In this document: piece by piece, positions 1-30,401 of the stretch
Numbering within the stretch: the stretch's first letter is position 1
How the letters are laid out: every line of letters begins with the position of its first letter
Virus record (IMG/VR): IMGVR_UViG_3300013286_000038
Location: 1-30,401 of that record
DNA length: 30,401 nt
Reading direction: 5' to 3' (one strand)
Origin: a virus
Translations under genes and position numbers: made by a program
The notes under the pieces: model-generated
The model's database searches: none
What the model was told of the DNA's origin: nothing
Seen by the model: only the letters and a program-made list of their open reading frames with translations

Positions 1-3
1 AAA

Positions 4-867
4 ATGCACGGCAGAGAGAGCATCGAACGCTTCCACGAAACACTTGATATCGTTGCAGGATTTATCGAAGGTGATGAAATTCTGTTTGATGGATTTGAAC
101 AGTATATTGAAGAAGGTAATCTAGTAGAGAAACCAATCAATATCTGGCGTGAAAAAATTAAAACTTGTAAATTCGACTGCTGGGAATGTCAGTACTGCGA
201 TAAAGTTGTAAGCAAAAAACAAAGCGAACCAGTAAGTCCAAGAATACAACAGGCTATTGATGCGGTATTGAATAGTGCCATCGACATGATAAACATCGAT
301 GTTCCTGGGCTAACAAGCTGGAAAATGGAAAGTCTTATTAATAAATTAGCCAAGCATTCTACACGCTACTTAGAAGTTGGTAGTGCGCTGGGTGCAACCG
401 CATGTGCCGCACTGAAAGACAACAGCATAGAAGTAATTTGTATTGATACATGGCAGGACACTTATCAACCAGCGAATGACATCTTTGAAATGCCACCTAA
501 TAATAAAGAAGATTTTATCACCAATGTGAAACGCTTCAAAGGCGACAACAAGGTCATAGTTTATGAATCAGATTTACTTGCTGTTAATCTAGATGAGATC
601 GATCCTGTGGACTTTTTCTTCTATGATGGACCACACGATCCCAACACTACAGCAAAAGCTATCAAATACTTTTCTAAAATATTTGCCGATGAAGCATTTA
701 TTCTAGTAGATGATGCCAACTGGGAAGGTGTTGTTGATGGAACTGACGCCGGAATTAAAGCCGCAGGACTAGATGTTGTCTACTCTAAGGTAATTCTAAA
801 CAATCAGGAAGATTTAACCGCTTGGTGGAATGGATTCTACCTATTGGTAGTACGTAAATCAAGTTAA
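4..867 (+). CDS. Class I SAM-dependent methyltransferase (possibly 5'-truncated)
   Basis: The C-terminal two thirds reads as a Rossmann-fold SAM methyltransferase of the Methyltransf_24 kind: motif I YLEVGSALGA (about residues 121-130), a DTW at the end of strand 2, FFFYDGPHD (about 202-210) and FILVDDANW (about 232-240). The substrate is not evident; related phage and bacterial enzymes often sit in sugar or surface-modification clusters. The first 70 residues hold a tight cysteine cluster, CKFDCWECQYC, that is not part of the methyltransferase fold and could bind zinc or an Fe-S cluster. The frame is open to the left edge (the codon before the ATG is AAA), so the ATG at 4 may be internal and this may be the tail of a longer protein. 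Its 3' end overlaps the convergent NUDIX gene by 9 bases. Sure of the methyltransferase fold, unsure of the start. Confidence 0.75.
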   Translation: MHGRESIERFHETLDIVAGFIEGDEILFDGFEQYIEEGNLVEKPINIWREKIKTCKFDCWECQYCDKVVSKKQSEPVSPRIQQAIDAVLNSAIDMINIDVPGLTSWKMESLINKLAKHSTRYLEVGSALGATACAALKDNSIEVICIDTWQDTYQPANDIFEMPPNNKEDFITNVKRFKGDNKVIVYESDLLAVNLDEIDPVDFFFYDGPHDPNTTAKAIKYFSKIFADEAFILVDDANWEGVVDGTDAGIKAAGLDVVYSKVILNNQEDLTAWWNGFYLLVVRKSS

Positions 868-1287
868 GATATCGATTACGGTATCTATCTTAGCTTTAAT
901 GATCTTATTATTAAGTGTAACGCGGACACCATTGTGTAATGGCTTTGGTGTGTGCTCTATATCACACCATGCATACCCTACGTGTTCTTCATTTAGTTTT
1001 GGTATGAATTCTTCTTTAGTTAACAGCAAATATGTGTGGTAGTAAAAACCTTCATCTTTGCTGGTAAACAGTTCAAGAGGAACATACTTGTCAATTGCTG
1101 GCAAGAATCCAACTTCCTCAGTGATTTCTCTGTTTAGTGTAGCAATAGGAGTACCATCTAATGGTTCATTTTTGCCACCAACGATACCCCAGGTGCCAGC
1201 AGTTTTACCTTGATTGCGCAACAGAAATAAAAATCTTTTAGTATCTGTTGCTAAAAATATACCACCACTACAAATTATATTGCTCAT
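859..1287 (-). CDS. NUDIX hydrolase
   Basis: A 142-residue protein with a clear NUDIX box: GGKNEP, then a loop, then REITEEVGF. NUDIX enzymes hydrolyse nucleoside diphosphates linked to another moiety, using Mg2+ held by the REUXEE glutamates, all of which are present. The loop between GG and RE is one residue longer than the canonical GX5EX7RE spacing, so an Asp or the earlier Glu may take the place of the first conserved Glu. The ATG at 1287 is chosen because it overlaps the gp15 stop as ATGA, typical of translational coupling; an upstream TTG would extend it by five residues with no better ribosome site. It is the last gene of the gp14-gp15 late operon. Substrate unknown (dNTP cleaning, ADP-ribose or NAD derivatives are all possible). 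Confidence 0.85.
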   Translation of the reverse strand: MSNIICSGGIFLATDTKRFLFLLRNQGKTAGTWGIVGGKNEPLDGTPIATLNREITEEVGFLPAIDKYVPLELFTSKDEGFYYHTYLLLTKEEFIPKLNEEHVGYAWCDIEHTPKPLHNGVRVTLNNKIIKAKIDTVIDILT

Positions 1288-2714
1288 AGAAATAATCGCC
1301 AATTACCAGATCGGTATTCACCTTCATAACTCTTGCCCCACATGGAGCCATCCCAGACATATTGTATGCCTGTTCTAGTATTAGTTATATAAGTGAGATC
1401 GGTAACTGTGCGCGAATCGAAAACAACGGACCAGTGGGAACCGTTCCATGTTACGATATCGTTCGCGTATGCCACAAGATATGTTGCATCTGCATTTCGC
1501 CATGCCTTGGCCGCAGTATCGTTGGCAATAGCATAGTCTAATTTTGGATCTGTGTTGATATCTTCTAATATTAGATATCTTATACCTGCAATAGGATTAG
1601 CGGGATCAAAGGTAGTAGGATCAACGATAGCATCAATGTATGTTTTACCACTACCCAGGGGAACTTGCGTATTTGCTGGTATCGTGTCTGTGTCAATATC
1701 AAGATGCATGATAGACTCGTCGTTAGGATCTAGACTAATCCGTGCAACTATCTCTGACCCAGACGGTTTCTTTATTCTAATTTGACTTAGTCCTGCTGTA
1801 AATTTTCCAGGATATAGATCTAATATTCGTAACCAGCTGATGTTTGTTCCATATTTGAAAGGGACTTCATCATTTGTAACACCTTCAGCAGGCGCTAATA
1901 ATTTTGCTGTGCTGTTTAGCACCAATATTCCCAAGTTACCTAGTGTCGTTCCTTGTACTGATACTGCTTGTCTACCAGCAAAGTAGTCGACTTCTCCACC
2001 ATTATGATATCCGCCCGCGTTTAGCGTGCCTTCTGGTTCAACAAATATTGATGTAATAATATTCGTAATAATTCCCATCTGTTTGACTTTAGCAGGAGTA
2101 GTTAACCATATAGGTGTTTCAAACTGCATAGTACAAATGTCAATATCTTGTTCTGTACCCTGTGGAATTTGTCTACTGCTGAAAGTCATCTCGGTGAGTT
2201 CTAGGGTACTTAGGCTGGTCCAATCTAGATAATTATCAGTTGTTTGTAATTCTAAACTAGGTCGGAACAACACTAATAACTGTTCAATTAACTGTAATTT
2301 TTGATCTGTGTTAGTGGTCCATATGTCTGCTTGAAAAGTTAAATCATACGGAACAGGCATCAATCGTTCGACTGTGTAGTTTTCGCCTTCTACATTGATG
2401 TACTCGTCTTGCCCTGTAGCAGGATTATACCAAGAATCTCGCTCTTTGATATGTACCTTGCTGATATGTGTAGGTTCTTGTATTCTAGCCCTGGCTACTT
2501 TAAGATCTTTAATATAACAGGCAATAAAAGGAGCACTTGGAATAGTGTTCTCACTGTTCTTCTTTTGTATCTGCGCTACCTGTCTATTCATATCACCGTA
2601 GCGAACAGGAACTTGTACAATTTTTCCCTTGGCATCTTTATAACTAAAGTTGCTCATTAGACGCATAAACTGTGTTAGATAACGTCTTATCTGTCCATCA
2701 TAAAAGAACTCCAT
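1284..2714 (-). CDS. 15: Tail sheath stabiliser / tail completion protein (T4 gp15-like)
   Basis: In T4, gp15 caps the top of the contractile tail and connects it to the neck. The N terminus FFYDGQIRRYLTQFMRLMSN matches the T4 gp15 start (YFYNSSFRRYATLMGDLFSN) and is followed by the same IPVRYGD-type strand and a long region ending near residue 220 (FETPIWLTTPAKVKQMG). T4 gp15 is 272 residues; this one is 476, with about 200 extra C-terminal residues that include two Trp-Asn/Asp-Gly modules (TWNGSHW and YVWDGSMW) resembling ones in gp14 and gp18. The ATG at 2714 lies one base after the gp14 stop and there is no other plausible start nearby. Transcribed with gp14 from the minus-strand late promoter at 3932-3938. 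Homology is by eye but the N-terminal match is strong. Confidence 0.85.
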   Translation of the reverse strand: MEFFYDGQIRRYLTQFMRLMSNFSYKDAKGKIVQVPVRYGDMNRQVAQIQKKNSENTIPSAPFIACYIKDLKVARARIQEPTHISKVHIKERDSWYNPATGQDEYINVEGENYTVERLMPVPYDLTFQADIWTTNTDQKLQLIEQLLVLFRPSLELQTTDNYLDWTSLSTLELTEMTFSSRQIPQGTEQDIDICTMQFETPIWLTTPAKVKQMGIITNIITSIFVEPEGTLNAGGYHNGGEVDYFAGRQAVSVQGTTLGNLGILVLNSTAKLLAPAEGVTNDEVPFKYGTNISWLRILDLYPGKFTAGLSQIRIKKPSGSEIVARISLDPNDESIMHLDIDTDTIPANTQVPLGSGKTYIDAIVDPTTFDPANPIAGIRYLILEDINTDPKLDYAIANDTAAKAWRNADATYLVAYANDIVTWNGSHWSVVFDSRTVTDLTYITNTRTGIQYVWDGSMWGKSYEGEYRSGNWRLFL

Positions 2715-2715
2715 C

Positions 2716-3924
2716 TTAATTGTCCGCCTTTGGTCTTAGTGCTTTACTTAATGACTGACGTTGCTGTACAATCTTGGTTCCGATAGTAGCAGTGGTAGTG
2801 TTATTGATAAAGCTGGTAACTTCTGTTTGTCTTGTTTGACTATTCGGTGTTTGTTGATTACCGTTTTTTGGAGTATTGGTTACGTCCATTCTAACATTAT
2901 CTTCAAATTTAATCCAATGTGAACCATTGTATCTAAACAGTCTGTTTGGAAAATAGTCTGTGCGTAGGTGCATCTGTCCTAGTATAGGTCTTGCTGGCCA
3001 TTCTATTCCAAATGTATACGGAGCACCATTTGCAGGTTTACCGTCATCGGTTATATATCCTACATAATAGTTGTGATCAGGAGTACGTAATACCATTGAT
3101 GCATCAATTGCACCTTCAGCAGTAGCATCTACATTAGTATCACTAACATCTTCGACATCGGCAAGGCCTTGATTATTAGTTGGAACTACGTAAAACGGAG
3201 TTGTGTCATATCCGCTTCTTGGAAGATCTGCTTCTGCTTGGGCTAACACAGCATTATTTGTTGCGATAGCACTATTGTAGGTAGACAACAAATCACGTAG
3301 GGTTTGGTTTGTATCATTGCCTTGTGTATCAACTTGTTTCTCATCAAGTATTTCACTAAATTCTTGACTATCTATCAGTGGTACGCACTTCAATTTTAAC
3401 AAGTGTGGATACCAAGTTGAGCTAAATCCTGTTGCCGGACGAGTAACATCCTGTACAACATAAAATCTTTTTAACGCAACCATTGCGTCATCTAATGCAT
3501 ATTCATCTTTTAAGTGAGGTAATTCAATAACATCACCTGACATAATTTTACGGCCTAAAGATTCTACACTTGAGCGTAAATGCACATGAAGCATGATAGC
3601 ATCATTTTGTAAAAAAATACCAAACTGACTTAAATTAAAGTCTAAATCTTGTATTGTATATATTGATCGCATAACGTATACGTCAGGCGAATAATGACGG
3701 TCTCTATTCTCCATCAATAGCACATCTTGTATTCCTAGCTCGCCTATTGGGTTGGTATTGACAGGAACAGACGGGCTTGCTTCTCCGTCTTGCGGATTTA
3801 TAGGACCTAGATATTTGTGTATATAGATATCGGTGCCCCCGACCTGAAATTGTTCATTAATTAATCGGTCTAGGAACTTGAAATCGTTGCCCTTTTCGGG
3901 ACGGTATAAAGAGAGTCTTGGCAT
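2716..3924 (-). CDS. 14: Neck protein (T4 gp14-like)
   Basis: Gp14 and gp13 build the T4 neck that joins the filled head to the tail. This 402-residue product starts PRLSLYRPEKGNDFKFLDRL and continues with INEQFQVGGTDIYIHKYLGP, the pattern of gp14 in marine T4-like phages; T4 gp14 is 256 residues, so the C-terminal part is expanded. The C-terminal third has a module LFRYNGSHWIKFED that shares NGSHW with gp15. The track-length frame opens at a TTG at 3963, but the ATG at 3924 is chosen because the late promoter element (3932-3938) lies between the two and would exclude the longer form. There is no Shine-Dalgarno. The gene is divergent from gp13 with only 26 bases between the start codons. Confidence 0.85.
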   Translation of the reverse strand: MPRLSLYRPEKGNDFKFLDRLINEQFQVGGTDIYIHKYLGPINPQDGEASPSVPVNTNPIGELGIQDVLLMENRDRHYSPDVYVMRSIYTIQDLDFNLSQFGIFLQNDAIMLHVHLRSSVESLGRKIMSGDVIELPHLKDEYALDDAMVALKRFYVVQDVTRPATGFSSTWYPHLLKLKCVPLIDSQEFSEILDEKQVDTQGNDTNQTLRDLLSTYNSAIATNNAVLAQAEADLPRSGYDTTPFYVVPTNNQGLADVEDVSDTNVDATAEGAIDASMVLRTPDHNYYVGYITDDGKPANGAPYTFGIEWPARPILGQMHLRTDYFPNRLFRYNGSHWIKFEDNVRMDVTNTPKNGNQQTPNSQTRQTEVTSFINNTTTATIGTKIVQQRQSLSKALRPKADN

Positions 3925-3931
3925 AGTAGTG

Positions 3932-3938
3932 TATTTAA
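3932..3938 (-). promoter_or_regulatory. Late promoter for gp14-gp15-NUDIX operon
   Basis: On the minus strand the sequence reads TTAAATA, matching the core of the T4 late element TATAAATA. By T4 geometry (element at -13 to -6) transcription would start at about 3926, two bases before the gp14 ATG. It is one arm of a perfect 6+2+6 inverted repeat shared with the gp13 promoter. Confidence 0.7.
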
Positions 3939-3945
3939 CTAAATA
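3939..3945 (+). promoter_or_regulatory. Late promoter for gp13
   Basis: CTAAATA ends exactly 5 bases before the gp13 ATG at 3951, so by T4 geometry the first transcribed base would be the A of the ATG. No Shine-Dalgarno lies upstream of that ATG. Confidence 0.7.
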
Positions 3946-3950
3946 TAAGC

Positions 3951-4709
3951 ATGAGTGATACAAGTAACGCCCGTCAAGAAATTATAGATTACGTCAAAAA
4001 CATGCTGGGCGACGGCATGGTTGACGTTGAACTTGAGCCTAAAAATTATAACACGGCCATAGATCGAGCCCTAGCTGTATATCGTCAACGTAGCGCAAAT
4101 AGTGTGGAAGAAAGCTATGCTTTTTTAACACTAGATCAAGACGTTAACGAATACCAATTGGCGCCCGAAGTTATGAGTGTTCGTGAAGTATTTCGTAGAA
4201 GTATTGGTTCACGCACCGGCGGCGGCGATACTGGTACACTATTTGAACCATTTAACTTGGCCTACACCAACACATATTTGTTAAGTAGCAGTAACATGGG
4301 CGGATTGGCAACTTATTTTGCCTTTGCAAGTTATCAAAATCTAGTAGGTAAAATGTTTGGTAGTTTTATTAACTTCCGTTTCAATCCTGCTAACAAGAAA
4401 TTAACACTTATGCAACGTCCCAGAGGACAAGAGACTCTGTTACTATGGGTTAATAATCATAGACCGGACTTTGATCTTGTAAGAGATCCCTACGCAGGCA
4501 TATGGATTAAAGACTATACACTGGCTAATTGTAAAATTATCCTAGGTGAAGCTCGCAGTAAATTTAGTCAAATTGCAGGACCTCAAGGTGGTACTACACT
4601 AAATGGTGATGCGTTAAAAGCAGAAGGCCAGCAAGAGATCGAAAAGTTAGAAACTGCTATTAGAAATAGTGAAACAGGCGAAACACCAATGTGGTTCGTA
4701 AGAGGTTAA
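3951..4709 (+). CDS. 13: Neck protein (T4 gp13-like)
   Basis: Partner of gp14 in the neck ring at the head-tail junction, acting after packaging. The N terminus (RQEIIDYVKNMLGDGMVDVE, then ALAVYRQRSANSVEES) and the central region (FEPFNLAYTNTYLL, LTLMQRPRGQETLLLW) follow the gp13 family as seen in marine T4-like phages. The length of 252 residues compares with 309 in T4. Start at the ATG directly downstream of the late element; it has no Shine-Dalgarno and may be translated from a leaderless mRNA. The next gene starts one base after its stop. Recognition is by family pattern and by position opposite gp14. Confidence 0.85.
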   Translation: MSDTSNARQEIIDYVKNMLGDGMVDVELEPKNYNTAIDRALAVYRQRSANSVEESYAFLTLDQDVNEYQLAPEVMSVREVFRRSIGSRTGGGDTGTLFEPFNLAYTNTYLLSSSNMGGLATYFAFASYQNLVGKMFGSFINFRFNPANKKLTLMQRPRGQETLLLWVNNHRPDFDLVRDPYAGIWIKDYTLANCKIILGEARSKFSQIAGPQGGTTLNGDALKAEGQQEIEKLETAIRNSETGETPMWFVRG

Positions 4710-4710
4710 T

Positions 4711-5106
4711 ATGAAAATACGTGAATTAATGGAAGCCCGCGGTAACGGCCAAATGCCACAAGACTTAGAACATAAAAGTCAAGGTTCTATTCTTATGCGA
4801 GATGTTGGGGGTTACGACCGTACCTATCACCTAAATCGTATCATGATGGCTACAGCAATGGCCGACGGAGCTAACAAAAAGCCAGTAGACATGGACGGCG
4901 CCAGCTTTATAGAAAAGTTTAACATAGCATTTCCCTATACAGATCTAGAGCATCTCATGATGATGCAGGCAATGGCTACAATTCCCACAGACGGTAAAGA
5001 ACTCGCCAAGCGAAGTAAGAGTGTAGAACCATCCGACACCAACATCCAAAGTCCAATATCAAATTGGAACGCAAAAAAGACAACCAAAAGATCCAAAAAG
5101 GATTGA
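4711..5106 (+). CDS. Small virion/core protein candidate with capsid-targeting-like N terminus
   Basis: Function not recognised; 131 residues. The N terminus MKIRELMEARGN resembles the capsid-targeting peptide of T4 internal proteins (IPIII begins MKTYQEFIAE-A), with L-M-E before Ala as a possible site for the prohead protease, which in T4 cuts after (L/I)XE. The C-terminal 30 residues are strongly basic (ending KKTTKRSKKD), which would suit contact with packaged DNA. The middle is Met-rich (MMATAMADGA, HLMMMQAMATIP). The start is set by AAGAGG about 7 bases upstream, within the gp13 end, so it is translated with gp13 as a late gene. An internal head protein is inferred, not shown; it could equally be an assembly factor of the neck. 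Confidence 0.6.
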   Translation: MKIRELMEARGNGQMPQDLEHKSQGSILMRDVGGYDRTYHLNRIMMATAMADGANKKPVDMDGASFIEKFNIAFPYTDLEHLMMMQAMATIPTDGKELAKRSKSVEPSDTNIQSPISNWNAKKTTKRSKKD

Positions 5107-5131
5107 CCTTTACATCATATTGTAATAAAAT
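5103..5131 (+). promoter_or_regulatory. Early (sigma70-type) promoter for dNMP kinase
   Basis: TTGACC (5103-5108), exactly 17 bases, TAAAAT (5126-5131). The -35 overlaps the stop of the preceding gene. Start of transcription would be near 5138, leaving a short leader with AAGGGGA before the ATG at 5155. Confidence 0.7.
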
Positions 5132-5154
5132 ATAGTATCGACTAAGGGGATACT

Positions 5155-5808
5155 ATGATTATTGGCGTGTGTGGATTTATTGGGTCTGGCAAAGATACTA
5201 TTGCAGACTATCTCACTAACTTTCATGGCTTCCGCCGAGAATCATTTGCAAATTCCCTTAAAGACGCAGTAGCCCGAGTATTTGGTTGGGACAGGACTAT
5301 GCTAGAAGGCCGCACTAAGCAGGCCCGCGAATGGCGTGAACAAGTAGATCCGTGGTGGTCAGAACGTCTAAACATGCCTACCCTTACTCCACGATGGGTT
5401 CTACAATACTGGGGCACTGAAGTTTGTCGTAAAGCATTTCATGACGATATCTGGATTGCTTCTCTGGAAAATAAACTTCGTAACTCAACAGACGATATCG
5501 TCATTAGCGACTGTCGTTTTCCCAATGAAATTAAGTCAATCAAAGATGCCGGTGGCATCGTAATACGTGTTGTTCGGGGCCCGGAGCCAGAATGGTATAA
5601 TGATGCTGCCGATATGAATGCAGGGGACCGTTGTATAAATTATATGATGGCAAAAACACGTATGCAAAAGTTAGGGATTCATGCCAGTGAGACAGCATGG
5701 GTTGGCACTAAGTTTGATGCTGTCATGGATAATAACGACACTATAGACGACCTATTTGCCCAGGTTAAAAGTCTGCTCGAAGATCCCCTCGTTTCCAAGG
5801 TAGCTTGA
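5155..5808 (+). CDS. 1: Deoxynucleoside monophosphate kinase (T4 gp1-like)
   Basis: Phosphorylates dNMPs (in T4: dGMP, dTMP and hydroxymethyl-dCMP) to dNDPs to feed phage DNA synthesis, in the cytoplasm. Walker A GFIGSGKDT is at residues 7-15, followed by the dNMP-kinase pattern (DYLTNFHGFRRESFANSLKD), a LQYWGTEVCRK segment and VISDCRFPNEI as the second nucleotide/acceptor region. Length 217 compared with 241 in T4. Start by the ATG with AAGGGGA 5-11 bases upstream. It carries its own sigma70-type promoter between late genes, so it is likely expressed early. Its 3' end overlaps the convergent HNH-like gene by 44 bases. Nothing indicates which modified base, if any, it serves. Confidence 0.88.
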   Translation: MIIGVCGFIGSGKDTIADYLTNFHGFRRESFANSLKDAVARVFGWDRTMLEGRTKQAREWREQVDPWWSERLNMPTLTPRWVLQYWGTEVCRKAFHDDIWIASLENKLRNSTDDIVISDCRFPNEIKSIKDAGGIVIRVVRGPEPEWYNDAADMNAGDRCINYMMAKTRMQKLGIHASETAWVGTKFDAVMDNNDTIDDLFAQVKSLLEDPLVSKVA

Positions 5809-6103
5809 GTTGGTGCAATAATCGTTGACAGTTCGCACAGACTGTTTTAAGATTAGCATGCCGACAATTTTCTAAATTACCATCTACAAAAAAAACATCA
5901 AATTGATCAGGATATTTGCTGGTAAAGTTACATCTATCACAAGTATCTCTTTTCTTGTATCCTGCTAACTGCCACTTGGCTATGCCTGGTTCTCGACCTC
6001 TTGCACAGTGGTCGCACATCTTCCTATAGAAAGTTCTTTCGCCTTTGCGATAGTTAATAGCAACTGGTCGCTTGCCGCATGTTTTACATAATGATCTAAT
6101 CAT
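5765..6103 (-). CDS. Four-CxxC zinc protein, HNH-endonuclease-like
   Basis: A 112-residue protein with four CxxC pairs: CKTC (6-9), CDHC (30-33), CDRC (54-57) and CANC near residue 90. The C-terminal half (FDVFFVDGNLENCRHANLKT, then VCANCQRLLH) follows the layout of HNH nucleases of the endonuclease VII type: a DG/DH-like strand, N-L, then C-x-x-C-Q/N. The canonical first His is not obvious, so activity is uncertain. Very similar small proteins are conserved in T4-like cyanophages, mostly as unknowns. It has its own minus-strand late element at 6133-6139 and an AAAGGGCGGG stretch before the ATG. A free-standing homing endonuclease is possible, but conservation near the tail genes argues for a phage role. 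Confidence 0.6.
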   Translation of the reverse strand: MIRSLCKTCGKRPVAINYRKGERTFYRKMCDHCARGREPGIAKWQLAGYKKRDTCDRCNFTSKYPDQFDVFFVDGNLENCRHANLKTVCANCQRLLHQLKLPWKRGDLRADF

Positions 6104-6132
6104 ACCCGCCCTTTTTGTGCCCTTTTCATAGG

Positions 6133-6139
6133 TATTTAA
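6133..6139 (-). promoter_or_regulatory. Late promoter for HNH-like gene
   Basis: Minus strand TTAAATA, 29 bases before the ATG at 6103; divergent from the gp18 late element 24 bases away. Confidence 0.55.
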
Positions 6140-6162
6140 CCAAGAGAAATTTGGTGCAACCG

Positions 6163-6169
6163 CTAAATA
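6163..6169 (+). promoter_or_regulatory. Late promoter for gp18
   Basis: CTAAATA, 35 bases before the gp18 ATG at 6205. The expected leader of about 30 bases carries GGGAG (6191-6195), so here a conventional ribosome site is present. Confidence 0.65.
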
Positions 6170-6204
6170 CTGATGAACAAACCATTACATGGGAGATGCA
6201 TAGA

Positions 6205-9200
6205 ATGGCAACATTAAATTCACCAGGCGTATCAGTAAGCATAGTAAACGAGAGTTTTTATACTCCGGCGGCTCCAGGGACCGTACCTCTAATCTTTATA
6301 GCTACTGCCGCAAATAAACAAAATTCTTCAGGAACTGGCACCGCGGCCGGTACTACAAGTAAGTATAAAAATCAAGTTTGGACTATTACCAGTCAGAGAG
6401 ATCTTACAGATACATTCGGTACTCCAATCTTTGAAGTTGATTCGGGTAATAATCCGGTAAACGGCGGAGAGCGTAACGAGTACGGCCTACAAGCCGCATA
6501 TTCAGTATTGGGTGTAAGCTCAAGAGTATTCGTTGCCCGTGCAGACGTTGACCTTGGCCAATTAGTTGGAAAGAGCTCAGCACCAGTAGGCGCACCAGCA
6601 GGCGGAACATATTGGTTAGATACCACAAACACTAAATTTGGTGTATTTGAATGGGACGCAACAGCAGGCTCATTCAGTGTGCAATCTTTAGCAGTTATCG
6701 ATTCTACTAACTCTGCAATTTCAACAGTCGGCAACGATGGTGTAACAATTAGTCCAGGATTCGGTGCATTGGGTTCTTATGCAATCTGTACAGATCATGG
6801 AAACACCAACGAAGCTCAATATAAAAACCAAGACGGTAATTGGGTCAAGATTGGTAGCTCAGGCGAAACAGCATTTGCTACAAATGCCAACGTTAGTACA
6901 TTTAAATCAACAGTCTGGGTAACAAGTTATCCAACAGTTACCAGCACAACATCAACAGTCAATGCAAGTTTTGCTTCTGCATCTGGTTCGTTGATCATTA
7001 ATGGTACTACAGTAGCAGTAAGCACAGCTTCTACAGTTGCATCTATTGCACAAAGTATCAACAGCACACTACACACAAGTGGAATTGGCGCCAAAGCTGA
7101 AGCTGGTAAGCTAAACATCTATGCTGATGCGAATCCCGGAACAGTTACCATCGGCGGCACCAACAGCACCTTGGCTACGCTAGGCTACAAAGCCAAGACA
7201 TACTACGGTCCACAGCTATTCATTGGACCACATACTCAGTATCCAGACTTTGGTTCAAGACCAAGTGGCTCTGTTTATGTTAAAACAACAAGTCCCGATA
7301 AAGGCGCCAGTTGGATCGTAAAACAATACAATGCAACTACCCAGGCATTTACACAATTTGCCGCACCTATCTATCCAGATGCACAGACAGCAAATTACAA
7401 CCTAGATAAAACATCAGGTGGTGCAAAGATTGCTGTAGGCACCTTGTTTGTTGAAAGTAATTTTAACCACGGTAATGGTACAGCTACTACAGCAAGTAAC
7501 TTTGCTTCATATGTAGATTTCCGTATTTGGAGACGCTCAGCGGTTGCTCCCACAACAATTACCAGCACTTCATTGTCACCTGCACCCACACTGCCTAATG
7601 GTGCAGTTCTAACAATCAAAGAAAGTGGTACAAGTTCGTCAGAACTAGAACACGAAACAGCAATCACCCTAGTGGGTACAACATTATCTGCACTGGTAAC
7701 TGCTATCAATGCCGGTGGGTTTGAATATACTTCCGCTTTGTTAAATGCAGACGGAACTGTGTCTATCATACACTCAGCAGGTGGCGAGATTAAATTTAAA
7801 GATCCAAGTGGTATTTTATCTACCGCAGGATTTACACCGTACACATATAGCACAATCGCTGATACATGGACAGGTACCACAAACTTCTATGCCGCTGGTA
7901 CAAAAGAAGTTGACGGTTACACATCTAAAGCAAGCAATTGGGCACCTTTGGTGTTTAGTCCGCAAAAAACAGCTCCTACATCTAGACCAGCAGACGGTAC
8001 ACTATGGTACAGCAACGTATTCAATACAGTTGACATCATGTATCACAACGGTACTAAATGGACAGGTTACAAAAATGCTTTCCCAGCAACAGATCCAGCA
8101 GGTCCTATTATTTCAGTAACACAGCCCATTACACAGAGTACTGGCGCCGCATTAGCCAACGGAGACATTTGGATCCAAACAGGTGACATGGACATGTATG
8201 GCAAAGATTTTTATGTTTACAACGGTAATACATTGAAGTGGGAAACACAAGATCCTACAGATCAAACAAGTCCAAACGGTTGGGTATTCCACGATGCACG
8301 TTGGGCCGCAAACGGTTATGCAACAACAGCAGGCACACTTCCACAGTTGTTAGCCAGTGACTTTGTTGACCCAGATGCTCCAGATCCAGGTTTATATCCA
8401 CGTGGTACACGCCTATGGAATCTACGCCGTTCTGGTTATAATGTAAAACAATACATTTCAAACTACATCGACGTAAACGATAACAATGGTGTAAATATTC
8501 GTACAGGCGATCCAATGGACGGATCAAACGCAACAACAATATATAATACAGCACGTTGGGTTTCAGTAAGTCCTAACAACGCTGACGGTTCAGGCGCATT
8601 TGGTCGTCATGCACAGCGTGGCTTTGTTGTTAAAGCGTTCAAAGCATTAATAGACACTAATGATAGATTGAAAGATACAGATACATTAGTATTCAACTTA
8701 ATGGCTTGCCCAGGATATCCTGAAGCAATTACAAACATGGTTGCACTAAATGGTGATCGCGCACAGACAGCGTTTATCATTGGTGATACTCCATTCCGAT
8801 TGAAAGCAACTGGTACAGAGATCCAGGCATACGGTAATAACTCTGCAAAAGCAGTAGACAACGGTGAGGCTGGCGCGGTAACACGCGATGACTACACAGC
8901 ATTGTTCTATCCAAGTGGCTATGCTAACGATAATGCAGGTAACTATATTGTTGTTCCACCAAGCCACATGATGCTACGCACATTCATCAACAGCGACAGT
9001 AAATCGTATCAGTGGTTTGCTCCAGCGGGTGTACGCCGCGGCGGTGTGGACAATGCCACATCAGTTGGTTATATCAATCCAGAAGGCGACTTTGTTCCAT
9101 CAGCATTGCCACAAGGTATACGTGATGTAATGGCCCTGCCGACGGTTAGAATCAACCCAATTGCCACACTAAATGGCTCGGGCATTTTAAACTTTGGTAA

Positions 9201-9573
9201 CTACAGCAGAAGCAACAGCACAAGTGCGCTAGATCGTATTAACGTATCTCGTCTAGTAGCATACACTCGTCGTCAGTTAGATCTGATTGTTCGTCCATAC
9301 TTGTTCGAACCAAATGATCAGTTGACACGTAACGAAGTTAAGAACGCAGTCGAAAGTTTCTTATTAGAGTTGGTTGGACAACGTGCGCTATATGACTTTA
9401 TCGTTGTATGCGACACAAGCAATAACACCACAGCACGTATTGATCGTTCTGAGTTATGGGTTGATATTGCGATAGAACCAGTTAAAGCAGTTGAATTTAT
9501 CTACATTCCAGTTCGCTTGCTCAATACCGGCGCAATTAAATCAGGAAACTTTGGCCAGGTATCAAAGGGCTAA
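6205..9573 (+). CDS. 18: Tail sheath protein (T4 gp18-like), greatly enlarged
   Basis: Main contractile sheath subunit. The N terminus ATLNSPGVSVSIVNESFYTP and the C-terminal core (GFVVKAFKALIDTNDRLKDT; NMVALNGDRAQTAFIIGDTP; INPIATLNGSGILNFGNYS; a final stretch ending VEFIYIPVRLL) match the sheath family. It is 1122 residues compared with 659 in T4; the excess lies in the middle (about residues 130-690) and contains four copies of a short module with aromatic and NG-x-x-W features (about 6601-6660, 7252-7335, 7981-8075, 8155-8253). These are probably surface-exposed domains. The ATG at 6205 is chosen over upstream in-frame ATG/GTG codons because GGGAG stands 9 bases before it and the family begins here. 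Followed by gp19 as in T4. Confidence 0.92.
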   Translation: MATLNSPGVSVSIVNESFYTPAAPGTVPLIFIATAANKQNSSGTGTAAGTTSKYKNQVWTITSQRDLTDTFGTPIFEVDSGNNPVNGGERNEYGLQAAYSVLGVSSRVFVARADVDLGQLVGKSSAPVGAPAGGTYWLDTTNTKFGVFEWDATAGSFSVQSLAVIDSTNSAISTVGNDGVTISPGFGALGSYAICTDHGNTNEAQYKNQDGNWVKIGSSGETAFATNANVSTFKSTVWVTSYPTVTSTTSTVNASFASASGSLIINGTTVAVSTASTVASIAQSINSTLHTSGIGAKAEAGKLNIYADANPGTVTIGGTNSTLATLGYKAKTYYGPQLFIGPHTQYPDFGSRPSGSVYVKTTSPDKGASWIVKQYNATTQAFTQFAAPIYPDAQTANYNLDKTSGGAKIAVGTLFVESNFNHGNGTATTASNFASYVDFRIWRRSAVAPTTITSTSLSPAPTLPNGAVLTIKESGTSSSELEHETAITLVGTTLSALVTAINAGGFEYTSALLNADGTVSIIHSAGGEIKFKDPSGILSTAGFTPYTYSTIADTWTGTTNFYAAGTKEVDGYTSKASNWAPLVFSPQKTAPTSRPADGTLWYSNVFNTVDIMYHNGTKWTGYKNAFPATDPAGPIISVTQPITQSTGAALANGDIWIQTGDMDMYGKDFYVYNGNTLKWETQDPTDQTSPNGWVFHDARWAANGYATTAGTLPQLLASDFVDPDAPDPGLYPRGTRLWNLRRSGYNVKQYISNYIDVNDNNGVNIRTGDPMDGSNATTIYNTARWVSVSPNNADGSGAFGRHAQRGFVVKAFKALIDTNDRLKDTDTLVFNLMACPGYPEAITNMVALNGDRAQTAFIIGDTPFRLKATGTEIQAYGNNSAKAVDNGEAGAVTRDDYTALFYPSGYANDNAGNYIVVPPSHMMLRTFINSDSKSYQWFAPAGVRRGGVDNATSVGYINPEGDFVPSALPQGIRDVMALPTVRINPIATLNGSGILNFGNYSRSNSTSALDRINVSRLVAYTRRQLDLIVRPYLFEPNDQLTRNEVKNAVESFLLELVGQRALYDFIVVCDTSNNTTARIDRSELWVDIAIEPVKAVEFIYIPVRLLNTGAIKSGNFGQVSKG
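6601..8253 (+). repeat. Four diverged NG-x-x-W type modules inside gp18
   Basis: Protein-level repeat, not nucleotide: GGTYWLDTTNTKFGVFEWD; SGSVYVKTTSPDKGASW; ADGTLWYSNVF..YHNGTKW; NGDIWIQTGD..YVYNGNTLKW. Each has a Gly, then (L/V/I)(W/Y), a polar turn, then (V/I)-aromatic-(N/W)-G and Trp. Related pieces occur in gp14 and gp15. Confidence 0.55.
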
Positions 9574-9581
9574 TGGGAATG

Positions 9582-9588
9582 GTAAATA
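9582..9588 (+). promoter_or_regulatory. Late promoter for gp19
   Basis: GTAAATA, 23 bases before the gp19 ATG. AAGGAG at 9598-9603 lies in the expected leader, 8 bases before the ATG. Gives the tube gene its own transcript in addition to read-through from gp18. Confidence 0.6.
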
Positions 9589-9611
9589 ACATAGAACAAG
9601 GAGCATATTAA

Positions 9612-10238
9612 ATGGCTATTGCAAGTTTAAGTAAATTATCTGTACCGCTACCACCAGGTCAAAGTTCAACAAGCCAAGGCCTGTTGATGCCAAAGCTAAA
9701 GTACAGATTTCGCGTAACATTAGAAAACTTTGGAGTATCAAAACCTACTTCAGAAATGACTAAACAGGTCGTAACTGTTGGTCGTCCTAACTTGAGTTTT
9801 GACGAAGTCGAACTACATGTTTATAACAGCCGTGTAAAATACGCTGGTAAGCACAAGTGGGAAGACATCCAATTGGTTGTACGTGATGATGTTACAGGTG
9901 CTGTCAGCAGATTAGTTGGTGAGCAATTACAGAAACAATTTGACTTCTTTGAACAGGCAGTTGCGGCTTCTGGTATTGACTACAAATTTACTACAAAGAT
10001 TGAAATTCTTGACGGTGGTAATGGTGCATATACTCCTAACGTATTAGAAACATTTGAATTGTTAGGTTGCTATGTGAAACAAGCACAATACCAACAAGGC
10101 GATTACAGTTCTTCAGATGCAATGGATATCACACTATCTATTGCCTACGATAACGCAATACAGACAGATGTCACTGGCAACCCAATCGGTATTGGCGTAG
10201 CAGTCGGCCGCACACTAGGTACATTGGCTACAGGCTAA
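9612..10238 (+). CDS. 19: Tail tube protein (T4 gp19-like)
   Basis: Forms the rigid inner tube through which DNA passes. The 208-residue product has the tube layout: KYRFRVTLENFGVSK near residues 30-45, VTVGRPNLSFDEVELHVYNS (the strand pair typical of gp19), KWEDIQLVVRDDVTGAVSRL, and SDAMDITLSIAYDNAIQ near the end. T4 gp19 is 163 residues. The position directly after the sheath gene is the T4 order and supports the call. AAGGAG 8 bases before the ATG fixes the start. Its transcript ends at the strong hairpin at 10255-10283. Confidence 0.9.
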   Translation: MAIASLSKLSVPLPPGQSSTSQGLLMPKLKYRFRVTLENFGVSKPTSEMTKQVVTVGRPNLSFDEVELHVYNSRVKYAGKHKWEDIQLVVRDDVTGAVSRLVGEQLQKQFDFFEQAVAASGIDYKFTTKIEILDGGNGAYTPNVLETFELLGCYVKQAQYQQGDYSSSDAMDITLSIAYDNAIQTDVTGNPIGIGVAVGRTLGTLATG

Positions 10239-10254
10239 TCTATCAGTAGGATAT

Positions 10255-10283
10255 AAAACCTGGATTAACCTCCAGGTTTTTTT
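10255..10283 (+). terminator. Rho-independent terminator after gp19
   Basis: Perfect 9-bp stem AAAACCTGG / CCAGGTTTT with an 8-base loop, followed by more T residues (seven T in a row from 10277). Confidence 0.9.
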
Positions 10284-10287
10284 ACGA

Positions 10288-10294
10288 CTAAATA
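10288..10294 (+). promoter_or_regulatory. Late promoter for tube-fold baseplate gene
   Basis: CTAAATA ends exactly 5 bases before the ATG at 10300; predicted start of transcription is the A of the ATG. It sits just past the gp19 terminator, so this gene depends on it. No Shine-Dalgarno. Confidence 0.7.
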
Positions 10295-10299
10295 TCTAT

Positions 10300-12261
10300 A
10301 TGCCATCCATAGTTGATTATCTCTCAGGTTACACCAATCAAGGTACCATGCATGATTATGCTCATGCCAGTCGCCTTTATCTTGACGACACGTTCGCCCT
10401 TGCTCCAAAAACCAGCTGGATCTACTACGTAGTATTTTCAATCAATCCTGCCGCTATATCAGAAGTGCAGTGGAATGAACAAAAGAGGGGATACGAAGCG
10501 GGTATGTTAGTCAAAGCTGTTGACCTACCAAAGTTTAAAATTGCAGTTGAAACACTAAATCAGTATAACAGAAAAACACGTATTCAACAAAAAATTACCT
10601 ACGAACCTATATCTATGACGTTCCATGATGACATGAGTAACGTTACAAACAGCTTGTGGGTAAACTATTTTAGATACTACTATAGAGACACATGGCACGG
10701 ACAAACAGTTAGGACCGCAAATCAACTTGCTGCCAGTGATAGAGTAAGGGCGGATTATGGAAATACAAAGTATTCTACAGGGCCCACTACTAAGTTACCA
10801 GATGGCCGCCCAGGTGGACACGGTAAATTCGGATTAAACAACAATCAAAGCGTTCCGTTCTTCAATGCTGTGACAATCTATCAACTGAATGCAAAACGTT
10901 TTACCAGTTATATTCTAGTAAATCCCTTGTTCGAAAGTTGGGAACATGATCAACTTGATCAATCATCGGGCAATAAATTTGCACAGAGCAGATGCAGTCT
11001 AGGATACGAGACTGTATTCTATGGCGAGGGACGAACGTCTCGAGACAATCCGTCAGGATTCGCCACATTCCATTATGATCTAAAACCTAGTCCGCTGAGT
11101 CTTTCTGGTGGCGGCAATTCATCTCTATTCGGTCCAGGGGGCATACTACAGGGCACACAAGATCTATTTGGTAGTACTGATAAACTATTAAGCGGTAATT
11201 CAATGAGCTCTCTAGGATCTTTATTAAACGTAGGTATCCAAGGATCTAATCTAGCAAGAAATTTTAATAATATAACAAGTGCATCATTAAAAGCAGAAGG
11301 ACAGAGTATTTTAAACAGCGCAATCAAGGGTGCAATAGCAGGCGGTGGGCCAAATAGTGGTATATTGGGCGGTATCATCGGTGGTGGGCTAGGGTCGTTA
11401 GGTAAATCGTTGGGGTTTGGCCCACAGGTAGGAACACTGTTAGATGGAGCACAATTTGTACCAAACAAAACAGGAGCAGTTGCAGGAGCGATAGGAGAGC
11501 CATCACCGGGTGCGCCAGCAAATATAAGTGCAGGACCTGCTCTTGCCGCAAACGAACTTGTTCTCAGCGGTGCCGATCTTGAGCAACTTAATACTCCTAC
11601 GGCAGCGGCAAACGCCTTAAGGCAACAAATATACCAAGAAAATGAGTTACAAAAGAAAGTCGCGGAGGCTAGATATCAACAAAACGATGTAGAGGCCGCA
11701 GTAGCAAAGGCAACAGCGGCCGATGGTCCGCAGGCAGGAAATCTTTTAAGAGAACAATATGCCGCTCAGGGATATATTTCTCCTGATATGTATGACAAAC
11801 AACTGCAAACAGTTCGAGATAACAAGGCCAACATTCAAAAAATTGTAGATACTGATACAGCCAGTTTAGCCGCGTATGATTATGATTCAAGGACATCTAT
11901 TGGACAGGTAAAACAAGAGGCTAAAACAGAAGAAGCTAGGACTCCTACATTTATAGAAAGGCAAATAACAGAAGTTCGTACAGCCTACGACAAATTTGTT
12001 GAAGCGGCTAATCGCCCTGGAATTGATTTGACTGTGGGAATGACTCCGGACGAAAAAGAACAGTATCTGAAAGAAAAAGCAAATAGACCGTGGTACTCGA
12101 AGTTCATTGGAGTAGATCTTAACCCACCAGTTGATCTGACTTTAGGAATGACTCCGGACGAAAAAACGAAATATCTGCAAGATCTTGCAAATATACCTTA
12201 CTACCAAAAGTTTCCCTTTAGCATAATCACTGGTGGGGTTCCTCTTAAGAAGATAAACTAA
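10300..12261 (+). CDS. Tail-tube-fold structural protein, baseplate tube initiator/cap candidate (gp54/gp48-like)
   Basis: The first ~280 residues look like a tube-type domain: YYVVFSINP, GMLVKAVDLPKFKIAVETLN, then KITYEPISMTFHDDMSN and LWVNYFRYYYRD. The strand order and the 'YEPISMTFHDD' region recall the tube-initiator proteins of marine T4-like phages (gp54, possibly gp48); which one cannot be decided by eye. Then comes a Gly/Ser-rich, low-complexity region (about 270-380, with GAIAGGGPNSGILGGIIGGG) that could insert in a membrane or be flexible, a long polar helical region (about 430-570), and two 36-residue tandem repeats near the end. At 653 residues it is about twice the size of T4 gp54 or gp48. 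Followed two bases later by the next gene. Confidence 0.6.
   Translation: MPSIVDYLSGYTNQGTMHDYAHASRLYLDDTFALAPKTSWIYYVVFSINPAAISEVQWNEQKRGYEAGMLVKAVDLPKFKIAVETLNQYNRKTRIQQKITYEPISMTFHDDMSNVTNSLWVNYFRYYYRDTWHGQTVRTANQLAASDRVRADYGNTKYSTGPTTKLPDGRPGGHGKFGLNNNQSVPFFNAVTIYQLNAKRFTSYILVNPLFESWEHDQLDQSSGNKFAQSRCSLGYETVFYGEGRTSRDNPSGFATFHYDLKPSPLSLSGGGNSSLFGPGGILQGTQDLFGSTDKLLSGNSMSSLGSLLNVGIQGSNLARNFNNITSASLKAEGQSILNSAIKGAIAGGGPNSGILGGIIGGGLGSLGKSLGFGPQVGTLLDGAQFVPNKTGAVAGAIGEPSPGAPANISAGPALAANELVLSGADLEQLNTPTAAANALRQQIYQENELQKKVAEARYQQNDVEAAVAKATAADGPQAGNLLREQYAAQGYISPDMYDKQLQTVRDNKANIQKIVDTDTASLAAYDYDSRTSIGQVKQEAKTEEARTPTFIERQITEVRTAYDKFVEAANRPGIDLTVGMTPDEKEQYLKEKANRPWYSKFIGVDLNPPVDLTLGMTPDEKTKYLQDLANIPYYQKFPFSIITGGVPLKKIN
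12025..12213 (+). repeat. 36-residue tandem repeat in the tube-fold protein C terminus
   Basis: Two copies with period 108 bases start at 12025 and 12133. Shared pattern: DLT(V/L)GMTPDEK, then YL, AN-x-P, Y, KF. The bases under GMTPDEK are identical (GGAATGACTCCGGACGAAAA), which points to a fairly recent duplication or strong constraint. Confidence 0.8.
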
Positions 12262-12262
12262 C

Positions 12263-12640
12263 ATGCCAATATATACCAATATTCCTTCAAATAACAAAAA
12301 TGGTGATAGTGCAAACTCCACTAAAAATCTCATTGACAATTTTTATAAAACAAATATTCCCATCGATGCAGGAACTTATGATGCACTGAAAGGTTTTTTT
12401 GGTAGCAACGGTTTTAGTGATATTGCATCAGACACTATTGCCTATGCAATACTATATCAAGCCTATATTGATCAATATAATCCCATGCAGGTTATAGAAA
12501 ATATAAAAGGTCTCGACGGTGCCCAATTAAATGCACTGGTTACTGAGATTTTAAACTTCAACAGATTCAAAACCAGTTTCTTAGGAAGAAGCGCGGCCTA
12601 TGGAACTACTCCATCGGTTACTAGAGAGATTCTATCTTGA
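12263..12640 (+). CDS. Unknown small virion-operon protein
   Basis: Not recognised; 125 residues. Starts PIYTNIPSNNKNGDSANSTK, a polar probably disordered N terminus, then a mostly helical middle (NLIDNFYKTNIPIDAGTYDA; SDTIAYAILYQAYIDQYN) and a short tail. No membrane segment, cysteine or known motif. It lies between the tube-fold baseplate protein and gp4, starts one base after the former's stop and overlaps gp4 by four bases (TTGA), so it is made as part of the late structural operon. A role in baseplate or tail assembly is inferred only from position. Confidence 0.65.
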   Translation: MPIYTNIPSNNKNGDSANSTKNLIDNFYKTNIPIDAGTYDALKGFFGSNGFSDIASDTIAYAILYQAYIDQYNPMQVIENIKGLDGAQLNALVTEILNFNRFKTSFLGRSAAYGTTPSVTREILS

Positions 12641-13074
12641 GTTTAAAATTTGCCAAGGGTCAATACAATTTAAAGAACCCCGAAAAATACATAGGGTCAA
12701 CTGTTCCCATCTATCGTAGCAGTTGGGAAATAGCAGTCATGCGCATGTGTGATAATAATCCAGCTATTCAACAATGGGCCAGCGAACCTGTGAGAATTCC
12801 ATATAGAGATCCTCTTACCGGCAAGCAGACTGTATATGTTCCTGACTTTCTAGTGATGTTTGAAGATAAGAAAGAAAAGAAGCATATCGAGCTGTGGGAA
12901 ATAAAACCAGCGAATCAACAGATACTTGAAAAAGTTGGAAAAAATCCCTATAACCAAGCACAGTTTGTAAAGAATCAAGCCAAGTGGCAGGTAGCAACAC
13001 AATGGGCTAAATCCAGAGGCATGAAATTCAGAGTCTTAAACGAGAACGATATTTTCCATACTGGGAAGAAATAA
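12637..13074 (+). CDS. 4: Head completion protein (T4 gp4/gp50-like), nuclease fold
   Basis: Gp4 finishes packaged heads so that tails can attach. This 145-residue product lines up with T4 gp4 over most of its length: LKNPEKYIGS..PIYRSSWE (T4: KNISKYRGD..TYRSNWE), NNPAIQQWASEPVRIPY (T4: KNPEIIAWGSETAVIPY), then YVPDFLVMFEDK and HIELWEIKP, and the end KWQVATQWAKSRGMKFRVL (T4: KWKAAQSLAEKRGIKFRIL). The PDF...ELWEIKP residues fit a TnsA/PD-(D/E)XK-type nuclease core. The start is a TTG at 12637 that overlaps the preceding stop as TTGA; the family N terminus supports this over any later ATG. Confidence 0.9.
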   Translation: MSLKFAKGQYNLKNPEKYIGSTVPIYRSSWEIAVMRMCDNNPAIQQWASEPVRIPYRDPLTGKQTVYVPDFLVMFEDKKEKKHIELWEIKPANQQILEKVGKNPYNQAQFVKNQAKWQVATQWAKSRGMKFRVLNENDIFHTGKK

Positions 13075-13087
13075 AATAAGTAATGTT

Positions 13088-13570
13088 ATGACTAAGAAAC
13101 TTGAAGAACTTTTAAACATCAATTCTGCAGATGAAAAACCTGTGGAATTACCACCGGTAGCAAGCCCTCCTGCACATGTGAATCTACAAGCCACTCTCGA
13201 CGAATTTGATAAAATCAGCTCAGCACTTCCGCAGGTTAAAGGTCTGGGCGATATCAGCGATAGTGAGCTAGATGCACTGGCCAAGAAAGCAGAAGAAGCA
13301 TTTGATGACATATATGATTTAGGTATGAATGTAGAAGCACGATATAGTACCCGAATGTTTGAAGTTGCAGGTAACATGCTCAATGCCGCTATAACAGCCA
13401 AGTCAGCTAAGATTGATAAGAAGCTAAAAATGGTGGAATTACAGCTTAAAAAGCTGGCAATTGACAAGAAAGACAACCCTAATGACGGAAATAGCGTAGT
13501 TGCAGGTGAAGGTTATGTAATAGCAGATCGTAACAGTCTCATAGCAAAACTTAAAAACATGGATAAATAA
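13088..13570 (+). CDS. 16: Terminase small subunit (T4 gp16-like)
   Basis: Small terminase, which recognises or holds DNA at the start of packaging and regulates gp17. The 160-residue product has an acidic, Pro-rich N terminus (EELLNINSADEKPVELPPV), a central coiled-coil core (DIYDLGMNVEARYSTRMFEV followed by AGNMLNAAITAKSAKIDKKL) like the gp16 ring-forming domain ('arafEVaG..l'), and a polar C-terminal tail. Length compares with 164 in T4. No clear Shine-Dalgarno precedes the ATG; it follows gp4 after 13 bases. Unlike in T4, it is not next to gp17 but separated from it by two other genes. Identification rests on the core pattern and size. Confidence 0.75.
   Translation: MTKKLEELLNINSADEKPVELPPVASPPAHVNLQATLDEFDKISSALPQVKGLGDISDSELDALAKKAEEAFDDIYDLGMNVEARYSTRMFEVAGNMLNAAITAKSAKIDKKLKMVELQLKKLAIDKKDNPNDGNSVVAGEGYVIADRNSLIAKLKNMDK
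13563..13569 (+). promoter_or_regulatory. Late promoter for capsid-targeting protein
   Basis: ATAAATA overlaps the gp16 stop region, 17 bases before the ATG at 13587; the expected leader of about 12 bases contains GTAGGA as a weak ribosome site. Confidence 0.6.
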
Positions 13571-13586
13571 AGGGTAGGAATAAACT

Positions 13587-14174
13587 ATGAAAACATTTAA
13601 AGAATACCTTAGCGAAAGCAAAAAATTCTACGATTTTAAGATTAAGATCGCTGGAGAGTTTGCTGGCGAGGAAAAGCTAAAACAAATGCTGGAACGCTTT
13701 GTTGTATCAAGTTTCAAAAAATCAGGTACATCACCAATTCAGTCACTGCCATTAGATTTTCCAAAGATTCGCAATTGTCAAGTTACGGTATACGAAGTTG
13801 CACTCGAGTACCCAACTACATCTTATGAACTACACGAATATATTTCAGCTGGAATTGAAAAAGGACCCGACTATGTCGTAGTCCGCAAGCCGGGTGAACC
13901 AACTGAAGCTTACCAAGCACAACAAGACAAGCGCGAAGGCGCATTACTACAAGATCCAAATTACACAGAAGTGGAAAAAATAGACACCAAGTCGTATTAT
14001 GGGACCGAATACAACAGCAGTCTTGTAAAGACCTTAAACGATGACCTAAAGGCCATGCGTAAAGAAAGAGGAGAAGTTATTCCAAGTTCCGCTGACGGAA
14101 AAACAACTAACGAAGTTCCTCAAAATAACACAAGTCCAATTCAAGAAACGGACTATGATCCAAGGAAGAAATAA
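13587..14174 (+). CDS. Probable prohead internal protein with capsid-targeting sequence
   Basis: A 195-residue protein of unknown fold whose N terminus MKTFKEYLSES is very close to the capsid-targeting sequence of T4 IPI/IPII/IPIII (MKTYQEFIAEA). Prohead protease in T4 cuts after (L/I)XE; LSE fits and cleavage would fall after residue 10. The rest begins with an alpha/beta-looking stretch (KFYDFKIKIAGEFAGEEKLK; CQVTVYEVALEYPTT) that looks like a ferredoxin-like strand pattern, then a long polar tail ending NTSPIQETDYDPRKK. It sits between the two terminase genes with its own late promoter, fitting a head component. What it does in the head is unknown. Confidence 0.65.
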   Translation: MKTFKEYLSESKKFYDFKIKIAGEFAGEEKLKQMLERFVVSSFKKSGTSPIQSLPLDFPKIRNCQVTVYEVALEYPTTSYELHEYISAGIEKGPDYVVVRKPGEPTEAYQAQQDKREGALLQDPNYTEVEKIDTKSYYGTEYNSSLVKTLNDDLKAMRKERGEVIPSSADGKTTNEVPQNNTSPIQETDYDPRKK

Positions 14175-14175
14175 C

Positions 14176-14958
14176 ATGCAAATGATCGACGTAATAAAGA
14201 AATTAGCCGAATTAGATGAGGCTAATGTACCAAAGCCAATGGTTCAAATGGCCAATGATCCAACCGTTGCGGTCATTACAGAATCTATCACAGGTGAAGC
14301 TGGAATGCCAATGGCATCACCAACAGCATCTCCTTCTGTTCCTGCAAGTTTCAGTATCAATGCTTCAGCCGCTAACGGAAACGAAGTCAGCACAATGTTG
14401 CGTGATATCCTAAACCTAGCAGGTATGAAAGAAGTTGGCCAAGCAGATATTAATCCTAAAGATGCTGGTGCTACACTGACTGCTGAACCAAGTCAAGGCG
14501 CTGACGGCGATATGAGATCTGCTATCGATGCCATTGCTGGCATGGACGACGAAAGCATGGGCATGATGGACGACGAAAGCATGGGCATGGACATGGGCGA
14601 TACTGGTGCAGAACTAGGCACAGCAGGTCCAGGCGGCACACAAGACGTTGGCCAAATGGCCGATGAAGTAGCTGACATGACTGACCAAATATCAGGCACG
14701 AGTAAAGATGAACTGGGCCTAGAAAGCCTACGTCAATTTGACAACAGCCCACAAGAACAAACTAGAGATTATAATCCAAACGATTTTGCAAATATCATCA
14801 ACAAAGTACGTAAATTTGATTACACATCTACTCCAGCTAATAACAATTTACCAGAAAGCCTGGAACAACAATATGTTCCAGCAGAACAAGAAGATAATTT
14901 ATTAGACATGACACAGAAACTATTCCAAGAATATCAAGGTTTTATCAAGAATATCTAA
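14176..14958 (+). CDS. Acidic Met/Gly-rich protein, head-core/scaffold-like candidate
   Basis: Not recognised; 260 residues, very acidic with a central Met-Asp-Gly rich region (GMDDESMGMMDDESMGMDMG) produced by a perfect 24-base tandem repeat, and long Ala/Ser/Pro stretches. Several (L/I)XE sites (LAE, LDE near the N terminus; ITE) could be prohead-protease sites. The last ~60 residues look structured (DFANIINKVRKFDY; DNLLDMTQKLFQEYQGFIKN). ATG at 14176 is chosen because AAGGAAGAAA ends 5 bases before it and it lies just past the previous stop. Its position after a capsid-targeting protein and before gp17 and its composition suggest a core or scaffold-like role, but this is inference. A strong terminator follows. 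Confidence 0.6.
   Translation: MQMIDVIKKLAELDEANVPKPMVQMANDPTVAVITESITGEAGMPMASPTASPSVPASFSINASAANGNEVSTMLRDILNLAGMKEVGQADINPKDAGATLTAEPSQGADGDMRSAIDAIAGMDDESMGMMDDESMGMDMGDTGAELGTAGPGGTQDVGQMADEVADMTDQISGTSKDELGLESLRQFDNSPQEQTRDYNPNDFANIINKVRKFDYTSTPANNNLPESLEQQYVPAEQEDNLLDMTQKLFQEYQGFIKNI
14542..14589 (+). repeat. Perfect 24-bp tandem repeat (two copies)
   Basis: Two adjacent identical 24-base units (14542-14565, 14566-14589), each encoding MDDESMGM, in frame within the acidic protein gene. Confidence 0.9.
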
Positions 14959-14972
14959 AATAGCAAATTACC

Positions 14973-15000
14973 AAATAGGCTCTTAGGAGCCTATTTTTTT
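14973..15000 (+). terminator. Rho-independent terminator before gp17
   Basis: Perfect 10-bp stem AAATAGGCTC / GAGCCTATTT with a 4-base loop, then a run of T residues to 15000. Confidence 0.92.
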
Positions 15001-15002
15001 CA

Positions 15003-15009
15003 GTAAATA
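15003..15009 (+). promoter_or_regulatory. Late promoter for gp17
   Basis: GTAAATA ends exactly 5 bases before the gp17 ATG at 15015, immediately after the terminator. Predicted first base of the mRNA is the A of the ATG; no Shine-Dalgarno. Confidence 0.7.
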
Positions 15010-15014
15010 AACGT

Positions 15015-16607
15015 ATGAGTTTATCCAATAGCAACAACCTAATCAAAACAGCAAATAAGACTTTGAAATATTCAGAGCAGGATATTGTTGATTTACGGTT
15101 GTGTTCAGACCTTGATACCGGTCATAAATATTTTCTTAAAAAATTCTTCTACATACAGCATCCAACTCGCGGACAAATACAGTACCAAGCATACGAGTAT
15201 CAGGATCGTCTTGTAGATAGTTTACACGAATACAGATTTAACGTAAACATGTTACCGCGACAAAGTGGTAAAACAACCACAGCAGTTGGTTATCTGCTTT
15301 GGTATGCTATGTTTAATCCAAACGTTACTATTCTAATTGCCGCGCACAAATATACAGGCGCACAGGAAATTATGCAACGCCTACGTTATGCATATGAAAC
15401 TTGCCCTAATCATATTCGTTGTGGAGTTAAGAGCTACAATAAACAGTCAATTGAGTTTGATAATGATTCACGTATTGTAGCGCAGACAACGACAGAAAAC
15501 ACAGGTCGTGGCATGTCTATATCACTACTCTACTGTGACGAGTTCGCTTTCGTTCCTGACAACATTGGCAAGGAATTTTGGACTTCGATATCACCTACAC
15601 TGGCTACTGGTGGTAAGGCCATTATTACATCAACTCCTAACAGTGACGAAGATCAATTTGCTGAAATATGGTTTGGTGCTATTAAAACTGAAGACGAGTT
15701 TGGAAATCAGAAAGAGAATAATCTAGGTATCAACGGATTCCACGCATACACGAGTCATTGGTCAGATCATCCAGATCGAGATGACGCTTGGGCGGCTGTG
15801 GAAAAAGGCCGCATCGGTGAAGAACGTTTCCGTCGTGAGTATGGTTGCGAATTCTTAGTTTATGATGAAACGCTTATCAACAGTATTCATCTGGCGTCTA
15901 TGACAGGAAATGAACCAACTACAAAAATGGGGCAGGCACGATGGTATAAAAAGATTGACCCTAAATCTACCTACATCCTCAGTTTAGATCCTGCGCTGGG
16001 TACAGGCGGTAACTATGCGGCCATCGAAGTTACAGAATTACCTAGCCTGATACAGGTAGGAGAATGGCATCATAATCTTACTCCGGTACAGAGTCAAGTT
16101 AAAATACTACGGGACATGTGTAGATACATTGATGATGCCTGCATAGAAAAAGGTGTGCAAAGTACCATTTATTATTCAGTAGAAAATAATACACTAGGCG
16201 AGGGCGCTCTGGTTGCTATTAACGAGCTAGGCGAAGAAACATTTCCGGGCATGTTCATGAGCGAGCCTATTAAAAAGGGCAATACTCGAAGATATCGCAA
16301 GGGCTACAACACCACAGAAAAAGCTAAAATCGCAACATGCGCCAAGTTGAAACACCTAATTGAAACCAAAAAGATGACTATAAACTCACAGGCATTTATC
16401 AGTCAACTTAAAACATACGTAGCCACAGGCACCAGTTTTGCGGGTAAAAATGAAGAATCAGACGACCTAGTGGCATCTATGTTGGTAAATCTACGCATGA
16501 TCATGCAGTTACAGGACTGGGATCCTGCGGTCTACGATACCATGCACGACTATGTAAACAACGAAATGGAGCTTCCGTTGCCGATATACGTAAGTACCAG
16601 TTTTTAA
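15015..16607 (+). CDS. 17: Terminase large subunit (T4 gp17-like)
   Basis: Packaging motor: ATPase plus headful nuclease acting at the portal. Walker A-type motif MLPRQSGKTTT at residues 79-89, Walker B LLYCDEFAF (near 172-180, with DE), the coupling region ITSTPN shortly after, and the RNase H-like nuclease domain starting ILSLDPALGTGGNYA (near 320) with a final acidic SDDLVASML near 480. Length 530 compared with 610 in T4. The ATG at 15015 directly follows the late element and terminator, with no Shine-Dalgarno. The preceding terminator isolates it from upstream transcripts, so it is likely expressed only from its own late promoter. Motif order and spacing leave little doubt. Confidence 0.95.
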   Translation: MSLSNSNNLIKTANKTLKYSEQDIVDLRLCSDLDTGHKYFLKKFFYIQHPTRGQIQYQAYEYQDRLVDSLHEYRFNVNMLPRQSGKTTTAVGYLLWYAMFNPNVTILIAAHKYTGAQEIMQRLRYAYETCPNHIRCGVKSYNKQSIEFDNDSRIVAQTTTENTGRGMSISLLYCDEFAFVPDNIGKEFWTSISPTLATGGKAIITSTPNSDEDQFAEIWFGAIKTEDEFGNQKENNLGINGFHAYTSHWSDHPDRDDAWAAVEKGRIGEERFRREYGCEFLVYDETLINSIHLASMTGNEPTTKMGQARWYKKIDPKSTYILSLDPALGTGGNYAAIEVTELPSLIQVGEWHHNLTPVQSQVKILRDMCRYIDDACIEKGVQSTIYYSVENNTLGEGALVAINELGEETFPGMFMSEPIKKGNTRRYRKGYNTTEKAKIATCAKLKHLIETKKMTINSQAFISQLKTYVATGTSFAGKNEESDDLVASMLVNLRMIMQLQDWDPAVYDTMHDYVNNEMELPLPIYVSTSF

Positions 16608-16613
16608 TAAATA
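16607..16613 (+). promoter_or_regulatory. Late promoter for the 726-residue protein
   Basis: ATAAATA overlaps the gp17 stop codon by one base and ends exactly 5 bases before the ATG at 16619. No Shine-Dalgarno; leaderless mRNA predicted. Confidence 0.7.
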
Positions 16614-16618
16614 CACAC

Positions 16619-18799
16619 ATGAATGCTATAGAACTAATTTCACAGGATTTATTTGACAAAGTACGCAGTCGATTTTCTAACCTACAAATGGGCGATGATA
16701 GCGGCGCAGTGACAGTCGATCCTACAGAAGCAAGATTTTTTGACTTTGACTTTGTTGTAGAAGGAAATAACCTAGGACGTATAAGCGTTAGTATCAACGA
16801 CTTAGGTAATTTAAAATTATTCTACAGCCAAGGAATCGTAGAAGAACGCGATCCTGTTACCCAACAATTTTGGTTTGATTTCTTAAAAGAAATGAGACAA
16901 TTCGCAATGCGTAGACTACTACGTTTTGACCCAAGAGACATCACAAAGGGCAATTTAGAAAAAAACGATTTTCAATATCTTGCTCAAAACGGACCCAAGG
17001 AAGACAACATGACAGAATCAACAATGTACGGTAGCTCAAAGAGCAGTTATCGCCCACTAGACAAGACCTTACTAATTATTCGCCATAATAACAAGGTCGG
17101 CGAAGACCGTGGCGCTCGTAGCCGTAGTAACAACATTCAATCGATCTTCATTCAAAACGAAGCAGGCGAACGGTTCAAGTACCCTATGATCCATATGGCA
17201 GGCGCAAAAGCCATGCAACGTCACGTATCAAACGGTGGAGCCACATATGATGAAGCTGGTCAATCAATTATCAAAATGAGCGAACAGATTCGTGCTTTGA
17301 GTACATTCAAGCGCCAAGTCGGCCACTCCGAACAACTTACGCAAGAAGCATTAGGAATCGTTGACCGCGCCGGTTCAAAATTATCTGAATTAAGATCAAC
17401 TATCGAAAACTTATCCAAGCAGACTTACTATGCAGAGTGGAGAGAAAGTCTAGCAACACTAGATATTGCGGAACAAACAGAATTAGATTCAACAACATTT
17501 GAAGATTATAAATCTAAATTTACAATAAGCAGTTTTAAAGAAGACCTAACACAATACTTTCCGTTATTGTACAGTATCATGCAGGAAGCAGGCGATCTAG
17601 ACTTGGCAGAATATGTAGGTGAAGATAAAGAAGAAACATGTGACGACTGCGGCGAACCAGTCGACGATTGTGACTGCGATGATCACGATCATCCTAAAGA
17701 AGGACTTGAAGCATTTGAAGACTGGGCAAATGAAATTGTAGAAGGCCCAAACAAGAGCGACATTCCTGCGTCCCAACGCAAAGCCAAGGGCGGCGATTGG
17801 AAAGTATCCACAAAAGATTTAGAAGATGAAAAAGAAAAGAGCCCCACAGGTTCAGCAGGTCTTGCTAAACGCAAGAAAGAGTTAGGCATGAACGAAGGTG
17901 CATATCAAGATTTGGGCCCGAATGGTAGAGAAATCTATACCAAGGTACAAGCACTACGTGACAAGATCAGAAACGGTGAAGTCAAGCCAGACGAAAAAAT
18001 GCAACAAGATTTTGATAATCTATTAGTTGGGCACGGCATGGATCCGGAGTTTGCAGAAACAGAGTGGATGCGTATAACTGGTCAGTCGTCAAAGCCAACT
18101 ATCGATCCTAGCCTAAGAAAAGAAGCTCCTCCAATGACTGCTCCTAAAGACAGTGATGACGAGGATGATGATGCAAGTTTCTTGCAAAAGTTACGTATGC
18201 AAGCCAAAGGCGGTTCGATTAAACCAGGTGTTGACACGGGCGGTATGGATGAAGAAAATGAAATGCCAAGCGGCCAAAGTAATGCTTTGCCGATCAAAGA
18301 AATTGCTGAAAAAGTATTAAGTCACATTGATCGCGAGACCGGTGGATGCCCACTAGGTGCTACAGCAGTTGGTATCCAAGTTGCCAAAGAACACGGCGAT
18401 GCGGCAGGTGCTCTTGCTGAGAAATTAGTACATCACCTACAAGCCAAGATCGAAGCCAAGAAGCAAATGGAAACCATGCGCAGATTAGCAGGCCTTCCTC
18501 CGTTAATCGAAGCTGACAAGAAAACAATGAGTAAAGCCGCCAAAGGCATGATGAAGTACGGCAAGGATGGCATGAAAGCTCTAGCCAAAGCTGGAAAAGA
18601 AGGCAAGAACTTGGACAAGGTTCGTGACAAGTATAACAAGTACGATGAATCAACCGGAAAGACCATGAGTCGTGCGGCCAAGGGCAATGAGAAGTACGGC
18701 AAGGACGGAATGAAAGAGTTAGCCAAAGCTGGTCGTGAAGGCGCAAGCGAAAAGAAGTTAGATACTATTCGCAAAAAGCACGACAACTACAAAGACTAA
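16619..18799 (+). CDS. Large late protein of unknown function with Lys-rich C-terminal repeats
   Basis: Function not recognised; 726 residues. Part 1 (1-about 335) looks globular: FFDFDFVVEGNNLGRISVSI, FWFDFLKEMRQFAMRRLLRF, LIIRHNNKVGEDRGARSRSN, FKYPMIHMAGAKAMQRHVSN. Then a Cys/His/Asp cluster, CDDCGEPVDDCDCDDHDH from residue 341, that could bind metal. Part 2 is polar, linker-like, with acidic runs. A short Cys-containing segment (ETGGCPLGATAV) follows near 565. The end is two 46-residue Lys-rich repeats. The next unit is the early gp32 operon, and a terminator follows. It shares the leaderless late promoter type with gp17. A virion or packaging-associated role is inferred from timing and position; the basic tail suggests nucleic-acid contact. 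Confidence 0.75.
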   Translation: MNAIELISQDLFDKVRSRFSNLQMGDDSGAVTVDPTEARFFDFDFVVEGNNLGRISVSINDLGNLKLFYSQGIVEERDPVTQQFWFDFLKEMRQFAMRRLLRFDPRDITKGNLEKNDFQYLAQNGPKEDNMTESTMYGSSKSSYRPLDKTLLIIRHNNKVGEDRGARSRSNNIQSIFIQNEAGERFKYPMIHMAGAKAMQRHVSNGGATYDEAGQSIIKMSEQIRALSTFKRQVGHSEQLTQEALGIVDRAGSKLSELRSTIENLSKQTYYAEWRESLATLDIAEQTELDSTTFEDYKSKFTISSFKEDLTQYFPLLYSIMQEAGDLDLAEYVGEDKEETCDDCGEPVDDCDCDDHDHPKEGLEAFEDWANEIVEGPNKSDIPASQRKAKGGDWKVSTKDLEDEKEKSPTGSAGLAKRKKELGMNEGAYQDLGPNGREIYTKVQALRDKIRNGEVKPDEKMQQDFDNLLVGHGMDPEFAETEWMRITGQSSKPTIDPSLRKEAPPMTAPKDSDDEDDDASFLQKLRMQAKGGSIKPGVDTGGMDEENEMPSGQSNALPIKEIAEKVLSHIDRETGGCPLGATAVGIQVAKEHGDAAGALAEKLVHHLQAKIEAKKQMETMRRLAGLPPLIEADKKTMSKAAKGMMKYGKDGMKALAKAGKEGKNLDKVRDKYNKYDESTGKTMSRAAKGNEKYGKDGMKELAKAGREGASEKKLDTIRKKHDNYKD
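18521..18796 (+). repeat. Two 46-residue Lys/Ala-rich C-terminal repeats
   Basis: Period 138 bases: copies start at 18521 and 18659. Shared pattern: KTMS(K/R)AAKG, KYGKDGMK, LAKAG(K/R)EG, then LD, R, K, Y. Bases are well conserved too (for example AAGTACGGCAAGGA in both). Confidence 0.85.
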
Positions 18800-18830
18800 T
18801 AGGTTAAACCACTCTTTAAAAGAGATCAAG

Positions 18831-18854
18831 AAAGGCAGAAATATTCTGCCTTTT
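18831..18854 (+). terminator. Rho-independent terminator before the gp32 operon
   Basis: Perfect 10-bp stem AAAGGCAGAA / TTCTGCCTTT with a 3-base loop, followed by T and a C/T stretch. Separates late transcription of the 726-residue gene from the early operon. Confidence 0.85.
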
Positions 18855-18857
18855 CTC

Positions 18858-18886
18858 TTGACTTGATAAATAAAAGTGCGTACAAT
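18858..18886 (+). promoter_or_regulatory. Early (sigma70-type) promoter for the gp32-UvsX operon
   Basis: TTGACT (18858-18863), exactly 17 bases, TACAAT (18881-18886); start near 18893. Directly downstream of the terminator. The spacer contains a late element (18866-18872). Confidence 0.75.
18866..18872 (+). promoter_or_regulatory. Late promoter element overlapping the gp32 early promoter
   Basis: ATAAATA inside the spacer of the sigma70-type promoter. If active, transcription would begin near 18878 and give the gp32 mRNA a leader of about 90 bases late in infection. Confidence 0.5.
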
Positions 18887-18893
18887 ATAACGT

Positions 18894-18923
18894 ATGCAGA
18901 TTCTTAAATGTAGTTGCATTTAG
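18894..18923 (+). CDS. Possible 9-codon leader ORF in the gp32 5' leader
   Basis: ATG at 18894 then CAG ATT CTT AAA TGT AGT TGC ATT and TAG, encoding MQILKCSCI. The ATG lies 7 bases after the -10 box, that is at or next to the predicted early start of transcription, so it would be a leaderless micro-ORF. Its second half forms the leader hairpin. Nothing but position supports translation. Confidence 0.25.
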   Translation: MQILKCSCI

Positions 18924-18957
18924 GAAACAGGCAAAACAAAGGCATAACATTAAGGAG
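18903..18957 (+). promoter_or_regulatory. Candidate gp32 translational operator: hairpin plus A-rich tract and Shine-Dalgarno
   Basis: A hairpin at 18903-18924 (CTTAAATG / CATTTAGG, 8 pairs including one G-U, loop TAGTTG) is followed by an A-rich, apparently unstructured stretch to the AAGGAG at 18952-18957, 9 bases before the gp32 ATG. In T4 a structured element followed by an unstructured A/T-rich leader is what gp32 protein coats to shut off its own translation. The arrangement here is similar; the role is inferred. Confidence 0.45.
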
Positions 18958-18966
18958 AAATATATT

Positions 18967-19980
18967 ATGGCATCTTTGGCAGAAATCCGCGCAAAGCTTC
19001 AAGCGGCGCAATTAAAATCAAGTGGTCAATCGACCGGTGGTGGCGACAACGCAATTTACCCACATTGGAATATCCCAGAAAATTCAGAAGCAGTTATCCG
19101 TTTCTTACCAGACGCTGATGGCGACAACACCTTCTTCTGGATCGAACGTGCAATGATCAAATTGCCGTTCGCAGGTGTAAAGGGAGAAACAAATTCTAAA
19201 CCCGTAACAGTTCAAGTACCTTGCATGGAAATGTGGGGCGAGACCTGTCCAATACTTACTGAGGTTCGTCCTTGGTTTAAGGACAAGAGTTTGGAAGATA
19301 TGGGTCGTAAGTATTGGAAGAAGCGTAGTTACTTGTTCCAAGGTTATGTGGTTGATAGCCCACTGAAGGAAGACAAGACTCCAGAGAATCCAATCCGTAG
19401 ATTCATTATTGGTAGCCAGATCTTTAACATCGTTAAAGCGGCACTAATGGATCCAGATATGGAAGACTTGCCAACAGACATCCTACGCGGTGTTGACTTT
19501 AAAATCACCAAAACATCAAAAGGTGGTTACGCTGACTACAGCACATCTAAGTACGCTCGTCGTGAACGTGCATTGGATGATGCCGAACAAGCGGCTATTA
19601 AAGAGCATGGCTTGTTCAATCTCAAAGACTTCCTGCCTAAAAAGCCAGGCGAAGTTGAGCTCAAGGTTATGAAAGAAATGTTTGAAGCGTCAGTAGACGG
19701 TGAAGCATTTGACATGGAACGTTGGGGACAGTACTTCAAACCAGCAGGCATGGGCGGTAGTGGTCAGGCAACTGGTTCAGCACCACGTGCAACACCAGCG
19801 GCAGCTAAACCGGTGGACGAAGATGAAGTCCCTTTTGAGAGTGCGGCATCAGCACCCGCAGTTAAAGTTGCTGAAGAAGCTCCTGTGGCAGAGAAAGCTA
19901 CACCAGCGTCGAATGGCAGTGAAGCAAGTGCAAGAGCCCAAGACATTCTTGCAATGATCCGTAACCGTCAAAAAGCATAA
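18967..19980 (+). CDS. 32: Single-stranded DNA-binding protein (T4 gp32-like)
   Basis: Coats ssDNA in replication, recombination and repair. The N terminus (ASLAEIRAKLQAAQLKSSG) is the cooperativity-type basic helix, followed by the OB core with YPHWNIPENSEAVIRFLPDA, a metal-site remnant VPCMEMWGETCPIL (C86, C94, but Leu97 where T4 has the last Cys), RSYLFQGYVV and IFNIVKAALMDPDMEDLP. T4 gp32 is 301 residues; this is 337 with a longer Ala-rich acidic tail. The tail contains DEDEVPFES, like the tip of bacterial SSB proteins but internal. Start fixed by AAGGAG 9 bases upstream. First gene of an early operon with UvsX 11 bases downstream, and it also carries a late promoter element. Confidence 0.9.
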   Translation: MASLAEIRAKLQAAQLKSSGQSTGGGDNAIYPHWNIPENSEAVIRFLPDADGDNTFFWIERAMIKLPFAGVKGETNSKPVTVQVPCMEMWGETCPILTEVRPWFKDKSLEDMGRKYWKKRSYLFQGYVVDSPLKEDKTPENPIRRFIIGSQIFNIVKAALMDPDMEDLPTDILRGVDFKITKTSKGGYADYSTSKYARRERALDDAEQAAIKEHGLFNLKDFLPKKPGEVELKVMKEMFEASVDGEAFDMERWGQYFKPAGMGGSGQATGSAPRATPAAAKPVDEDEVPFESAASAPAVKVAEEAPVAEKATPASNGSEASARAQDILAMIRNRQKA

Positions 19981-19991
19981 GGAGATAGACT

Positions 19992-21056
19992 ATGGGAAAA
20001 GCCTTCGATATTTCGAAGTTCCGCAAGTCTATCACTAAAAGTATTGATGGCTTGGGAATTGGGTTTAACGACCCGTCCGATTGGATTTCAACCGGAAATT
20101 ACGCCCTTAACTATCTTATCTCAGGGGACTTCTTCAAAGGAGTCCCTTTGGGAAAAGTAACAGTTTTTGCTGGCGAATCAGGTGCAGGTAAGAGTTACAT
20201 CTGTTCTGGCAACATTATCCGTGCCGCTCAAGAACAAGGTATCTTTGTAGTCTTAGTTGACTCAGAGAATGCCCTGGACAAGCAGTGGTTGTTGGATCTT
20301 GGTGTTGATATTTCAGAAGATAAACTTTTGAAACTTAACATGGCCATGATCGATGACGTGGCTAAAACCATTTCAGAGTTCATGAAAGAGTACAAGGTAA
20401 TGCCTTTGGAAGAACGTCCAAAAGTATTGTTTGTAATTGACAGTTTAGGTATGTTGTTGACTCCAACTGACGTAAATCAGTTTGAAGCAGGCGAGATGAA
20501 AGGTGATATGGGCCGTAAGCCTAAAGCACTTACAAGTCTTGTTCGTAACTGTGTAAACATGTTTGGTAGTTACAATGTAGGTATGGTATGTACAAATCAC
20601 ACATACGCAAGTCAGGACATGTTTGATCCAGATGACAAAATCAGTGGCGGTCAAGGTTTCGTCTATGCAAGTTCAATCGTTGTTGCTATGAAGAAGCTGA
20701 AACTCAAAGTTGACGCAGATGGTAATAAGGTTGCTGAAGTATTGGGTATCCGCGCCGCATGTAAGATCATGAAAACACGTTATGCTAAACCTTTTGAAAG
20801 TGTACAAGTTGAGATTCCATATTCAACTGGTATGGCTCCAACAAGTGGATTAGTTGACATGTTCGAAAAGATGGGTGTGTTATCTAAGGTCGGGAATAAA
20901 TTAGCATACACCAGCAAAGAAACTGGTGAGATTGTTGCAGAGTTCCGTAAGAATTGGACTGAAGAAAAACTACACGTTATCATGAACGAGTGGGATGCCA
21001 AGGCGGCAGAGTCTTTAACTACAACAGAAATTACTACTGAGGAAGAAGAAGCATAA
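19992..21056 (+). CDS. uvsX: UvsX recombinase (RecA/Rad51 family)
   Basis: Strand-exchange recombinase that drives recombination-dependent replication with UvsY, gp32 and the gp41/gp61 primosome. Walker A GESGAGKS at residues 61-68, Walker B VLFVIDSLGML near 145-155, and the DNA-binding loop region with DPDDKISGGQGFVYASS near 212-228. Length 354 compared with 391 in T4. AAGGAGATAG precedes the ATG and the gp32 stop is 11 bases upstream. Its stop overlaps the start of the next gene (TAATG). The C terminus is acidic (TEEEEA). Confidence 0.95.
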   Translation: MGKAFDISKFRKSITKSIDGLGIGFNDPSDWISTGNYALNYLISGDFFKGVPLGKVTVFAGESGAGKSYICSGNIIRAAQEQGIFVVLVDSENALDKQWLLDLGVDISEDKLLKLNMAMIDDVAKTISEFMKEYKVMPLEERPKVLFVIDSLGMLLTPTDVNQFEAGEMKGDMGRKPKALTSLVRNCVNMFGSYNVGMVCTNHTYASQDMFDPDDKISGGQGFVYASSIVVAMKKLKLKVDADGNKVAEVLGIRAACKIMKTRYAKPFESVQVEIPYSTGMAPTSGLVDMFEKMGVLSKVGNKLAYTSKETGEIVAEFRKNWTEEKLHVIMNEWDAKAAESLTTTEITTEEEEA

Positions 21057-21310
21057 TGGATGAAAATCTAATTATTACCCTTTGGGATATATTCCGAGAA
21101 TACATTCCAGAAAAAAATCGTGAAATGGCCGCAAATCAATACGTTGATTTCTTGCTAGGTAACGACATTAGTGCTGACACATTATCAGGTTTCAGTGGCT
21201 ACGATCCCCACTTAGATGACGCTATTAAATTAGTAGTCGAAGAAGAAGGTGTGGATGATGATGAGCCATATGACGAAGATAATATGGGCTACGAAGACGA
21301 GGAATATTAA
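21056..21310 (+). CDS. Small acidic protein coupled to UvsX
   Basis: Not recognised; 84 residues. The N-terminal half is probably helical (LIITLWDIFREYIPEKNREM), the last 25 residues are almost all Asp/Glu/Tyr (EEEGVDDDEPYDEDNMGYED). Small acidic proteins of this layout are common after uvsX in marine T4-like phages, without known function. The start overlaps the uvsX stop by one base and its own stop overlaps the next start, so all are made from one mRNA. A DNA mimic or a UvsX regulator is possible, not shown. Confidence 0.75.
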   Translation: MDENLIITLWDIFREYIPEKNREMAANQYVDFLLGNDISADTLSGFSGYDPHLDDAIKLVVEEEGVDDDEPYDEDNMGYEDEEY

Positions 21311-21762
21311 TGTGGTACAATAAGGTCAGTCGAGATATTTCTCACTTGCCGGATTGTATTGAGTATTTTTATTCTCAATTAGACGAGGCTAGGAAGGAAG
21401 TTAAGGTATATGGAAATCTTGAGAAATCCAGCGCCGCACTTCCTGGCATCGTTGAACAACGTTTCAACCAGCTTCAAGAAATTGAAGCTGTGTTGGAATA
21501 CCTTAACATAGAACTTAGACGTACTCGTAGCAAGGCGTTTAAGAAGTATCTTGAAAATTATCAACGAGCTTTAAGTAGCAGAGACTGCGAAAAGTATGTT
21601 GACGGTGAGGCCGACGTAGTTGACCTAGAAAAGATTATCAACGAATTTGCATTGTTGCGTAATCAATGGTTAGGAATTATTAAGGGCCTTGATATTAAAC
21701 AATGGCAAGTTTCTAACATTATCAAACTTAGAACAGCCGGAATGGAAGATGTGCATATCTAA
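21310..21762 (+). CDS. uvsY: UvsY-like recombination mediator
   Basis: UvsY loads UvsX onto gp32-coated ssDNA. The 150-residue product (137 in T4) has the expected all-helical, basic layout: a helix pair around EIEAVLEYLNIELRRTRSKA followed by FKKYLENYQRALSSRDCEKY, an acidic turn (DGEADVVDLE), and the end FALLRNQWLGIIKGLDIKQW then QVSNIIKLRTAGMED, which parallels the UvsY tail where a helix with 'I..R.y.I.....R...G' closes the protein. Position directly in the uvsX-uvsW operon supports it. Direct identity to T4 is low, so the call rests on layout and context. AGGA upstream; the stop overlaps the next ATG. Confidence 0.65.
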   Translation: MWYNKVSRDISHLPDCIEYFYSQLDEARKEVKVYGNLEKSSAALPGIVEQRFNQLQEIEAVLEYLNIELRRTRSKAFKKYLENYQRALSSRDCEKYVDGEADVVDLEKIINEFALLRNQWLGIIKGLDIKQWQVSNIIKLRTAGMEDVHI

Positions 21763-22988
21763 TGTTTGTCGAAACACTAATACAACGTCTAGCGTGTGGC
21801 GACACGTTTATATTCGAACCTGAGATTGTATCTCATGGTTGGGAAAAGAATTTCATTGAGTCACTGTCTACTCAGCTATCTACTGGTAATACTCTCACTG
21901 AAAAACAAGCGGCACTATCTATTAGACTGCTAAAGAAGTATCAAATTCCTTTAGAAGTATTTTTTAAAACTAAGATCGATCTAGACAATCCTGTTTTCGC
22001 CCATCCGTTTAGAAAACTTCATATTGAAAAGACTATTGCTGTGCGCAATGGTACCATACAGGTAAGGTTTCCTTATGACGAAGAACTGATAAAGGACATA
22101 CAAAAGTTTGTATCTGAAGCGGCAGTTCAACCTGAGAATGTCTACGTATCGTCAACTGCAAAGTCTTATATTGGTGCATGGAATCACGAAGATAAAGTTT
22201 GGGCATTCAGCCTGAGAGAAGAAACTGTATTATGGCTAGGCTCAAACTTGCTGCCTAAAAATTTTACAGCAGATGCAACATTTCTTGAGTGGTACAATAT
22301 CATTAACAGAATAATTGCCGATGCTAACGAATATGCAATTACCGCAGTCAAAGCTGACTCTATTTTTTCATTCAAAAATGCATCTAATAAAATTCCAGTA
22401 CCAGACACTGACAATGTAGTGGAATTCTTATATCATGCAAAAAACTACGGCGTAAGTATTTGGGACGAATCGATTGATGCTGATCTTAGAAAAACATCCT
22501 GTTCGCCGGTTACTACCACAATGTTAAATGCAACCGGAATAGTATATATTGATAATAGATCATACGGGTTGGAAAACTTTAAAGATCTGTTGATGTTTGG
22601 CGGACCTACGTTAATAGTGATCCCGGGCGGAAGTGAAATTAAACACACCGAAGCATGGCATAGATGTGCGGCATCTATCGGAATTGAAAACAAAGATATT
22701 GCTGTTATGTTTAGAACTCCAAATCAAGATAACGGCGGATTCAATGCCTATGTTAAAGAAAATGAATTAAACAACAATATCCACGAAAATACTAAAATCG
22801 TATTTGTCAGTACTAAAATCCCCAAACCGTTGGTCAAATCCGGTGTCGTATTCAATACCGTAATCAACTTGGGTTACTACAGTAATATGCATTTTAGTAT
22901 GAACATTCTCTTGACATCACCGGCCAATATAGTGTATTATAATGATAAGAAGCCGCAAGGAGCAACTATTTGTCTACCGCCAAATTGA
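21762..22988 (+). CDS. Unknown 408-residue protein between uvsY and uvsW
   Basis: Function not recognised. N-terminal ~60 residues contain GNTLTEKQAALSIRLLKKYQ, a short helical segment also seen in phage and marine helicase/primase-like proteins. The middle (about 90-200) has alternating strands and helices (GTIQVRFPYDEELIKDIQKF; VYVSSTAKSYIGAWNHEDKV). The last third is Rossmann-like in strand pattern (GIVYIDNRSYGLENFKDLLM; TLIVIPGGSEIKHTEAWHRC; TKIVFVSTKIPKP), resembling a helicase domain 2 without Walker or arginine-finger motifs. It starts by overlapping the uvsY stop by one base and overlaps uvsW by 19 bases, so it is translated as part of the recombination operon. A partner or degenerate relative of UvsW is a plausible but unproven idea. 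Confidence 0.75.
   Translation: MFVETLIQRLACGDTFIFEPEIVSHGWEKNFIESLSTQLSTGNTLTEKQAALSIRLLKKYQIPLEVFFKTKIDLDNPVFAHPFRKLHIEKTIAVRNGTIQVRFPYDEELIKDIQKFVSEAAVQPENVYVSSTAKSYIGAWNHEDKVWAFSLREETVLWLGSNLLPKNFTADATFLEWYNIINRIIADANEYAITAVKADSIFSFKNASNKIPVPDTDNVVEFLYHAKNYGVSIWDESIDADLRKTSCSPVTTTMLNATGIVYIDNRSYGLENFKDLLMFGGPTLIVIPGGSEIKHTEAWHRCAASIGIENKDIAVMFRTPNQDNGGFNAYVKENELNNNIHENTKIVFVSTKIPKPLVKSGVVFNTVINLGYYSNMHFSMNILLTSPANIVYYNDKKPQGATICLPPN
22911..22940 (+). promoter_or_regulatory. Internal early promoter for uvsW
   Basis: TTGACA (22911-22916, consensus -35), 18 bases, TATTAT (22935-22940). It lies in the end of the upstream gene; transcription would start near 22947, leaving AAGGAG in the leader of uvsW. 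Confidence 0.6.
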
Positions 22989-24424
22989 CCATCAGAGATG
23001 AAGTCAACGTAAAATTTGAGAATTTAGATTTAGATACTAGAAAAGAATTAGTAAAAAAATTCAAGTATTTTAATCAAGCCGCTCGATATCAGCCTGCATA
23101 CAAACTAGGTCGATGGGATGGGTGTACGTCTTTCTTTGGGCTCGGCGGAACTTCATATGTTAGTATGCTCGATCAAATATTACCTTACTTAGAAAGCCAA
23201 GGATATTATATTGAGGTAGAAGATGAACGAGTTAGTCCTGTACTAGAATTTGAAAAGATCAAAGAAGACTTTTGGGGCGACTTGTGCTGGCCAGAGGGGC
23301 ACAGATTTGCTGGCGAGCCGATTAGACTACGTGACGACCAAGTTGAAGTTGTTAATACATTCTTAGAAAATCCCCAAGCATTGCAGTCAGTAGCAACGGG
23401 CGCAGGTAAGACTATTATGACTGCTACACTAAGTAAAATTTGTGAAAAGTATGGACGAAGCCTAGTCATCGTACCTAATAAAAGTCTTGTAGAACAGACT
23501 GAAGAAGACTATGTCAACGTTGGGTTAGATGTTGGAGTTTACTACGGTGATCGTAAGGATCTAGGCAAGACACATACCATCTGTACTTGGCAAAGTCTAA
23601 ACATACTCGATAAAAAAACTAAAAACGGTCAAGCAGATCTTATCACATTGGCCGAGTTCCTTGAAGGTGTTAGTTGCATTATCGTCGACGAAGTACACCA
23701 AGCCAAGGCAGAAGTCTTGAAGAATTTGCTGACGCAGAACTTGCGTAATGCTCCTATTCGTTGGGGACTTACTGGTACTGTACCTAAAGATCCGCTCGAG
23801 TTTGAAAGTATTAAGTGTAGTCTTGGACAGGTTGTTGGCTATGTTACTGCACACGAGCTACAAGAAAAAGGTATCTTGAGTACCTGTCACGTGAACGTAA
23901 TTCAAACTCAAGAATGGAGAGACTTTCAAACTTATCCCGAAGAATTAAAGTATCTTGTGACAGATAGTACAAGAATGGAGTGGGTTAGTAAGTTAGTCAA
24001 AGGCATCGCAGACACCGGCAACACTCTTGTATTGGTAGATAGAATCGAAACAGGTGAATTCATGATTAATGAAATTCCTGAAGCAGTTTTTATCAGCGGT
24101 AAGATAAAATCAACAAAACGCAAGGAACAATATCGTGAAGTGGCAACTAATGATGACAAGATTATTGTGGCGACTTATGGTGTGGCCGCTGTGGGTATTA
24201 ATATCCCTCGTATTTTTAATTTGGTTCTTTTGGAAGCCGGAAAGAGCTTTGTTAGAGTTATACAAAGTATTGGACGAGGTATTCGCAAAGCAGAAGATAA
24301 AGACTTTGTCCAAATATGGGACATCACAGCCAACACGAAGTACGCCAAGAGACATTTAACAGAACGTAAGAAATTTTATAAGGAAGCCAAATATCCTTTT
24401 ACAATTGAAAAGGTAAAAACATAA
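22970..24424 (+). CDS. uvsW: UvsW-like RNA-DNA/DNA helicase (SF2)
   Basis: In T4, UvsW unwinds R-loops and branched DNA, turning off origin-dependent replication in favour of recombination-dependent replication. Motifs in order: ATGAGKT (motif I, about 142-148), VPNKSL (Ia), IIVDEVHQAK (II, DEVH near 240), WGLTGTVPK (III), then domain 2 with TLVLVDR, VATYGVAAVGINIP (V) and QSIGRGIRK (VI, near 433-441). The N terminus has the small UvsW-type domain (KYFNQAARYQPAYKLGRWDG). Length 484 compared with 587 in T4. The start is TTG at 22970 with AAGGAG 7 bases upstream; no ATG fits. Confidence 0.92.
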   Translation: MSTAKLTIRDEVNVKFENLDLDTRKELVKKFKYFNQAARYQPAYKLGRWDGCTSFFGLGGTSYVSMLDQILPYLESQGYYIEVEDERVSPVLEFEKIKEDFWGDLCWPEGHRFAGEPIRLRDDQVEVVNTFLENPQALQSVATGAGKTIMTATLSKICEKYGRSLVIVPNKSLVEQTEEDYVNVGLDVGVYYGDRKDLGKTHTICTWQSLNILDKKTKNGQADLITLAEFLEGVSCIIVDEVHQAKAEVLKNLLTQNLRNAPIRWGLTGTVPKDPLEFESIKCSLGQVVGYVTAHELQEKGILSTCHVNVIQTQEWRDFQTYPEELKYLVTDSTRMEWVSKLVKGIADTGNTLVLVDRIETGEFMINEIPEAVFISGKIKSTKRKEQYREVATNDDKIIVATYGVAAVGINIPRIFNLVLLEAGKSFVRVIQSIGRGIRKAEDKDFVQIWDITANTKYAKRHLTERKKFYKEAKYPFTIEKVKT

Positions 24425-24425
24425 C

Positions 24426-24929
24426 ATGCAAATATTAACATTAGACAACAAGACATTCTACTTGAATGATCTACCAGAGGAGATCGATGAGGATTTTAGA
24501 TACTCAGTTTTAGATAACAGCGATTCCCAAAATCCTGATTATTTTTTCCTTCCTTTGATCTTTTTAGAATCATTTACCGGTCCTGCCGCAGTATTGCAAG
24601 TCGGCCCATATCAAGTAACCATGCCGTTGGACTGGTGTACGATTGTAGGCGATCCAGAAGGCCCAGAAATGGAAGTGTTACCGTTAACGAGTCTTAATGA
24701 TAGAGGATTTAGGACATTTTGTTTCAATCCATTAACCAGCTTCCGTCCTGAATTTCATGATGTTGATATTGTTAATGTCTACCAAGATGTAAAATGGTAC
24801 TTTCCAAAGATGAAACCCGGCCAACTACTAACAACACCACTTACTGGTGGCGATGAACCAATGTGTGCGTTCTTTGTTAAAGAAGTCAGTCGCCAAAGTG
24901 AAATCGTAGACTATACTAGATGTTGGTAA
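24426..24929 (+). CDS. Unknown conserved phage protein (167 residues)
   Basis: Not recognised. Begins QILTLDNKTFYLNDLPEEID, then a beta-rich body: FLPLIFLESFTGPAAVLQVG, PYQVTMPLDWCTIVGDPEGP, MEVLPLTSLNDRGFRTFCFN, DVKWYFPKMKPGQLLTTPLT. The repeated short strands and turns suggest a beta-barrel or SH3/OB-like fold, but no family can be named. It starts one base after the uvsW stop (ATAACATG), so it belongs to the early operon. There is no Shine-Dalgarno of note; coupling to uvsW translation is likely. Confidence 0.7.
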   Translation: MQILTLDNKTFYLNDLPEEIDEDFRYSVLDNSDSQNPDYFFLPLIFLESFTGPAAVLQVGPYQVTMPLDWCTIVGDPEGPEMEVLPLTSLNDRGFRTFCFNPLTSFRPEFHDVDIVNVYQDVKWYFPKMKPGQLLTTPLTGGDEPMCAFFVKEVSRQSEIVDYTRCW

Positions 24930-24930
24930 C

Positions 24931-25224
24931 ATGGGAAATCTTAAATCTGGAGCAACGCTCATTCATGAACGTGTAGGCAAAGTGGTATACGCTAGAGATT
25001 TTGGTGCAGATCCTAGCACTAGACAAGTAGTTGGATGGGACTACGATAAAACTGATCCAAACTTTGATCCAAGAACAAACGATGGCCGCCCATTGCACGA
25101 TCACATAATGGAAGATAAGATGTGGGCTGAAATTCGTCGCATGGCTAAGTCCAATCCCACTTTACACGAAGCCCTTGAACGTGTTAAAATAATATATCAC
25201 CTAAGCAAGGACAAAGATGCTTGA
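24931..25224 (+). CDS. Unknown small conserved phage protein (97 residues)
   Basis: Not recognised. Two parts: a strand region (ATLIHERVGKVVYARDFGAD, then VVGWDYDKTDPNFDPRTND) and a helical end (EDKMWAEIRRMAKSNPTLHE). The phrase DGRPLHDHIMEDK is of the kind conserved in marine T4-like phage proteins of unknown role. Starts one base after the upstream stop and overlaps the next gene by 8 bases. No catalytic pattern. Confidence 0.7.
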   Translation: MGNLKSGATLIHERVGKVVYARDFGADPSTRQVVGWDYDKTDPNFDPRTNDGRPLHDHIMEDKMWAEIRRMAKSNPTLHEALERVKIIYHLSKDKDA

Positions 25225-25669
25225 CATTAAACGAGAATTAAATGCTATAGACATGAGAGATTATGATTTCTACAGTAAACTTACGCCTGAAGAAAAGAAA
25301 GAATTCAGTCCATTTATCCTAATGCGCTACAGTTCTAATGTACAGGGAGATACAGAATTACAAGAATGGTTCTTAGAAAGAACTAATGAACTTGTAAACA
25401 AGCATCACTGGTTGTTAAGCAAGAATCATAAAGAATTGCTGTGGAAACTGTTTGCAGGGTGCGGTGCAGGTGTTAAGACATACCATCCCTATCTCAAAGC
25501 AGGCACAAAAGAAAAAGCAGTTAAAATTGAAAAGCTGTTAGCAGAATTAAATCCTGCGATGAAGCTCAGTGACATCAAGGCATGGGCTAAGATGATGACC
25601 AAAGCTGATAGAGAAGAACTTTTTGATAAGATGGGCTTTGACAAGAAGCAACGCAAGGAGTACGAATGA
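25217..25669 (+). CDS. 62: Probable clamp-loader small subunit (gp62-like)
   Basis: Tentative. T4 gp62 pairs with gp44 to load the sliding clamp gp45. This 150-residue, all-helical product has the pattern seen in gp62 of marine T4-like phages: DFYSKLTPEEKKEFSPFILM then RYSS near 18-40, LNELVNKHHWLLSK-type helix, KLFAGCGAGVKTYHPY (a basic turn), and a C-terminal part LSDIKAWAKMMTKADREELF. T4 gp62 is 187 residues. AAGGA stands just upstream of the ATG. gp44 and gp45 are not in the window, so the usual neighbour support is missing. Confidence 0.5.
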   Translation: MLDIKRELNAIDMRDYDFYSKLTPEEKKEFSPFILMRYSSNVQGDTELQEWFLERTNELVNKHHWLLSKNHKELLWKLFAGCGAGVKTYHPYLKAGTKEKAVKIEKLLAELNPAMKLSDIKAWAKMMTKADREELFDKMGFDKKQRKEYE

Positions 25670-25953
25670 AATTTAGAAAGAAACCAGTAGTAATCGAAGC
25701 AATTCAATTTGAGTATAGCGAACGTGGCATCCATTACCTTCAACAGTTCTGCGGTAATGCGTTAGGCAAGTTCAGTAAGCAACGCCATCCCACTGCCAAA
25801 GGTGAAGTAGAGCTAGGAACATTGGAAGATGGCATCCACTTAACAGTTAAACACATCGCCACAGAAGGTGACTGGATAATAAAAGGTGTACAAGGCGAAT
25901 TTTACGCCTGTAAACCAGATATTTTTGAAGCAACATATGAACCCGCAGAATGA
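25666..25953 (+). CDS. Small phage protein of the KFRKKPVVIEAIQ family
   Basis: A 95-residue protein of a type very widespread in phages and prophages: starts KFRKKPVVIEAIQFEYSERG and ends GDWIIKGVQGEFYACKPDIF. Function unknown; the fold is probably small alpha/beta. AAGGAG 6 bases before the ATG, which overlaps the preceding stop as ATGA; its own stop overlaps the next start. The family is easily recognised but has no described activity. Confidence 0.8.
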   Translation: MKFRKKPVVIEAIQFEYSERGIHYLQQFCGNALGKFSKQRHPTAKGEVELGTLEDGIHLTVKHIATEGDWIIKGVQGEFYACKPDIFEATYEPAE

Positions 25954-26645
25954 TTCAATTGTCTGAACAACCTTTTAATTGCGCTCATTGTGGCAAGGCC
26001 TTCATGAAAGAAAAGACCTTATTTGCCCACATGTGTGAGCCAAAGCGTAGGGCAATGCAAAAGGATGAGAAGCGTGTTCAGAGTGGATTTTATGCGTTTA
26101 ATCAGTTTTATAAAATTAGACAAGGGGCAAAGAAACAAAAGACCTATGATGAATTTTGCAAGAGTTCATACTATAATGCCTTTGTAAAATTTGGTAGTTT
26201 CCTTAATAATGTAGGTCCTTTGTATCCAGAAAAGTTTATAGAATTTGTGATCAAAAGCGACATTAAACTTGATCACTGGTGTAGAGACGAACTGTATGAC
26301 ACATATCTTTATGAAATGTTAAAGATAGAACCAGTGGAAGCCGCATGCCAACGAACTATTACCACTATGATTGAATGGAGCGACTCTAGCGGAGCTCAAT
26401 GGAATCACTATTTCAATTATGTCAACTTCAATCGTGCAGTACATGATATCAAGAACGGAAAGATTTCAGCATGGGTCATGTTAAACTGTAAGAGCGGCAA
26501 GGAGATGCTTGAAAACTTCAACGATGAACAGTTGGAATTGATTGACAAGGCACTAGACATTCCGTATTGGGTCAAGCACTTTAAATCAAACAAGGAAGAT
26601 GTTGCTGTAGTGAGAGAAATATGTGAGGGGAGCGGAATTGAGTAA
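25950..26645 (+). CDS. Unknown protein with N-terminal C2H2 zinc finger
   Basis: 231 residues. The start FNCAHCGKAFMKEKTLFAHM is a C2H2-like zinc finger (Cys-x2-Cys, then His and Cys in place of the last His: AHMCEPKRR), followed by a basic stretch. The rest is helical (YDEFCKSSYYNAFVKFGSFL; LDHWCRDELYDTYLYEMLKI) with a late HYFNYVNFNRAVHDIKNGKI segment. Similar zinc-finger starts occur in unknown proteins of marine T4-like phages. It could bind DNA or RNA, or act as a transcription factor; nothing fixes this. It overlaps its neighbours by 4 and 8 bases, within the early operon. Confidence 0.7.
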   Translation: MIQLSEQPFNCAHCGKAFMKEKTLFAHMCEPKRRAMQKDEKRVQSGFYAFNQFYKIRQGAKKQKTYDEFCKSSYYNAFVKFGSFLNNVGPLYPEKFIEFVIKSDIKLDHWCRDELYDTYLYEMLKIEPVEAACQRTITTMIEWSDSSGAQWNHYFNYVNFNRAVHDIKNGKISAWVMLNCKSGKEMLENFNDEQLELIDKALDIPYWVKHFKSNKEDVAVVREICEGSGIE

Positions 26646-26967
26646 ACCAATGCCATATTCAGGCGCACTAAGAAGATTCTGTGAAGCATTTGAAGCTGTT
26701 CCGTCACCGAGTGACAAAAAATTCTATAGACGTACTAAGGTTAACTGGTCTGACTGTAATGACCCGCAGGTTGACTACAAGACTGAAACTGTTGATGCTG
26801 TTGCTATCCACATTCCCATCCACAAATTAGACGATTTTGTCAGCGCGATTGATGAACAGAAATATAAAGAGATGGAAATACGTGATAATGTTCCTGCTGT
26901 GAAGTTAGCATACGAACGTTATCAACTAATGTTAAAAATGTGTGGAGGCGACTATGCCGGATATTGA
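26638..26967 (+). CDS. Unknown 109-residue early protein
   Basis: Not recognised. Contains PYSGALRRFCEAFEAVPSPS, then VDAVAIHIPIHKLDDFVSAI and a helical end (NVPAVKLAYERYQLMLKMCG). The start is uncertain: TTG at 26638 is preferred because GAGGGGAG (26625-26632) lies 5 bases upstream and the codon overlaps the preceding stop region; ATG at 26650 is too far from that site (about 17 bases), and a GTG at 26623 lies before it. The 3' end overlaps the DnaE-like gene by 14 bases, so the two are probably translated together, which suggests but does not prove a shared task. Confidence 0.6.
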   Translation: MSKPMPYSGALRRFCEAFEAVPSPSDKKFYRRTKVNWSDCNDPQVDYKTETVDAVAIHIPIHKLDDFVSAIDEQKYKEMEIRDNVPAVKLAYERYQLMLKMCGGDYAGY

Positions 26968-27529
26968 CATTGACTTTGCCGATAGAACAAAAATACTGGA
27001 TATTGTCAAAAATATCACGGCAACCAACGGAGATAAGAAACATAACACAGGTGTTTATTGTCATTCTATTCCCTACAATCCTTTAACAGGATTATCTACT
27101 ATAGATTATAAGGAAGCAGAAGAGCGGGGGTATTTTAAAATAGATTTTTTGAATGCCAGTGTGTACAATTCAATAAAAAGCGAAAAACACATCACAGAAC
27201 TGCTGGCTGTTGAGCCATTGTGGGATCTATTGGAACAAAAAGATTTTTGTGATTTGATATTTCATGTCAACGGCTATCATAGTTTAATAGCACAGTTGAA
27301 ACCTAGAAGTATTGAAGAACTGGCGATGTTTTTAGCCTTGCTGAGACCGGGGAAAAAGCATCTTGTGGCAATTGTCATTGAAAAGGGCTTCCAAGCAGTG
27401 GAAAATGAAATCTGGATTAAAACAGAAGAAGCCTACTACTTTAAGAAAAGTCATGCTGTTGCCTATGCTCATGCTATTGTGGTGCAGATGAATCAAATCT
27501 GCGAATCAATTAGCTATCCCTACGCCTAG
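26954..27529 (+). CDS. Miniature DNA polymerase III alpha (DnaE)-like protein
   Basis: 191 residues that keep, in the right order, the hallmarks of C-family polymerase alpha: PDIDIDFADR at 2-11 (DnaE PDFDVDF, with the two catalytic Asp), HNTGVYCHSIPYNPLTGLS at 30-48 (DnaE KHAGGVVIAP...), GYFKIDFLNASVYNSI around D64 (DnaE GLVKFDFLGLRTLT, third catalytic Asp), LKPRSIEELAMFLALLRPG near 115-135 (DnaE LKPDCFEDMIALVALFRPG), and KSHAVAYA near 165-175 (DnaE KSHSAAYA). PHP, most of the thumb/fingers and all C-terminal domains are gone. Full DnaE is about 1100 residues. GGAGG 5 bases upstream sets the ATG at 26954. Could be a reduced polymerase palm, a nucleic-acid-binding remnant or a decoy of the host replicase. 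Confidence 0.8.
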   Translation: MPDIDIDFADRTKILDIVKNITATNGDKKHNTGVYCHSIPYNPLTGLSTIDYKEAEERGYFKIDFLNASVYNSIKSEKHITELLAVEPLWDLLEQKDFCDLIFHVNGYHSLIAQLKPRSIEELAMFLALLRPGKKHLVAIVIEKGFQAVENEIWIKTEEAYYFKKSHAVAYAHAIVVQMNQICESISYPYA

Positions 27530-27899
27530 GTGCTCTAACTAACTGTATACTCTTACGTTTGACGCGTTTTTCTGCAATTTCGCTCAAATTCACTGAGGGG
27601 CCAAATAGTATAACAAGATCTTTACTGTTAAATGTTTTAATATATGGTCTAAAAATTGTCATTTCTTGTTTTAAGAAAATATTAATAGGTATTTTACGAT
27701 TGCTTTCCCACCACCAGGTCTCTCCAAGCTCTAAAAAGATGGATTTTTCATATTCTGTGCGAATTACGCTAAAATCGTAGATGCTTGTAACGTTGGCGTC
27801 ATTGTTAATAACAATGCCAACGTACTCGTTATCATTAACCTTTACACAACTTATGAAAGGAAACTTATTTTGGAATTCTTGATCTTTGTTTGACTTCAT
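27510..27899 (-). CDS. Conserved T4-like phage protein of unknown function
   Basis: 129 residues, beta-rich: PFISCVKVNDNEYVGIVINN, IRTEYEKSIFLELGETWWWE, SNRKIPINIFLKQEMTIFRP, and a basic tail ending KRKSIQLVRAPRRRDS. Proteins of this type (FISCVK...YVGII, WWWESNR.IPINI) are conserved across T4-like cyanophages as unknowns. A late element at 27938-27945 on the minus strand gives it a leader of about 33 bases, with TAGG near the ATG. It overlaps the DnaE-like gene by 20 bases tail to tail and contains a strong inverted repeat (27790-27823). Late timing and conservation suggest a structural or assembly role. Confidence 0.7.
   Translation of the reverse strand: MKSNKDQEFQNKFPFISCVKVNDNEYVGIVINNDANVTSIYDFSVIRTEYEKSIFLELGETWWWESNRKIPINIFLKQEMTIFRPYIKTFNSKDLVILFGPSVNLSEIAEKRVKRKSIQLVRAPRRRDS
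27790..27823. repeat. Near-perfect inverted repeat in coding sequence
   Basis: ACGTTGGC (27790-27797), a 3-base bulge GTC, ATTGTTA, one central A, TAACAAT, GCCAACGT (27816-27823): 15 paired bases. No T-run on either strand. Confidence 0.8.
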
Positions 27900-27905
27900 T
27901 TAACC

Positions 27906-27913
27906 TATAAATA
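27906..27913 (+). promoter_or_regulatory. Late promoter (full TATAAATA) for the 302-residue virion protein
   Basis: TATAAATA, the exact T4 late consensus, ends 6 bases before the ATG at 27920; predicted leader of 1 base and no Shine-Dalgarno. Confidence 0.8.
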
Positions 27914-27919
27914 TGCTGT

Positions 27920-28828
27920 ATGCAGAAATTACCAATCTATTTATATACCAACTCTTACGCTATAACGTTAGATCTGGATAACTCACGGGGTGTCAACAAC
28001 GTCATGTACCAACGCAATCTTATTTTTCAGAAGGGACTTAAAAACAAGGTCCAAATACAGTTTAAAAATTCGGACCAAAAACCAGTCCCAATCTCAAGCG
28101 GCACATTTTTCTTCAGAATGTTCGACCACGATAACATCATGCCGTTTCAACCAAAAGAATTAGTCATCTTAGACGACGGTGTTACCACAGGCACACGAGG
28201 TCTAGCTGTTCTAACATTGAATGAAAGCGATACCATGGATCTTGCACCAAAGACATATACCTTTAGTGTCACTGCCCTTGGTACTGACGGAAGCTACGTC
28301 CCAACATATTCCAATACTTATTACGGGGTCAATGGCACGGCCGAGATTCGCGAAGACGTTGAACCATTTTTGACCGAAAGTTTTTCAACTGACGCATTCA
28401 ACTGGTATCGAGACTCACCGCTTGACCGTCAAGGTATCCCACAATTTAACTGGTGGACATTTAGTAGCGGTACTGTGCAAGCTAATCCTGCTTTCAACTC
28501 AAATAATGGCCTACAAACTTTCGCATTTTATCTAACTAACTTCAAGGGACATATAGACATCTATGGAACATTGGAAGATACACCTAGTGGACAGGGCAAT
28601 GCAAATGAATCATATGCTCTACTGCAATCAATACCTTATAATCGCAATTTTACCGGGGTTGACTACTTCAATCTAAGTGGTAATTATACCAATTTCAAAG
28701 TCAAGTACATTCCGGACGGTGATGCACTCGGGGCGAATTGGTACGGGGCCAGCGTACCTGGTAACCCACTGCCTGGGCAACCATACTGGCCTAACGGAAA
28801 ACTTGACAAAGTCCTATTTAGAAGTTAA
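27920..28828 (+). CDS. Virion structural protein candidate, beta-rich
   Basis: 302 residues. N-terminal domain (IYLYTNSYAITLDLDNSRGV; NLIFQKGLKNKVQIQFKNSD; GTFFFRMFDHDNIMPFQPKE) looks like an Ig-like or baseplate-upper-protein type beta sandwich; the second half (FNWWTFSSGTVQANPAFNSN; FAFYLTNFKGHIDIYGTLED; FNLSGNYTNFKVKYIPDG) is a jelly-roll-like domain of the sort found on tails and fibres. No signal peptide. Late promoter with the exact TATAAATA and a predicted leaderless mRNA fit a structural role; which particle part is not known. Followed after 9 bases by primase, which has a separate early promoter inside this gene's end. Confidence 0.65.
   Translation: MQKLPIYLYTNSYAITLDLDNSRGVNNVMYQRNLIFQKGLKNKVQIQFKNSDQKPVPISSGTFFFRMFDHDNIMPFQPKELVILDDGVTTGTRGLAVLTLNESDTMDLAPKTYTFSVTALGTDGSYVPTYSNTYYGVNGTAEIREDVEPFLTESFSTDAFNWYRDSPLDRQGIPQFNWWTFSSGTVQANPAFNSNNGLQTFAFYLTNFKGHIDIYGTLEDTPSGQGNANESYALLQSIPYNRNFTGVDYFNLSGNYTNFKVKYIPDGDALGANWYGASVPGNPLPGQPYWPNGKLDKVLFRS
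27938..27945 (-). promoter_or_regulatory. Late promoter (full TATAAATA) for the minus-strand conserved gene
   Basis: Minus strand TATAAATA inside the first codons of the plus-strand virion gene, 38 bases before the ATG at 27899. It faces the plus-strand late promoter 24 bases away. Confidence 0.7.
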
Positions 28829-28831
28829 AAT
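28803..28831 (+). promoter_or_regulatory. Early (sigma70-type) promoter for primase gp61
   Basis: TTGACA (28803-28808), exactly 17 bases, TAAAAT (28826-28831). The ATG of the primase is 6 bases after the -10 box, at the predicted start of transcription. Confidence 0.75.
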
Positions 28832-28837
28832 AGTTGC

Positions 28838-29836
28838 ATGAACCTGATTCAAGCGACCTTTATAAACTTCTTACCTCCGAAAAGAAAGGCAACTCCCAGT
28901 GGATGGATCAGCTTCAACGCACCCTGTTGTGTACACAACGGAGACTCACCAGACAAGAGACAACGTGGTGGTGTAAAAACCTCAGGTGATGACGGTTTTC
29001 AGTATCATTGCTTTAACTGTGGGTTCAAAGCTGGATGGATGCCTGGTAAACTATTAAGTAAAAATACTAAAAATCTCATGAGGTGGATGGGAGTACCCGA
29101 CAGCGACATCAGCAAACTGTCACTGGAAGCACTGAAGAATAAAGAAGAATTAGACAAAACACCTATACCCCTAAATTTTGGGCTGGAACCACGAAATTTA
29201 CCAGAAAATTGCAAAACTATAGATCAGTGGATAGACGAAGGTTATGAGGATGAGGATTTTCTAAATGTAGTTGCCTATGTACTCGACCGTGGCATGGAGC
29301 TCAACTGGTATGAATGGATGTGGACTCCCGAGGCTGGTTACAAGGATCGCGTGATTTTGCCATTTTTCCATAAAAATATGGTCGTAGGCTGGACAGCCCG
29401 AAAAATCAAGGAAGGCAAGCCAAAGTACTTGACCACAGCACAACCGGGATACGTTTTTAATCTAGACAGACAGGACGAAAATAGGAAATTTGTGATTGTT
29501 GTTGAAGGTCAGTTTGACGCCATTGCAGTAGATGGTGTTGCTATCATGCACAATGAGCCAAATTCCACTCAAATTTCACGAATTTCTTCACTTGGTCGTG
29601 AAGTCATTATTGTCCCGGACAATGACAAGGCCGGGGCTAAATTAATATCCGCGGCCATAGACAATCACTGGTCGGTCAGTTTGCCAGACTGGGGGCCAGA
29701 CGTAAAAGACGTGGCAGATGCGGTGAAGAAATTTGGCAGAATTTACACACTTTTCACAATCTTGCAATACCGTGAGACAGGTGAGACAAAAATTAAACTA
29801 TTGAAAAAACAACTTGAAAACAAACATGACGACTAA
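28838..29836 (+). CDS. 61: DNA primase (T4 gp61-like)
   Basis: Makes RNA primers for lagging-strand synthesis with helicase gp41. An N-terminal zinc-binding region uses the CCVH at residues 30-33 and YHCFNCGF near 57-64; the TOPRIM core has VVEGQFDAIAVDGV near 220-233 and IIVPDNDKAGAKL near 257-269, with the conserved Glu and Asp-x-Asp. KDRVILPFFHKNMVVGWTAR before it is the standard DnaG-like core strand. Length 332 compared with 342 in T4. No Shine-Dalgarno; the early promoter places the mRNA start at the ATG itself. The 3' end overlaps gp41 by 11 bases, the usual primosome pairing. Confidence 0.92.
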   Translation: MNLIQATFINFLPPKRKATPSGWISFNAPCCVHNGDSPDKRQRGGVKTSGDDGFQYHCFNCGFKAGWMPGKLLSKNTKNLMRWMGVPDSDISKLSLEALKNKEELDKTPIPLNFGLEPRNLPENCKTIDQWIDEGYEDEDFLNVVAYVLDRGMELNWYEWMWTPEAGYKDRVILPFFHKNMVVGWTARKIKEGKPKYLTTAQPGYVFNLDRQDENRKFVIVVEGQFDAIAVDGVAIMHNEPNSTQISRISSLGREVIIVPDNDKAGAKLISAAIDNHWSVSLPDWGPDVKDVADAVKKFGRIYTLFTILQYRETGETKIKLLKKQLENKHDD

Positions 29837-30401
29837 TCAAATACCTAACTACAGTTCAGATGTTCAGAAGCTCTACATTGAAATGTTCATGAGCGATGCT
29901 GAGACATTTTTTCGGTGTAACAACATATTTGACCCAGAAAACTTCGACAGAAAATTGCAGGACGTAGCGACATTTATCAAGAACTATGTCGACGAATACA
30001 AAGTCATGCCAGAGGCTTCGATTGTTAATGCATCGTGTGACACTAACTTAAATCCGGCGGCATTGCCCAAGGAAAACTATGATTGGTTGATGGCAGAATT
30101 TGAGCAATTTTCACGTCACAAAGCACTGGAACGAGCAATTTTAAAATCAGCAGATCTGTTGGATAAAGGCGACTATGGTCCAGTAGAAAAGATGATCAAG
30201 GATGCTGTGCAGATCAGTTTACAAAAAGACATGGGCACAGACTACTTTGAGGATCCTCGCAAACGCCTTGAAGGACTGAAGAACTCAAACGGTCAAGTTA
30301 GCACAGGATGGCCAAGTGTAGACAAGAAATTGTATGGTGGCTTTAACAGAGGTGAACTTAACATTTGGTGTGCGGCATCAGGTGGCGGTAAGAGTTTGTT
30401 C
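29826..30401 (+). CDS. 41: Replicative DNA helicase (T4 gp41-like, DnaB family), 3' end beyond the window
   Basis: Only the first 192 residues are present; the frame is open to the right edge. ATG at 29826 overlaps the primase end. The N-terminal helical domain (SSDVQKLYIEMFMSDAETFF, DPENFDRKLQDVATFIKNYV, YDWLMAEFEQFSRHKALERA) is followed by the linker GQVSTGWPSVDKKLYGGFNR and the start of the RecA-type ATPase, with Walker A ASGGGKSLF as the last visible residues. GWPSVDK.L.GG is the standard DnaB/gp41 entry motif. T4 gp41 is 475 residues. It unwinds the fork and works with gp61. Confidence 0.92.
   Translation, partial: MTTNQIPNYSSDVQKLYIEMFMSDAETFFRCNNIFDPENFDRKLQDVATFIKNYVDEYKVMPEASIVNASCDTNLNPAALPKENYDWLMAEFEQFSRHKALERAILKSADLLDKGDYGPVEKMIKDAVQISLQKDMGTDYFEDPRKRLEGLKNSNGQVSTGWPSVDKKLYGGFNRGELNIWCAASGGGKSLF

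Follow-up and report, generated by a model that had tools for sequence, protein, structure and literature searches.

What does a capsid-targeting signal do on a protein encoded among the packaging genes of a giant phage, and is its carrier an effector destined for the host or a part of the particle? The DNA in which the question arose (the window, a single contig of 30,401 nucleotides) is a virus record and a fragment, in which an open reading frame (ORF) of 195 residues begins with a peptide resembling the capsid-targeting sequence (CTS) of bacteriophage T4. In T4, the CTS has been recognised chiefly on internal proteins that are small, basic and quick to change, and it has served to carry foreign proteins into the head. 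The answer that we consider probable is that the product of the ORF is a core component of the jumbo-myophage virion, most likely belonging to the head; a T4-type CTS leader would carry it into the prohead, and it is probably cut after Glu10. Genes for the protease, the major capsid protein (MCP) and the scaffold were read in a 200-kb relative, G001, whose copy of the protein is 94% identical to that of the window.

The locus and its leader

As first annotated, the ORF lies between the terminase genes; the order is head closure, small-terminase-like, the 195-residue ORF, one extra ORF and large terminase (Table 1). Beyond the large terminase, the ORF at 16619-18799, in the place of PA5oct gp278, ends in two tandem basic units (window 18450-18796, + strand) of the form KTMS[KR]AAKGxxKYGKDGMKxLAKAG, which the PA5oct protein does not have.

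Table 1 Features of the locus, in window coordinates
Feature	Positions	Strand	Basis or remark
ORF with CTS-like leader MKIRELMEA (L-M-E|A), 131 aa	4711-5106	+	Second such ORF in the window; adjoins neck gene
TnsA-like head-closure / head-completion protein (T4 gp4-like)	12637-13074	+	phrog_218, 4.5e-40
Small-terminase-like protein	13088-13570	+	phrog_16202, 4e-18; phrog_445, 3e-4
AGGA, Shine-Dalgarno-like	13576-13579	+	Sequence; 7 nt 5' of the ATG of ORF 13587-14174
CDS, 195 aa, phrog_14802-family jumbo-phage virion protein with CTS-like leader	13587-14174	+	ATG; homology
Leader MKTFKEYLSES	13587-13619	+	Targeting F4/Y7 and processing L8/E10, by analogy with T4 IPIII
Predicted prohead-protease site L8-S9-E10|S11	13608-13619	+	Inferred; lineage MCP has L-x-E|S
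Predicted ferredoxin-like domain (beta-alpha-beta-beta-alpha-beta), residues 15-100	13629-13886	+	AlphaFold2, Foldseek
Predicted C-terminal helix, residues 142-160, after a low-confidence stretch	14010-14066	+	AlphaFold2
ORF in the place of PA5oct gp281 (virion-detected)	14176-14958	+	Start likely 14176, not 14155
Large terminase	15015-16607	+	Neighbour gene

The product begins MKTFKEYLSESKKFYDFKIKIAG, with MKTFKEYLSES at its front. Against the leader of T4 IPII and IPIII (MKTYQEFIAEA) this peptide has a BLOSUM62 score of 36, the T4 self-score being 55, and the only N-terminus reaching 36 among the 2,970 genes called in six related jumbo phages is that of the protein's own homologue; the best of all others is 26. 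In T4 itself just IPII, IPIII and gene 61.1 reach 36. The T4 IPI leader, MKTFKEFTST, scores 29 and shares MKTFKE exactly with the window protein, so that the leader is as like IPI as it is like IPIII. One hypothesis is that these resemblances are fortuitous and that the peptide is an N-terminal amphipathic helix, rich in lysine, that plays no part in sorting, for the motif is short, was spotted by eye, and belongs to a kind of helix that is generally common. However, a single match at 36 in so large a background, with the next best at 26, places the likeness above chance, and the mapped positions Leu8 and Glu10 are invariant in the protein's relatives. A relaxed form of the CTS motif is moreover enriched at N-termini of G001 (4 of 190 genes against 0.09 expected), although this is not independent proof because the motif was defined after viewing that genome. 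We therefore hold a fortuitous resemblance to be highly unlikely; reading the peptide as a T4-like targeting sequence with an L-x-E site, as the first-pass annotation had done, stands up to this comparison and is well supported by the sequence.

Motif searches delimit how widely such leaders occur. The search proposed with the annotation, run as M-K-x3-[ED]-[FYL]-[LIVY]-x-[ED], found the 195-residue protein and no second gene in the window or the 200-kb relative. The relaxed motif recovers three N-termini in T4, two known internal proteins and gene 61.1, and has no match in Vibrio 2.275.O, XaC1, CBB or RaK2, so an MK-type leader is not common to all RaK2-like phages. Neither "MK" (p 0.74) nor a broad CTS pattern (p 0.36) was enriched with respect to mass-spectrometry status in PA5oct; for MK[IL]xE[LIV] the split was 7/89 against 6/381 (p 0.0045), a modest effect for a pattern picked post hoc in a proteome that has non-virion enzymes. 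As a separate observation, T4 gene 61.1 (NC_000866.4 18966-19130; 54 residues, hypothetical) starts MKTFKEFIKED and scores as high against the IPIII leader as the window protein does, and it is possible from this likeness that it encodes a CTS protein of T4 so far unrecognised.

Conservation, cleavage machinery and distant relatives

In T4 IPIII, mutagenesis showed that targeting depends mainly on residues 4 and 7, and processing on residues 8 and 10 (PMC9026906). Are these positions constrained in the relatives of the window protein? A search of IMG/VR baited with the neighbouring head-closure gene retrieved 80 loci; 68 of these extend 1,200 nt or more downstream, and the family was present in all 68, always in the same order among head and packaging genes. 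Leu8 and Glu10 are unchanged in all 57 distinct aquatic relatives, which belong to the window's clade and are mutually related, so that their agreement amounts to fewer than 57 independent events. Phe4 is kept in 55, Tyr7 in 49 (His or Leu in the remainder) and Ser11 in 52, while positions 3 and 9 vary freely and the stretch that links the leader to the domain is longer in some sequences than in others; positions 4, 7, 8 and 10 together rank third by conservation among 210 four-position subsets. Leu8 is encoded by five kinds of codon and Glu10 by two, and since codons vary where residues do not, an RNA-level cause of the conservation was ruled out.

The machinery for cutting such a leader is encoded in the same lineage. 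A gp21-type prohead protease (PF03420) was found in G001 (E=1e-26), in T4 and in eight of eight jumbo isolates (PA5oct, Vibrio 2.275.O, XaC1, Atu_ph07, RaK2, CBB, 121Q and Phosso). At the position aligned with FLTE65|A of the T4 MCP, whose Glu65 is the established T4 cleavage position, the G001 MCP reads LIE|S and that of PA5oct LVE|N, with LME|S, LNE|S, LRE|S and LFE|S in others, such that every jumbo-phage lineage aligned carries L-x-E|S or L-x-E|N there. The leader's LSE|S thus has the lineage's own cut-site form, and would be cut between 13616 and 13617. In addition, the gp22-type scaffold begins MDAFKxLVE[SG] in all 60 lineage loci read (MDAFKQLVES in G001) and has F-K...L-x-E-S in common with the leader, a likeness that would fit both proteins joining the same core contact.

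The resemblance to the propeptides of IPI, IPII and IPIII accordingly includes the extreme N-terminal position, the length of 10-11 residues, aromatic or hydrophobic residues at 4 and 7, a hydrophobic residue at 8, Glu10 with a small P1' residue, and the gp21-type protease of the lineage. The T4 signal differs in being carried by small, basic, variable proteins, whereas here it stands on a conserved, acidic, ferredoxin-like virion protein of which some distant jumbo-phage relatives keep the targeting positions without the processing residue. In each distant lineage compared, positions 4, 7 and 8 are aromatic or aliphatic. Outside the window's clade, Glu10 is kept by Atu_ph07, Vibrio, CBB and 121Q alone; RaK2 and XbC2 have Asp at position 10, XaC1 and PA5oct have Ala, and Munch and Phosso have Ser. 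For Atu_ph07, RaK2 and Phosso these leaders are read from starts that homology suggests and that are not the annotated ones. Public annotations use other start codons for Atu_ph07 (L033 6001-6756), RaK2 (L034 9001-9549) and phAPEC6 gp270c, and those of Atu_ph07 and, as inferred from its mass, phAPEC6 gp270c drop the conserved leader.

This distribution bears on an alternative hypothesis, in which the leader is a helix that docks a lasting structural component of the particle (in the head interior, portal vertex or neck, for instance), is never cut, and keeps L-x-E for contact. The retention of hydrophobic or aromatic residues at 4, 7 and 8 in all lineages, with Glu10 lost in several, is what such a helix would produce, and Asp at position 10 of T4 IPIII blocks processing and spares targeting (PMC9026906), the residue found naturally in RaK2 and XbC2. 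However, Glu10 is invariant in the 57 sequences of the window's clade and is followed there by a small residue (Ser, Gly or Asn), as at the MCP site, and for the window protein we judge a permanently uncut helix to be unlikely. Since Glu10 is missing from six of the phages compared, cleavage is not universal to the function of the protein; nor has protease specificity obviously changed in RaK2, whose MCP still reads LFE|S. The simplest reading of these sequences is that docking would be general and cleavage optional across lineages.

A conserved virion protein and probably not an injected effector

The annotation had called the product an unknown protein, a label that gives way to membership of a conserved virion-protein family (phrog_14802) with a fixed place among head and packaging genes. 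A tblastn search with the window protein found PA5oct gp282 (E=2e-8), and through the Vibrio homologue it extended to the whole RaK2-like group, Atu_ph07 and Phosso. Although the window protein alone falls below threshold against phrog_14802, annotated "virion structural protein", 43 of 52 members of its clade match it (best 1e-11), as do PA5oct gp282 (7e-8) and CBB_210, the latter a more distant homologue of the window protein than gp282. The body is thus homologous to the phrog_14802 proteins (CBB_210, GAP32_204, RaK2 ORF047 and 121Q_557) and to gp282, across RaK2-like, PA5oct-like and aquatic jumbo phages. At the corresponding loci, the constant order within the head and packaging genes is head closure, small-terminase-like, homologue and then further structural genes, with the large terminase downstream, as in the window, in PA5oct-like and Agrobacterium/Sinorhizobium phages. 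The group differs in its leader, which reads MNKLQKILTE in RaK2-like phages and often has no Glu10.

Presence in the virion, expected of a T4-type CTS protein, is established for homologues by published mass spectrometry. In Pectobacterium phage CBB, CBB_210 was detected by 13 unique peptides with 60.5% coverage (PMC5259590), and phAPEC6 gp270c by 4 peptides with 41.1% coverage (PMC7247149). The latter is probably a homologue, as its gene occupies the corresponding place in the gene order and its mass, 16.20 kDa, equals that of the 121Q homologue read from Met38. PA5oct gp282 is likewise flagged as virion-detected by ESI-MS/MS, but single detections in this phage are weak because the set includes non-virion enzymes (RNR, ligase).

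An AlphaFold2 model from 52 sequences has a mean pLDDT of 67 and a pTM of only 0.46, and shows residues 4-10 as a helix separate from the domain. Foldseek returned only generic ferredoxin-like matches (ribosomal S6, PII) and phage homologues; a Pfam search of the protein gave no match, and no sequence relative was found among solved structures. The body is acidic (pI 5.4, charge -3.4), as is the family (pI 4.4-5.6).

Could the protein nevertheless be an injected effector of the T4 IPI kind, packed by its leader, entering the host along with the DNA and targeting one of its defence enzymes, as the first-pass annotation proposed? The leader resembles those of IPI, IPII and IPIII, IPI* of T4 inhibits a restriction enzyme after injection (PMC3012670), and there is a weak match to phrog_2667, "internal head protein", confined to residues 1-34. 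However, the likeness to the T4 effectors ends with the leader. T4 internal proteins have diverse bodies in which the CTS alone is conserved (PMC3012670), and they are basic (pI 9.0-9.7); here the body is non-homologous, of opposite charge and opposite in its pattern of conservation, shared by RaK2-like and PA5oct-like phages and found in every one of the 68 loci amid head genes. Such constancy of sequence, presence and position contrasts with the diverse bodies of T4 effectors; the effector proposal is unsupported and we regard it as very unlikely.

A proposed head-sorting leader and its possible reach

The evidence is most consistent with a core virion protein delivered to the prohead by its leader. 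In the proposed mechanism, the first 11 residues would act as a T4-type capsid-targeting leader in the form of a short amphipathic helix (F4, Y7, L8), its sequence and conservation being directly observed. Through this helix the protein would dock on the core formed by the gp22-type scaffold, which has a similar N-terminus, and would be enclosed as the shell assembles. The gp21-type prohead protease, observed with its matching MCP site in the close relative G001, would then cut after Glu10 and free the body, which would remain in the mature particle, inside the head. The acidic body, comprising the ferredoxin-like domain, a low-confidence linker and the C-terminal helix, would serve a conserved structural or assembly role and not an adaptable anti-defence one.

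Similar leaders stand on other proteins. The second window ORF with such a leader (4711-5106) begins MKIRELMEARGNG; its relatives on 68 contigs mostly read M[KR][AI]xE[FIL][IVM]xE[AGST], and several read MRAREFIAEA or MRAREFISEA, recalling EFIAEA of the T4 CTS. In G001, a cluster at 164972-170993 (- strand) has the leaders MRILEVITED, MKIAELIAED, MKLLELF and MKLYEFF; some of its proteins are K-rich, and one, of 1,036 residues, appears nucleotidyltransferase-like by eye. As candidates for packaged or injected proteins, the members of this cluster rank above the 195-residue ORF.

We tentatively hypothesize, giving it somewhat less than an even chance, that in a large clade of aquatic jumbo phages the T4-type leader serves generally to sort virion proteins that are not otherwise related to one another, among them a core head protein, with the docking residues (4, 7 and 8) kept everywhere and the processing residue (10) lost in some lineages, such that the same protein may be cleaved cargo or a permanently anchored part. 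The T4 result that Asp10 permits targeting without processing then becomes a prediction for the natural phages RaK2 and XbC2. If a CTS is indeed carried by a core virion protein of giant phages, the tag would be a general head-sorting signal, and would provide a sequence rule to predict which unknown virion proteins of jumbo phages lie inside the head.
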